Notes under the pieces: model-generated
Database searches by the model: none
Seen by the model: only the letters and a program-made list of their open reading frames with translations
Told to the model about the DNA's origin: nothing
Shown here: piece by piece, positions 1 through 64,000 of the stretch
Layout: each line of letters starts with the position of its first letter
Numbering within the stretch: the first letter of the stretch is position 1
Origin: Aquidulcibacter sp.
Lineage (GTDB): Bacteria; Pseudomonadota; Alphaproteobacteria; Caulobacterales; Aquidulcibacteraceae
DNA length: 64,000 nt
Direction of reading: 5' to 3'
NCBI RefSeq assembly: GCF_020253525.1
Contig: NZ_JADCBK010000027.1
Location: 1 to 64,000 of the forward strand
Program-made: the position numbers and the translations under genes

Positions 1-187
1 ACCAGGGGGGTAAATCCTGATGAAACACAAGGTCGCCACTTCAACCCTGCTTAGTCCCGCTTACCAATCCCCAATAGTCGGCTTAACCCGGACCGAAGCT
101 CCTCCGCATTGGGAACGGGGAAAGGTTACATGAGGTTTGGGTGGTGGGGGATAAGTTTTTATTTGTCCCTGCAGAAACACCCCTTCA

Positions 188-450
188 CCGGCTTCGCCGG
201 AGCTTCCCCGCGAGCGGGGAAGCGGCGTGCGGAAGCAGTGGGACATGCCGCTTCCCCATTCATGGGGAAGCTGTCCCGAAGGGACTGAAGGGGTCATTTT
301 CATCTGGACCCATTTTGGTGGAAACCTTGTTTCACCAAAATGGATCATCAAGCATGGCCGCGACATCTGGGTCGTCAAGTGTCCGTTTTCTTCGAAAACG
401 GATCGCGTCGCGACGCAGCGAAGCTGCGCACTTGACTACCCCGAGGTCGC
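188..450. repeat. Multi-hairpin palindromic noncoding region
   Basis: Successive perfect inverted repeats: 188-200 (CCGGC-TTC-GCCGG), 202-223 (GCTTCCCCGC-GA-GCGGGGAAGC), 250-271 (GCTTCCCCAT-TC-ATGGGGAAGC), 273-285 (GTCCC-GAA-GGGAC), 310-343 (CCATTTTGGTG..CACCAAAATGG), 383-401 (CCGTTTTC-TTC-GAAAACGG), and an outer 22-bp imperfect repeat 360-381/429-450. Confidence 0.75.
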
Positions 451-528
451 AAGAACAATTTCGTTTGCGGTTTGGTGGGCCGGAAGGATCACCAAAGCGC
501 GTCTAGACAAAAAGAAATCTAAAGCAAT

Positions 529-620
529 GTCATCCCCGCCGGAACGAAGTGGAGAGCGGGGACCTCAGGGGATTTTGCGGCACAAGGGCCCCGATCAGCT
601 TATGCCGTCCGGGATGACAT
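529..620 (+). repeat. Dispersed intergenic repeat, copy A
   Basis: GTCATCCCCGCCG..GCGGGGACC..GGGGA.TTTGCG..AAGGG..CCGTCCGGGAT; closely matches the reverse complement of 20063-20152. Confidence 0.7.
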
Positions 621-638
621 CGCTCACATTACAGCAAA

Positions 639-1517
639 TCAGCGGGTTGGGACGGGGGTTTCGCCGCGATAATCATAGAAGCCGCGGTCGGTTTTGCGGC
701 CGAGCCAACCAGCTTCGACATATTTCACCAGAAGCGGACATGGGCGATACTTTGTGTCGGCCAAGCCTTCATTCAGGATTTGCATGATCGACAAAATCGT
801 ATCGAGGCCGATAAAGTCGGCCAATTCCAATGGCCCCATCGGGTGGTTGGCACCCAGGCGCATCGCCTTATCAATGCCTTCCACCGTGCCGACACCCTCA
901 TACAAAGTATAGACGGCTTCATTGATCATCGGGATCAAGACGCGATTGACGATAAAGGCCGGGAAATCTTCGGCATTGGTGATGGTCTTGCCCATGGCCG
1001 TGACCACGGCGGTGGCGGCCTCATAGGTTTCTTCATTGGTGGCAAGACCACGAATGACTTCCACCAGCTTCATCATCGGCACCGGGTTCATAAAGTGCAG
1101 ACCAATGAAACGCTCTGGCCGGTCGGTCGAGGAACCCAGCCGCGTGATGGACAGGGATGACGTGTTGGACGAGAGAATCGTATCGGGACGGACGATGGCA
1201 CACAGCGACTTAAAGATCGCGCGCTTCACATCTTCCTTCTCGCTGGCCGCTTCAATCGCCAAATCGATCGAAGAAAGGTCTTCAATCGCCGTTGTGGTCA
1301 CGATGCGGGCCAAAGCCGGGGCGATTTCGGCATCTTTAATCAGGCCACGGGCCGCCTGACGGGTCAAATTACGCTCAATCAGGGCGCGGCCTGCGTCCAA
1401 CTTCTCTTGAGAGATGTCGTTCAGGAAGACATCATATCCTGCCAAAGCCGCAACATGGGCAATGCCATTCCCCATTTGACCCGCGCCAACAACGCCAATT
1501 GTTTTGATTTGTGCCAT
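639..1517 (-). CDS. 3-hydroxybutyryl-CoA dehydrogenase
   Basis: 292 aa; N-terminal Rossmann GVVGAGQMGNGIAHVAA, SNTSSLSIT, GLHFMNPVPMMKLVEVI motifs. Confidence 0.92.
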   Translation of the reverse strand: MAQIKTIGVVGAGQMGNGIAHVAALAGYDVFLNDISQEKLDAGRALIERNLTRQAARGLIKDAEIAPALARIVTTTAIEDLSSIDLAIEAASEKEDVKRAIFKSLCAIVRPDTILSSNTSSLSITRLGSSTDRPERFIGLHFMNPVPMMKLVEVIRGLATNEETYEAATAVVTAMGKTITNAEDFPAFIVNRVLIPMINEAVYTLYEGVGTVEGIDKAMRLGANHPMGPLELADFIGLDTILSIMQILNEGLADTKYRPCPLLVKYVEAGWLGRKTDRGFYDYRGETPVPTR

Positions 1518-1733
1518 TTGATGGAAAGACCTGCCCTTTGATATCTAACTGCTTTCTTCGCAGTTGCAGCAAGCTAAGCGCGAGGCGCGATTACGGCAAG
1601 CACCTTGTGCTGCAAACGACGCACTTCAGCGGCATGGCCCTTGCAATCTACCCATCGTAACAGCGTTGGCCGTCCCGTTTCGGATCGTTCCGGTGGCACG
1701 ACGCTTCTGAATTTTGACGACCAGGAGGACTAG

Positions 1734-2126
1734 ATGGCCAATTCAATCGACCTACACGTGGGCCGCCGCTTGCGACGCCGCCGTCGTCTGATGGGCATGA
1801 CCCAACAGCAATTGGCCGATAGCGTCGGTATTCGCTTCCAGCAGATCCAGAAGTATGAATGTGGTGCCAACCGCATCACCGCCAGCCGCTTGTTCGAACT
1901 GGCCGGTGCGCTTTCGATTGCCGTACAATATTTTTATGATGGTTTGTCGACCATGACGGCCGCCAATGAGCCGCCAGCCAATGATGATGAGATCGGACCC
2001 GAAGTTCTGCGTCAAAAAGAAACGCTGGAACTGATCCGCGCCTATTACCGTTTGGGCGAACGCCCACGCCGCCGCCTTCTGGACCTGGCTAAGGCCCTGA
2101 AGGACGACGCCACCGACGCAGCTTAA
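1734..2126 (+). CDS. XRE-family helix-turn-helix transcriptional regulator
   Basis: 130 aa; GRRLRRRRRLMGMTQQQLADSVGIRFQQIQKYECGANRI HTH. Confidence 0.88.
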   Translation: MANSIDLHVGRRLRRRRRLMGMTQQQLADSVGIRFQQIQKYECGANRITASRLFELAGALSIAVQYFYDGLSTMTAANEPPANDDEIGPEVLRQKETLELIRAYYRLGERPRRRLLDLAKALKDDATDAA

Positions 2127-2140
2127 TCGCTTAAGCGCTT

Positions 2141-2602
2141 TTATTTCTTCAAGACAGTCGGCCAGTTACGGTTGGCAGCAGCAATGTTGCCAGCCGTATT
2201 TTGTTGCCAGCGTGCCTGCACGTCTTTGTTATAATTCAGATAAAGCTTGCCGCCGACAATGGCCCACGCATTGGGGTCGATCCCTGCCGTATAGCCTTGG
2301 CTGACCGCCCAAGCGCAATAGCCGCCAAATTGTGGGGCATAACGGGCAGGATTTGCGGCAAAGGCGTCGCGATTGGCGGCACTTGCGAATTGAAACTCTG
2401 CGCCCTGATAATTGACTTTGTATTGCGAGGTGCCTTGGACGGGCTTGCCAGTGGTGAAATAGGCCACTGGGTCATAGCCCTTGATGGCGACATTAGAGCC
2501 AAAGCTGGTCCAAATCGGTGCTTTATCGGCCAAAGCCGGGCTAGAAATCGCCAAGGGGCTGAGGGCGAGGGCCAAAATCAAGGCGAGCTTAAGGGTTTTC
2601 AT
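2141..2602 (-). CDS. YHS domain-containing secreted protein
   Basis: ORF 2141..2785 trimmed to MKTLKLALILALALSP signal peptide; GYDPVAYFTTGKPVQG..YGGYCAWAVS YHS-like motif. Confidence 0.8.
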   Translation of the reverse strand: MKTLKLALILALALSPLAISSPALADKAPIWTSFGSNVAIKGYDPVAYFTTGKPVQGTSQYKVNYQGAEFQFASAANRDAFAANPARYAPQFGGYCAWAVSQGYTAGIDPNAWAIVGGKLYLNYNKDVQARWQQNTAGNIAAANRNWPTVLKK

Positions 2603-2672
2603 GGGGGTATCCTTTCCGTGAATAAGATGTTGGATGGGGTTATGGAGGGGGAAGGGTCGTGTCAGGCGGTGA

Positions 2673-3191
2673 TTACATCGCCGGTTGGATGATTGGGCGT
2701 GGTTCAGAGGGCATCGGGGCATCGGCGACAAAAATCCGGCGCAAATCCCCCAAAAGACCCAAAATATCCGGCAAACGAATGCCAATCAGCACAACAGAAC
2801 CAGCCAATAAGGTCGCAGCTGCGGCAAATAGACCGCCGCCATCATGGTTGGGGTCAATGCCCAAGGGCGTGAACAAATGGAAACTGACCGCGCCGGCCAT
2901 CACCGCAAAGGCAATCAAGGCACCCAGCGCATTCAAACGCTGCAGGCGAGGCAACAAGCCCACGATCAATAGGGTTGAAGCCAAAAGCTCTGCCGAACCA
3001 ATGACATACTGGCTGAAGAGACCGGTATGGGCAAACAGCCCCGGCAAACCCAAAGAGCCTGCCCACCCATCCAAAGCCCCGAAAATCACTTGGGTCTTGG
3101 GGTGGTCGGTAAACTTATAGCGCAAGCTATCGAGAAAAATGGCAGCGCCAAAAACCGAAATGGCCGTAGCCGCAATGTTCTTAAACTTCAT
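2673..3191 (-). CDS. DoxX-family membrane protein
   Basis: 172 aa multi-TM protein; SLRYKFTDHPKTQVIFG, ELLASTLLIVGLLPR. Confidence 0.7.
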   Translation of the reverse strand: MKFKNIAATAISVFGAAIFLDSLRYKFTDHPKTQVIFGALDGWAGSLGLPGLFAHTGLFSQYVIGSAELLASTLLIVGLLPRLQRLNALGALIAFAVMAGAVSFHLFTPLGIDPNHDGGGLFAAAATLLAGSVVLIGIRLPDILGLLGDLRRIFVADAPMPSEPRPIIQPAM

Positions 3192-3355
3192 GGCCGTGGC
3201 CTCCTTATCGTGTCTTGCGGGAGGATACGGGGGCAGATTGGGCCCGGTTACATTGGGGGCCTTTATTTTTAGCCCGATGCCAATTCGCTTTGAATCATGA
3301 GACAGGAGCCTCTAATCCAATCGTCGCGGCACAGCACAAGTTGGACTCCATCGCC

Positions 3356-3751
3356 ATGACCATCACACCCCTTCATCTCCAACGCCTGATCGCCTTGCCT
3401 TATCTGATCCTGGGCGGGTGGTGTTTGTTGGCACCGCATATGGTGGAGGGGTTGATGATCAATCCGGCTTTTCAGCATTTAAGCCCGACGAGCGCGCTCT
3501 TGATTGGTTGTTTTGGCGCGCAGGCGGTTTTGGGTGGGCTGTTCATTTGGTTTAGCCGCTTTACGGCGCAAACCTTCCTTATCTATGCCTTTGCCCTGTT
3601 GCCGTTCTTTGTGTTCAATTATTGGTTTGTGTTTGAGATCCCAATCTTTAACCGCTGGATGGCGCTCGATCTCGGCTCCAATGCCCTTATGCTGGGCCTC
3701 ACTGTTTGGGGTTGGCGATTGGCGCGCAAACACGAAGCTTTGGGCGGCTAG
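3356..3751 (+). CDS. Hypothetical membrane protein
   Basis: ORF 3215..3751, likely start MTITPLHLQRL; several hydrophobic segments. Confidence 0.6.
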   Translation: MTITPLHLQRLIALPYLILGGWCLLAPHMVEGLMINPAFQHLSPTSALLIGCFGAQAVLGGLFIWFSRFTAQTFLIYAFALLPFFVFNYWFVFEIPIFNRWMALDLGSNALMLGLTVWGWRLARKHEALGG

Positions 3752-4119
3752 CCCAAGGGCTTAAAGGCCTGCCACGCGACAAAGGCCAGAAACGGCAGGC
3801 CGATAAGGTCAACCAGCGCGATGCTGCGCAGGCTGGGCGGAGAGCCTGCCGCCCAAAACAGCCCCAGAAATGAGAGCATGCTGAAGCCAACGGCGACCGT
3901 CGCCAGCTGCCGCACCTCGGGCCGAAGGGCAGCCCAGACACAGATCAGGCACACCACCAAAAACAGCGCGGCGCGATGCTGGAACAGCAAGAAGAGCGGT
4001 GAGGCCGCCTCTACCCGATAAAGCTTTGTGATCAAGGCAGGCCGGAATAGTGCCACGGCCGGGATGATATGCACGAGCAAAAGTGCTGCCCAACTCACCT
4101 GCGTCAACATCTTTGCCAC
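3748..4119 (-). CDS. Hypothetical membrane protein
   Basis: 123 aa, four hydrophobic segments; converges with the previous gene with a 4-bp overlap. Confidence 0.55.
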   Translation of the reverse strand: MAKMLTQVSWAALLLVHIIPAVALFRPALITKLYRVEAASPLFLLFQHRAALFLVVCLICVWAALRPEVRQLATVAVGFSMLSFLGLFWAAGSPPSLRSIALVDLIGLPFLAFVAWQAFKPLG

Positions 4120-4154
4120 TCCTTCATGACGGGGGCCAATAGATTATCCTGTTG

Positions 4155-4176
4155 TAACATGTCAATAACATGTTAT
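4155..4176. promoter_or_regulatory. Candidate GntR-family operator
   Basis: Perfect 12-bp palindrome ATAACATGTTAT (4165-4176) plus a second TAACATGT 11 bp upstream (4155-4162 and 4166-4173), just before the regulator start at 4186. Confidence 0.5.
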
Positions 4177-4185
4177 AAAGAGTTT

Positions 4186-4863
4186 ATGGATCAGACCCTA
4201 GCCCCACGCCAAAGCGATCAGGCCCTTGCCTGCCTGAAACGTGAGATCATCTCGTGCCGTTTGGCCCCGGGCGCTCACTTCTCGGAAATTGAATTGTCCA
4301 ATCGCTATGGTTTGGCGCGTGCCGCAACGCGGGCGGCCCTTGCGCGGCTGGCTGAAATGGGTTTGGTCCAGCCGGTGCCCCGTCATGGCTTTGTGGTAAC
4401 GCCCATCACTTTGGCTTCCCTCAAAGATGTGTTTGAATTGCGCTTGATGGTTGAGCCACAGGCCGCCGTTATGGCCGTTGGCAAGATTGATCCGGCCCGT
4501 TTGCGCGCCCTCAATGCCGCCCCACACCTGGCCAAGACGGCAAGCGACCAGCTGGCCTTTGTCGACAGCAATCGCGCCTTTCATGCCGAAATCGCCAAGG
4601 CGAGCGGCAATCGCAGGCTGGCCGCTTTGTTGGAAACCTTGGCCGATGAGATGCAGCGCTTGGTCCATCTTGGCCTGTTTGGCCGGCCCGGTAATGAGGC
4701 CAATCAGCGCGATGCCGATGCCCAGCATGAGGCCTTAATCCAAGCCTTTGAGGCGGGCGATGCCAAGGCCGCAGAGCTTGCGGCCCGCCATCATATCGAG
4801 CATTCGCGGGGCTTGGCGATGGATCAAATCATGAAGGGCTTTGCCCCACTCGAACTCGCATAG
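4186..4863 (+). CDS. GntR-family (FadR/FCD type) transcriptional regulator
   Basis: LKREIISCRLAPGAHFSEIELSNRYGLARAATRAALARLAEMGLVQPVPRHGFVV wHTH and FCD-like C-terminus. Confidence 0.88.
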   Translation: MDQTLAPRQSDQALACLKREIISCRLAPGAHFSEIELSNRYGLARAATRAALARLAEMGLVQPVPRHGFVVTPITLASLKDVFELRLMVEPQAAVMAVGKIDPARLRALNAAPHLAKTASDQLAFVDSNRAFHAEIAKASGNRRLAALLETLADEMQRLVHLGLFGRPGNEANQRDADAQHEALIQAFEAGDAKAAELAARHHIEHSRGLAMDQIMKGFAPLELA

Positions 4864-4875
4864 GGGAGGCAAAGG

Positions 4876-5385
4876 ATGTTTTCACGCGGTCATGATGTGA
4901 TTTTGGACGAGCCCGCCTTCATTCACCCCACGGCTCTGCTCTATGGCAAAGTGCGGATCGGCAAGGGTGCCTCCATTTTTCCTTATGTCGTGATGCGGTC
5001 TGAAATCCACGAAATCCGCATCGGCGCTCGCACCAATATTCAAGACTTCGTCATGCTACATGTTGGCCATTCAACGCCCACCGTGATTGGCGAGGATTGC
5101 TCTATCACCCATCATGTGACCTTGCATGGCTGCGAAATTGGCGACCGCTGTTTGATCGGCATTAATTCCACCATCATGGACGGGGCAAAAATTGGGGCTA
5201 ACTCGATTGTTGCAGAGCATAGTCTGGTGCGGCAGGGGCAGGAATTTCCCGAAAACTCCATCATCGCCGGGGTCCCGGCACGCCTCATCAAAACCAGAGA
5301 CTGCTCTGCGGCCAATCTGATGAACGCCCAAATCTACGAAACCATCGCGCGCGGCTATGCCGAGGGCCGAGACCGGATTGGGTGA
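4876..5385 (+). CDS. Gamma-carbonic-anhydrase-like hexapeptide-repeat protein
   Basis: 169 aa; left-handed beta-helix repeats, GKVRIGKGASIFPYVVMRSE, NIQDFVMLHVGHSTPT, HHVTLHGCEIGDRCLIGINS. Confidence 0.82.
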   Translation: MFSRGHDVILDEPAFIHPTALLYGKVRIGKGASIFPYVVMRSEIHEIRIGARTNIQDFVMLHVGHSTPTVIGEDCSITHHVTLHGCEIGDRCLIGINSTIMDGAKIGANSIVAEHSLVRQGQEFPENSIIAGVPARLIKTRDCSAANLMNAQIYETIARGYAEGRDRIG

Positions 5386-5514
5386 GGGGTGAGTCAGGGG
5401 TGGGTTCCGGCCAAGGATTGCGGAGAGGTCAAGCGCAACATGAAGGTGTGCGGCTATTAAAGAGCTAATAGCTTGGAACGGCCTGAGGCCGCGCAACGCT
5501 CAAACTTGCAAAAA

Positions 5515-5531
5515 GTAGGAAACTTGCCTAC
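5515..5531. promoter_or_regulatory. Candidate parDE operator
   Basis: Inverted repeat GTAGG-AAACTTG-CCTAC with AAACTTGC directly repeated at 5502-5509 and 5520-5527, upstream of parD. Confidence 0.4.
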
Positions 5532-5561
5532 CGTCACGCCATCACGAGGGAGTGTGCGGCC

Positions 5562-5843
5562 ATGTCAAATGTTGAGAAAATCAGCGTTGCCCTAACGCCC
5601 GAAATGGCCGCGATGCTGAAAGAGGCTGTTCGTTCTGGTGCTTATGCCTCGTCGAGTGAAGTGATGCGCGAAGCATTGCGCGAATGGCGTGAGCGCAGAG
5701 ACTATCGTGCCAAGGCAGGCGAACACTTGGGTCAGCTTTGGGACCTAGGTCTTAATAGCGGTGCGGCCGTCGATGGCCCGGATGCCATGGCCCAAATTCA
5801 AGCCAAATTAGCCAAAGCGACCGCTAGCCAGACCGCCGCGTGA
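5562..5843 (+). CDS. parD: Type II toxin-antitoxin ParD-family antitoxin
   Basis: 93 aa; KISVALTPEMAAMLKEAVRSGAYASSSEVMREALREW RHH motif. Confidence 0.88.
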   Translation: MSNVEKISVALTPEMAAMLKEAVRSGAYASSSEVMREALREWRERRDYRAKAGEHLGQLWDLGLNSGAAVDGPDAMAQIQAKLAKATASQTAA

Positions 5844-6124
5844 CCTATCGACTTCTGCCGCAAGCCATTAGGGATATCGAAGGCATCGTCCTGACAATCG
5901 CCGCTGATAATCCCATCGCGGCGCAGCATTGGTTTGATCGCCTTCAGAAAACGCTTTCGAGCCTAGGGGCCATGCCAGAAATGGGGGCGCCACGCTTTGA
6001 TGTGCGACCTGACATGCGCCTGCTTCCGATGGGCCGTTATTTGATCCTGTATCGTGCAGCTGACGCCGTCGCAGAGATTGTGCGCGTTATCCATGGCGCG
6101 CGGGAGTGGGAAGATTTGGTTTAG
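5840..6124 (+). CDS. parE: Type II toxin-antitoxin RelE/ParE-family toxin
   Basis: 94 aa; GTGA overlap with parD; YRLLPQAIRDIEGIVLTIAADNP..RYLILYRA..VIHGAREW. Confidence 0.88.
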   Translation: MTYRLLPQAIRDIEGIVLTIAADNPIAAQHWFDRLQKTLSSLGAMPEMGAPRFDVRPDMRLLPMGRYLILYRAADAVAEIVRVIHGAREWEDLV

Positions 6125-6259
6125 CGATGGACCTCGCCTGACAGGGTGCATGCCATCGGAAGAATATGCCCAAGCCAAGGAAGACTCGAATATGTTAGGA
6201 TCCTATGCCTCATGACCTAGAATGGCTTCAGGCCGCGATCTGCATCGGCCCCCGCCCCT

Positions 6260-6511
6260 TCACCGTTTGCGTCGCCAGTAGGTAAAGGGCTCTTGATAGA
6301 TGTCTTGGTCTAAGTCGGTGAGGGTGCCTTGGATGTGGGCCTGGGCGTCTTTGACGCCTTGATTGTAGAAGAGCGGGCCGATTTCGGCGGCCATAAAGTC
6401 AAACAAGGCCTCAATCGCCAGATTGCCGACCGGCTCGTCAAAGTTTTCGGCGCAGTATTGTTCCAGCGAGGTGACGGCCTCTTTGCGTAGGGCGGGGGTC
6501 AAGGGCTTCAT
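6260..6511 (-). CDS. DUF2164-family protein
   Basis: 83 aa; LRKEAVTSLEQYCAENFDEPVGNLAIEALFDF..EIGPLFYNQGVKDA. Confidence 0.75.
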   Translation of the reverse strand: MKPLTPALRKEAVTSLEQYCAENFDEPVGNLAIEALFDFMAAEIGPLFYNQGVKDAQAHIQGTLTDLDQDIYQEPFTYWRRKR

Positions 6512-6541
6512 GGCAAAGGGGCCTTTCGAAACGGGGGGTGC

Positions 6542-7402
6542 TTAAGCGCCGGCCTCCAGCTTGCGGAATGGATGGGCCTTATAGACGCCCAGGATTTTCA
6601 GTTCGGCCGAGAAGAATTTCAATTCCTGAAGCGCCAATTGCACATTGCGCTCGCTCGGATGGCCTTCAATATCGGCATAAAACTGGGTGGCGTTAAAGCT
6701 GCCGCCGATCTGATAGCTTTCGAGCTTCGTCATGTTCACGCCATTGGTCGCAAACCCACCCATCGCTTTGTACAAAGCGGCAGGAATATTGCGCACCTGG
6801 AAGACAAAGCTGGTGATGCATTTGCCGTCTTCGAGGTCAGCATCCTCTGGCGTGGCCGAAAGGATGACAAAGCGGGTGGCATTGTGGGGTTCATCCTCCA
6901 CATCTGCGCGCAGAATTGGCAGGTCATAAAAGGCCGCCGCCAAGGTAGAGCCAAGGGCTGCGACACTCTTGTCGCCCATTTCGCTGATCTCGCGTACAGC
7001 CCCGGCGGTGTCGGCGGTTTTAACCGCTTCTGCGCCCAGTTCGCGGATGATCTTGCGGCACTGGCCGAGCGCCATGGGGTGAGAGCGGATCTTTTTGATG
7101 TCGGCGAGGGTCGCACCTTTCACGCCCACCAATTGGTGGTGAATGGGGGCGAAATATTCCCCCACGATATAAAGGCCTGCCTCGGGCAGAAGGTGGTGCA
7201 CATCGCCAACCCGACCGGCCAAGGTGTTTTCAATTGCAATCATGGCGCGCACCGCTTTGCCACTGGCAACAGCTGCAAACGCATCTTCAAAGGTTTGGCA
7301 GGGCAAAGGCTCTAAGGAAGGGCAAGCCGCTTTGGCCGCCGCGTGGGAATTGGCCCCCAACTCGCCCTGAAAGGCGATTTTACCTTCAACAAAGTCACTC
7401 AC
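6542..7402 (-). CDS. pheA: Prephenate dehydratase with ACT domain
   Basis: KIAFQGELGANSHAAA, ACT-like SFVFQVRNIPAALYKAMGGFATNGVNMTKLESYQ; likely GTG start overlapping kdsB stop (GTGA). Confidence 0.88.
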   Translation of the reverse strand: MSDFVEGKIAFQGELGANSHAAAKAACPSLEPLPCQTFEDAFAAVASGKAVRAMIAIENTLAGRVGDVHHLLPEAGLYIVGEYFAPIHHQLVGVKGATLADIKKIRSHPMALGQCRKIIRELGAEAVKTADTAGAVREISEMGDKSVAALGSTLAAAFYDLPILRADVEDEPHNATRFVILSATPEDADLEDGKCITSFVFQVRNIPAALYKAMGGFATNGVNMTKLESYQIGGSFNATQFYADIEGHPSERNVQLALQELKFFSAELKILGVYKAHPFRKLEAGA

Positions 7403-8157
7403 GATGCCTGCTCCTGGTACCACGCTCTGGCACCTTCTAAATGTTCGGGTGTGTCGACGCCCTTCGGAAATTCATCGACCGCGCGCGCCACAATCGTCAT
7501 GCCCAATTCAAGGGCGCGCAATTGTTCCAGCTTCTCGCGCACTTCCAAAGGCGATGGCGGTGCAGCAACAAAACGCGCCAAGGCGCGCCGCCGCCAGACG
7601 TAAAGGCCCACATGGCGCTGGATCGGTCCTGGCCCCGTGGGCGCGTCTGCCCGGGTGAAGTAAAGGCAGCGACCCGTTGTCGCACCCCCCTCTGTCCCGT
7701 CTGGCCACGAAACTACGGCCTTCACAACATTGGGATCGGCCCGCTCTGCCGGATCGGTGCTGGGGGATACCAAGGTTGAGAGCGCCGCATCAGGCGCATC
7801 TTCAAGGGCCGCAAGGGCCTGTTGGATCAAGGCTGGGTTCAAGGTTGGCATATCGCCTTGCAGATTGATGATCGGGTCAAAATGACCATCCGGGTCTAAT
7901 TCGGCCAAAGCGGCGTGAATTCGGTCCGATCCAGAGGGCAAATCTGGGTCTGTTAGCACCGCCATTGCGCCGGCTTCTTGGGCGGCGGCGACAATTTCAG
8001 CCTCACCAGCGGCAACAGCCACCGGGCCAAGCTTGGCCAGAAGCGCGCGCTCAATCACCCGTGCAATCATCGGCTTGCCCGCAATATCGGCCAAAGGCTT
8101 GCCGGGCAGCCTGGTTGCGGCCAAGCGTGCGGGGATGACGATAAGGGGTTGCGACAT
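7399..8157 (-). CDS. kdsB: 3-deoxy-manno-octulosonate cytidylyltransferase
   Basis: MSQPLIVIPARLAATRLPGKPLADIAGKPMIARV, LPSGSDRIHAALAELDP, INLQGDMP. Confidence 0.93.
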   Translation of the reverse strand: MSQPLIVIPARLAATRLPGKPLADIAGKPMIARVIERALLAKLGPVAVAAGEAEIVAAAQEAGAMAVLTDPDLPSGSDRIHAALAELDPDGHFDPIINLQGDMPTLNPALIQQALAALEDAPDAALSTLVSPSTDPAERADPNVVKAVVSWPDGTEGGATTGRCLYFTRADAPTGPGPIQRHVGLYVWRRRALARFVAAPPSPLEVREKLEQLRALELGMTIVARAVDEFPKGVDTPEHLEGARAWYQEQAS

Positions 8158-8364
8158 GGTGATGACCCTTTGCGAGCAGGCGTTCTTAATGCCCAAAGCC
8201 AGAGAATGCGAGCCTATGTCTGCGCGGTGCCACAGCACAAACTGTTGAAAGCCGCTGAGACGCATGCCATAGGACAGTCTAATACGCAAAGTCCGCCAAA
8301 CACCCTTGAAAAGAGGGCGGGCGGTTCGAGACAAACACGCGACAACAGGGATATTAGCACCGTT

Positions 8365-9081
8365 ATGAGCAGCAACAATCTGTGGTTCAACATGGTAGCT
8401 GGCGCCTTACTGGCGACCGGCTTGGGCATTATGGGCCTTCGTACTTTGGGTGATATGGTCTATGCCAATGATACAGCGGCCGTAGGCTTTCCAGTAGAAG
8501 TTGCGGAAGTTCCCGCAGGTGGTGCAGAGGCCGCAGCCGGTCCTGAGCTCATGCCAGACTGGGGCACGCTTTTGGCTGACCCCGCCAAAACCGCAGAATT
8601 GGTTGCTGAAGGCGACAAGCTGCACAAGGTTTGCTCGTCCTGCCACAATGTAGAACCCGGAAGCGCCAACAAGACTGGCCCAATGCTGTATGGCATTATG
8701 GGCCGGGTGGCTGGCACCCATGCAGGCTTTGCCTATTCGGATGCGATGAAAGCCTATGGCAAGCCCTGGGATTACGATGGCCTCTATAATTTCTTGAAGG
8801 CCCCGAAGAGCTATATCAAAGGCACCGCCATGGCCTATGCCGGCATGGGCAAGTCCTCAGACCGTGTTGCTTTGGTTGCGTATCTGCGTTCGCTATCGCC
8901 ATCGCCAGCTGCCCTGCCTGCGCCAGACCCAACCCGTGATCCAGCACAAGCAGCTGCAGCCGCCGCTGCCGCCGCCCCAGCAGCTGCGCCTGCAGACGGT
9001 GCCGCCCCTGCGGCTGAAGGTGCTGCCCCTGCCGCTGCGCCAGAAGCCGCCGCACCAGCGACTGAAGCGGCACCAAAATAA
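8365..9081 (+). CDS. Membrane-anchored c-type cytochrome
   Basis: N-terminal TM anchor, haem motif CSSCHN, Met-ligand region MAYAGMGKSSDRVALVAYLRS; Ala/Pro-rich tail. Confidence 0.88.
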   Translation: MSSNNLWFNMVAGALLATGLGIMGLRTLGDMVYANDTAAVGFPVEVAEVPAGGAEAAAGPELMPDWGTLLADPAKTAELVAEGDKLHKVCSSCHNVEPGSANKTGPMLYGIMGRVAGTHAGFAYSDAMKAYGKPWDYDGLYNFLKAPKSYIKGTAMAYAGMGKSSDRVALVAYLRSLSPSPAALPAPDPTRDPAQAAAAAAAAAPAAAPADGAAPAAEGAAPAAAPEAAAPATEAAPK

Positions 9082-9142
9082 ATCTGGTCGGCTCTCGCAG
9101 CCGGTCCATATTGAGATCTGACTCAAACAAAAATTGGAAACT

Positions 9143-9167
9143 GGGGCAAGTTAGGCTAACTTGCCCC
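9143..9167. terminator. Strong hairpin between the cytochrome c gene and etfB
   Basis: Perfect 11-bp stem GGGGCAAGTTA-GGC-TAACTTGCCCC; no T-run on the + strand. Confidence 0.5.
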
Positions 9168-9202
9168 GTTAAAACCAAAAGCTCACTCAGTGGAGACGCC
9201 CC

Positions 9203-9949
9203 ATGAAAGTCCTCGTACCCGTCAAACGGGTCATTGATTACAACGTGAAGGTCCGCGTGAAGCCCGATCAAACCGGGGTAGACTTGGCCAATGTCAAAAT
9301 GTCCATGAACCCATTCTGCGAGATCGCCGTCGAAGAAGCGGTGCGTCTGAAGGAAAAAGGTGTTGCGACTGAGATTGTTGCAGTGTCGATCGGCCCTCAA
9401 CAGGCTCAAGAAACCATCCGGACGGCTTTGGCCATGGGTGCGGATCGTGGCATTCTGATCCAAACCGATGACGATTTAGAGCCTTTGGCCGTTGCGAAAT
9501 TGCTGAAAGCCGTTGTTGCTGAAGAAGCCCCGGAATTGGTTCTGATGGGCAAGCAGGCCATTGATGGCGACAATAACGCCACCGGCCAAATGATGGCTGC
9601 CCTCTTGGGCTGGCCACAAGCCACCTTCGCGTCGAAAGTTGAGATTGCCGATGGCAAAGCAACGGTCACCCGCGAAATCGACGGTGGTTTGCAGACTTTG
9701 GAAGTCGCTTTGCCAGCCATCGTGACCGCAGACCTGCGCTTGAACGAACCGCGCTATGCCTCTTTGCCAAACATTATGAAGGCAAAGAAGAAGCCAATCG
9801 ACGTCAAATCGACCGGTGATTATGGCGTCGATGTTGCGCCACGTCTGAAGGTTTTGAAAGTGACTGAGCCACCCAAGCGCGCTGGCGGCATCAAAGTTGA
9901 AAGCGCCGAGCAATTGGTTGGCAAACTCAAAGAAGCAGGGGTCCTCTAA
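9203..9949 (+). CDS. etfB: Electron transfer flavoprotein subunit beta
   Basis: [39 protein letters not shown]. Confidence 0.95.
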
Positions 9950-10893
9950 TGGCTGTTCTCGTTGTTGCTGAGCACGATAATGCGTCTGTGAAGGACGCAA
10001 CCAACAAGACCATCACCGCCGCTTTGGCTTTGTCGTCTGATGTCGACGTCTTGGTCGCAGGCCTTGGTGCCGGGGCTGCCGCTGCGGCTGCTGCGGGTAT
10101 CGCAGGCGTCCGCAAAGTCCTCCACGCCGAAGGTGCTGCCTTTGAGCAAGGTGTGGCAGAAGCGGTTGAAGGCCTCGTTGTGCCTTTGATGGCCTCTTAT
10201 GACGCGGTTTTGTTTGCCGCCACCGCAACCGGCAAGAATGCGGCCCCCCGCATCGCTGCAGCTTTGGACGTATCGCCCATCTCGGAAATCCAAGAAGTGG
10301 TGAATGCTACGACTTTTGTCCGTCCAATCTATGCTGGCAATGCGCTGGAAACGATTGAAACCTCCGACGCCAAGAAGGTCATCACCGTCCGCACCACCGC
10401 TTTTGCGGCTGCAGGGGCAGGTGGGTCGGCTGCAGTGGAAGCTGTCACGGCTGGCGCGCCTTCGGCTGCTGTCACCTTTAAGGGTGCTGAGATCGTCAAG
10501 TCCGACCGCCCCGAATTGGCAGGCGCTAAGCGTGTTGTGTCGGGTGGTCGCGCCATGGGTTCGGCGGATGAGTTCCACAATGTGATCGAGCCTTTGGCCG
10601 ACAAATTGGGTGCCGCTGTGGGTGCCTCGCGCGCTGCAGTAGATGCAGGCTATGCACCAAACGACTATCAAGTCGGCCAAACCGGCAAGGTTGTCGCGCC
10701 AGAGCTTTATGTGGCTGTCGGCATTTCCGGTGCCATCCAGCATTTGGCCGGCATGAAGGATTCCAAAGTCATCGTCGCCATCAATAAAGATGCCGACGCA
10801 CCAATCTTTGCGATTGCAGACTATGGCTTGGTTGCTGACTATAAGTCAGCTGTGCCAGAACTGATGGGTGAATTGGCCAAAGCTGGCCTCTAA
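9949..10893 (+). CDS. etfA: Electron transfer flavoprotein subunit alpha
   Basis: [60 protein letters not shown]. Confidence 0.95.
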
Positions 10894-10928
10894 GCCTCAC
10901 ATCAGCCTTCGGGCAGAAACCCAAAACC

Positions 10929-10965
10929 AAACGCTTCCTGGCCCTGCCGGGAAGCGTTTTTGTTT
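10929..10965 (+). terminator. Rho-independent terminator of etfBA
   Basis: AAACGCTTCC..GGGAAGCGTTTTTGTTT stem with T-rich tail. Confidence 0.8.
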
Positions 10966-10979
10966 AGCACAGGGTGAGC

Positions 10980-11921
10980 TTAAAAGCGCTTGTCTTGGGC
11001 GGCGAGATAGGCAAAGCGCTTCACCTCGCGGCGGCCGCGCGTCACCGTATCAAGGACGAAGCCTGAGAATACCGAAATGACCGCGGTAATCATCAAAGCG
11101 CTTGCCAAAATCGCGGTGGGGAAGCGCGACACAAGGCCTGTCTCCCAGAATTCGAGCACGACTGGGATGCCCAAGAATAAGGCGGTTAGCGCCAATAGGA
11201 CGCCCAAGATACTAAAGACCGCCAATGGCCGTTCTTCGCGAACAAACAAGCCGATGATGGAGATGATACGAATGCCATCGCGGATGGTATTGAGCTTGGA
11301 TATCGAGCCCTCTGGCCGCTCGGCATAGGGGGTGGGCTGTTCCTTGATCGTCATGCGCAATTCCAGAGCGTGGACCATCAGCTCGGTCTCAATCTCAAAT
11401 CCGCGCGAATGGGCGGGAAAGGATTTCACAAACCGGCGGGAAAAAATCTTATAGCCCGACAGCATGTCGGTGGTCATTTGGCCAAAAACGGCGCTGACCA
11501 AGCCGGTCAAAAGGCGGTTGCCAAAGCGATGACCGGGGCGATAGGCCTTCACCGCCGTATCCACGCGGGCCCCATTCACAAGGTCTGCATGGGTTGAGAC
11601 CATGAGATCAATCAATTGCGGGGCGGATGGGGCGTGATAGGTCGCATCGCCATCAATCATCACATAGATATCGGCCTCAATATCGGCAAACATGCGGCGG
11701 ACAACTTCACCCTTGCCGGGCCGATCTTCCCGCCGCACAATCGCGCCAGCCTCGACCGCGCGCGCAAACGTGTCGTCGGTTGAGCGATTGTCATAGACAT
11801 AGATTTTTGCGCTCGGCAGCGCGGCGGCAAAGTCTTTCACGACGGTCGCCACCGTAGCGCCCTCATTATAACAGGGAACCAGCACGGCAATCGATAGATC
11901 GTGTTTATGTAACTCGGACAT
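10980..11921 (-). CDS. GT2 polyprenyl-phosphate glycosyltransferase with C-terminal TM domain
   Basis: IAVLVPCYNEGATVATVVKDF..VYDNRSTDDT..YVMIDGDATYHA; DMLSGYKIFSRRFVKSFP. Confidence 0.87.
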   Translation of the reverse strand: MSELHKHDLSIAVLVPCYNEGATVATVVKDFAAALPSAKIYVYDNRSTDDTFARAVEAGAIVRREDRPGKGEVVRRMFADIEADIYVMIDGDATYHAPSAPQLIDLMVSTHADLVNGARVDTAVKAYRPGHRFGNRLLTGLVSAVFGQMTTDMLSGYKIFSRRFVKSFPAHSRGFEIETELMVHALELRMTIKEQPTPYAERPEGSISKLNTIRDGIRIISIIGLFVREERPLAVFSILGVLLALTALFLGIPVVLEFWETGLVSRFPTAILASALMITAVISVFSGFVLDTVTRGRREVKRFAYLAAQDKRF

Positions 11922-12100
11922 CAGAACCTCAACGCCTTTTGGCCATAGGGTGGGTCGTCGGATTTACGAAGCGGGATTCGCACCCATCGCCAAAAGATCG
12001 AATGATTTGGCATCAATTGCCACAGCCAGAAGGAGTAGCTAGAGGGGGATGATAAGCATTGCGATGGTTACCACGCTGTCGCGCAATCAAGGAAGCAGGC

Positions 12101-13840
12101 GTGTCCGAACAAGTCCAAGACGTCCCAGCCCATCAGAAGCATAAGCACGGCTTAGACCTCCTCGACTTTTTTTGCCAAGGCTGGCGGCCCCATGCCCTGA
12201 TCTTCTTTGTTCTGCTGCTCTGCGCCCTGCCGGGCTTTGTGGCCTTGCAACCGCTCGATCGTGACGAAAGTCGCTTTGTGCAAGCCACGACTCAAATGTT
12301 TGAAACGGGTGACTTTATCCGCATCAGCTTTCAGGATGAGCCGCGCAATAAAAAGCCGATTGGCATCCATTGGCTCCAAGCAGCAACGGCAGGGCCTTTA
12401 GATGGCGCAAACACCAGGACCATCCAAACTTTCCGCATTCCCTCGCTTTTGGGTGCCGGTCTTGCCGCTTTCTGTGTCTTTCAGATCGGAGCTTTGCTTT
12501 ATAGCCGACGCATCGGCCTGATCGCGGGGATCGCGATTGCCTGTGGGCTTTTGCTGTCAACCGAAGCCGGAATTGCCAAGACGGATGCGGCCCTCGCAGG
12601 CTTTACCGCCTTGGCCTATTTGGGTTTGGCCAAATTGCGGCAGGGGCCAGAGGCAAAGACAAGTTGGGCACCTTGGGCGCTTTGGGTCGGGCTTGGTATG
12701 GCGGCCCTGATCAAGGGGCCGATTGGCCCGCTTTTGGTTATCCTATCGGGTTTGATGCTCATCTTGTGGGAGCGCGACTTGGGTTGGGTCAGGCGTGCCC
12801 TGCATTGGCCCTCAATGCTGTTGGCGGCGGCCATTGTTTTGCCGTGGTATATCGCGATCTGGCAGGCAACCAATGGCCAATTCTTCTTTGACGCTGTTGG
12901 CCAAGACCTGGCCCCCAAGCTTTCGGGGCAATCTGAGAACAAAAGTGTGCCGCCCGGTGCCCATCTTTTGTTATCGCCCATCATCTTTTGGCCGGGCAGT
13001 ATTTTGATCCCGCTCGCGCTTTGGACGGCGTGGCGCGACCGAAAAGACGGCCGCGTGCGCTATTTATTGGCTTGGCTGGTGCCGGGTTGGCTGATGTTTG
13101 AGGCAGCCCCCGCCAAGCTCGCGCACTATACCCTGCCCGTACATGGCGCCGTCTTGTTGTTGGGTGCGGTCGGGCTTTTAAATGGTGGCTGGCAAAAGGC
13201 TTGGCTGCGGTGGAGCAGCATCGTGATTTTGGCCTTTGGCACGCTGATTATGGCTGCTTTGCCGCCGGTTTTGGCCGCAGATGTCGCAGAGGGCACGCAG
13301 ACAATTGCCCTGCAGGCCAGTATCGCTATTGGCGTGGCTGGACTTGCCGCTTTGGGCCTGGTCATCGCCCGGTCCCGCTTTGCGGCGGCAGGATTGATCG
13401 GTGCGGCCATGATCGCCAGCCTTGCAATCAAGGGCGTCTTTGTGCCGTCCATTCCACAACTGGATTTAAGCCAAAAAGTGTCTTCCGCCCTTGTGAAGGA
13501 AGGCTTGCATCCACGTCTTTCGCCGGGACAACCCGGCCCGCTGATTGGCGCAGGCTATCAGGAACCCAGCCTGATCTTCTTGACCCGTAGCGATTCTGCT
13601 TTGTCGAGCGTGGCGGCAGCTGCTGCCGCAGCCAAGCCGGGGGTGGGGATTGTGGTCAATGCGGACCTACAGTTTGAGGCACCGCTGATCGCCGCGCTCG
13701 AAGAAAAGGGCTATCGCGTTGAATGGCGCGGGAGCCCAATCGCCGGCCTCAATTACTCAAAGGGCGATGAGGTGACGCTTAAAATCGGGAAAGTGATCCC
13801 TAAGCCTGTTGATATTCAGGCGAACGGCCCCCAGCGCTAA
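12101..13840 (+). CDS. ArnT-like integral-membrane glycosyltransferase (GT39/GT83 type)
   Basis: Multi-TM; LDRDESRFVQATTQMFETGDFIRISFQDEPRNKKPIGIHWLQA; LIKGPIGPLL. Confidence 0.86.
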   Translation: MSEQVQDVPAHQKHKHGLDLLDFFCQGWRPHALIFFVLLLCALPGFVALQPLDRDESRFVQATTQMFETGDFIRISFQDEPRNKKPIGIHWLQAATAGPLDGANTRTIQTFRIPSLLGAGLAAFCVFQIGALLYSRRIGLIAGIAIACGLLLSTEAGIAKTDAALAGFTALAYLGLAKLRQGPEAKTSWAPWALWVGLGMAALIKGPIGPLLVILSGLMLILWERDLGWVRRALHWPSMLLAAAIVLPWYIAIWQATNGQFFFDAVGQDLAPKLSGQSENKSVPPGAHLLLSPIIFWPGSILIPLALWTAWRDRKDGRVRYLLAWLVPGWLMFEAAPAKLAHYTLPVHGAVLLLGAVGLLNGGWQKAWLRWSSIVILAFGTLIMAALPPVLAADVAEGTQTIALQASIAIGVAGLAALGLVIARSRFAAAGLIGAAMIASLAIKGVFVPSIPQLDLSQKVSSALVKEGLHPRLSPGQPGPLIGAGYQEPSLIFLTRSDSALSSVAAAAAAAKPGVGIVVNADLQFEAPLIAALEEKGYRVEWRGSPIAGLNYSKGDEVTLKIGKVIPKPVDIQANGPQR

Positions 13841-14636
13841 TTCTGGACGCTTGCGACGCAGGTGGCGCAAATTCGAGATAGGCCTGACGAATATCGGTGG
13901 CCAAGTGCAGCAGTTTGGGCAAAAGCTCACCAATCGCGCGCTCATCGCTCAAGGCAGAGCGGATGAAGCGCACGGTAACGGCCGCCAAAACTTCGGGGCC
14001 TTCGCCGGAAGTTGGCCGCAGAACCGGCACCGCCAGATTAATCTCCCCGCCAACGGCCTTCGTATCAAACGCATAGCCGCGGGTGCGAATGGTCTCCAAC
14101 TGGGCCTTAAGCGACGTATGGCCTTGGCGATGCAAACCGATCTCTTCCAAAAGATTCCGCTTGTGCGAGGTCTCAAACGCCTGCATGACTTGCCCGGCAC
14201 CGGATTCAAACAGATCGGCGTGCGCCCCACTGGTCAAACGATTGAGCGCAAGCGGGCTGGTTCGGTCGGTCGCGGCGCGCAAAGTCAAATCAGAGCCGGT
14301 TAAGGTCCAAATGCCGATTGGCCATAAGATTTGCTTGCCGAGCTTGGCAATCAGCGGCCAAGCGCCTTCGCGGATCCAAGCTTCGTTCTGGGCACCTTCG
14401 GCGAGATTGGTCACGGCAAGGGTAGGCCGATAACGGTCATCCATTTCATCGCGGATGACAAATCCCCCCTGACAGAGGGTTTCCAAAATTCGGTAGGCCG
14501 TCGTTCTAGGGACTCGCGCGCGCTCTGCTACTTCGGTGACGGTCATGCCGTCTTGCCCATTAAGTGCTCGCAGTGCTTCTAGCCCCCGCAATAAGGCGCG
14601 AATTGGGCGCACTGGTTCTGAGTGGTCATCTAGCAT
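13800..14636 (-). CDS. IclR-family transcriptional regulator
   Basis: RALLRGLEALRALNGQDGMTVTEVAERARVPRTTAYRILETLCQGGFV wHTH. Confidence 0.87.
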   Translation of the reverse strand: MLDDHSEPVRPIRALLRGLEALRALNGQDGMTVTEVAERARVPRTTAYRILETLCQGGFVIRDEMDDRYRPTLAVTNLAEGAQNEAWIREGAWPLIAKLGKQILWPIGIWTLTGSDLTLRAATDRTSPLALNRLTSGAHADLFESGAGQVMQAFETSHKRNLLEEIGLHRQGHTSLKAQLETIRTRGYAFDTKAVGGEINLAVPVLRPTSGEGPEVLAAVTVRFIRSALSDERAIGELLPKLLHLATDIRQAYLEFAPPASQASRISAGGRSPEYQQA

Positions 14637-14768
14637 CAGGTAATCCCTATCTCCGTGTGCGCACTCGATCCCCCACAGAAAAGAATGTGACTATTTTTAT
14701 GGACACAATCATGCGTCCAAATTTATGGAAGATCAAGCCACTATCGGGTAGGAGGCTGCGTTAAGCGC

Positions 14769-15632
14769 CTATTTAGACGCGAGTATTCGCCCTAGAATCG
14801 CCAGTGTGAGCAAAGGGGCCATCAATAAAACAGCTAAACGTCCGAGAGGTGGACGCGAAAATTTCCAAAAATAATACAGAAAGCTACGTAATTTCGCGAT
14901 TTCGACCCGCCAAGCGGCAGTTTGGCTGGTTCCGCCGATATGAGTCGCACGCGCCAAAGGGTCAAAAATGACCTTAAAGCCCGCAAGTCCATAGCGATGG
15001 CAGAGGTCAATATCCTCCACATGGAGGAAATAGGCCTCGTCAAATCCACCGATTTGCCAAAAGATATCTCGGCGCGTCACCATCAAAGCCCCTGAAACAA
15101 CAGGGGTTTCTATGGGCTCATCGGGTAGGACTTCGCGGTTTCGATTGAAGTCGCGCCAGATGCCAGCCTGTTCGCCAGGGCGACCGAGGCCAGAAAAGCT
15201 GACGCAGGCCGACCAGAGTGACAATGTGCCGCGGCGCCCACCGCGCTGTTCGACGCCATTTTCATCGCGAATATGGCCACCAACGAGGACAGGGACAGGT
15301 GAGTCGGCAAGGTCTGCCAAGCGCGCCAAACTTTCACGATCAAGCACACAATCAGGATTTACAAACGCCAGAATGGGCGAGCTTGCCTGTTTCGCGCCCA
15401 GATTACAGCCGCGACCAAAGCCAATATTGCCGTGCCCCGTAACCAATTTCAGGCGGGGTTCCGCCGTCTGCCAAGCCAATAAGTCCCGCACAACATCATC
15501 GCGATTGCCATTGTCGACCAGAATGACTTCGTCACAACGCGGGCATTCCAACAATCGGGTCAGACACGCGTTCAAGATATCGCCCGTGTGAAACGAGACG
15601 ACGACGGCGCTGATCGCCGTCTCAGTCGACAC
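14769..15632 (-). CDS. GT2 family glycosyltransferase (rhamnosyltransferase-like)
   Basis: AVVVSFHTGDIL..VILVDNGNRDD..GRGCNLGAKQASSPILAFVNPDCVL; FLHVEDIDLCHRYGLAG. Confidence 0.87.
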   Translation of the reverse strand: MSTETAISAVVVSFHTGDILNACLTRLLECPRCDEVILVDNGNRDDVVRDLLAWQTAEPRLKLVTGHGNIGFGRGCNLGAKQASSPILAFVNPDCVLDRESLARLADLADSPVPVLVGGHIRDENGVEQRGGRRGTLSLWSACVSFSGLGRPGEQAGIWRDFNRNREVLPDEPIETPVVSGALMVTRRDIFWQIGGFDEAYFLHVEDIDLCHRYGLAGFKVIFDPLARATHIGGTSQTAAWRVEIAKLRSFLYYFWKFSRPPLGRLAVLLMAPLLTLAILGRILASK

Positions 15633-16860
15633 GGCGGGCTCGCAAAGTTGAGGCCCAACGGCGCGAATTGCGCAGCATGAAGGAGAAGGCGATCAAAGCA
15701 GCAAAGCTGGTCCAAACCCACTCGCGCCAAGCCGAATGGCTAAAGCCCCAATTGAGGGCAAGGAACGTTAACCCGCCGACGAGGGCAGATGCGGCGATCC
15801 GATGTCGGCCAAAGACCCGGATCGCGACACCCCCTGCCAAAACAATCGTCACCGAGGCGAGCAAAGCCCCAATCCCGCCGGTCTCCAGCCAGATATGCAT
15901 GGGCGCTGCATGGGGGTGGAGCTGGATAATGGGCCATTCAAACCCGCCATACATGATCGGCGTATCAAACGTGCTGCCAGCCCCCAACCCCCAACCTGTC
16001 AGGGGCTTCTGCGCAATATAGCCAGATGCGGTCTCCCACATTTGCGCCCGTCGCCCATAGGATAAGGGCATTTTGTCCCCGGGCAGCAGCTTGAAGGCGA
16101 GATTGGCCAGGGTGGGGTAAATCAAGGGCGCTGCCGCAATCAACGTGGCCGCACCACCGCTAACCAGCGCTAAAGCGGTACGGGGAAAGCTCAATGCAAA
16201 CACGGCCGCGATGGTGCCCAGAACCATGCCGACCGCATTGATGTCGGTGCCAAATTGTAAGGATACAAAGATCGCGAGCCCAACTAAGGCAAAGCGGATG
16301 CGCGCATCCGACATTTGTTGATAGAGGCACGCATAGGCAACCCAAAACAGGGTCAGGGTTGCTGAAGCTGCGCGCCCCATATCGCCCGCAATCTCCAAAG
16401 GCTCTTTTTCGGGCGAGGCAAACCGGTTCATCGCATAGTGGCTAATCGCTTCACTGGCTTGGATACCAAGCGATAGAAAGACCCCGGCAATGATTGCACG
16501 CTGGGCCAATAGCCGGTCCTCCCCTCGACAGGCACAGACCGCCCAAATACCAATGGGTGCCAAGACACAAACCGCAGCCAGCCTGCGAACTGTCTCTTCC
16601 GCCAAAGCCGGGGCCGGCGACCAAAGCGAGGTCGACAATACCCAAAGGGCAAACAAGAATAAGCACAACCAGGTCTCGCCGTGCTTTTTAAGGGCCTTAA
16701 CAAAGGCCTGATCTAAAGGCTTTCCTTGCGCCGACAGGCCGTAAATCAAGCCCCATAGGCCCGCAATCCCTAAGCTCATCGCCAGACCCGAAACACCGGT
16801 ACCGGCAAAAAAGCCAAAGGCAATGCCAAAGGCCCCCGCGATTTTTGCGCGAGGGTCCAT
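15622..16860 (-). CDS. O-antigen ligase-like membrane protein
   Basis: Multi-TM; PLTGWGLGAGSTFDTP..QLHPHAAPMHIWLETGGIGALLA (WaaL-type periplasmic motif). Confidence 0.8.
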   Translation of the reverse strand: MDPRAKIAGAFGIAFGFFAGTGVSGLAMSLGIAGLWGLIYGLSAQGKPLDQAFVKALKKHGETWLCLFLFALWVLSTSLWSPAPALAEETVRRLAAVCVLAPIGIWAVCACRGEDRLLAQRAIIAGVFLSLGIQASEAISHYAMNRFASPEKEPLEIAGDMGRAASATLTLFWVAYACLYQQMSDARIRFALVGLAIFVSLQFGTDINAVGMVLGTIAAVFALSFPRTALALVSGGAATLIAAAPLIYPTLANLAFKLLPGDKMPLSYGRRAQMWETASGYIAQKPLTGWGLGAGSTFDTPIMYGGFEWPIIQLHPHAAPMHIWLETGGIGALLASVTIVLAGGVAIRVFGRHRIAASALVGGLTFLALNWGFSHSAWREWVWTSFAALIAFSFMLRNSRRWASTLRARRVD

Positions 16861-16895
16861 CCGGCGAACAGAATTGTGGCCTAGGGGGGCAGCAC

Positions 16896-18872
16896 TCAAG
16901 CAAGAGTCTCTTTCAGGTCCGGGGGTAAACACTCTGCCGTCAAGATCGCAATTGCTTCATCCAGCGTCATGATCTCTTGGGCTTGGCTGCCAAAGCGACG
17001 CAAAGCAACTTTGCCCTCTTCGGCTTCACGACGGCCCACAACGGCCATAACAGGCACTTTGGCGAGGGAATGTTCGCGCACTTTGTAATTGATCTTTTCG
17101 TTGCGTAGGTCGGTTTCCACGCGAATACCTGCCTGCTTAAAGCGGGCAGCCACTTCCTGCCCATAAGCATCGGCTTCTGAGGTAATGGTCGCAACCACCG
17201 CTTGGACCGGAGCCAGCCAGGTTGGCAGAGCACCGGAATAGTTTTCGATCATAATCCCGATAAAGCGCTCAAACGTGCCGAATACCGCCCGGTGCAACAT
17301 CACCGGACGATGCTTCTGGCCATCTTCACCAGTGTAAACCGCATCCAGACGTTCAGGCAGCACATAGTCCAATTGGAACGTACCGCACTGCCAGGTCCGG
17401 CCGATGGCGTCGGTCAGATGGAACTCGAGCTTCGGCCCATAAAAGGCCCCATCGCCTTCGGCGATGACGAAATCGACACCAACACTGGTCAAGGCATCGG
17501 CCAAGGCCTTTTCGGCCTTATCCCACGTCTCGTCACTGCCCGCCCGCTTTTCAGGGCGCGTCGCCAAGCGGTAATGGATATTGGTCAGCCCACAAGCGGT
17601 ATAAGCGCGATTGAACAAGTTCAAAAAGCGCTTGGTCTCGTCGCCAATCTGATCTTCGCGACAGAAAATGTGCGCATCATCTTGCGTCATCTGGCGAACC
17701 CGCATCAGGCCATGCAAAGCGCCATTGGCCTCATTGCGGTGGCAACAGCCAAACTCTGCCATGCGGATCGGCAGGTCGCGATAGCTGCGCTGGTCGGACT
17801 TGAAAATCTGGATATGGGCCGGGCAATTCATCGGCTTTAGGGCCAAGAGATCGGCTTCACCAGAGAAAATGGGGGCACCTTCTTCGACAGAAGGGGCTTC
17901 ATCGGGCACCACGAACATATTCTCGCGGAACTTCTCCCAATGGCCCGATTGCTCCCAGAATTTAGAGGCCAGAAGCTGAGGCGTCTTCACTTCCACATAG
18001 CCATCGGCATCGAGTTGGCGGCGGATAAAGGCCTCTAGCGTGCGCCAAATCATATAGCCTTTGGGGTGCCAGAAGACCGAACCTTGCGCCTCTTCTTGGA
18101 AATGGAACAGATCAAGCGCCTTGCCGATCTTGCGGTGGTCGCGCTTTTCGGCCTCTTCCAAGCGCATCAAATGATCCGCCAATTGCTTATCGTCGGCCCA
18201 AGCCGTGCCATAAATGCGTTGTAGCTGTGGGTTCTTGGGGTCGCCACGCCAATAGGCACCGGCAAGCTTCATCAGCTTAAAGGCTTTGCCCAAGCGGCCG
18301 GTAGACGGCAAATGCGGGCCGCGGCATAAATCCTTCCAGCTATCGCCTTGGCGATAGACGGTGATGACCTCCCCCGGGGGGATGATGTCGTCGATGATAT
18401 TGGCCTTGAAGGTCTCGCCAATCTCATTGAAATGCGCGATGGCCGCATCGCGGTCCATTTCCTCGCGCACGATAGGAAGATCGGCATCGACAATCTCGCG
18501 CATGCGCTTTTCAATGGCTTCAAAATCGTCGGTGGAAAATTTTTCTTCGCGGTAGAAGTCGTAATAGAAGCCATCTTCCACCGTGGGCCCGATCGTGACT
18601 TGCGTACCGGGGAATAGCTCTTGCACCGCTTGGGCCAGCACATGGGCGGTGTCATGGCGCAGAACTTCCAAGCCATCGGCGCTGTCTCGCGTCACCAGCT
18701 CGAACTTGCCGCCATGGTCAAGCGGGCGGCTTAAATCCCACCATTGACCATCGATTTTGGCGGCCACGACTTTCTTGGCAAGCGATTTGGAAATGCCTTC
18801 AGCGATGGCCAAAGGCGTAATCTTTGGCTCATAGGGGCGAACGGCACCGTCGGGAAATTCTAAGTGGATCAT
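16896..18872 (-). CDS. thrS: Threonyl-tRNA synthetase
   Basis: 658 aa; TGS domain, [62 protein letters not shown]. Confidence 0.97.
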
Positions 18873-18896
18873 CGGAGTTACTGCCAGAGTGGTATT

Positions 18897-19271
18897 TCAA
18901 AGAGAAGCTTGATGCGGGGTAGCTTGACTGTTGGGAGGTGCCCCTGTCGCGTCAGGATCGGCCGGGCGGGCGCCCAATTTCCAATCCCCATAACGCCACG
19001 GCGTGAAGGCTGAGACCGCCTCACAGGTTATAGGCGCTGGATCATAGCCAGAGCCCCCACCAGGTCGACATCGACAAAGTCGCGCCAGCCCCATCCAAGA
19101 CCCACGCCAGGCCCCAAATTGACGGACACAATCGGCGGCATAGTCAGAGCATGTCGGCAGATACCGACACTGCTGACCAATCAGCGGCGACAAGGTGACC
19201 TTGTAAACGCGCTGCGCGGCCAAAAGCACCCGTGCCGGTACAGAGAGGGTCGTTGGTCTTGCCATGATCAT
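18897..19271 (-). CDS. yidD: Membrane protein insertion efficiency factor YidD
   Basis: [47 protein letters not shown]. Confidence 0.9.
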
Positions 19272-19504
19272 TGCCAGCGGCGTCGGGTGTCTGTGAAAAA
19301 GCCAGACGCGCTCTATCCAGTGCCTAATCTCAGGGGGAGGGAGAGAAGTCTTTGTCGAACAGTCAGGCAGGGAGAAAACTTGCCGCAGCGAAGCGCCCTG
19401 CCGCGCTTCGCCGGCTTTAGTCAGTAGTCAAATGGGCAACCTGAAGTGCAAACATCATAGGTCTCTTTACCCTGACATGGGGGGCCTTGTCACCACCCCT
19501 TGCG

Positions 19505-19954
19505 TCAGATTTCCCCGGCGGCAGTTTGATGGGCAAGGGCACGATCGACAGCTTCAACCGCGGCGTCAAATGCCAACAGGGCTGAGGTGTGGCGCGGCGC
19601 ATAATCGCGCACCGCCTCGAGGTAACGTAACTCCCAGAAACGTCCGGTAGGTGCTGGTCCATGCTCTTTCAGCATGGCCTTGAACGCATCGCGTGCGGCC
19701 CGGATCTCCTGCGGGCTTGCCCCAACAATGTGACGCATCAAAATGCTGGCACTGGCTTGCCCCAGAGCACAGGCTTTTGGCTCAATCCCTGCTGCCGAGA
19801 CCTGACCATCCTGCAGACACACATCCACCTCAATCTCTGACCCGCATAAGCGCGAGACGCGATGAGATCGCCCATCGGGGCTTGCTAGCAGTCCGACAAG
19901 GGGAATATCGGCCGCAAGCTCTAACACGCGCGCAGAATAAAGATCTTGGCTCAT
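19505..19954 (-). CDS. Iron-sulfur cluster assembly scaffold protein (IscU/NifU-like)
   Basis: 149 aa; CGSEIEVDVCLQDGQV, ACALGQASASIL, R.W.LRYLEAVRDYAPRHTSALLAFDA. Confidence 0.75.
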   Translation of the reverse strand: MSQDLYSARVLELAADIPLVGLLASPDGRSHRVSRLCGSEIEVDVCLQDGQVSAAGIEPKACALGQASASILMRHIVGASPQEIRAARDAFKAMLKEHGPAPTGRFWELRYLEAVRDYAPRHTSALLAFDAAVEAVDRALAHQTAAGEI

Positions 19955-20062
19955 CGTGCTAACATAGGGATTTGTTGAAGGGTTAAAAGGCCGTCCGTGT
20001 GTGGGATGTGCGGCAGGCAGAGCCTGCGCCTCTGCCTTCTAGATAGAAAAGCCTTGAACGAT

Positions 20063-20152
20063 GGTATCCCGGACGGCGCAGCCGATCCGGGATACCCTTA
20101 CGCAAAGTCCCCCAAGGTCCCCGCCCGCAGCTCACGCTTCGGCGGGGATGAC
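20063..20152 (-). repeat. Dispersed intergenic repeat, copy B
   Basis: Reverse complement GTCATCCCCGCCGAAGC..GGGCGGGGACCTTGGGGGACTTTGCG..AAGGG..GCCGTCCGGGATACC matches copy A. Confidence 0.7.
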
Positions 20153-20172
20153 GGGGGGAGATGTTGACGGCC

Positions 20173-21114
20173 TTACTTCGTTTCAATCCGGCTCGAGGAG
20201 ATGCCCTTTTGCTTCAAGAAGGCCTGTACGCTGTCAGGGCCGCTTAAATGGCCGGCACCCACGGCGACAAAGACGGTACCGGGCTTAGCCATCCGGGCGG
20301 CGATCCAATCGGCCCAACGCTGGTTGCGATCGGCCAAGATGAGTTTGGCAAGTTCAGGCTGGGTACGCAGGCTTGTATTCATCAGATCGCCCAGCTTGTC
20401 CGCATTACCGGTCTTCCAAGCGTCGACCATGTCGGTCAGCATGGTTGTGGCTTGGTCCCAGTCTTCAATGGTTGAGACCAGCATCGCCTTTTGTTGGGCA
20501 TCGGTCAGATTGGCGAAGAAGCCAACTTGTTCGGCACCGGTTTCAAAGCCTTCCACGGGCTTGTTTGCTGCACGGGCCAAGCTATCCAGCGTCTTGTCCA
20601 CCCCCTGGTTGGGGTCCAGGCCAAGCTTTTGATAGAGGCTGAGTGACAGAATAAGGCTGGCCATCCAAGGCCGCATTTGTTGGATCGCTTGGGGAGGGAA
20701 GCCACTTTGGGCGATAATGGAGCTGAGCCCTGTCTTCTGGGCTTCGGTCAAGCCATCAAAAAGCGTCTTTCCGGCTGGCAATTGGCCCTTTGTGGCCATC
20801 AGATTGGCGATGACGGGGCCTTCGGCTTCCAGATTTGCGATCTCTAAGCGCAAGGTGTCGGAACTTTCAAAGGCGGCTTTTACCTTGCCATGGTTCCAGT
20901 CCACGTCAGGGGCCATCAGATGGAAGGTTCCGAACAGATAGATGGTGGTATCGCTGTCCTTCACCACCCACAGGGCTGGGGTAGCTTTTTGGCTGGCAGG
21001 TGCCGCCGCAGGTGCTTTGGCCGGTTGGGCCATCGCCATCGGGGCTTGAAACAGAGCAATGCCCAAAGCCGACGCGGCGACCAGGAGAGTCTTCTTTATC
21101 ATCATATTCCTCAT
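20173..21114 (-). CDS. TraB/GumN-family protein
   Basis: Signal peptide; ALWVVKDSDTTIYLFGTFHLMAPDVDW; VFVAVGAGHLSGPDSVQAFLKQKG. Confidence 0.88.
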   Translation of the reverse strand: MRNMMIKKTLLVAASALGIALFQAPMAMAQPAKAPAAAPASQKATPALWVVKDSDTTIYLFGTFHLMAPDVDWNHGKVKAAFESSDTLRLEIANLEAEGPVIANLMATKGQLPAGKTLFDGLTEAQKTGLSSIIAQSGFPPQAIQQMRPWMASLILSLSLYQKLGLDPNQGVDKTLDSLARAANKPVEGFETGAEQVGFFANLTDAQQKAMLVSTIEDWDQATTMLTDMVDAWKTGNADKLGDLMNTSLRTQPELAKLILADRNQRWADWIAARMAKPGTVFVAVGAGHLSGPDSVQAFLKQKGISSSRIETK

Positions 21115-21171
21115 GTAGGTTAAAGTGAGAGGGGAGGTGAAACAGGGTTTGGTGCGGGCTGGCTTCAGGCA

Positions 21172-21624
21172 CTATTTGCGCTTCAGCCACATCTGGGCCC
21201 AAATTGCGAAATAGCTCGCAAGAAGGATCACCATGGCCACGCCCATGCCCGCAGCAAAGGCGTGTGTTTTGGTGCCCAGCAGGTTTTCTAAGCTGGGGAG
21301 TTGAAAGTCCGGAAAGCCGACGAGAGCGGTAACCGGGACAAAGCAGATCGAAATGGTGATGACAGAGCCCCAATAATAAGCGACTTCATGGGTGTGGCGG
21401 GCCAGCTCATCGAGAAGATTGGTATAGTGGATGGTCGCTGCCACACCTACGATCACGGCGAGACATAAAAGCCCGACAAAAAGGGCTGTCGGTCCGTTTC
21501 CAGCGCTGAATGGGATGAAGAAACCAACCACCGCGCCAACAAGCAGGGAACCGCCGATGTAGAAATTGAGCTTGGTCTGCCGCGACCATTTTGTCTTATG
21601 AGGGGAAGGAGATTGTTCGTTCAT
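21172..21624 (-). CDS. Hypothetical membrane protein
   Basis: 150 aa with four hydrophobic segments; ATGA overlap with upstream HTH gene. Confidence 0.65.
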   Translation of the reverse strand: MNEQSPSPHKTKWSRQTKLNFYIGGSLLVGAVVGFFIPFSAGNGPTALFVGLLCLAVIVGVAATIHYTNLLDELARHTHEVAYYWGSVITISICFVPVTALVGFPDFQLPSLENLLGTKTHAFAAGMGVAMVILLASYFAIWAQMWLKRK

Positions 21625-21815
21625 GGATTGTCCTCGAAGATCGCTTCGATCGGCAGGCCAAACAGGCGCGCAATTTTGAAGGCTAGGGGCAAAGAGGGGT
21701 CGTATTTCCCGGTCTCCAAGGCATTGATCGTCTGGCGGGAAACGTCGAGTGCGTCGGCGAGATCAGATTGCGACCAATCCCGCTCCGCACGGAGGACTTT
21801 GAGACGGTTTTTCAT
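21621..21815 (-). CDS. Small XRE-family HTH regulator
   Basis: MKNRLKVLRAERDWSQSDLADALDVSRQTINALETGKYDPSLPLAFKIARLFGLPIEAIFEDNP. Confidence 0.88.
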   Translation of the reverse strand: MKNRLKVLRAERDWSQSDLADALDVSRQTINALETGKYDPSLPLAFKIARLFGLPIEAIFEDNP

Positions 21816-22531
21816 GCGTCTTCTGGTTCCTCCATGGTGAGCATGTTGGGGTCGCGGATTCCCGAGACAATGCCGTACACGACAAGATAGACCGACTGAT
21901 AGATGACAAGCCAATCAAAGCCCGAAATGCCTTCGATAAGCCCAAGCTTTGCTGCGCCCATTTCGACACAAACGCCCAGGAGAACAACAAAGGCGGATAA
22001 AGCACTGGCTTCTACCCAAATCGCACGGAAGAATTCGTCAAAGCTGATCCATACGCGATAGGCACACCATCCCATCAAACAGACCCCAATAACGATCAGG
22101 CTCTGGAACATGATGGGTTGGCTGAGCCCCACTTTGGGAAAGGCGTCGAGGAACACAAGGACCCCAAATGCCAGACTATAGCCCACATAAAAGAGGGCGA
22201 GTGAGGAGAAGGCCCGGCGTGAGCTTGGGTTATCGCCCAAGCCTCCCGTTAAAATCCGATTGCGCGCAATCTTCTTATTCACGGTCGCCAAGCCAAATAG
22301 GCCCGCACTGATCAGATAGATGATCAAAAGGAGCACACCGATGAAGCTACTGAGTGAGGGGGCAAACCCAATTTCTGCCAAGAAGAAGCCGACCCGGCCT
22401 TCTTCAAACTCACGGACCCAGCCACCCACAAAATAGCCGAAAATGCCGCCAGCAAATGCAATTCCCATTACGCTAAGAAGGAATTTCCCTAAGCTTTTGG
22501 TACGAGATTTTTGAGGTACGACATCTGTCAT
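21812..22531 (-). CDS. Hypothetical multi-TM membrane protein
   Basis: Start at MTDVVPQKSRTK; at least six hydrophobic stretches; ATGA overlap with HTH gene. Confidence 0.65.
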   Translation of the reverse strand: MTDVVPQKSRTKSLGKFLLSVMGIAFAGGIFGYFVGGWVREFEEGRVGFFLAEIGFAPSLSSFIGVLLLIIYLISAGLFGLATVNKKIARNRILTGGLGDNPSSRRAFSSLALFYVGYSLAFGVLVFLDAFPKVGLSQPIMFQSLIVIGVCLMGWCAYRVWISFDEFFRAIWVEASALSAFVVLLGVCVEMGAAKLGLIEGISGFDWLVIYQSVYLVVYGIVSGIRDPNMLTMEEPEDA

Positions 22532-22551
22532 GTCAGGTTTCCTTGCTATTA

Positions 22552-22624
22552 TGACAAGGACACTTGTCACACATTGGCAAAGTTTTGTCAAGCACCCTTG
22601 TCAAAAAGACAGGAGTGCTTGTCA
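22552..22624. promoter_or_regulatory. Phased TTGTCA repeat array (candidate operator)
   Basis: TTGTCA at 22564, 22585, 22598 and 22619 (spacings 21, 13, 21), plus TGACAAG-GACA-CTTGTCA inverted repeat 22552-22569. Confidence 0.55.
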
Positions 22625-22643
22625 GTGCGTTGAATCTAGAGGC

Positions 22644-24110
22644 TTATGCGAGCACGCGCTTCAGCGCATCAGCCCAGCCGCTGAGGCGGGTTTGGCGGAT
22701 GTTTGCAGCCATGGCGGGGTTAAAGCGCTCAACTTGGCCGCGCATGATGGCTGCTTCTTCGAGCGAGCCATAAAGCCCACAGCCGACGCCTGCGAGCATG
22801 GCGGCACCCAAGGCCGTTGTCTCGATAAAGTGGGGGCGCTCCACATCAATGGCGAGGATATCGGCCAGATCTTGTGCCATCCAATCGTTAGCAACCATGC
22901 CGCCATCAATGCGCACTTCGGCCCAATCGGCCCCATCGGCGGCAAAGGCGGTCTTCAGGTCATAGGTCTGATGGGCCATGGCTTCGAGGGCTGCGCGAAC
23001 GACATGGGCCTTCTTGGCCGAGAAGCTGAGGCCATGGATCGCGCCGCGCGCATGGGGTTGCCAATGGGGGGCGCCAAGGCCCGAGAGGGCAGGGACGAGA
23101 TAGACCCCGCCATTGTCTGTTACGCTGCGGGCAAGGCCTTCGGAGTCTGAAGCCCGTTCGAGTAGGCCCAAATCATCGCGCAGCCATTGCATCAGGCTTC
23201 CGGCAACAAAGACGGAGCCTTCCAAGGCATAATGGCGCACACCGTCTAATTGCCATGCGATGGTGGCCAGCAAGCGGTTCTTGGATTGGGGCAGGGTTCG
23301 CCCGGTCTGGGTCAGTACAAAGGCCCCCGTGCCAAAAGTTGCCTTGGTCTGGCCGGGTTGCAGGCAAGCTTGGCCGATGGTGGCGGCTTGTTGGTCGCCG
23401 GCCATGCCCGAAATGGCAATCGCGCCGCCGAACAGCTCTGGCAAAGTCTGGCCTAAGGGTCCGGCGCAATCGACAATCTGGGGCAGAATGGCGCGCGGCA
23501 CCCCGAACAGGTCACACAAGCCATCATCCCAGCCCGCACTGCCAATCGCCATCAGCGCGGTGCGCGAGGCATTGGTGGCATCAGAAATATGGGCCCCACC
23601 TGTCAAGCGATAGACGAGATAGCTTTCAATCGTGCCAACTGCCAGCTTGTCACCCGCCGCCTTGAGCTGCGGCCAATGGCTCAAAGCCCAGCCGATCTTG
23701 GAGCCAGAGAAATAGGGGTCGAGCAAGAGGCCTGTCTTTGCCTGCACAATCGCCTCTTGGCCTTGGTCCTTCAGGGCCTGACACATGTCGGCGGTACGTC
23801 GGTCTTGCCACACAATGGCGGGGGCCAAAGGCTTGCCCGTTGTCTTGTCCCAAAACACGATGGTCTCGCGCTGATTGGTGATGCCAATGCCCGCAATCGC
23901 CGAAGCCCCACCGGCCTTGGTCACCATTTCTTGGGCGCAGGCGAGTGTTAGGGTCCAAATCTCTTCCGCATCATGCTCGACCAGACCGGGGGCAGGATAA
24001 TGCTGGGTCAAGGGCCTTTGTGCGCTGCCAAGACAGGTGCCATCGGCTGCAAACAGCATCACGCGGGTTGAGGTGGTGCCTTCATCAATAACAAGGATCT
24101 TGCCGCTCAT
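22644..24110 (-). CDS. glpK: Glycerol kinase
   Basis: 488 aa; ILVIDEGTTSTRVMLF, GITNQRETIVFWDKTTGKPLAPAIVWQDRRT, GMAGDQQAATIGQ. Confidence 0.9.
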   Translation of the reverse strand: MSGKILVIDEGTTSTRVMLFAADGTCLGSAQRPLTQHYPAPGLVEHDAEEIWTLTLACAQEMVTKAGGASAIAGIGITNQRETIVFWDKTTGKPLAPAIVWQDRRTADMCQALKDQGQEAIVQAKTGLLLDPYFSGSKIGWALSHWPQLKAAGDKLAVGTIESYLVYRLTGGAHISDATNASRTALMAIGSAGWDDGLCDLFGVPRAILPQIVDCAGPLGQTLPELFGGAIAISGMAGDQQAATIGQACLQPGQTKATFGTGAFVLTQTGRTLPQSKNRLLATIAWQLDGVRHYALEGSVFVAGSLMQWLRDDLGLLERASDSEGLARSVTDNGGVYLVPALSGLGAPHWQPHARGAIHGLSFSAKKAHVVRAALEAMAHQTYDLKTAFAADGADWAEVRIDGGMVANDWMAQDLADILAIDVERPHFIETTALGAAMLAGVGCGLYGSLEEAAIMRGQVERFNPAMAANIRQTRLSGWADALKRVLA

Positions 24111-25645
24111 GGTTCTTGTGCCTTCATCGCGCGTCCCTTGGCGCTAAAGATAAACACGGCCTTATTGCCAAACACAAAGCGATTGACGCTCAAGGCGGTG
24201 ATGACGGAGGTGATCAGCACGATCAACATCACGTCGATATAGTGCAGCCAGTAAAGGCCAATGTGCTGATAAAAGGTCTCGCCGGGGAATAGGGTATCGG
24301 GCTTGTAAAGCACGAAATTATGGAAGCCATAGAGCAAGAAGCCAAAGATCAGGCCTGCTATTGCGGCCCGTGCATCGACATTGCGGAACAAGAGCCCTGC
24401 GATAAAGGCCGACAGGATCGGCATAGAGAAGAGGCCGTTCAGCTCTTGCAACAGATTGATGATGCTCTTGGCATTTTGGAAGACAGGTACAAGCGCAATG
24501 GAGGTAACGGTCAGCACAGCCGACGCCATGGCGGCCAAGCGCCAATGGTTCTTCACCGCACCAATGAACTTCTCATGGAAGTCGATGGAATAAAGCGCCA
24601 CACTGGAATTGAGGATCGCACTGGTATGCGCGATCACGGCCGCGGCCATCATGGCGGCAAACGCACCCGACATCCACGACGGCAAGACATGGGCAACCAG
24701 CTTGCCATAAGCCGCATCCCCCACACTGCCAAACAGCTTATAAGCAACCACGCCGGGGATCACCACAATGGCGGGGATAATCAGGATTCGCACCGCAGCG
24801 GCCGCCAAAACCCCCTTCTGCGCCTCTTGGACGGTCGGGGCCGTCATCGCCTTTTGCGTGATATTCTGATTGGTCGACCAATAGAAGATTTGGATGAACA
24901 ACATGCCGGTAAACAACGTATGGAACGGGATGGGCGATGTGAAAGAGCCGATCATCGAGATACGCTCCTCAGGCACACCTGAAACAATGTCAAAATTCAC
25001 GGCTGCAAGCGCCAAGATCACAACCAAGAAGGCAATCGCCAGAACGCCAATGCCGGAATAGGTGTCCATCACCGCCACAGCCCGAAGGCCGCCTGTGATC
25101 GTATAAATGGCAGCAATAATGGCCATGGGTGCGGCAAACCACAAAAGCGACCAGTCCACCCCGAACATGGATTGCAGGAATAAACTGCCGCTATAGAGCG
25201 CCGCGGGCAGATAGATTAGCACATTGCCGATCAGGAATAGCGCCGAAATGACGGTGCGAATGCTGCCGCCCTTATAACGCTTCTCCAACAGCTCGGTCAC
25301 CGTGGTGCAATTGTTTCGATAGTAGATGGGCACAAAGACGAAGGCCAAAATCAAGAGGCCAAAGAAGCCGCAAATCTCCCACCAAGCCAGCAACAACATC
25401 TGGTTGCCATTCATGCCCACCAATTGTTCGGTCGAAAGATTGGTTAAAGTAATGGCCCCAGCCACGAACAACCAAGAAAGACCACCGCCTGCCAGAAAGA
25501 CTTCTCGCGTTGTCCCGCCATCCTTCTGCCGGTCCTTGTGACCTGCACCGGCACCATGCACTTTCCAATAGGTCAGGAGGGCGATTAGGGCGGTTAGCCC
25601 GAAGAAAATGCCGATTTGTAACGCCGACGCGCTGTCTTGAAACAT
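24107..25645 (-). CDS. SSS/SLC5-family sodium:solute (sugar-type) symporter
   Basis: 512 aa multi-TM; ITLTNLSTEQLVGMNGNQ..YYRNNCTTVTELLEKRYKGGSIRT; IYTITGGLRAVAVMD. Confidence 0.88.
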   Translation of the reverse strand: MFQDSASALQIGIFFGLTALIALLTYWKVHGAGAGHKDRQKDGGTTREVFLAGGGLSWLFVAGAITLTNLSTEQLVGMNGNQMLLLAWWEICGFFGLLILAFVFVPIYYRNNCTTVTELLEKRYKGGSIRTVISALFLIGNVLIYLPAALYSGSLFLQSMFGVDWSLLWFAAPMAIIAAIYTITGGLRAVAVMDTYSGIGVLAIAFLVVILALAAVNFDIVSGVPEERISMIGSFTSPIPFHTLFTGMLFIQIFYWSTNQNITQKAMTAPTVQEAQKGVLAAAAVRILIIPAIVVIPGVVAYKLFGSVGDAAYGKLVAHVLPSWMSGAFAAMMAAAVIAHTSAILNSSVALYSIDFHEKFIGAVKNHWRLAAMASAVLTVTSIALVPVFQNAKSIINLLQELNGLFSMPILSAFIAGLLFRNVDARAAIAGLIFGFLLYGFHNFVLYKPDTLFPGETFYQHIGLYWLHYIDVMLIVLITSVITALSVNRFVFGNKAVFIFSAKGRAMKAQEP

Positions 25646-25781
25646 GGCATTTCCCCCTTGCCTTTTCTTTAGGCGCAGACACTAGTAAGCCCTTGGGCCT
25701 GAGGCAAGCTTCGGAAATGGAAAATAAAAGCGGGCTTTCTCAGCGCAACAGAATAGACCTAGAATTGGGAACGACATCATT

Positions 25782-27923
25782 ATGGAAAATCTGATCCTGC
25801 ATGGCGGTGGGGCAAGTCTGGTTGTGGCGGTAAAGCCCTTATCTCCTCCCGCAATTTTGCATTGGGGAACAGGCTTGCCGGATGATGTGGACCCGAAGGT
25901 CCTCAAGGCACTCGCCAGCCATCAGGGCGGACCCGGCAGTTCTGATGTGTTTGTCGATGCGTCGCTGGCGATGGAGGCGGGCCTCGGCCTGCTTGGCCCA
26001 TCCGGCATTGTCGTGCACCGCGCGGGAAAAGATTGGGGTAGCCGGTTTGTCGTGACAGAGGCCACACAAGCGGGCGACACGATCCATATTGCGTGCCGTG
26101 ACGACCACACGCAGGTCGGTTTGACCTATGACCTGCGGCTCGACGCCGTCACGGGCGTTTTGACCATCCAGTCTGCCCTCACAAATCTGGGCGAGGGGCC
26201 ATTAGAGGTCAGTGAATGTGCCACAGCGGTGCTGCCCATCGCCAATCACATGACCGATCTGATCGGCTTTACTGGTCGCTGGGCTTTGGAGTTTCAGCGC
26301 GAACGGGTGAAGCGCTTTGCGGGTACTTATCTACGCGAAAGCCGTCGGGGTCGCACCTCGCACGATGGCCTGCCCGCTCTCATTTTGTGCGGCGACACCA
26401 CAGATGAAGTGCAAGGGGAGGCCTATGGCCTGCATCTGGGCTGGAGTGGCAATCATCGCATGCGGGTGGATAGTCTGCATGACGGGCGGGTCTTTGCGGG
26501 GCTTGGCGCGCTGTTAGGCCCCGGTGAAATCCGGCTGAAGCAGGGCGAAACCTTCCACGCGCCCACCATCCACGCCGCCTATAGCCGCGAAGGTCTCTCC
26601 GACCTCAGCCAGCGCTTCCACGCCCATGTCCGCAGTCAAATCTTGCGGGCCGAGACGCGCGCCAAAGTCCGCCCGGTCCATTATAATACGTGGGAAGCCG
26701 TCTTTTTTGACCATGACCTTGATCGCCTCAAAGCCATTGCCGACCGCGCCGCGGCGGTGGGGGTAGAGCGTTTTGTGCTGGATGATGGGTGGTTTGGCTC
26801 CCGCCGCGATGACACCTCCGGGCTTGGCGATTGGTATGTTTCAGCCGACGTCTATCCGGAAGGCTTAAAGCCCCTGATTGATTATGTGACGGGCCTCGGC
26901 ATGGAGATGGGGATTTGGTTTGAGCCTGAGATGGTCAATCCTGATTCAGACCTGTATCGCGCCCATCCCGATTGGGTGTTGGGCCTTTCCCATGTGGAGC
27001 AAGTGCCGTTTCGCAACCAAGTGGTATTGGATATTTCCCGGCCCGAAGTCTCCGACTATTTGTTTGAGCGCATCGACGCGATTTTGCGCGACCATGCCAT
27101 TGGCTATGTCAAATGGGATATGAACCGGGACATCAGCCATCCTGGCGACCATCAGGGCTATCAACGCTCGCATGCCCAAGTCCAAGCGCTTTATGCCTTG
27201 CTCGAACGGTTACGGATGGCCCATCCGCAGGTGGAGTTTGAATCCTGTGCCTCAGGCGGCGCGCGGGCTGATTACGGCGTGCTCAGCTATACCGACCGGA
27301 TTTGGACATCCGATAGCAATGACGCCTTGGACCGCCAAGATATCCAGCGCGGGGCAAGCTTTTTCTTCCCGTTGGAAGTGTTGGGTGCCCATGTTGGCCC
27401 CCGCCGCTGTCACATTACGGGCCGCACCTTGTCCATGGCGATGCGGGCAGGGACCGCCATGATTGGCCATATGGGTCTTGAGCTCAATTTGTTGGAAGAA
27501 TCCGACACGGAACTTGCGATCCTGAAAGAGGCCATTGCGTGCCATAAGGCCCATCGAGAGCTGCTGCATACTGGCAATCTGGTGCGCCTGAAGACCTCTG
27601 ACGAGTTGTTGGGCATGGGCGTCATCGCGCAAGATCAAACCGAAGCGCTTTATTCCATCGCGATTATGCGCAGCCAAGTTCAACGCCTTTTGCCGCGCGT
27701 TCTATTCCATGGCCTTGACCCGGACATGAGCTATCTCGTGAAACTTGTCTGGCCGACAAAATTCCGTTCGTGGTCGGCGGGCTCCTCCGTGGAGGCATTG
27801 GATCTTACGGGGGCAGGTCACGTGATGACTGGGCGGCTGTTGCAAGAGGTTGGCATGGGCCTGCCTCTGACCGCGCCAGAGCAAGTCTTGATGTTCCATC
27901 TGCGCGCGCACACGCCAGATTGA
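25782..27923 (+). CDS. Alpha-galactosidase, GH36 family
   Basis: 713 aa; YNTWEAVFFDHD, VLDDGWFG, IGYVKWDMNRDI, FESCASGGARADYG; no signal peptide. Confidence 0.92.
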   Translation: MENLILHGGGASLVVAVKPLSPPAILHWGTGLPDDVDPKVLKALASHQGGPGSSDVFVDASLAMEAGLGLLGPSGIVVHRAGKDWGSRFVVTEATQAGDTIHIACRDDHTQVGLTYDLRLDAVTGVLTIQSALTNLGEGPLEVSECATAVLPIANHMTDLIGFTGRWALEFQRERVKRFAGTYLRESRRGRTSHDGLPALILCGDTTDEVQGEAYGLHLGWSGNHRMRVDSLHDGRVFAGLGALLGPGEIRLKQGETFHAPTIHAAYSREGLSDLSQRFHAHVRSQILRAETRAKVRPVHYNTWEAVFFDHDLDRLKAIADRAAAVGVERFVLDDGWFGSRRDDTSGLGDWYVSADVYPEGLKPLIDYVTGLGMEMGIWFEPEMVNPDSDLYRAHPDWVLGLSHVEQVPFRNQVVLDISRPEVSDYLFERIDAILRDHAIGYVKWDMNRDISHPGDHQGYQRSHAQVQALYALLERLRMAHPQVEFESCASGGARADYGVLSYTDRIWTSDSNDALDRQDIQRGASFFFPLEVLGAHVGPRRCHITGRTLSMAMRAGTAMIGHMGLELNLLEESDTELAILKEAIACHKAHRELLHTGNLVRLKTSDELLGMGVIAQDQTEALYSIAIMRSQVQRLLPRVLFHGLDPDMSYLVKLVWPTKFRSWSAGSSVEALDLTGAGHVMTGRLLQEVGMGLPLTAPEQVLMFHLRAHTPD

Positions 27924-27979
27924 TCGCTTAACGGTATCTGGCCCTTTCCCCTTAGGGCCTGTCAGGCTATGTCGACCCC

Positions 27980-29782
27980 ATGACTCCCCGTGAAAACATC
28001 CGCAATTTCTCCATCGTTGCCCATATCGACCATGGCAAGTCCACCTTGTCTGACCGCCTGATCCAATTGACGGGCGGCCTCACCCAGCGTGAGATGAAGG
28101 AACAAGTGCTCGACAGCATGGATATTGAGCGCGAGCGCGGCATCACGATCAAGGCGCAAACCGTGCGGCTTGAGTTCCGGCGTGAGGGTCAAGACTATAT
28201 TCTGAACCTGATCGACACCCCGGGCCATGTAGACTTTGCCTATGAGGTCTCGCGCTCTTTGGCCGCCTGCGAGGGCGCTTTGTTGGTCGTCGATGCCAGC
28301 CAAGGTGTGGAGGCGCAGACCCTAGCCAATGTCTATCAGGCGATTGATGCCGATCTGGAGATCGTGCCAGTCCTCAACAAAATCGACCTTCCCGCCGCAG
28401 AGCCTGATCGGGTGAAAGCCCAGATCGAAGAAGTGATCGGCATTGATGCATCAGAATCTGTAATGATCTCGGCTAAAACCGGTCTTGGCATTGAGGATGT
28501 GTTGGAAGCCATCATCACCCGCTTGCCACCGCCTAAGACGGGCGACCGCGATGCGCCGCTAAAAGCGCTTCTGATGGACGCCTATTACGACCAATATTTG
28601 GGCGTGGTGGTTTTGGTTCGCATCATTGATGGCGTGATGAAAAAGGGCATGAAGGTCCGCATGATGGCGACCGGGGCGAATTATAGCCTCGACCGTGTCG
28701 GCGTATTTAAGCCCAAGATCACCGAGGTGGATGAGTTGGGGCCAGGTGAAATCGGCTTCTTGACCGCCTCGATCAAGGAAGTGGCCGATGCCGCGGTGGG
28801 CGACACCATCACCGAAGAACGTCGCCAAACCACCAGCATGCTGCCGGGCTTTAAGCCAGCCCAGCCAGTGGTGTTCTGCGGCCTTTTCCCCGTCGATGCC
28901 GCTGACTTTGAAGATTTGCGCGCCGCGATGGGAAGGCTTCGTTTGAATGACGCCAGCTTCTCGTTTGAAATGGAAACCAGCGCCGCGCTTGGCTTTGGCT
29001 TCCGCTGTGGCTTCTTGGGCCTCTTGCATTTGGAGATCATTCAAGAGCGTTTGAGCCGCGAATTTAATCTTGATCTGATCGCAACGGCCCCCTCGGTGGT
29101 TTATGAAATCAAGATGAAGAATGGCGAGACGTTGCATCTGCACAATCCCGCCGACATGCCCGATGTGATGGCGATTGAGGCGATTGAAGAGCCTTGGATC
29201 AAGGCCACGATCCTGACCCCAGACGAATATCTGGGTGGCATTATGAAGCTGTGCCAAGACCGCCGCGGCAATCAGCGTGAGCTGACCTATGTCGGCACGC
29301 GTGCCATGCTGGTCTATGAGTTGCCGCTAAACGAAGTGGTGTTTGACTTCTATGATCGCCTAAAGAGTATCTCGAAGGGCTATGCGTCCTTCGACTATAC
29401 GATTGAAGGCTATAAGGCTGGCAATCTGGTCAAAATGTCGATCCTGGTGAATGAAGAGCCAGTTGATGCGCTTTCCATGCTGGTCCATGCAGGGCGCGCC
29501 GAAATGCGCGGTCGGTCTATGTGCGAAAAGCTGAAGGATTTGATCCCGCAGCATCTGTTCAAAATCCCCATTCAAGCCGCCATTGGTGGCCGCGTGATTG
29601 CGCGGGAAACCATCTCGGCCATGCGCAAGGATGTGACGGCGAAATGCTATGGCGGCGACGCCAGTCGCAAACGCAAACTGCTCGACAAGCAGAAGGCTGG
29701 TAAGAAGCGCATGCGCCAATTCGGCAGCGTCGATATCCCGCAAGAAGCCTTCATCGCCGCCTTGAAAATGGACGCCGACTAA
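27980..29782 (+). CDS. lepA: Elongation factor 4
   Basis: 600 aa; [39 protein letters not shown]-terminal [21 protein letters not shown]. Confidence 0.97.
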
Positions 29783-30213
29783 GCTTGGTTTGGCTTCTTC
29801 AAGACGCCGCTCGCCAATACTGGGATCAGATAAAGCAGCAAAAAGCCAGTATTGGACAGCGCATTGCCCGGCGTGTTCAGCGCAACTGAAATGCTGCTAT
29901 CGACCACCCACCAAACCAGAATGGCCCCGGTCATCGGTCGCCACAGCGAGAGCTGAGGGTGCTTCAAAGCTGTTTGCACCAAAGTGAGCAGGGTCAGCGC
30001 CCAACCCATCATCACCGCGCCCAGAATGGCTGCCGTCAGGCGCAGGCTTTCATGCCAGCCACTTTGCCCGTCTAAGGGCCAATAGATCACATCATAAAAC
30101 AGGCGGACCGCCGCGTCGGTTTGCGGCCATGCACTGCCCGTAAAGACAAGGCCCAATGCCAGAACCAGATAGCACCAGCCGATCACCCATCGCCGCCAGA
30201 GACTTGCCATCAT
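29779..30213 (-). CDS. Hypothetical membrane protein
   Basis: 144 aa, four hydrophobic segments; 4-bp convergent overlap with lepA. Confidence 0.55.
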
Positions 30214-30415
30214 CTATCCTCCCTCTCCAAGTCTGAGGCAGACTAAAGGAAACGCGGCTTCAGCTTCAATTACGCGCGACGTTATCTTGTCTGCGCGAGA
30301 CGGTGGCATTCGCAAACCAATCCAGCAATGATGCACATCTGGGTAACAGGGTTTGGCTGCGGCTTTTTTGCGATGAGGCGCGCCCCCTTTGGGCCCATTT
30401 ATGAGGGACGGAAAC

Positions 30416-31438
30416 ATGCGCGTGCTGGTCACAGGAGCCGCCGGCTTTATTGGGTTTCATACTGCCGTTGCCCTGTTGCGGCGTGGCGATGATGTCGTCG
30501 GCTTTGATGTGGTCAATGATTATTATGATCCTGCGCTTAAAGAAGCCCGCTTGGCGCTGTTAGAACAAGTGGCGGCCCAGGCAGCAGGTAGCTTCAGCTT
30601 CATCCGCGCAGACCTTGCCGATGCCGCAGCCGTTGACGCCTGTTTTGCAGACCATGCTTTTGACCGGGTCATCCATTTGGCTGCACAAGCTGGTGTGCGC
30701 TATTCGCTTGATAATCCGCGCGCCTATGTGGCTTCCAACATCGTCGGCTTTACCCACATCCTCGAGGCCTGCCGGGCCCACAAAATCGCACATTTGACCT
30801 ATGCCAGCACATCTAGTGTCTATGGTGGCAATACACATATGCCCTTTGTTGAGACCAATGGTGCCGACCATCCGCTACAATTTTATGCGGCAACCAAGCG
30901 CGCAAACGAGCTTATGGCCCATTCCTATAGCCACTTATTCGGATTGCCGACCACGGGTCTGCGCTTCTTTACCGTTTATGGCCCTTGGGGCCGGCCGGAT
31001 ATGTCGCCTTATCTATTCACCAAGGCGATTTTTGCCGGAGAACCTATTCAAGTCTTCAATTACGGCCATCACAGTCGCGACTTCACCTATGTGGACGATA
31101 TTGTTGAAGGCGTGGTCCGTACCAGCGATCTGATCGCCACACCCAACCCAAACTGGAACAGCGACGCCCCAGACCCATCGTCCTCGTCAGCCCCGTTTCG
31201 CATTTATAACATCGGGAATAATAATCCGGTTGTTTTGGCCGACTATATCGCCGCCATCGAACAGGCCGTGGGCAAGAAGGCCATCTTGCAAATGTTACCG
31301 CTGCAACCCGGCGATGTACCCGATACTTCCGCAGATGTTACTGCACTTGTTGCCGCAATCGGTTATAAGCCCTCCACACCCATCCAAGTCGGCGTGAAGG
31401 CCTTTGTGGATTGGTACCGAGACTATCACGGGCTTTAG
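30416..31438 (+). CDS. NAD-dependent epimerase (UDP-glucuronate 4-epimerase-like)
   Basis: [82 protein letters not shown]. Confidence 0.88.
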
Positions 31439-31474
31439 GCCCAATCTTTTTCAGCATGAACCTATAGGCCGCAG

Positions 31475-32872
31475 ATGGACGCGCAATTTTCGACCTTGAC
31501 CCGCATTAAAGACTTCATCGGGCCGCAAGGCTGGACGGAAGATCCTGACCTGATCGCCCCTCATTTGATTGAATGGCGCGACCGCTGGAGTGGTTCTGCG
31601 CCGATCCTGCTAATGCCAGCCTCCACCGCAGAGGCGCAAATGATCTTAAGCCAATGCCATGAAACGGGGTTGGCAGTGACGACCCAAGGCGGCAATACGG
31701 GCCTGGTTGGTGCGCAAATTCCGCGCGGCGAAGTCCTGATTTCAACCAAGCGCCTGAATGCCATTCGTTCGATCGATCCGGTCGATGATGCTTTGGTCGC
31801 AGAGGCGGGCGTTATTTTGACGCAAGTTCAAGACGCCGCACGGCAAATCGGCAAACGCTTTCCCTTAAGTCTGGCGTCAGAAGGTTCTGCCACCATCGGC
31901 GGTCTGATCTCGACCAATGCGGGCGGGGTTCATGTGCGCCGCCACGGCATGATGCGCGCCCAAATCTTGGGGTTAGAGGCGGTGCTGCCCAATGGGTCGC
32001 TGTATGAAGGCCTATCGGCCCTGCGCAAAGACAATACGGGCTATGACCTCAAGCAATTGTTCATTGGGGCTGAGGGAACCTTGGGTCTTGTCACGGCTGC
32101 AACCCTGAAATTGGTTTCCCAACCGCGCTACACGACGGTCGCATTACTCGCTTTGGAAACGCCTGAGCAGGCGGTTGAATTGCTGCACCGGCTCGAGGCA
32201 GAAACCGCCGCTGTCGCAGCTTTTGAAGTGATGAATCACTTGGGCGTCTCGCTGGCGCTCAAAAACATTCCCAATGTGCGGGTGCCCTTTAGCGCACCTT
32301 CACCATGGCTGGCCTTGGTTGAGTTTGAAGGTCCCAGTGCGGACCTTGTTGAAAAAGTGGAAGAGGCTTTGACCTCCGCGCTGGAAGCGGGCCTCGCCTC
32401 GGATGTCGTCGTCGCGCAAAATGAGGCGCAATCAAAATCCTTCTGGTATTTGCGCGAAGAGATGAGCGCGTGTCAAAAGCCAGAAGGTGTGGCGGCCAAG
32501 CATGACGTTTCGGTTCCCGTCTCCAAGATTCCCGCTTTCTTGAGATTGGCCGACGCCGCCGCAGAAAAAGTGGCACCGGGCGCGCGCGTGGTCGCCTTTG
32601 GCCACTGTAGCGATGGCAATATCCATTATGATGTGATCCAACCCAGTTCGATGTCGGCAGAGGCCTATAAGGCGCTGGTGCCCCAAATGAATGAGGCGAT
32701 CCATGATGTTGCTATGTCCTTCAATGGCTCAATCTCGGCGGAACATGGCATTGGCATCAGCCGACGCGATGAATTTCTGCGGCGGGAGCCTGACGCCCAT
32801 CTGACCCTGATGCGCGCCATCAAACAAAGCTTTGATCCCAAAAACATCATGAACCCGCGCGTGCTGCTCTAG
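31475..32872 (+). CDS. FAD-binding oxidoreductase (D-2-hydroxyglutarate dehydrogenase/glycolate oxidase type)
   Basis: TTQGGNTGLVGAQIP, LASEGSATIGGLISTNAGGVHVRRHGMMR, SAEHGIGISRRDEFLR. Confidence 0.88.
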   Translation: MDAQFSTLTRIKDFIGPQGWTEDPDLIAPHLIEWRDRWSGSAPILLMPASTAEAQMILSQCHETGLAVTTQGGNTGLVGAQIPRGEVLISTKRLNAIRSIDPVDDALVAEAGVILTQVQDAARQIGKRFPLSLASEGSATIGGLISTNAGGVHVRRHGMMRAQILGLEAVLPNGSLYEGLSALRKDNTGYDLKQLFIGAEGTLGLVTAATLKLVSQPRYTTVALLALETPEQAVELLHRLEAETAAVAAFEVMNHLGVSLALKNIPNVRVPFSAPSPWLALVEFEGPSADLVEKVEEALTSALEAGLASDVVVAQNEAQSKSFWYLREEMSACQKPEGVAAKHDVSVPVSKIPAFLRLADAAAEKVAPGARVVAFGHCSDGNIHYDVIQPSSMSAEAYKALVPQMNEAIHDVAMSFNGSISAEHGIGISRRDEFLRREPDAHLTLMRAIKQSFDPKNIMNPRVLL

Positions 32873-32894
32873 TCTTGGCGGACTAAGCTGGGCG

Positions 32895-33662
32895 CTAAAG
32901 AAGGTGGCGCGCCATCCAATCGGCGAAACGCGCTTGCGCATCGGCGGTTTGCTCAGGATTGAAACGGAACGTGGGATTGACGGAGGTTTCTTCGTCAAAG
33001 GAATGGGTGGCACCGGGATAGATGAAAGTCTCAACTGTCGCGCCTGAGTGGCGGACTTTATCGGCAGCTTTGAGGGGCAGGTGCGTGCCAGACAGCGTGT
33101 CGTTTTCGCCCAGCATCAGATAGGCTGGAATAGGCTTTCGCCATCCCTTGCGCAGGGTTTGGGCACCGAGGCCGCACCAAGGATAGACGAGAAAAGCCGT
33201 TGAAAGCCCGGCAAGTGGATCGGCGGGGACGCCTTCTAAATCCGCAAATTCTGCCACTTCCGGGCCAAGGGCTAGTGCATCCATCACGGTCCAGCCGCCA
33301 TGGCTCCAACCCGCTGCGGCCAGACGTTCGGCTTGCACCCAGTCTTGCCCCCGCGCCCAGTGCATCAGCGCAATCAAATCGCCAGCCCGCTCCCGACCCC
33401 AAAGCCGCAGGCCCGTACACACCAAAATCCGCGCTTCGGTAAGGCTGATGTCGCGCGGACGGAAGGAATCCACCACGACGCTGGCGATCCCCTTTGCCGC
33501 TGCTGCCTTCGCATAGCCCGGTTGCGGGCCATCATTATCGCCGCATCCATGAAACAGAAAAGCTGTTGGGAATGGGCCTTTGCCCTCTGGTTTGAAAATC
33601 TGACAATGGACAAGCAGGCGCCCAGCACGGGCGTCTAATGTCTCGCGGGGGAATTTCTTCAT
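32895..33662 (-). CDS. Dienelactone hydrolase-family protein
   Basis: 255 aa; AAAGWSHGGWTVMDAL nucleophile elbow, GATHSFDEE. Confidence 0.82.
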   Translation of the reverse strand: MKKFPRETLDARAGRLLVHCQIFKPEGKGPFPTAFLFHGCGDNDGPQPGYAKAAAAKGIASVVVDSFRPRDISLTEARILVCTGLRLWGRERAGDLIALMHWARGQDWVQAERLAAAGWSHGGWTVMDALALGPEVAEFADLEGVPADPLAGLSTAFLVYPWCGLGAQTLRKGWRKPIPAYLMLGENDTLSGTHLPLKAADKVRHSGATVETFIYPGATHSFDEETSVNPTFRFNPEQTADAQARFADWMARHLL

Positions 33663-33676
33663 CCGCCCAAGTCCTT

Positions 33677-35263
33677 CTAGTGCCGGAAATGGCGCATGCC
33701 CGTAAACACCATGGTGATGCCCGCTTCATCGGCAGCAGCAATCACTTCATCATCGCGGATCGAGCCACCGGGCTGAATGACGGCCGTGGCACCTGCCTCC
33801 ACCGCTTGCAACAGACCGTCGGCGAAGGGGAAGAAGGCGTCAGAGGCACAGGCCGAGCCGATGGTGGCTGCTTGGCTCCATCCGGCCGTCTCCGCTGCTT
33901 CTACCGCACGAACCGCAGCAATACGGGCCGAATCGCGGCGGTTCATTTGGCCTGCGCCAATACCTGCGGTGACACCGTCCTTCGCATAGACAATCGCATT
34001 AGACTTCACATGCTTGGCGACCCGGAAGGCAAACAGCATGTCCGTCAATTCTTGCGGGGTCGGGGCCCGTTTGGTCACGACTTTTAAGTCTGGGGCCATA
34101 ATCCGTCCGGTATCGCGGTTTTGCACCAAGAAGCCGCCGGCCAAGGTGCGGAAGGTCAGGCCTGGCTGTGTGGGGTCTGGTAGGCCACCAGCCAATAAGA
34201 GGCGCAAATTCTTCTTCTTGGCAAAGATGGCTTGGGCATCTTCATCCGCATCAGGCGCAATCACCACTTCGGTAAAGATTTTGACGATCTCTTCAGCCGC
34301 AGCCCCATCCAATTTGCGGTTACATGCGACAATGCCACCAAAGGCCGAAACTGGGTCGCAAGCCAAGGCGCGCATATAGGCGTCGGTCAAAGAAGCGCCG
34401 ATCGCCACACCGCACGGATTGGCGTGCTTGATAATGGCAACAGCGGCTGCTTCACTCGCATCAAACTCCCCGACCAATTCATAAGCGGCATCGGTGTCGT
34501 TGAGATTATTGTAGGACAATTCCTTGCCCTGCAGCTGACGGGCGGTGGAGACACCGGGGCGCTTTTCAGTGGTGGCGTAAAAGGCTGCAACTTGGTGGGG
34601 ATTTTCGCCATAGCGCAGGCTTTGTACCTTGGGCCCGCCAAAAGCCCGCCAATCTGGGGAGGCTTCGCCCACTTGTTCCCCATACCAGCCTGAAATGGCA
34701 GCATCATAGGCCGCGGTACGGGCATAGGCCTTGGCGGCCAATTGCTTGCGGGTGAGTTCTTGTGTGCCGCCATGGGCCGACATATCGGCCAAGACCTTCT
34801 GCACATCACCAAGGTCGGTTGCCACCGCACACCAGTCGAAATTCTTTGCCCCGGCGCGGATCATAGCAGGCCCACCAATATCGATATTCTCAACGCATGT
34901 TTCAAAGTCTGCGCCAGAAGCTAGGGTCGCCTCAAAGGGGTATAGATTGACCCACAACAGATCGATGCCCTCAATGCCATGTTGGGTCATCGCCGCCTCA
35001 TGCTCGGCCACATGGCGCAGGGCGAGCAAGCCGCCATGCACGGCCGGGTGCAAGGTCTTGACCCGGCCATCCATCATTTCAGGAAAACCGGTCACATCGG
35101 CAACATCGATGACGGCCAAACCTGCCGCCGCCAAAGCTTTACTGGTGCCACCGGTTGAAACCAGAACGACCCCTTGGTCGGCCAATTGCTGTGCTGTCTC
35201 AATCAGCCCCGTTTTATCGGAAACCGAGATAAGGGCTCGGCGGACGGGACGGATCGTGGACAT
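33677..35263 (-). CDS. purH: Bifunctional AICAR formyltransferase/IMP cyclohydrolase
   Basis: 528 aa; [40 protein letters not shown]. Confidence 0.97.
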
Positions 35264-35346
35264 GGCAAAGGCTCCGGCGGAGGGTGATCACAAAAGGGGT
35301 GCGCCCGCTTATAGGCTGCGAATCGGCCCGTGGCGACAGGCTGGAC

Positions 35347-36096
35347 TCAGCCCTTGGCAAGGGTGGGTTTGGCTGTCTTTTTGACAGGCTTTTTTGTTGT
35401 AGGCTTGGCCTTCTTGGGCGCATCTGCGGGGTTTGGAGTCTTCGTCTTGAACTTGCAAATCTCAGCAATGCCACAGCGCCAGCAGGCAGGCTTGCGCGCG
35501 TCACAAACATAGCGACCATGGAGGATCAGCCAATGGTGCGCGCCCTTCTTATACGCATCAGGCGTCACACGTTCCAGCACCGCTTCGACTTGATCAGGGT
35601 TCTTCCCCGGGGCGAGACCCGTCCGGTTTGAGACGCGGAAAATATGGGTGTCCACCGCAATCGTCGGCTCGCCAAAGGCTTCGTTGAGAACGACATTAGC
35701 CGTTTTGCGGCCAACGCCGGGCAATTCGGTCAAGGCATCCCGGTTCCGGGGCACGTCGCCGCCATATTTTTCAATCAGCAACTCCGACAAGGCGATGACA
35801 TTCTTCGCTTTATTGCGCCACAGGCCAATGGTTTTGATATAATTGGCGACACCTTCTTCACCCAAGGCGACCATCTTCTCCGGCGTGTCGGCGACGGCAA
35901 ATAGCCGTTTGGTGGCTTTATTGACGCCGACATCGGTTGCCTGAGCAGACAGTGCGACGGCGACCACCAACGTATAGGGATTGGTATAGTCCAGCTCTGT
36001 CTTGGGATCAGGACGCTCTGCCGCCAATTGCGCATAGAGGGCGGCAATCTCGGCAGCTTTTAGTTTGGATTTTGCGACTTTTGCTTTTGTGGCCAT
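35347..36096 (-). CDS. nth: Endonuclease III
   Basis: DALTELPGVGRKTANVVLNEAFGEPTIAVDTHIFRVSNRTGLA; C-x6-C-x2-C-x5-C cluster CDARKPACWRCGIAEIC. Confidence 0.93.
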   Translation of the reverse strand: MATKAKVAKSKLKAAEIAALYAQLAAERPDPKTELDYTNPYTLVVAVALSAQATDVGVNKATKRLFAVADTPEKMVALGEEGVANYIKTIGLWRNKAKNVIALSELLIEKYGGDVPRNRDALTELPGVGRKTANVVLNEAFGEPTIAVDTHIFRVSNRTGLAPGKNPDQVEAVLERVTPDAYKKGAHHWLILHGRYVCDARKPACWRCGIAEICKFKTKTPNPADAPKKAKPTTKKPVKKTAKPTLAKG

Positions 36097-36204
36097 GGCC
36101 CCGGCATAGCTAATTGCGGCAAGCCCCGCTAGCCCCTCAAAAAAACTGTCGCCTTCTACATTCTGCAACTGTGCTTTCGCAGACTTTGCGCTAGCTTAGG
36201 GGGC

Positions 36205-36744
36205 ATGAGTACGTCGATCACCGCCCTTCCAAATGCCCCTGAATTTGATCAGCGCGACGCCATTTATATGGACGCGGTATTGCGCCCAAACCGTTCTCTA
36301 TCCCACCAAGGCTTCAAGATCGTTATGCTATCGCTTGCGGCCATGAGCTTCTTTGCCGGTTTGGCCTTTCTCTCGATTGGTGCGTGGCCGGTGATTGGGT
36401 TTTTCGGTTTGGATGTCATTTTGGTCTATCTGGCGTTTAAGGTGAATTTCAAAGCAGGCGCACGCGAATGCGAAACTGTGAAGGTGAGTGCGGCGCAAGT
36501 TGCGATCTCAAAGACGTGCCATCGCGGCAAAGTCGGATGGTGGCGCGTCAGCCCCAGCTTCGCCCGCGTGATTGTTGACGAGATCAATGAATATGAGACC
36601 CAAGTGACCTTATCTGCCGGAGGGGCCAGCTTGCCCTTAGCGACCTGTCTGTCGCCGCACGAGCGCGTGGCATTTGCCGCCGCCCTGAAAGCCGCGCTAG
36701 AACAAGCACGCGGCGAACGCTACCCAACAGAAGTGACTGTTTGA
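36205..36744 (+). CDS. DUF2244-family membrane protein
   Basis: 179 aa, two TM segments; [17 protein letters not shown]. Confidence 0.75.
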
Positions 36745-36755
36745 AAGGTCTCAAA

Positions 36756-37226
36756 ATGGAATATCTGCACACCATGATCCGCGTCGGCAATCTGGACGCC
36801 GCCTTGGATTTCTTTTGTGGTGGTTTAGGGCTGGTAGAGCTTCGCCGGACTGAGAATGAGAAGGGCCGCTTCACCTTGGTGTTTTTAGCCGCCCCAGTGG
36901 ATGCCGAGCGCTTTAAGGCGCAAGGCGAAGCGCCACAAAGCGGCCTACCCGGTGGCCTGCCCATGGTAGAACTGACCTATAATTGGGACGAGCACGCCTA
37001 TGATGGCGGGCGTAATTTTGGTCATTTGGCGTATCGCGTCGATGACATCTATGCCTTGTGCGCGCACTTGGCCGCCCGTGGTGTCACCATCAACCGCCCA
37101 CCGCGCGACGGATATATGGCGTTCGTGCGGTCACCCGACGGGATTTCGGTTGAGCTTCTGCAGCGCGGTGCGGCTCTAGCCCCGCAAGAGCCTTGGGCAA
37201 GCGCGCCCAACATTGGGACGTGGTAA
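36756..37226 (+). CDS. gloA: VOC-family lactoylglutathione lyase
   Basis: [56 protein letters not shown]. Confidence 0.85.
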
Positions 37227-37285
37227 TCTGGTTGAGCAGGCGTGCGCAACCAACAAGGATAAACAGATAGAGGGAGGCCGGCACG

Positions 37286-38239
37286 ATGCAAAAACGACTT
37301 TTAGCTTTGATTTGGGTAGCACTTGCTGGCTTTGCGACAGTCGGCTGTAGCCCAGATTTGCCACGCGCGGTTGCCGAAGCCCGCTACACATCCCCTGCAT
37401 CGCAATTCATCTCAATTAGCGATGGTGTCCGCCTGCATGTGCGTGATGAGGGCAAGCGCGATGCGCCCGTCTTGATTCTTGCCCATGGTTCCAATGCGTC
37501 TCTCCACACGTGGGAGCCTTGGGTGGCTGAGCTCAAAGATGATTGGCGGGTGATTAGTTTCGATTTTCCCGCCCATGGCCTAACCGGCCCCTCAAAGAGT
37601 GGCGTCTATTCAAGCACCGCCTATGTGCAAGTTGTGGATGACCTGGCCCGGCATTTCAAAGTGGATCGCTTTGTTTTGGGTGGCAATTCTATGGGTGGTG
37701 GCGTGGCATGGCGCTATGCGTTGGCCCATCCTGAGAAAGTCGCAGGCCTTATTTTGGTTGATGCGGCTGGCTATCCGCGCGAAACAGGCAAGCCACCTTT
37801 AGTATTCCGTCTGGCCCGCACGCCGGTGATTGGCGAGATTTTTTCGCGCGCAACCACCAAGGGCATGATTGAATCCAATCTGAAACAAGTCATTGTGGAT
37901 GATGCTTTGGTGACGCCAGAAATGGTCAAGCGGTACCATGATCTCTTGATGCGCGAAGGCAATCGGCAAGCCACTCTGGCTCGCATGCGGGCAGGCCCCG
38001 ACGACCCAAATGCGTATCAGAAAATCCCAACCATCACCGCACCAACACTCGTGATTTGGGGGGAAGCCGATCCTTGGATTCCGTTCGCCGACGCCAAGCG
38101 TTTTGCCCAAGAAATTAAGGGTGCAAAGCTTGTCTCTTACCCCAATATTGGTCATTTGCCGCAAGAAGAGGTCGCGCTTGCGACAGCGAAGGAAGTCGAT
38201 ACTTTCTTGCAACAAGTCTATCTTAAGCCTGCCCCCTAA
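37286..38239 (+). CDS. Alpha/beta hydrolase lipoprotein
   Basis: Lipobox-like region FATVGC; LILAHGSNASLHTWEPW, GGNSMGGGVAWRYAL, IGHLPQEE. Confidence 0.85.
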   Translation: MQKRLLALIWVALAGFATVGCSPDLPRAVAEARYTSPASQFISISDGVRLHVRDEGKRDAPVLILAHGSNASLHTWEPWVAELKDDWRVISFDFPAHGLTGPSKSGVYSSTAYVQVVDDLARHFKVDRFVLGGNSMGGGVAWRYALAHPEKVAGLILVDAAGYPRETGKPPLVFRLARTPVIGEIFSRATTKGMIESNLKQVIVDDALVTPEMVKRYHDLLMREGNRQATLARMRAGPDDPNAYQKIPTITAPTLVIWGEADPWIPFADAKRFAQEIKGAKLVSYPNIGHLPQEEVALATAKEVDTFLQQVYLKPAP

Positions 38240-38375
38240 TTTGGGTAGCTCTGATCGGGTGATGCAACGCGCTGTCACCAAGAGTGACAGTATTAGGGGT
38301 GGCGCCTCTGGCGGAAGCTTTCTATCAACACGGCACATGTACTAAGTCTCGCAAGACTTGAAAGGCGCTTTTTAA

Positions 38376-40199
38376 ATGTGCGGCATTATTGGAATCTTGG
38401 GCAAAGAGGCGGTGACTTCGCGTCTCATTGAATCGCTAAAGCGGCTGGAATATCGCGGTTATGATTCCGCGGGCATCGCTACCTTGGTAGATGGCAAGAT
38501 TGAGCGCCGTCGCGCGCAAGGCAAGATCAAGAATTTGGAAGACGTCTTGGTTGCCGCGCCTTTACCTGGCCTCATCGGCATTGGTCACACCCGCTGGGCA
38601 ACCCATGGTGCGCCGTCTGAGCGTAACGCCCACCCCCATGCAACCAACCGCGTCGCGGTGGTGCATAATGGCATTATCGAAAACTTCCGAACCCTGCGGG
38701 CAGAACTTGAAGCTGAAGGCCGCACGTTTGATTCTGAAACCGATACCGAAGTCATCACCCAATTGGTCTCGCGCGCCTTGGATCTGGGGGCCAGCCCAAA
38801 GGATGCCGTGATTGAGGCCTTAAAGCGGGTCCGCGGTGCTTTTGCGATTGCCTGCCTATTCACCGGTGAAGAGGATTTATTGGTTGGTGCGCGCCAAGGC
38901 AGCCCCTTGGTCGTGGGTGTTGGTGAGGGCGAGATGTATTTGGGCTCAGACGGTATTGCCGTCGCCCCCTTCACCAATCGCGTGATCTATCTGGAAGAGG
39001 GCGATCTGGTGGTACTAAGCCGGACCAGCCATGCGGTTTATGACGTGGCGCGCAATCCGGTTGAGCGTCCGATCAAGTCGGTCGCCGCCAGTGCGGCAGC
39101 GGTCGAAAAAGGCAATTATCGCCACTATATGCAAAAGGAAATCCACGAAGAGCCTGATGCTGCTGCTCGCACCATCGGCCATTATGTGGACCCGCTAGAA
39201 GAGCGCGTAACCCTGCCCGACTTTGGCGTTGATTTCGCCCAGATCGACCAATTATGGATCATTGGCTGTGGGACGGCCTATTTAGCTGGCCGCGTCGGGG
39301 AATATTGGTTTGAGCAAGTGGCTGGTCTTTCGTGCGAGACCGATATTGCCTCTGAATTCCGCTATCGCGAGCCTGTCGCGGCAGGCCGCGCGGCCGCTGT
39401 GTTCATTTCTCAATCTGGTGAAACTGCCGATACGCTTGAGGCCCTGCGCCTGTGCAAACGCAAGGGCTGGAAGACAATTGCTGTCGTCAATGTTCCGGAA
39501 AGCTCTATCGCGCGCGAGGCTGATGCAGTGCTACCAACCTTGGCAGGCCCTGAAATCGGCGTGGCATCCACCAAAGCCTTCGTCGCCCAATTGTCAGCGC
39601 TCGCGGCAATCTCGGTCGCTGCTGCCTTGGCACGCAAGACGATTGATCGCGATGAGGAACGCCGACTGGCGCATCTTTTGATGGAAACCCCGCGCTTGAT
39701 CCGCGAAGCCCTGAAGGTTGAGGCCACGATTGCAGCGGCGGCAGAAGAAGCCAGCCACGCCCGCTCCATCCTCTATATTGGCCGTGGCATGGCTTATCCG
39801 ATTGCTTTGGAAGCAGCGCTGAAGCTCAAGGAAATTAGCTATATCCATGCCGAAGGCTATGCCTCTGGTGAGTTGAAGCATGGGCCTATCGCCTTGATCG
39901 ATGAAGTCACGCCTGTATTTGCCATCGCTCCGCATGACCATTTGTTTGAGAAGACGATCTCCAACGTTCAGGAAATTGCCGCGCGCAAAGGCCGGGTGAC
40001 TTTGTTCTCAGACGCCTTGGGGATTGAGGAATCTGGTGATGTCGCGCGTCATACGATTGAAGCGCCAAAGGCCGATCCCTTTGTTGCCCCGATTGTCTAT
40101 TCACCCTTGATCCACTTATTGGCCTATCATGTGGCGGTGGCCAAAGGCACCGATGTGGACCAGCCGCGTAACCTTGCAAAATCGGTTACGGTCGAGTGA
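38376..40199 (+). CDS. glmS: Glutamine-fructose-6-phosphate aminotransferase (isomerizing)
   Basis: 607 aa; MCGIIGILGKEAVTSRLIESLKRLEYRGYDSAGI, SQSGETADTLEALR, C-terminal DVDQPRNLAKSVTVE. Confidence 0.97.
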   Translation: MCGIIGILGKEAVTSRLIESLKRLEYRGYDSAGIATLVDGKIERRRAQGKIKNLEDVLVAAPLPGLIGIGHTRWATHGAPSERNAHPHATNRVAVVHNGIIENFRTLRAELEAEGRTFDSETDTEVITQLVSRALDLGASPKDAVIEALKRVRGAFAIACLFTGEEDLLVGARQGSPLVVGVGEGEMYLGSDGIAVAPFTNRVIYLEEGDLVVLSRTSHAVYDVARNPVERPIKSVAASAAAVEKGNYRHYMQKEIHEEPDAAARTIGHYVDPLEERVTLPDFGVDFAQIDQLWIIGCGTAYLAGRVGEYWFEQVAGLSCETDIASEFRYREPVAAGRAAAVFISQSGETADTLEALRLCKRKGWKTIAVVNVPESSIAREADAVLPTLAGPEIGVASTKAFVAQLSALAAISVAAALARKTIDRDEERRLAHLLMETPRLIREALKVEATIAAAAEEASHARSILYIGRGMAYPIALEAALKLKEISYIHAEGYASGELKHGPIALIDEVTPVFAIAPHDHLFEKTISNVQEIAARKGRVTLFSDALGIEESGDVARHTIEAPKADPFVAPIVYSPLIHLLAYHVAVAKGTDVDQPRNLAKSVTVE

Positions 40200-41181
40200 T
40201 CTGACGCAACACAATCGCGCGCTTCAACAGGCTTAAGGGCGACCAAGCAAATTGGCGGATAAGACCCGATAAGCTGACCGTGCGTTTGGCTTGTATAGCG
40301 CCTCGGGCTTGCCACGCTTGGCCCCAGCCCTTCAGACCATCGCCAAGCCCGCGACCATAGGCAGGGCCTGCCCCGCGCCAAGCGGTATGGGCCCAGAGCA
40401 GAAGCGTCGCTGCAAGATGCGGCGGCAGCAACAGCCAGAATAGCGCGCCTGGCATATTTCGGATGAAGGTCCAAAGCCGGTTGCGCGTGCCGTGATAGAC
40501 CGCAAAATCCGATAGTCGCCCGCTGGAGGCCGAGCCCATATGCCGGACTTGTGCGTCGGCGAGTTGTACGACTTCCCCGCCTGCCAAGCGATGGCGAAAT
40601 CCAAGGTCGACATCTTCGCAATAGCAGAAATAGCTCTCTTCATAGCCGCCCAAGAGGGCAAACACATCTGCCCGCCACATAGAAGCAGCGGCACAGGGGC
40701 TGAAAGCCTGCCCGTCTGCCAGATCACTGGGCCAGGGCTTGCGATAGCCGCCCCGAAAGGGAATGCCAAAGGCATGATAAACATCGCCGGCACCATCGAG
40801 CTGGCTCGGGTCCTCGTCCAAAATTTGGGTAGAGCCAAAGGCCGTCACGTCTGGATAGCGTTTGGTTGCCGCCATCAGCGCTTCCAGCCAATCGGGTTCT
40901 GGGAATGCATCTGGATTGAGGCAGATGATCCACTGTCCTTTGGCAAGCTTTGACGCTTGATTATTTGCCGCGGCAAAGCCGGTGTTGATGGGATTGGCGA
41001 CAAAGTGCGTTGCCCGCGCTTGGGTTGCCGCGTCCGGCTCTGATCCCTCGGGCGAGGCATTATCGATCAGGATTGTCTCAAAATCGCGAAAGGTTTGTGC
41101 ATCGAGACAGTCAAACAGGCGCGGTAAATGAGCCCGGCTCTTATAGGCAACAATCAGGATCGAGACACTTGGCCCGGTCAA
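40186..41181 (-). CDS. GT2 family glycosyltransferase
   Basis: VSILIVAYKSRAHLPRLFDCLDAQTFRDFETILIDNAS; CYCEDVDLGFRHRLAG. Confidence 0.87.
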   Translation of the reverse strand: MTGPSVSILIVAYKSRAHLPRLFDCLDAQTFRDFETILIDNASPEGSEPDAATQARATHFVANPINTGFAAANNQASKLAKGQWIICLNPDAFPEPDWLEALMAATKRYPDVTAFGSTQILDEDPSQLDGAGDVYHAFGIPFRGGYRKPWPSDLADGQAFSPCAAASMWRADVFALLGGYEESYFCYCEDVDLGFRHRLAGGEVVQLADAQVRHMGSASSGRLSDFAVYHGTRNRLWTFIRNMPGALFWLLLPPHLAATLLLWAHTAWRGAGPAYGRGLGDGLKGWGQAWQARGAIQAKRTVSLSGLIRQFAWSPLSLLKRAIVLRQITRP

Positions 41182-41183
41182 GT

Positions 41184-43217
41184 TCAGCCAAGTGCCTCAA
41201 TGGCTGCACACACAGCTTCGCTGGTAATGCCAAAATGGGCATAAAGCGCCTGATAGGGGCCGGATGCGCCAAAGCCCTTCATGCCAATGAAGGTACCTGT
41301 CGGGCCAATCCAACGATCCCAGCCGAAGCGGACAGCTGCTTCAATGGCAATTTTGGGCAAATCGCCGCCTAAGACTTCGTGTTGATAAGCATCGGTTTGA
41401 GCCTCAAACAGTTCAAGGCAAGGGGCAGAGACGACCCGGACGCCAATACCGGCTTCGGCCAATTGGGCTTGGGCCTTCATGGCAATTTCAACTTCAGAAC
41501 CCGTTGCAATCAAGACGGCTTTCTCAGGCAGGACAGACGGCGACAAGACATAGGCACCTTGGGCGCAACGGTTTGTTGGCGAACCGTCCTTGCGCTGGAA
41601 GGCGAGCTTTTGACGGGTCAAGGACAGGACCGATTGAGTTTTGGGCGCAAGCAGCGCCAGCTCCCAACACTCGGCGACTTCAACTGGGTCACAGGGGCGG
41701 AAAACATGTACGTTCGGGATTGCGCGCAGCGATGCCAAAGTCTCGACTGGTTGGTGGGTTGGGCCATCTTCACCCAGACCAATACTGTCATGCGTGAGAA
41801 CATGGATCGCGCGGACCTCCATCAACGCACCGAGGCGAAGGGCAGGGCGCAGATAATCGGCAAATACCAAGAAGGTGCCCGAATAAGGCACGACGCCGCC
41901 ATGCAAGGCCATACCGTTCATAGCTGCGGCCATGCCATGCTCGCGAACACCGTAATGCACGTAGCGTTCCTGATAGGCATTAGCCCCAAAGCCCTTCATG
42001 CCCGCCACTTTGGTGTTTACCGAACCCGTCAAGTCAGCAGAGCCGCCCATCAGCAGATCAAAGGCCGGAACCAAAACTTCCAAGGCCGCCCCAGAGCTTT
42101 CCCGGGTTGCGAGAGACGGGGCTTTCTCTGCCATGCTGGCGCAATGTGCTTCGATCAGGGCACGCAATTTAGGCGCATCGATCTTGGAGTCTAAAAGGTC
42201 TTTGATCGCGCCATGATCGGCCCGCTTTGCCATCCGCGCTTGCCAATCGGCATGGGCCTTCGCCCCGCGGCTACCGGCAGCGCGCCATGCAGCAACAATC
42301 TCCTCTGGCACCACGAAGGGCGCATGAGGCCAGTTGAGAGCTGCACGCGTGGCTTCAATTTCGGCAGCGCCCAAGGGCGAGCCATGGGTCTTGGCAGTCC
42401 CTGCCAAGTTGGGAGAGCCGAAGCCGATTTGGGTGCGGCAGGCGATCAGAACCGGCCGGTCGGAATTGAGGGCAGCAGTCATAGCTGCTTCCAGTGCGAC
42501 GGGATCATGACCATCTACCCGGCTTGTTTGCCAACCAGCAGCCTCAAATCGCTGAAGTTGGTCGCCAGTTTCGGCTACGGATAAAGCCCCATCGATCGAG
42601 ATCTCATTATCGTCCCACAGAACAATGAGGCGATTGAGGCGCAGATGGCCAGCTAAGGAAATTGCCTCATGGCTGATGCCTTCCATCAAGTCGCCGTCTG
42701 AAGCGATAACCCAAGTGCGGTGGTCGCAGACATCAGCACCCAAAGTCGCCCGCAAATGGGCTTCGGCCATCGCCATGCCGACGGCGGTGGAAATGCCTTG
42801 GCCTAAGGGGCCTGTGGTGGTCTCTACACCGGGCACATGGCCATATTCTGGGTGACCAGCGGTCAAAGCGCCAATCTGGCGAAAGCGCTTCAACTGATCC
42901 ATCGTCATGGCTTCATAGCCTGTCAGATGGAGCAGCGAGTAAATCAGCATCGAACCATGGCCAGCCGACAAGACGAAGCGGTCGCGATCTTGCCAATCAG
43001 GGGCTTTGGCGTCGAATTTCAGAAACTTGGTGAACAGAATTGTCGCGACATCTGCCATGCCCATCGGCATGCCGGGGTGCCCTGAGTTGGCTGCCTGAAC
43101 GGCGTCCATCGACAAGAAGCGAATGGCATTTGCAAGGTCTGCATGGCTGGTCATGGGCAGTGAAACTTTCGTCGGCTGAATGACGGACCGCATATAGGAC
43201 TCGGGCGGCGCTAACAA
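41184..43217 (-). CDS. tkt: Transketolase
   Basis: AIRFLSMDAVQAANSGHPGMPMGMADVA, TPP-binding ASDGDLMEGISHEAISLAGHLRLNRLIVLWDDNEISIDG. Confidence 0.97.
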   Translation of the reverse strand: MLAPPESYMRSVIQPTKVSLPMTSHADLANAIRFLSMDAVQAANSGHPGMPMGMADVATILFTKFLKFDAKAPDWQDRDRFVLSAGHGSMLIYSLLHLTGYEAMTMDQLKRFRQIGALTAGHPEYGHVPGVETTTGPLGQGISTAVGMAMAEAHLRATLGADVCDHRTWVIASDGDLMEGISHEAISLAGHLRLNRLIVLWDDNEISIDGALSVAETGDQLQRFEAAGWQTSRVDGHDPVALEAAMTAALNSDRPVLIACRTQIGFGSPNLAGTAKTHGSPLGAAEIEATRAALNWPHAPFVVPEEIVAAWRAAGSRGAKAHADWQARMAKRADHGAIKDLLDSKIDAPKLRALIEAHCASMAEKAPSLATRESSGAALEVLVPAFDLLMGGSADLTGSVNTKVAGMKGFGANAYQERYVHYGVREHGMAAAMNGMALHGGVVPYSGTFLVFADYLRPALRLGALMEVRAIHVLTHDSIGLGEDGPTHQPVETLASLRAIPNVHVFRPCDPVEVAECWELALLAPKTQSVLSLTRQKLAFQRKDGSPTNRCAQGAYVLSPSVLPEKAVLIATGSEVEIAMKAQAQLAEAGIGVRVVSAPCLELFEAQTDAYQHEVLGGDLPKIAIEAAVRFGWDRWIGPTGTFIGMKGFGASGPYQALYAHFGITSEAVCAAIEALG

Positions 43218-43358
43218 TGGTAAACGGCACCTGAGTCAGCCTCTACATCACCGGCTTGATCGATGGACTCATTGCAGACTCATTGTGGTCAAAATCTACG
43301 CCCGGTTTTGTCGTAAGAGGGGTGCATAACCAACTCACACACAGAGTGAGGCCCGAAA

Positions 43359-43763
43359 ATGACTATCCTTCCTTACCCCAAATCCCGTCGCCGCCCAGCT
43401 AAGCAAAAGACAGCACCTGTCGCTGTTGCGGTTGCCCCACCCTCTGGCGCGCTGCTCAATGCCATTTTGTCCTACGCCGATATTTCCGAGGATATTGGTG
43501 GTGGGCTAACCTTGTTGCGGGTCAGTGCTAAGCGCATGGATGATGCGGTCATTACACAAAGCCTGGGGCGCGAGGCCGCGCGCTTGGCCGATGTCTCCAT
43601 CCTGTGGAATGATGATGAAAGTGAGATTCATGCCGTTCTAGATGCCGCCATTCCAAGTGGCGTTGAAGATTTCTGGGCAGAGCCTCAGTTTGAATTGACC
43701 GATCTGGCCATGGCTTATCTGGATGAGATGTTGGAGACAGAAGAGCGTGCCAAGGCGGGTTAG
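43359..43763 (+). CDS. Hypothetical protein
   Basis: 134 aa, independently placed ORF with coding-like composition; no family recognised. Confidence 0.55.
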   Translation: MTILPYPKSRRRPAKQKTAPVAVAVAPPSGALLNAILSYADISEDIGGGLTLLRVSAKRMDDAVITQSLGREAARLADVSILWNDDESEIHAVLDAAIPSGVEDFWAEPQFELTDLAMAYLDEMLETEERAKAG

Positions 43764-43865
43764 CCTGTTTTTTGCGCAGCTTAGCGTCTCATAAACACTT
43801 TATTCGCCATAATCTTGCCTTGTGAGGGGTAACATGCGGCCACAAACCGCCTTATAAGTAGGCCT

Positions 43866-44576
43866 ATGACGACAATAGCTCTGGTCGATGACGACGAAAA
43901 CATCCGCGCTTCCCTGGAAATCCTATTCCAGAGCGAAGGTTATGACGTGCGCACGTATCCCGATGGGGCTACGGCTTTACCTGCCTTGATCTCGGACCCG
44001 CCAGACATTGCGATCTTGGATATCAAAATGCCGCGTATGGACGGGGTGGAATTATTGCGTCGCGTGCGGGAAAGCTCGGATGTGCCCGTGATTTTCCTGA
44101 CCTCGAAGGATGATGAAATTGATGAGGTCATTGGCTTTTCTGTGGGGGCAGATGATTTCATTCGGAAGCCATTTTCCACCCGGCTTTTGTCGGAGCGTGT
44201 GAAAGCGGTTCTACGTCGCTCGCGTCCGATTGATGCGGTTGATGAGGAAGCATCCCCAGCAGATGGCGACAAGAAAGTTGTTACACGTGGCTCTCTCACC
44301 ATGGATCCAAATCGCCATGCTTCTTATTGGAAGGGTAAGCCCGTCCGCCTGACGGTGACCGAATTCCTCTTGCTGCAAGCGCTTGCCCAACGTCCAGGCT
44401 TTGTCAAAAGCCGGGATCAATTGATGGACGCGGCCTATGATGACAGCGTTTATGTCGATGACCGTACCATTGACAGCCACGTAAAGCGTGTGCGCAAGAA
44501 ATTCCGTGAAGTTGATGGCGAGTTTGATGCCATCGAGACGCTTTATGGGGTCGGCTATCGCTACAAAGAATCCTAA
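43866..44576 (+). CDS. chvI: OmpR-family response regulator, ChvI-like
   Basis: [52 protein letters not shown]-terminal [16 protein letters not shown]. Confidence 0.88.
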
Positions 44577-46164
44577 AAAGAAGCCTATTGAACCCTTTGG
44601 CAAAACCCGAAGGCAGCGCCGCCGTGGCGGCATTGCGGGCATTATTTTTATCGCAAACTTCGCCGGCATCGTCATTCTGGTGCTGGGCTCGCTCCTGTTT
44701 AACGAGTTACGATCCGGCCTTACCAAGGCGCGTATGGATGCGCTGCGGGCGCAAGGTTCAACGATTGCGAGCGTTCTGGCAGAGGCCGCTATTCCTGCAG
44801 ACGCCGTCCCGGTTTTGGATGAAGGCCGCGCCCGCGCTATTTTGAGGCGCCTCTCGCGAGAGCCGGGGGCTCGTCTGCGTCTGTTTAGCCGTGATCTGCG
44901 TCCCATCGCCGATAGCACCATCTTGGACGACATCGTCAATGTACGCGAATTGCCGCCGCTAGGGCCTGCGGCCCCCGACATTGGCGAGGCGGCAGGCAAG
45001 GCCGTCTCCAACGTTCGGGTCTTCATTCAAGGGGCGAGCGACGACCCGAAGAAAGCCTTGATCCGGGAGGTCTCTACCGCGCTGCAAGGCAATGTCGTTC
45101 AGAGTGAGCGCTTTGATGAAGAGGGTCGGCGCGTGGTGTCTGTCACGGTGCCCATTCAACGTATTCGCGCCGTCGTCGGGGTTCTGACGCTGGAAAGCGG
45201 CGATGTGAGCGAGATTGTGGAGGCAGAGCGGCGGGCGCTTTACCCCTTTATCTTTTCAGCCATTTTGGTGACCGCGATTTCGGCCAGTATGTTGGCGTGG
45301 TCGATCGCCGTGCCGTTGCGGCGCTTAGCCGCGGCTGCGGATAATGTGCGAAGGGGGCGTGCGCAGGCCTTGGATGCAGATGCCCTGCGAAGACGCCCGG
45401 ATGAAATTGGCGATTTGGCCGACGCCTTGGCTGCCATGACCGCGACCTTGCAAGACCGCATTGACGCGAACGAAAGCTTTGCGGCCGACGTCGCCCACGA
45501 GATCAAAAATCCCTTGGCTGCGATCCGAAATGCGGCTGAACTCCTGCCGCGAGCCACCACACCAGATAGCAAAGCGAAGCTTGAATCCATCATTCTCAAT
45601 GATGCACGCCGGGTAGACCGTTTGGTCACCGATATCGCCAACGCCTCGCGCTTGGATGCCGAACTTGCCCGCGCTAGCCAGCAAAAGTTCTCCATGGCTG
45701 AAATGATGGATGATTTGTCGCGTGCCTATGGCTCGATTGGCCACTCCCGTGAAGTCGAAATTGTCGTCCGCTATCCCGATGAAACAGACCGCTTGATCGT
45801 GAGTGGGCGAGAGGAAGCGATCTCGCGCATCCTCACCAATCTATTGGACAATGCGCTGTCCTTCTCGCCCACCGACGGCAAAGTCAGCTTGGTCGGTGCG
45901 CGGGATGATAAGACCATCCGGATTGTGGTCGAGGATGAAGGCCCAGGTATTCCAGAAGAATCTCTGCAAAGCATCTTCAACCGCTTCTACACCCACCGTC
46001 CGACCAGTGCGGGTGAGGAGGGCCAAGCCGCTTTTGGTAAGCATTCAGGCCTTGGCCTCGCCATCGCGCGCCAAATTGCCGAAAGCCATGGCGGGGCGAT
46101 TTGGGCGGAAAATCGCGATGACCGCAGTGGTGCGCGCTTTATTCTGGAGCTGCCAGCTGCTTAG
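44545..46164 (+). CDS. chvG: ChvG-like sensor histidine kinase
   Basis: Two TM segments, [27 protein letters not shown]-box, HATPase [24 protein letters not shown]; overlaps chvI. Confidence 0.88.
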
Positions 46165-46167
46165 GTC

Positions 46168-46803
46168 TTAAGGCGTCGCAAGGGCTGGATGAGACAAGAG
46201 ATCATGGGTCACAACCGGATAGAGTGAAGCGATAAGGGTTAGGGCTGCAATGATGTTGAAAGTCCGCAGCTTTACCGGATCTTGTAGGAATTGCCGCATC
46301 TGCACGCCCAAGAAGGCCCATAGGCCAACCGTCGGCAAGTTAATCACACCAAACACGACTGCCACAATGACGAGACCCAGCATTGGGTGGTCGGCGGGCA
46401 CATAGGCTGTCACCGACATCAGCGCCATCGTCCAGGCTTTGGGATTGACCCATTGGAAGAGGCAGGCCTGTAAGAAGCTAAAGGGCTTAGCCGTCGAATT
46501 AGCGCTGGATTCTGGGGCTGAGGCGGTCGCGATTTTCCAGGCCAGATAGACCAGATAGACCACCGAGCCCACCTTTAGGACCGTGTAGGCGATCGGAAAG
46601 CGCACAAAGATTTGCGCCAAACCTAGCCCGACCAAGATTGTCATCACCACAAAGCCAATCGAAACACCCAGCATATGGGGCAGGGTGCGGGCAAAGCCGA
46701 AATTGATACCCGACGCCATCAGCATCAGATTGTTCGGCCCCGGCGTAATCGAAGAGACGAGGGCAAAGCCACATAGGCCGAGGAAGAGTTCTTGGGTCAT
46801 CAT
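46168..46803 (-). CDS. LysE-family translocator
   Basis: SITPGPNNLMLMASGINFGFARTLPHMLGVSIGF; QWVNPKAWTMAL. Confidence 0.88.
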   Translation of the reverse strand: MMTQELFLGLCGFALVSSITPGPNNLMLMASGINFGFARTLPHMLGVSIGFVVMTILVGLGLAQIFVRFPIAYTVLKVGSVVYLVYLAWKIATASAPESSANSTAKPFSFLQACLFQWVNPKAWTMALMSVTAYVPADHPMLGLVIVAVVFGVINLPTVGLWAFLGVQMRQFLQDPVKLRTFNIIAALTLIASLYPVVTHDLLSHPALATP

Positions 46804-46875
46804 GACGCAATATTATACGATCCTTGCTTGTATGTTCTTGCAATTTCAGCGGCTACAGATAGAGATGCGCATGTT

Positions 46876-47328
46876 ATGATGAATTTAGATGATATCGACC
46901 GAAGAATATTGCATATCCTGTCTCGGGACGGTCGCATCAGCAATGTCGATCTTGCAGGCAAGGTGGGCCTATCGCCCTCTGCCTGTCTCAGACGTGTCCA
47001 AGAGCTAGAGAGGCGAGATGTCATTCAAGGCTATCGCGCGCAACTCAATGCCGCCGCCCTTGGGATTGGTTTTTTGGCTTATGTGACGGTGGGTCTGTCC
47101 CGCCATACCAAGCAAGAACAGGCTGATTTTGAAGCGGCAATCAAACGCGCGCATCAGGTACGCGAATGCCACAACATAACCGGCACCGTGGAATATCTAT
47201 TGCGGGTCGAGACGACCGATCTACCAGCCTATAAGCATTTCCACACCGAAGTCCTCGGCGCCCTGCCCCAAGTCGCCACCATCACCAGCTACATCGTGAT
47301 GGGCTCACCCAAGGATGAGCGGGGGTAA
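46876..47328 (+). CDS. Lrp/AsnC-family transcriptional regulator
   Basis: LDDIDRRILHILSRDGRISNVDLAGKVGLSPSACLRRVQELERRDVIQGYRA. Confidence 0.92.
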   Translation: MMNLDDIDRRILHILSRDGRISNVDLAGKVGLSPSACLRRVQELERRDVIQGYRAQLNAAALGIGFLAYVTVGLSRHTKQEQADFEAAIKRAHQVRECHNITGTVEYLLRVETTDLPAYKHFHTEVLGALPQVATITSYIVMGSPKDERG

Positions 47329-47336
47329 AAACAATC

Positions 47337-47365
47337 TTGAATTAAAAGACTGCTCTGCCTATCTT
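47337..47365 (+). promoter_or_regulatory. Candidate sigma70-type promoter of the dual-OB/DUF488 cassette
   Basis: TTGAAT (47337-47342), 17-nt spacer, TATCTT (47360-47365), about 22 bp before the ATG. Confidence 0.4.
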
Positions 47366-47387
47366 GAGATAATGGGGAGAGACCGTC

Positions 47388-48065
47388 ATGCAAATTTTGA
47401 TAACTGACATTACAGATATGGCTGATGGCATGTATTGCGTTGCTGGCTGGAATGAAGCTGAAGGCCGCATGATCCGGCCATTGCCGCAGGGCCGCCATTG
47501 GCATGCAGAGCTTTTAGAGAAGCATCGCATCGCGGTTGGTTCGCGCATCGAGGTAATTCCGACTGGCAGACACCATAATGGCGATTATCCCCATACCACG
47601 GAGGATTTGGACGTGGTGACAGGAAGCATTCAGTTAGTTGATGAGGTTCCCACTTCACAGATTATCGAGATCGTTCCGGCTGCGGCTATGAACCTTACGC
47701 AAGCGTTTGAGGGACACCTGAGACTAGAGAACCCGTTTCGGGGCATTTCTCAAAAGCTTTGGGTCCCAGTTGGCAGTAGATGTCGTTCGCTAGTTTCGAT
47801 TAATCGTCCTTTTGGTTCAATTGAAATCCTTGTAAACAAGTTTGGAACGCTTCGAGCAAAAATCGAAAGTAACGAGGGTGACTTCAATCGCGTCGAGGTC
47901 ACGGTTTCCTGTTCATTGTTGAAACATGCATATCGAAAGGGCGGGGTCGCTCACGCGATGTCGAAGTTACCTGCTGCAGACAATTGGCATTTACGGCTGG
48001 GCCTTGCCAGAGAATTTGAGAAAACCCCAGGCGAATGCGCCCTTATGCTAAATGGTGTACTGTGA
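47388..48065 (+). CDS. Dual OB-fold (DuOB)-like protein
   Basis: 225 aa; MQILITDITDMADGMYCVAGWNEAEGRMIRPLPQGRHW N-terminal pattern; family assignment from memory. Confidence 0.6.
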   Translation: MQILITDITDMADGMYCVAGWNEAEGRMIRPLPQGRHWHAELLEKHRIAVGSRIEVIPTGRHHNGDYPHTTEDLDVVTGSIQLVDEVPTSQIIEIVPAAAMNLTQAFEGHLRLENPFRGISQKLWVPVGSRCRSLVSINRPFGSIEILVNKFGTLRAKIESNEGDFNRVEVTVSCSLLKHAYRKGGVAHAMSKLPAADNWHLRLGLAREFEKTPGECALMLNGVL

Positions 48066-48094
48066 TATTTGTTCAGTTTGGAGGATTCAGGCGC

Positions 48095-48718
48095 TTGATT
48101 TTCTCGATTGGTCATTCAACCCAACCTTATGCTGCGTTTCGCGACTTGATTGTCCAACATGGCGTGACGGCTATTGCAGATGTTCGATCCGTTCCCTTTT
48201 CGCGGCATACTCCGCAGTTCAATCAATCGCCGTTAAAGGCGCAATTGAATTCCGATGGCATCGCTTATGTTTATTTGGGTGATGTCCTTGGCGGTCGGCC
48301 AAATGACCAAAACCTCACAACTGATGGCGTGGCGGATTATGCCAAAATGGCCAATAGTCCCAGTTTTGAAAAGGGTCTGGACCGTGTCGTAATTGGGTCG
48401 AGTAATTATACCATTGCTCTCATGTGTTCTGAGCGTGATCCAATCGACTGCCATCGTTGTCTGCTTGTGGGGCGAGCGCTTCATGTCAGAGGCTTGAGTG
48501 TTTTCCACATCCTCAGTAACGGCGATGCGCAGTCACAAGTTGAGATCGAAGGCAAATTGATCCGGTTGGCCCGGCAAAACCCAGCTCAGTCGGACTTCTT
48601 TGCGAGTGATCAAGACTTACTCAATCGGGCGTATGAATTGCATGCACGCAGGGTGGCCTTTAGTGAACCCCGGGAAAGTCAAGCACGAGCCGGTGAGCGT
48701 CTATCAATGGAAAGATAG
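48095..48718 (+). CDS. DUF488-family protein (paralogue 1)
   Basis: TTG start with GGAGG 10 nt upstream; IFSIGHSTQPYAAFRDLIVQHGVTAIADVRSVPFSRHTPQFNQSPLKAQL and MCSERDPIDCHR signature. Confidence 0.85.
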   Translation: MIFSIGHSTQPYAAFRDLIVQHGVTAIADVRSVPFSRHTPQFNQSPLKAQLNSDGIAYVYLGDVLGGRPNDQNLTTDGVADYAKMANSPSFEKGLDRVVIGSSNYTIALMCSERDPIDCHRCLLVGRALHVRGLSVFHILSNGDAQSQVEIEGKLIRLARQNPAQSDFFASDQDLLNRAYELHARRVAFSEPRESQARAGERLSMER

Positions 48719-48726
48719 GTCTCTCG

Positions 48727-49173
48727 ATGTCTGAAATTATATTGAATACAATAGGTTTTACCCAAACGAGTGCCGAGTCGTTCTTCAAGCGACTTGCTAC
48801 TGCCGAAGTTAGAACGGTCATCGACGTGCGTTTGAATAATACGTCTCAGCTTGCTGGGTTTGCAAAAGCTAAGGACCTTGCTTTTTTCCTTAAGCGTATC
48901 GGCGATATCGGTTATTCTCATCAGCCGCTGCTGGCACCAACCCAGTCAATTCTGGACGCTTTCAAAAAGAACAAGGGTGACTGGTTTGTCTATGAGCGGC
49001 AATTCATGAACCTAATGGCTGAGCGGAAGATTGAGCATAAAATCGCGCCGGAAACGCTTCGTTCCAGCTGCCTACTATGCTCAGAAGCCAAGCCTCATCA
49101 TTGTCACCGACGATTGGTGGCTGAGTATCTAAACGGCAAATGGGGAAGTAGCCTACGCATACGCCACTTATGA
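48727..49173 (+). CDS. DUF488-family protein (paralogue 2)
   Basis: 148 aa; TIGFTQTSAESFFKRL..VIDVRLNNTSQLAGFAKAKDLAFFLKRIG, LCSEAKPHHCHRRLVAEYL. Confidence 0.85.
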   Translation: MSEIILNTIGFTQTSAESFFKRLATAEVRTVIDVRLNNTSQLAGFAKAKDLAFFLKRIGDIGYSHQPLLAPTQSILDAFKKNKGDWFVYERQFMNLMAERKIEHKIAPETLRSSCLLCSEAKPHHCHRRLVAEYLNGKWGSSLRIRHL

Positions 49174-49275
49174 CGGGCCGCCTACCACCAGCATCCGGTT
49201 CGCTGTTTCGCCGTCAGATAAGCAACGATTTGCTTCAATCGGCCTCGTCTTCAGGAACCCGAAATTTAGGGTCCC

Positions 49276-51069
49276 TCAATAAACCCGCAGCTTCGGTGGA
49301 ATCGTTGCGACGTCGTTGCTCATGGTATTCATATGCACAGGGCGATAGTCGATTTTGACCGAGCCTGTTGCTTCATCATACCAGGTCAGCGTGTGCTTCA
49401 TCCAATTGACGTCGTCACGATCGGCATAGTCCTCGCGCGCATGGGCCCCGCGGCTTTCGGTCCGATTGGCGGCACCATACATGGTCACCATGGCTTGGCT
49501 CAACAAATTGTCGAATTCCATGGCTTCAGCAAGGTCAGAGTTCCAGATCATAGAGCGGTCGGTGATGGCAATGTCGGGTGCGCCAGAGAACACCTTGTCC
49601 ATCTCCTTGCAGCCTTCGTCCAAGGTTTGGCCTTCGCGATAAACGGCGCAATGGTTCTGCATCACCTTTTGCATTTGCAGGCGCAATGCGGCAGTGGGCG
49701 TGCCGCCCTTGGCTTGGCGGAAGCGATCAAGACGCGCCAAATGGCTGTCAGTCATGGCATTGGTGATTTCAGGCTGACGGGCCCCAGATTGGACCGTCTC
49801 GCCACAACGCAGGCCAACAGCACGGCCAAACACCACCAAGTCGATCAAGGAGTTAGAGCCCAAACGGTTTGCCCCATGTACGGACACACAGGCTGCTTCG
49901 CCGACGGCCATAAGGCCCGGCACAACTTGGTCTGGATCGCCACCGACTTTGGTCAGCACTTCGCCATGATAATTGGTCGGGATGCCGCCCATATTATAAT
50001 GCACGGTTGGCAGAACCGGGATCGGCTCCTTCGTGACGTCTACACCGGCAAAGACCTTGGCACTTTCGGAGATGCCGGGCAGGCGCTGGGCCAGAATGGC
50101 TGGGTCCAAATGGTCAAGATGCAGGTGAATGTGATCCTTGCCGGGGCCAACGCCACGACCTTCGCGGATTTCCATCGTCATCGCGCGCGAAACCATGTCT
50201 CGCGGAGCCAGGTCCTTCACGGTCGGGGCATAGCGCTCCATAAAGCGCTCACCTTCCGAATTGGTCAGATAGCCGCCTTCGCCGCGTGCCCCTTCGGTAA
50301 TCAGACAGCCTGCGCCATAAATGCCAGTTGGGTGGAATTGAACAAACTCCATATCCTGTAAGGGCAGACCCGCCCGAAGTACCATCGCATTGCCGTCACC
50401 GGTGCAGGTGTGGGCGCTGGTGCAGCTGAAATAGGCCCGGCCATAGCCGCCCGTGGCCAGAACGGTGCGCTGCGCGCGGAAGCGGTGCAGCTTGCCGGTC
50501 GCCAATTCCCATGCCGTAACACCAATACAAGCGCCGGTTTCATCCATGATCAGATCAAGGGCGAAATACTCAATGAAGAACTCGACATCATATTTGAGTG
50601 AGTTGCCATAAAGCGTGTGCAAGATGGCGTGGCCCGTACGGTCCGCCGCCGCACAGGTGCGTTGGACGGGCGCTTCCCCATAATTGCGGGTCATGCCACC
50701 AAAGGCACGCTGATAGATTTTGCCATCTTCCGTGCGCGAGAAGGGCACACCCCAATGCTCGAGCTCATAAACCGCTGCAGGAGCATTGCGCGTTAGATAC
50801 TCAATTGAATCCTGGTCGCCCAGCCAATCCGACCCTTTTACGGTGTCAAACATGTGCCAGCGCCAGTCATCTTCGCCCATATTGCCAAGAGCTGCCGAGA
50901 TACCACCTTGCGCCGCAACTGTGTGTGAGCGAGTTGGGAAGACCTTCGAGATACAGGCGGTTTTCAGGCCAGCTTGAGCAGCACCCAATGCGGCGCGCAA
51001 ACCAGAACCACCCGCACCTACAACAACTACATCGAAAGTATGGTCATTCCACTGATAGTCGGCCGTCAT
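49276..51069 (-). CDS. sdhA: Succinate dehydrogenase flavoprotein subunit
   Basis: [53 protein letters not shown]-terminal [24 protein letters not shown]. Confidence 0.97.
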
Positions 51070-51073
51070 GGGC

Positions 51074-51460
51074 TTAAGCTCCAACGAATACTTTGGCGAC
51101 CGAAAGGATCGCGATAACAGCTAAGATAGCGGGGATGGCCGTGTTGGCGAGCAAAGATACAGTGCGGGCAACAGCGCCCGTGATATAATCTTCGATCACA
51201 ACTTGCATGCCAAGACGCATATGGAACAGTCCGGTCAGGACGAGGAGAGCCGTCCCGGCAGCGTTCAATGGGTGCTTCATCCAGCCCACCACACTGTCAT
51301 AACTGCCATCGGTGCCCAAAAGCACTGACAAGGCGAACCAAGGCAGCAGGACGGCCAAGAAAATCGCGGTTGCGCGCTGCTGGATAAAATGGCCGACGCC
51401 ATGCTTGGCTGATCCAAGACCACGAGCGCGCGATAGCGGCGTGCGTAAAGAGTGGTTCAT
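51074..51460 (-). CDS. sdhD: Succinate dehydrogenase hydrophobic membrane anchor subunit
   Basis: 128 aa; [38 protein letters not shown]. Confidence 0.9.
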
Positions 51461-51469
51461 CGTCTCCCC

Positions 51470-51919
51470 CTAAGCCAAAAATGCAAGCGCAAAAACCAAA
51501 ACAGCCCCGATTGCGCCAGCAATGATGGTAGCCCATCCGGTCGCGGTTGAGACTTTGGGGTCAAACCCTTTACCGGCGTCCCAAGCGAGGTGACGTATGC
51601 CGTTAGCCAAGTGATAGCAGGCGGCGGCTGTAATCCCGAACAGGATCAACAAACATAGCGGGTTCATCAAAAACGACATGAAGTCTGTGTAGGCCGCTGG
51701 GCCACTTGCTAGGGCCACAACCCAAGCTGTCAGGACCATAGCGCCCAGATAGAGGGCGACTCCAGATGCCCGGTGGAAAATCGATGTCGCCATCGTCACG
51801 TGCCAACGCCAGACTTGCAGGTGTGGCGACAATGGCCGCTTATCGTGTGCTTGTGGACCTGCCATGCTCATCCCCAGAAAATGTCTTTGTGACATGGAAG
51901 AGAGCGACCGCTTCGTCAA
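51470..51919 (-). CDS. sdhC: Succinate dehydrogenase cytochrome b556 subunit
   Basis: RPLSPHLQVWRWHVTMATSIFHRASGVALYLG; CYHLANGIRHLAWDAGKGF. Confidence 0.92.
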   Translation of the reverse strand: MTKRSLSSMSQRHFLGMSMAGPQAHDKRPLSPHLQVWRWHVTMATSIFHRASGVALYLGAMVLTAWVVALASGPAAYTDFMSFLMNPLCLLILFGITAAACYHLANGIRHLAWDAGKGFDPKVSTATGWATIIAGAIGAVLVFALAFLA

Positions 51920-51955
51920 CGTTTCTCGTCAGGAGAAGTGGAAAAACAGCTTCAT

Positions 51956-52630
51956 TTAGCTGGCTTTAGCTGCATGATTTAAAACAAGTTGGCTTAAGGT
52001 GGCGATCTCTGCGCTTTGGGCGGGGAGGACCAAGCTTGCTTCCCCCTGTTCGGCCAGCCAAGCCTCCACCCAGCTCTGCCAAGCTTCATGAAAGCCAATC
52101 AAGGCCGTCATGCCGGTTTGTCGCCTGACCCGCGCCCATTCGGTCCCGTCAATCCAAGCCAAATTTCGGGCCGACCAATCTCGGCTACTCAACTCATGCA
52201 GACTTTTGAGGTGAGCGGCCATGTCATCTACATGCAGATAGACGATCAGCGGGTTGACCTTGGACAAGGCGGTCAAGCGTGTGGACGCGAGCTGCTGAAT
52301 ATGTGTGTCGGGCAGGCCGGCGGCAAAGGCGGGTAGTAAGGTGTTTTGGATCAGGGTTGCATCCAACAGCATGATAGAGCGATTGACGATGCATTGTGCA
52401 GCCAGGCGCGCCCAAGGTTCAAGCCCATAGGCTTTGGGGTCTGGTTCGCGGCCTGACACTCGATCCACCTGTTCGGTACGGATTGGATGATCCGGGTCAA
52501 ATTCGAGATAGGCGCGCGCTTCCTTTCCTTTAGCTTCAAGATCTTGCGCCACGCGCATGGCCAAGCTGGTTTTCCCAGCGCCGATGGGGCCCTCGATCAA
52601 TAGAATATGTCGGTTGACTCTGCCCATCAT
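51956..52630 (-). CDS. P-loop kinase/ATP-binding protein
   Basis: ILLIEGPIGAGKTSLAMRVAQDLEAKG Walker A. Confidence 0.6.
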   Translation of the reverse strand: MMGRVNRHILLIEGPIGAGKTSLAMRVAQDLEAKGKEARAYLEFDPDHPIRTEQVDRVSGREPDPKAYGLEPWARLAAQCIVNRSIMLLDATLIQNTLLPAFAAGLPDTHIQQLASTRLTALSKVNPLIVYLHVDDMAAHLKSLHELSSRDWSARNLAWIDGTEWARVRRQTGMTALIGFHEAWQSWVEAWLAEQGEASLVLPAQSAEIATLSQLVLNHAAKAS

Positions 52631-52839
52631 CTTTCAGCTTCAGATTGCAGTCCTATATGGAGACCTAGTAAGGGCTGCACTTTTGGTGATTTGGCCCCAA
52701 AAAGGGCGCTATGTCAGCTATAACAACTTTGTCATCATCTTATGCGACGGAATAAACGTATAGGCACGTTCAACGCGTTAAGCAAAAATCCAACTGGCTG
52801 GCCTTGGGCCGTCCAATAAGAAGTATAGGTCTCCCCCCG

Positions 52840-55470
52840 ATGTCCATTCGATTGGCACTCTTAAGCAGCGCGGCTGCGCTTTTGCCTTTGGCATTAGCGA
52901 CGCCATCCTTGGCCCAGGTCGCGACGGTTCAGCCTGCAAATGCAACCGCGGTGCCCGTTACCTCCCAGCCGGTGGATCAGCCGGTGACCGAGGATGAGCA
53001 ACCGGTTGAAGAAATCGTCGTGCGGGCCCAGCGCGGCCCAAACTCAGTCCCCGGCGATGCGGTGCCAGAAACGACCTTGGACCCGGTTGAGATCACCGCC
53101 CTTGGCGCATCAAACATTGCTGAAGTGTTGGCGGCTTTGGGTCCGCGTGCCGGTTCCGGACGCGGACGCGGCAGTGGCCCGCCCGTTATTCTGTTGAATG
53201 GTCGCCGGATCGGTAGTTTTCGCGATGTCCAAGGCCTTGCCTCAGAAGCCATCTTGCGGGTGGAGATTTTCCCGGAAGCTACGGCCCTGCAATATGGCTA
53301 TTCGGCCGATCAGCGGGTTATCAACTTCATTCTGAAAGATAATTTTCGTGCGATCACCACAGAGCTCACCGCCGGCACCGCTGCTGAGGGAGAGCAGTCG
53401 CGCGGTGAAGTTGAGCTGGGCCTTTTGAGCATCGGGGCTAAAGGCCGTCTGTCAATCAATAGCGAAGTGTCCAGCCAGAACAGCGTCACGGAGGCCGATC
53501 GTGGTGTCCGTCGTGCTGCATCGCCGACGAGCACCGCTTTCCGGACTTTATTGCCCGAAACAAACGCAGCCGAGCTGGGGATCAGCTATAATCGTAATTT
53601 TGGCAAATCGATGGGGGCGACGTTTGACCTCCGTTTCGATTCCAATGAAAGCCAAAGTCTGCTGGGTCTGGCGGTAAGCCCAACAGGGCTGCCCGTTGCC
53701 AATGCATTCATTCAGCGCAATTCGCAGATTGACACGTCGCGCGCTGCCGTGACCGTCAATGGCACAACAGATGGCTGGCAATGGACAGCTACAGGTTCTG
53801 CCGATCAAACCAAGTCGGACACGAGAACCGTCTCGCCTTTGGCCGCCGCGCAAACAGCCAATTCCACCGCGACCGTCTATGAGGTCATTTACAACACCAC
53901 TGGCCCAATGATTGATGTGCCTGCGGGCCCAATCCGTGGGTCGTTCCGTATTGGCTATCAAGATCGCCAGCTCGAGTCAGAATCGGTGCGTAATGGCCTA
54001 ACCACCTTCACCAATCTCAGCCGCGGTGATGTTACCGGGCGCGGCAATCTCTCGATTCCGATCACCAGCCGTCGCTCTGGCTTCGGCGAGAGTTTTGGTG
54101 ATCTGAGCCTGAGTGTGAATGGCTTTTATACCGATTTATCTGATTTTGGCGGATTGCAAGGCGGTGGGCTGGGCGTGAATTGGTCCCCCCTCAGCAATGT
54201 CCGCCTCTCTGTTGCCTATGATGCTTCAGAAGCTGCACCCAGCATCCAGCAATTGGGTAATCCTGTTTTGGTGACGCCGGGTTCTGCCGTCTTTGACTTC
54301 CAAAGTGGGCAGACGGTGCTGGTCAACCGCACCAGTGGCGGAAATTCGGCCCTGAAAGCCGAAAGCCGAGCCGATACCACCTTCAGCGTCAATTATTCGC
54401 CCGCCAAGTTTGAAGGCCTCGATCTGACGCTGAGCTATGCCGTAAATACGAGCGAAGACACGATCGCTTCCTTCCCTTTGCTGACCCCGGCGCTTGAGGC
54501 AGCCTATCCAAGGCGATTTGAGCGCAATAGTGCGGGCGTTCTAACTGGAATTGACCAGCGGCCGATCAATTACGACTCTGCCGACAGCACGATTTTGCGC
54601 TATGGATTCTCCTTCTCCAAAGGTTTTGGTCCCCAGATTGGGCGTGGCGCAGGTGGTCCCCCGATCGGTTTTGGCGGTGGGCAACGGCCCCCCGCACCCG
54701 CAAGTTCGACAACAACTGGCCAAGCAGGTGCCGCCGGCACTCGGCCAAATCGGCCGCAATCTGGCGACGGGCAAGCGCCTGCCGCAGCCCCTGGTCAACC
54801 CAATCAACAAACAGGTCAGCGCCCCGCTTCTGCGCCATCGTCAACACCGGCTGCGGGTGGCCCCGGGGGCTTTGGTGGTTTCGGTGGTGGACGCGGCGGT
54901 CCCCCGCCGGGTGTCTTCTTCGGCGGTTTTGGCGGTGGCGGCTTTGGCGGCGGTCCGGGTGGCGGACCAGGTGGTCAAGCAGGCCGCTGGAGCATCTCCA
55001 TCTTCCATTCCATCAAGTTGGAAGACTCCATCGTTTTGGCCCCCAATCTGCCCAAGCTTGATCTGCTTGACGGGGCGGCCGTCGACGATGGCGGTGGGGC
55101 GCGCCGTCATACGGTCGAATTCAATGGGGGATGGTCCTATATGGGGATCGGCTTCCGAGCCTTTGGCGAATGGCGCGGTGAGAGCAAAATCATCGCAAGC
55201 GCAAGTGGCGTCCCAGGTGCCACCGACCTCTATTTCGACGATCAGCTCACCTTCAATCTGCGCGGCTTCTTGAATTTTGAAGCGCGGCCGCAATGGGTCA
55301 AAAAGGCACCTTTCTTGAAGGGGTCACGCCTCATTCTCCGGGTCGATAATCTGACTGACTCTGCCCAGATTGTCCGCGACTCTGCCGGCAATACACCTGA
55401 GGCCTACCAAAAGGCCTTGCTGACCCCGCGTGGCCGTTCTGTGGAGCTGAGTTTCAGAAAGCAGTTCTAG
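52840..55470 (+). CDS. TonB-dependent receptor-like outer membrane protein with low-complexity insert
   Basis: Signal peptide; EEIVVRAQR, plug-like PPVILLNGRRIGSFRDVQGLASEAILRVEIFPEATALQYGYSADQRVINFILK; C-terminal ..VELSFRKQF. Confidence 0.8.
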   Translation: MSIRLALLSSAAALLPLALATPSLAQVATVQPANATAVPVTSQPVDQPVTEDEQPVEEIVVRAQRGPNSVPGDAVPETTLDPVEITALGASNIAEVLAALGPRAGSGRGRGSGPPVILLNGRRIGSFRDVQGLASEAILRVEIFPEATALQYGYSADQRVINFILKDNFRAITTELTAGTAAEGEQSRGEVELGLLSIGAKGRLSINSEVSSQNSVTEADRGVRRAASPTSTAFRTLLPETNAAELGISYNRNFGKSMGATFDLRFDSNESQSLLGLAVSPTGLPVANAFIQRNSQIDTSRAAVTVNGTTDGWQWTATGSADQTKSDTRTVSPLAAAQTANSTATVYEVIYNTTGPMIDVPAGPIRGSFRIGYQDRQLESESVRNGLTTFTNLSRGDVTGRGNLSIPITSRRSGFGESFGDLSLSVNGFYTDLSDFGGLQGGGLGVNWSPLSNVRLSVAYDASEAAPSIQQLGNPVLVTPGSAVFDFQSGQTVLVNRTSGGNSALKAESRADTTFSVNYSPAKFEGLDLTLSYAVNTSEDTIASFPLLTPALEAAYPRRFERNSAGVLTGIDQRPINYDSADSTILRYGFSFSKGFGPQIGRGAGGPPIGFGGGQRPPAPASSTTTGQAGAAGTRPNRPQSGDGQAPAAAPGQPNQQTGQRPASAPSSTPAAGGPGGFGGFGGGRGGPPPGVFFGGFGGGGFGGGPGGGPGGQAGRWSISIFHSIKLEDSIVLAPNLPKLDLLDGAAVDDGGGARRHTVEFNGGWSYMGIGFRAFGEWRGESKIIASASGVPGATDLYFDDQLTFNLRGFLNFEARPQWVKKAPFLKGSRLILRVDNLTDSAQIVRDSAGNTPEAYQKALLTPRGRSVELSFRKQF

Positions 55471-55587
55471 GTCGCCAAACCCAGTCTCTGCCTGCGCGCA
55501 GAGATTGACTCTTAGCCAAGCGCTCTGTAACAGCGCGCGTTCAAATTTCTTCTCGATCAAGGCGGTTGTCCGCCAGGAGTAACTGTC

Positions 55588-55722
55588 GTGAAACGCACGT
55601 TTCAACCATCTAACCTCGTCCGCGCTCGTCGCCATGGTTTCCGCGCCCGTATGGCCACCAAAGGCGGCCGTCTGGTTTTGGCCCGTCGTCGCGCCAAAGG
55701 CCGTAAGCGTCTGAGCGCTTAA
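55588..55722 (+). CDS. rpmH: 50S ribosomal protein L34
   Basis: GTG start; [44 protein letters not shown] (44 aa); too short to appear in the ORF track. Confidence 0.97.
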
Positions 55723-55747
55723 GGGTTCCGGCGGCCTGGGCAGTCTC

Positions 55748-56152
55748 ATGTCCGATAGTCCGCCTGCCATTATTGATCGGCTGACCATTCGTCGTCAGTT
55801 TTTGCATGTCGCTCAGGGTCGTAAGGCCGCTGGGCGATTTGTGTTATTGCAGGTCCGTCAGACTTCCGATGCAGCCGCCCAATCCAAAGGCCTCATCCGT
55901 TATGGTCTGACGGCTTCAAAGAAAGTCGGCAATGCGGTCAGCCGCAATCGGGCCCGCCGCCGTCTGCGCGCAGCGATGTTACAGCTATTGCCTCTTCATG
56001 GTCGCCCTGGTTTTGACTATGTAGCAGTCGCGCGTACTGCAACTGTGACAGTGGAATGGCCCGCCTTGCTTGACGACTTGACCACCCTGTTCTTAAGGCT
56101 GTCCGCAAAGTCTGCCTCTCCGCCTGTTACACCCGCCACAGCCACATCTTAG
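55748..56152 (+). CDS. rnpA: Ribonuclease P protein component
   Basis: IRYGLTASKKVGNAVSRNRARRRLRAA. Confidence 0.92.
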   Translation: MSDSPPAIIDRLTIRRQFLHVAQGRKAAGRFVLLQVRQTSDAAAQSKGLIRYGLTASKKVGNAVSRNRARRRLRAAMLQLLPLHGRPGFDYVAVARTATVTVEWPALLDDLTTLFLRLSAKSASPPVTPATATS

Positions 56153-56173
56153 AAGCTGATAGCAAGGACCCCA

Positions 56174-58000
56174 ATGTCCCCGTCTCCTATGTCTCCGCCA
56201 CCCTCAGCGCCTGATACCAAGAACCTCGCAATCGCGATCGGCTTGTCGTTAGCGATCTTGCTTGGCTTCCAATATTTTTATGAGATGCCGCGCGAGAAGG
56301 CGCGTATGGCAGAGATGGCGCAAAAGCAGGAAGCCCAAGCCGCGGCGCAAAAATCTGCTGCGGCGCAACCAGCTGTCACACCCGTGCAAGCCGCGGCCGC
56401 TGCGGGACAACCTGTCAGCCGTCCCGATGCCTTGGGCTTGAGCCAACGTATCGGCATTGATGCGGACGCTGTCAGCGGGACAGTCTCGACTTTGGGTGGT
56501 CGGTTCGATGATTTGGTGCTGAAGCGCTATGATGAAACCATCAAGAAAGATTCCAAAGCGGTGACGTTGTTGCACCCGCAAGGCACGGCCGATGGCTATT
56601 ATGCTTTCTTTGGCTTTACAGCTCCCGATGGCAGCGCTGGCGCTTTGCCGGGGCCTAACACGGTCTGGCAAGCCACTCCTGGCGAAAAGCTAACGCCAAC
56701 GACACCCATCACCCTGACCTATAACAATGGGCAAGGCCTGACGTTTAAGCGTGTCGTGAAGGTGGATAAGAATTATCTATTCACCGTTACAGATACCGTT
56801 GTGAATGCCGGTGCGGCACCCGTGACGCTGCAGCCTTATGGCGCGATACGTCGTCATGCAAAGCCAAAAGAGCCACCGAATGGGATCAACCACGAAGGCA
56901 TGGTTGGCGTATTTGATGGCAAACTGAAATTGATGAGCTACCAAAAGCTGGAGAAGGGTGAGGCTCTGCAACAAGCCAGTACCGGTGGTTGGCTCGGCAT
57001 CACCGACAAATATTGGCTTTCGGCCCTGATTCCCGATCAAAAGGCCAAGGTGGACGGAGCTTACAAAGTTACCCAATTGCCGAATGAAGAAGTGTTTGAA
57101 GCCAGCTTCATTGCCGCACCTGTTGCCTTGGGTGCGGGCCAAACCTTGACCACAACCCAGCACCTCTATGCAGGCTCAAAGCGCGTGTCGGAATTGCGCA
57201 CTCTTGGCCAAGAACTCGGGCTGCAGCGCTTTCAGGATGCCGTCGACTGGGGGATGTTTTGGTTCCTGACCAAGCCATTCTACGCCATGCTGATGTTCTT
57301 CAATGGCTTGATCGGCAATAATATCGGTATTGCCATTCTTATGGTCACCGTTGTGATCAAGGTCGTGACCTTCCCCTTGGTTTATTCCAGCTATAAGAGC
57401 TTTGCGAAACTGCGCGATCTCGCCCCCAAAATGGCGGAGATCAAAGAGCGCTTTGCCGCCGATGTGCAGCGTCAGCAGCAAGAGACCATGAAGCTTTATC
57501 AGACAGAGAAGATCAATCCGGTCGCGGGCTGTATTCCAGCTTTGCTACAAATGCCGATCTTCTTTGCCTTGTTTAAGGTTCTCTCGATTTCGCTAGAATT
57601 GCGTCATGCGCCCTTCTACGGCTGGATTTCTGACCTGTCGGCCAAAGATCCAACCACGATCTTCAATCTCTTCGGTCTGCTACCCTATGACCCGACGGCG
57701 ATCCCCATTATCGGCACCTTCTTGGCGATTGGTGCTTGGCCAATCCTCTATGGTGTGTCGTTCTGGTTGTTGCAGAAGATGCAGCCGACCGCGACCGATC
57801 CGTTGCAGGCACAAATTTTTGCGCTCATGCCGTGGATCTTCGTCTTCGTATTCGCAGGCTTTGGTTCGGGCCTCGTGATCTATTACACTTGGTCAAACCT
57901 GCTGACGATCGTGCAGCAATATGTGATCTCGAAGCGGTCAGGTACTTCTAACCCAATTGACGAGTTCTTTGCTAAACTCGGCAAGAAAAAGACCGCCTGA
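56174..58000 (+). CDS. yidC: Membrane protein insertase YidC
   Basis: 608 aa; QETMKLYQTEKINPVAGCIPALLQMPIFFALFKVL; FAGFGSGLVIYYTWSNLLTIVQQYVI. Confidence 0.97.
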   Translation: MSPSPMSPPPSAPDTKNLAIAIGLSLAILLGFQYFYEMPREKARMAEMAQKQEAQAAAQKSAAAQPAVTPVQAAAAAGQPVSRPDALGLSQRIGIDADAVSGTVSTLGGRFDDLVLKRYDETIKKDSKAVTLLHPQGTADGYYAFFGFTAPDGSAGALPGPNTVWQATPGEKLTPTTPITLTYNNGQGLTFKRVVKVDKNYLFTVTDTVVNAGAAPVTLQPYGAIRRHAKPKEPPNGINHEGMVGVFDGKLKLMSYQKLEKGEALQQASTGGWLGITDKYWLSALIPDQKAKVDGAYKVTQLPNEEVFEASFIAAPVALGAGQTLTTTQHLYAGSKRVSELRTLGQELGLQRFQDAVDWGMFWFLTKPFYAMLMFFNGLIGNNIGIAILMVTVVIKVVTFPLVYSSYKSFAKLRDLAPKMAEIKERFAADVQRQQQETMKLYQTEKINPVAGCIPALLQMPIFFALFKVLSISLELRHAPFYGWISDLSAKDPTTIFNLFGLLPYDPTAIPIIGTFLAIGAWPILYGVSFWLLQKMQPTATDPLQAQIFALMPWIFVFVFAGFGSGLVIYYTWSNLLTIVQQYVISKRSGTSNPIDEFFAKLGKKKTA

Positions 58001-58002
58001 TT

Positions 58003-58659
58003 ATGTCTGAACCAATGGCTCCTATGCGTGACCTCCCACCGGGGGAACGCTTGTTTCGCTTGGAGCCGCGCTTCCTGTGGGCCGCTAAGACCATGTCGGA
58101 CTTGCCGCCCATGGGGGCACCCGAAGTGTGCTTTGCCGGTCGGTCCAATGTCGGCAAGTCCAGTTTGGTAAATGCCTTGGTCGGGCGCAAAGGTCTGGCC
58201 CGGGCATCGTCAGAACCTGGGCGCACCCGCGAGCTGATCTTCTTTGCCATTGCCGGCAAGGATGAGGTCGAGCGTATTCGGATTGTTGACCTACCCGGCT
58301 ATGGCCATGCGGTGGCATCAAAGGCAGAGATCGCGCGCTGGAACGAGGCAACGCGTGACTTCTTGCGTGGCCGCGCCACGTTGAAGCGGGCCTTTGTTCT
58401 GGTCGACAGCCGCCATGGGTTAAAACCCAATGATCTGGACGTCATGCGCATGCTGGATAGTTCTGCCTTGTCGTATCAAATCATCCTGACAAAGGTTGAT
58501 AAATTGAAGAAGGGGGAGCTGGATGCGGTTCTTGCTGTCACAAAAGAGGCCCTCAAGAAGCGTCCCGCTGCACATCCTGAGGTTCTCCCAATCTCTTCCC
58601 ATGAAAACCTCGGCATTGGGCAATTACGAGAAGAAATCGCTTCCTTATCGGTAACGTAA
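58003..58659 (+). CDS. engB: Ribosome biogenesis GTP-binding protein YihA/YsxC
   Basis: EVCFAGRSNVGKSSLVNALVGRKGLARASSEPGRTREL; VDLPGYGHA. Confidence 0.94.
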   Translation: MSEPMAPMRDLPPGERLFRLEPRFLWAAKTMSDLPPMGAPEVCFAGRSNVGKSSLVNALVGRKGLARASSEPGRTRELIFFAIAGKDEVERIRIVDLPGYGHAVASKAEIARWNEATRDFLRGRATLKRAFVLVDSRHGLKPNDLDVMRMLDSSALSYQIILTKVDKLKKGELDAVLAVTKEALKKRPAAHPEVLPISSHENLGIGQLREEIASLSVT

Positions 58660-59048
58660 AATTTTTCATTCAAATACAGTGTGATATTCCCCTGTTGCGC
58701 GAAAACAATCCAGCATTTGGCTCGGGCAATTGGCTCTTTCGCCTTTTTGGGACTTGAAGTCCTCACTACTCTAGATTTTCTGACTGATACCAAAGACTTG
58801 AATAAAAAAACCTCCGTTCGCTTGACCCAAAGTTAAGGAGTTTCTGCGAGATTTTACCGAAAAACGTGGGCAATTTTGTTCGGTATGGGATTCATAAACG
58901 CAATGGTGCAGTGCTTGACGCCTCTCCAAATGCTACAAACTGAGCGACGCATGCAGCCAAGCAGCTTGCGCGTGCCCGCCCGGCTGCGTTGCCCTGTTGG
59001 ACTGGCTGGTACGACCTTTGAGACTGGCCTTCTGGACTGGGTGCCCAT

Positions 59049-60716
59049 ATGAGTTCGCCCGCCGCAAGCATCGATCATTTCGTCCGAACAGACTTTGCAC
59101 GGGTCTTGGTTGTGGACGACGATCCCATCCTGCGTGAATTTGCCGTCTCGCACCTGACGAGCCCCAGTATCGAGGTAAGTGTTGCAGAGGATGGGCTGAT
59201 TGCGCTGGAAGCTTTGCGTAAAGGTGACTTTGACGTTGCGCTCGTCGATCTCGACATGCCGAATATGAATGGCTTTGAGCTGATGGAAGCCATGGGCCGC
59301 GACCCGCGCTTGATGGGTCTGCCGGTGGTCGTAATTACCGGGCGCGACGACATGGAGGCGATTGATTTGGCCTTTGCCGCTGGCGCGACCTCCTTTGTCG
59401 TCAAGCCGATCAATTGGCGTCTGATAACCCATCAATTAGCTTATGTGCTTCGAAATAGTCGGTCTGAGGCTGCAATTCGCCAAGCCCGGGCTGCAGCCGA
59501 ATCTGCCAGCAAAGCCAAAAGCATATTCCTCGCCAACATGAGCCATGAGATTCGTACGCCTCTCAATGGGGTCATTGGTTTGGCTGGGGCTTTGAGCCGG
59601 ACCCCGCTCAGCGATGAGCAGTTCGAAATGGTTAGCCTCATCCGTCAATCGGGCCAGACGCTTGAGCGCTTTTTGACCGACATCCTTGACGTGTCCAAGA
59701 TCGAAGCGGGCAAGTTAACCCTTCAAGTCGACACGTTCGATCTTGTCGAAGCAATCGAGGCGGCTGTGCATTTGATGCAGACAGCCGCGACAGAGAAATT
59801 CCTCAAATTCAGCTTGAGCTTTGGGGATACCGCACGCGGGCTTTTCAAAGGCGATGTTGTCCGCATTCGCCAGATCGTTTCGAACCTCGCCTCGAACGCG
59901 GTTAAGTTCACCAAAGAGGGCCAGGTTACGGTTCAGGTCGATGTGATCGAGCCCGAAGTCGATGAGGAAGTCGCGACCTTAGTCGTCAAGGTTTCCGACA
60001 CGGGTATCGGGTTTGACAAAGAAGCCCGCGCCCGCTTGTTCAATCGCTTTGAACAAGCCGACGGATCGATCACCCGCCAATTTGGTGGCACAGGCCTTGG
60101 CCTGTCCATTTGTAAGGCCCTGTCAGAGATGATGGACGGCTCTATCAGCGTCGTGTCGATCCCCAACCAAGGTTCAACCTTTACCGTAAAGCTGCCGCTG
60201 AAACGGTCTATGCCACTGGATGCATTTGACATCCTACGCACGATGCAGCCTGCCGTGCCAAAGCAAAATGTGGCAGCCTCGGGCGAGGCAGAGCGCCTCT
60301 TGCGCATTCTATTGGCCGAGGATCACCCAACCAATCAACGCGTTGTGGCCATGATCTTGCAGCCCTATGGCGTGGACCTCACCGTGGTGGAAAATGGCGT
60401 GAAGGCCTTGGAGGCTTTCCAAGCGGATAAGTTTGATGTCGTTTTGATGGACATGCAGATGCCTGAAATGGATGGCTTGAAGGCGACACAGGCAATCCGT
60501 GCTTATGAATTGACCGCCAACCTCCCCCGCACACCCATTGCCATGCTCAGCGCGAATGCCATGAAAGAACATGTCGAGCAGGCCTTACAGGCCGGGTGCG
60601 ACGTCCATATTGCAAAGCCTGTCACGCCTGAATCCTTGGCGAAAGGCATTGAAGCGGCTCTCGCGGGGGCCATTGCCAGCCATCAAGGTGAAAGCCCCGC
60701 TTTGGAGCGTGCCTAA
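59049..60716 (+). CDS. Soluble hybrid histidine kinase/response regulator (REC-HisKA-HATPase-REC)
   Basis: [29 protein letters not shown]-box [18 protein letters not shown], second [29 protein letters not shown]; no TM segment. Confidence 0.9.
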
Positions 60717-60724
60717 GGCCCAGT

Positions 60725-63025
60725 TTAACTCACAAGATCGAGTTCGGGTGCTGCATGCAAATGCGTAGCTTTTGCGGGCAGATAGCAAGACACGGTAACC
60801 CCCTTGGCATTGGGAGAGGCCAAAGACACCCAGCCGCCATGTAGTTCAACAAAGCGCTTGACCAAAGCGAGACTGACGCCCGCCCGCCGGTCGCCATCGG
60901 CAAAGCCTTCAAAGGCAGATGCTTGCCGCGCCATATCAATGCCGGGCCCCGTATCGCTGACCCACAGCCGAACCGTATCGTCAAAGCGGCGCGCACCAAT
61001 CGTGATGGTGTCGCCTTTGCCCGTAAAGCGCAGCGCATTGGATACCAGATTGAACAAAATCTGCCGGATGCGCGCCTTATCTGCCCGAATGATCCCAGCG
61101 CTTTCGTCGCACTCAACCACAATCCGCACTTGGTCGTTGACGGAATTGGTCCGCGCGATCTCTGCCGTGACTTCAAGGGTTTCGGCCAGATTGACGTCGC
61201 CCAAGTCTAGCGACATTTGCCCGGCATCAATCATGGCGAGGTCGAGAATATTCTCGATCAGCTTTTCAAGCTGGCTGGACGCAATGCTGATTGAGTTCAG
61301 ATAATCTGACTGGGCTTCAGTCAATGTGCCGCCAACACCCGCCGCCAAGAGTTCGGCATAGCCGCCAATTGTCGTAAGCGGTGTACGCAATTGATAACTC
61401 ACATTCCGCACGAACTCTGTTTTTAGGCGGTCGGCGTCTTGGAAAGCTGCCGCCTTATCGCGCAGGGCAGTTTCCACTTCGCGCGCAGCAGTCACATCGG
61501 CAAAGGCCGCCAGCGTCGCGCCATCGGGCAGGGGGCGGGTCAGCCAAGTCAGGCTCGTGCCATCGGCGCAAACAAATTCACCCTGCTTCTCTTGTCGTGA
61601 ACGGGGCGAGGGATCGGAGATCCGGGCCTTTAGTTCACTCCAAAACACAGGGTCGCGATGGACCAGAATTGCACGCTCTGCAACCAAGTCAAATTCGGGT
61701 AGTGCTTCTAAGAAGCTTTGGTCGAGGCCCCACATGCGCGCAAACGCGCTATTGGCTAAGGAGAGCCGTCCATCCGCGGTAAACACCGCCACGCCTTCGC
61801 CAAGCTTGTCCAAGGTGGCGCGCTGCACCTCGATCAATGTTTTGAACCGAGCTTGCAGACCCATCTTATCGGAGATGTCCTCAAACAGGATCAACAGACC
61901 ACCTGAAGGCTGGCGCTGGCGAGCCACGCGCAGAATACGACCATCAGGCATGGTCCAAGTCTCATCAGGGATCAGGCCGGGTTCCTGATAATGCGAAAGC
62001 TCTTTTGCCTTCCAAGCAGCAAAGTCGCGCGTCGCTGCAATCTTGGCTGACTGGCGTAGCCTGTCCAGCCATTCGCCGTGGGTCGGGCCATCGTTCAACC
62101 ACGCATCCTCAAGGCCCCAAAGGTTAGAGAAAGCACTATTGTGCGTGGTCAAGCGGCGACTGGAGTCAAATACCGCAACCGCGTCGGTCAAATGGTTTAA
62201 GGTTTCCTCATGCGCTTTGGCTTCGCGGGCCAAGGTATCGCGCACCTCAATCTCTTCAGTCACATCAAAAGCAATGCCGGAGGCGCCGTCGTCGGCCGGA
62301 AAAAGACTGATCCGCAACATGCGACGTTTGCCATCAATCGTAACCGCTCTGGTATGGGTTGAGGCTTGGCCCTTGGCAGCTTGGGCCGCATCATCCCGCG
62401 CTTTTTGATCAAGCGCGCAATCCCGGGCGCGTGCATCTTCAAGATCTACCGCTTCAACGGCCTTCAAATACGACGTATTGGCCCATAAAAGGGCACCTTG
62501 GCTATCGGTTCGCCAAGCCGGGAAACTCGCCTGTCCAGCCCCGGCAAGATCGCCTGCAGCCGCACCGGGGGTCAGCCAGACGATGGCTTTGGCCCCGTGG
62601 GGCTTGCCCATAACTTCAAGTCCCAAAACCGATAGGGTGAAGGCTTCTCCCCGCTGACGTAAGTGCGTAAGGCGGGTGCCAAGCTCAGCCGACGCTGCAA
62701 CCAAGGCTTCTAAGATATCAAAGGTACTGGGTTCTTCGGTTGGGCTTTGTGCTTTCAGATCCAAACGTTTGAGGAGCGTCGCCCGCGTTGAGGCGTCGGC
62801 CTCCTCCTCGGGTTCACCCCAGCCTTCGCCATCATCATGATCTGGCCAAACCAAGGCGACCGAGCCCGAAGCTGCAATGGCGGCACTGGCACGGGGGCTC
62901 GAAATGGGAACGCGCCTTTGCTTGCCATAGCGATAGGCCAAATAGCCGGCCACGGCCGCGGCCCCGCCCGCGGTCACGACATCACGCCCCCATTGGGCCA
63001 AAAAGGCTGACAAGTCTAATGGCAC
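60725..63025 (-). CDS. divL: DivL-like PAS-domain tyrosine (pseudo)kinase
   Basis: 766 aa; N-terminal TM, PAS domains, FVRNVSYQLRTPLTTIGGYAELL with Tyr544 where His is expected; HATPase VSDTGPGIDMARQASAFEGFADGDRRAGVSLALVKRFVELHGG. Confidence 0.8.
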   Translation of the reverse strand: MPLDLSAFLAQWGRDVVTAGGAAAVAGYLAYRYGKQRRVPISSPRASAAIAASGSVALVWPDHDDGEGWGEPEEEADASTRATLLKRLDLKAQSPTEEPSTFDILEALVAASAELGTRLTHLRQRGEAFTLSVLGLEVMGKPHGAKAIVWLTPGAAAGDLAGAGQASFPAWRTDSQGALLWANTSYLKAVEAVDLEDARARDCALDQKARDDAAQAAKGQASTHTRAVTIDGKRRMLRISLFPADDGASGIAFDVTEEIEVRDTLAREAKAHEETLNHLTDAVAVFDSSRRLTTHNSAFSNLWGLEDAWLNDGPTHGEWLDRLRQSAKIAATRDFAAWKAKELSHYQEPGLIPDETWTMPDGRILRVARQRQPSGGLLILFEDISDKMGLQARFKTLIEVQRATLDKLGEGVAVFTADGRLSLANSAFARMWGLDQSFLEALPEFDLVAERAILVHRDPVFWSELKARISDPSPRSRQEKQGEFVCADGTSLTWLTRPLPDGATLAAFADVTAAREVETALRDKAAAFQDADRLKTEFVRNVSYQLRTPLTTIGGYAELLAAGVGGTLTEAQSDYLNSISIASSQLEKLIENILDLAMIDAGQMSLDLGDVNLAETLEVTAEIARTNSVNDQVRIVVECDESAGIIRADKARIRQILFNLVSNALRFTGKGDTITIGARRFDDTVRLWVSDTGPGIDMARQASAFEGFADGDRRAGVSLALVKRFVELHGGWVSLASPNAKGVTVSCYLPAKATHLHAAPELDLVS

Positions 63026-63060
63026 TTTCTGTACGCATCCACTCGTTTTGATTCACTTCG

Positions 63061-63096
63061 TTAAATCTAAGCTAAGATTGGTTAACAAAGATTAAC
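63061..63096 (-). promoter_or_regulatory. Candidate CtrA-like box(es) upstream of divL
   Basis: TTAA-ATCTAAG-CTAA (63061-63075) and TTAA-CAAAGA-TTAAC (63082-63096). Confidence 0.3.
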
Positions 63097-63133
63097 GCCG
63101 GGCGATTGGATGCACCTTATGCACAGTTTCGGC

Positions 63134-63988
63134 TTAGGAGATTCCGCCGAGATAGACGTATTTGAGTTCCAAATATTCTTCGACACCGTGGTGCGATCCT
63201 TCGCGGCCTAAGCCACTTTGTTTGATGCCGCCAAACGGTACACCTTCAGACGAGGTTAGCCCCGAATTCACACCCACAATCCCCGATTCAAGCGCTTCAG
63301 CGACCCGGAAAGCACGGGCCAAATCCTTCGTATAAAAATAGGATTGAAGACCAAATGGCGTATCATTGGCAGCAGCGATTACTTCTGCCTCGGTCTTGAA
63401 GCGGAAAATCGGCGCGACCGGACCGAAGGTTTCTTCCTGTGCAAACTTCATTGAAGCGGTCACCCCCGTGATCACGGTGGGCTCAAAGAACGTGCCCCCT
63501 AGGGAGCTGACTTTGCCGCCTGTTTGGAGGCTTGCGCCTTGGGCTAAGGCATCGGCGACATGGCTTTGAACCTTGGCAAGGGCTGCCCGATTGATGAGCG
63601 GGCCCTGCGTGACGCCTTCCTCGGTCCCTGGTCCCACTTTCATGGCGGCGACTTTGGCCGTCAGTTTGGCAACGAAGGCATCATGAATGCTTTCTTGGAC
63701 ATAAATCCGGTTTGCACAGACGCAGGTTTGGCCCATGTTGCGGAACTTAGACGCCATTGCCCCGTCTACGGCCGCATCAATATCTGCATCATCAAAAACG
63801 ATGAAAGGCGCATTTCCGCCAAGCTCAAGTCCCAGCTTTTTGACGGTATCAGCGCATTGGCGCATCAAAAGTTTGCCAATCGGGGTGGAGCCCGTAAACG
63901 ACAACCCCCGTACGATCTCGCTTGAACACCAGGCTTGACCGATTGCTACGGCGTCGCCCGTCACAACGTTCAACACCCCTGCTGGCAC
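63134..63988 (-). CDS. Succinate-semialdehyde dehydrogenase-like aldehyde dehydrogenase (5' end beyond window)
   Basis: LELGGNAPFIVFDDADIDAAVDGAMASKFRNMGQTCVCANR; C-terminal GREGSHHGVEEYLELKYVYLGGIS. Confidence 0.88.
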   Translation of the reverse strand: MPAGVLNVVTGDAVAIGQAWCSSEIVRGLSFTGSTPIGKLLMRQCADTVKKLGLELGGNAPFIVFDDADIDAAVDGAMASKFRNMGQTCVCANRIYVQESIHDAFVAKLTAKVAAMKVGPGTEEGVTQGPLINRAALAKVQSHVADALAQGASLQTGGKVSSLGGTFFEPTVITGVTASMKFAQEETFGPVAPIFRFKTEAEVIAAANDTPFGLQSYFYTKDLARAFRVAEALESGIVGVNSGLTSSEGVPFGGIKQSGLGREGSHHGVEEYLELKYVYLGGIS

Positions 63989-64000
63989 GCCCGCCTCACA

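Follow-up and report, generated by a model that had tools for sequence, protein, structure and literature searches.

A horizontally acquired DuOB and tandem DUF488 cassette in Aquidulcibacter sp., a divergent member of the candidate phage-defence system PDC-M45

The 64,000-nucleotide stretch of Aquidulcibacter sp. DNA analysed here (the window) is the initial 64 kb of a contig 97 kb in length; the host genome has 3.49 Mb in 167 contigs. It contains three adjacent genes on the same strand, designated A, B and C, separated by intergenic gaps of 29 bp (A–B) and 8 bp (B–C), in agreement with an earlier sequence-only reading of this DNA, made without database searches. The translations of the window show this cassette in the neighbourhood of lrp, a gene for a LysE-type transporter, a two-component pair and sdh genes. 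The features of the locus are as follows.

47330..49275, no strand assigned: insert lying between lrp and sdhA, whose 3′ ends converge (from the empty site in genomes L058, L059, L061 and L062)
47388..48065, + strand: gene A, divergent dual-OB (DuOB) protein of 225 aa, predicted nucleic-acid binder (ORF, HHalign, AlphaFold/Foldseek)
48080..48084, + strand: probable ribosome-binding site of B, GGAGG (sequence)
48095..48718, + strand: gene B, DUF488 protein of the PDC-M45B type, 207 aa, TTG start (Pfam, PADLOC)
48425..48457, + strand: CxE...CHR motif of B (sequence; conserved in 15/15 homologues)
48727..49173, + strand: gene C, DUF488 protein of the PDC-M45C type, 148 aa (Pfam, PADLOC, AlphaFold)
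49078..49110, + strand: CxE...CHR motif of C (sequence; conserved in 20/20 homologues)

The start of gene B is best placed at TTG 48095, since this codon lies behind the GGAGG sequence, the alternative in-frame ATG at 48035 would make B overlap A, and most B homologues begin near the TTG. The sequence-only reading had recognised B and C as DUF488 proteins retaining the CxE...CHR signature, and both the family assignment and the motifs were confirmed by Pfam and by the sequence. In the form C-x-E-x5-CHR, the motif was found in every one of the homologues listed above and in 27 of 27 members of a second set of C homologues, which overlaps the first. A promoter, TTGAAT-N17-TATCTT, had also been proposed; its letters are present upstream of the cassette, but they match the consensus at only 8 of 12 positions and are not reported by a consensus scan, and the promoter proposal is not supported.

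The cassette was acquired by transfer. Eight further genomes of the genus were compared, and in four of them (L058, L059, L061 and L062) the site is empty, with the 3′ ends of lrp and sdhA lying about 5 to 15 bases apart; therefore, about 1.95 kb was inserted in the window genome, and the edges of the insert are known to within a few bases. The GC3 values of A, B and C are 0.48, 0.48 and 0.49, respectively, against 0.622 (sd 0.037) for the 38 other ORFs of the 64-kb window, which served as the sole reference for codon usage; all three values lie about 3.6–4.0 sd below this reference mean, and no single one of these ORFs has a value as low. The suggestions that the cassette is more AT-rich than its neighbours and was horizontally acquired are thus borne out, and the possibility that A, B and C are ordinary chromosomal genes is ruled out by the empty sites together with GC3. 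Gene A is present once in the host genome, and the PADLOC model for PDC-M45B found no match in any of the eight congeneric genomes.

The convergent lrp/sdhA gap (window positions 47328-49276) looks like a small insertion hotspot with the cassette as one of its cargoes, since, besides being empty in four genomes, it holds different cargo in the others, which represent different species of the genus: L060 has an alpha/beta-hydrolase gene there, L056 an ORF that looks similar, L057 a winged-helix regulator and an SMR transporter, and L063 other DNA. The cargo of L057 is bordered on its far side by a second copy of the last 25 bases of lrp, which hints at a recurrent integration site.

Sequence comparison and structure modelling indicate that protein A is a divergent DuOB homologue with a tandem OB fold, in line with the dual-OB resemblance noted earlier. 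Its score with the Pfam DuOB profile (PF22557), 20.3 bits, is under the curated cut-off of 27, and an HHalign comparison with canonical DuOB proteins gave a probability of 94.3% (E=1e-7, 194 columns). The AlphaFold model of A (pLDDT 90.3, pTM 0.87) had its best Foldseek matches in the PDB with a murine DNA-binding protein on dsDNA, Teb1, POT1 and single-stranded DNA-binding proteins (best E=6.9e-4, prob 0.99); the TM-scores were low, about 0.3, as expected for OB folds that are flexibly linked. The PADLOC PDC-M45A models matched neither window A nor its relatives in three other genomes of the same order (L032-L034), and window A belongs to a diverged DuOB branch that current detection models miss. 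When A, B and C were searched by sequence against solved structures, none had a meaningful match, and no known toxin domain was seen in domain searches of the three proteins.

Both B and C match the Pfam DUF488 family (PF04343) with 79.5 and 79.1 bits, respectively (cut-off 22.2); we know of no activity assigned to this widespread family. Protein C also matches DUF488-N3a (PF22751; 37.1 bits versus a cut-off of 27), for which B gave no match, and no SLOG domain was detected in B by Pfam. B and C are paralogues, an HHalign comparison of the two giving a probability of 98.8%. For the AlphaFold model of C (pLDDT 90.5), a PDB fold search returned nothing at E<=0.001, the PTP-fold phosphatase 2i6p appearing weakly, and a search of viral predicted structures retrieved mainly unnamed or uncharacterised phage proteins; a DUF488 protein was matched too, but with an E-value above the 0.001 limit. 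In PHROGs, the only matches were to families of unknown function. Among isolated phage genomes, window C found no match, and another C used as the query retrieved only weak Gordonia phage matches. The DUF4326 domain, which bears a Cys...CH motif similar to that of B and C, has been placed in the rhodanese-phosphatase superfamily (PMC9503650) and predicted to bridge NAD signalling and DNA modification (PMC9503650, PMC7824862). Through their DUF488 membership in Pfam, window B and C would belong to this superfamily; the PDB fold search with window C gave no significant match.

Among the PADLOC models, PDC-M45B matched B with 238.7 bits (E=1.1e-71) and PDC-M45C matched C with 222.9 bits (E=2.9e-67). 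PDC-M45 is a phage-defence candidate in PADLOC-DB 2.0.0 with the same composition as the window cassette, namely DuOB, PDC-M45B and PDC-M45C in three adjacent genes on one strand. The PDC-M45A models match DuOB proteins in other copies of the cassette but, as mentioned, not the A protein of the window. On the basis of the B and C matches and the gene order, and not of the A model, the window cassette is classified as a divergent new member of this catalogued candidate system. The sequence-only reading had proposed an uncharacterised defence or stress module: the cassette is indeed conserved, but it is already on record as a candidate, and its link to defence is one of association. A literature search found no publication on PDC-M45 and no phage assay.

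The A-B-C arrangement was found in the three genomes of the same order mentioned above. Among 21 other genomes with a strong match to C, drawn from class and phylum samples, A-B-C is present in five (L071, L072, L093, L094 and L096), A-C-mSLOG-DUF4326 in two (L095 and L098), A-C in one (L081) and B-C in one (L092), while C has no detected partner in 12, including L082, where it lies at a contig end. A scan of genome contigs with a single protein query recovered three loci. The order B-C-A occurs in two cyanobacteria and in L041. Overall, copies of the three-gene set are found in both proteobacteria and cyanobacteria and are carried by plasmids and viral contigs as well, and this recurrence in distant genomes rules out a chance adjacency of A, B and C. 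Co-occurrence of the three families, OB folds in the first protein and a codon usage unlike the chromosome average had been named beforehand as the points on which the sequence-only reading could fail, and it survived on each of them, on the last through a base composition clearly unlike that of the neighbouring genes. At L092 (9703-11615), B and C are intact and an IS21 istB gene occupies the place of A; this cassette was apparently broken by the insertion sequence.

On viral contigs, A adjoins C in all 36 cases where C is present. Ten of these contigs carry B and 24 carry a gene for an mSLOG-DUF4326 fusion, and none carries both; the exclusion has a Fisher p of 3e-7, which is descriptive since several contigs are near-identical. 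The two contigs with neither partner are L117, which ends there, and L136, in which a C5 methylase gene follows. Since B and mSLOG-DUF4326 never occur together on one C-bearing viral contig, they look like interchangeable partners. Pfam confirmed the mSLOG-DUF4326 domains in 10 of 10 proteins tested, nine of them from viral contigs. The form with DuOB, DUF488 and mSLOG-DUF4326 was observed at L106-L130, L132, L134, L102, L068, L095, L098, L159 and L160. These cassettes, found on phage contigs, on small plasmids and in E. coli, resemble that of the window in being mobile, in consisting of three short genes and in having the DuOB gene next to that of the C-type DUF488 protein, but differ in carrying mSLOG-DUF4326 in place of B. 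The fusion is not modelled in PADLOC-DB 2.0.0.

Terminase and portal genes are among the neighbours of the cassette on viral contigs, and therefore at least some copies reside in genuine phages or prophages. On viral contigs, the cassette is also associated with BREX: at L104, A-B-C lies immediately upstream of pglZ, which it overlaps by 4 bp, and brxL comes after pglZ, and at L105 brxL lies downstream of A-B-C. On plasmids, the cassette adjoins CBASS genes in Agrobacterium and cas1/csx16/csm6 (type III CRISPR) in Allochromatium. In E. coli SC487, the DUF4326 form adjoins icd within a prophage-like element that also carries pinE and mcrA, and its genes bear the annotations 'dual OB domain-containing protein', DUF488 and DUF4326; in E. 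coli strain 97.3, genes for an integrase, for a recombinase and for an HNH endonuclease are close to this form. In contrast to the copies at L104 and L105, the window copy has no BREX genes among its immediate neighbours, nor any other defence gene.

Relatives of C were detected on 133 plasmids. Stand-alone C genes on large plasmids of Comamonas and Klebsiella adjoin uvrB (L067) or uvrA (L069) and formaldehyde-metabolism genes, which suggests a role of the plasmid-borne stand-alone C in aldehyde or DNA-damage tolerance. In L078 (9792-10624, - strand), a stand-alone C lies directly after a gene for an AlkB-like 2OG-Fe(II) oxygenase. Other stand-alone copies are found in housekeeping settings.

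With moderate confidence, we propose that the cassette is a mobile PDC-M45-type conflict system, comprising DuOB and two DUF488 proteins, that would restrict phage through nucleic-acid end processing. The two OB folds of A would bind exposed nucleic acid, probably ssDNA or a junction of single and double strands, and A would bring B and C to it as a complex. Proteins B and C may be paralogous rhodanese/phosphatase-like enzymes in which a conserved Asp-x-Arg and the CxE...CHR residues form a phosphate-binding pocket, and which could remove or transfer a phosphate or a sugar group on nucleic-acid ends, a processing step that would hinder phage DNA. C would be the constant enzyme, the second being either B or the mSLOG-DUF4326 fusion. 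This chemistry is proposed because DUF4326 has been placed in the rhodanese-phosphatase superfamily, with predicted roles on ribose-linked phosphates and in linking NAD signalling to DNA modification, and because Burroughs and Aravind reportedly predicted in 2023 that the RapZ-C-DUF488-DUF4326 clade processes DNA ends. The proposal also draws on the resemblance of the model of A to DNA binders such as Teb1 and POT1, on the invariant motif of B and C, on the constant pairing of A with C on viral contigs and on the acquisition of the cassette by transfer. Phage defence itself is likely by association, since B and C match candidate-defence models and copies of the cassette lie beside BREX, CBASS, type III CRISPR and mcrA; it is weakened by the lack of defence genes around the window copy and by the stand-alone C genes near repair, detoxification and housekeeping genes, and the proposal as a whole by the PDB fold search of C, which gave no significant match. 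More tentatively, one could hypothesise that a core of DuOB and C takes either B or mSLOG-DUF4326, giving a modular phage defence in two versions with a novel chemistry at nucleic-acid ends, of which the window cassette would represent the diverged-DuOB branch.

The stand-alone copies of C raise the alternative of a repair or detoxification module, in which A finds damaged or blocked DNA or RNA, B and C remove the blocked sugar-phosphate or adduct, and the cassette spreads as a stress-resistance trait. The proximity of C to formaldehyde-metabolism genes and to uvrA or uvrB on large plasmids, and to the AlkB-like oxygenase gene in L078, speaks for it; however, all these loci contain C only, whereas the full cassette occurs with BREX, CBASS and CRISPR and on phage contigs, and we regard this explanation as unlikely. 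The substitution of mSLOG-DUF4326 for B could point instead to nucleotide signalling, since SLOG domains act as sensors of nucleotide signals or cleave them: the enzymes would make, sense or degrade a signal of the NAD/ADP-ribose type, the SLOG form being the sensor version and A coupling the response to DNA. Consistent with such a role, DUF4326 is predicted to act on the ribose-linked phosphates that ADP-ribose derivatives carry (PMC9503650). Nevertheless, the three-gene unit includes no effector protein and B has no SLOG domain, which makes signalling somewhat less probable than repair.

The overlap with pglZ on L104 and the adjacency of A-C to the C5 methylase gene on L136 would also be compatible with an accessory add-on to BREX or restriction-modification, inert when alone. 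The window copy, which has no partner system adjoining it, would then be stranded cargo. This is the least probable of the explanations considered, because many copies have no shared partner system, and the intact reading frames and motifs of the window copy imply selection.

PDC-M45 was already catalogued; the useful leads are the exchange of partners and the association between stand-alone C and repair genes. Together, the partner rule, the invariant motif and the intact E. coli version allow the function of DUF488 to be approached in a compact and directly testable way, and the divergent DuOB branch means that current detection models undercount PDC-M45. On two Bosea plasmids (L162 and L163), a B-like DUF488 gene occurs in a conserved block that also contains several hypothetical genes, a cold-shock gene and one for a dcm methylase, and tyrosine recombinase genes are close by; this block is perhaps another uncharacterised system using B.
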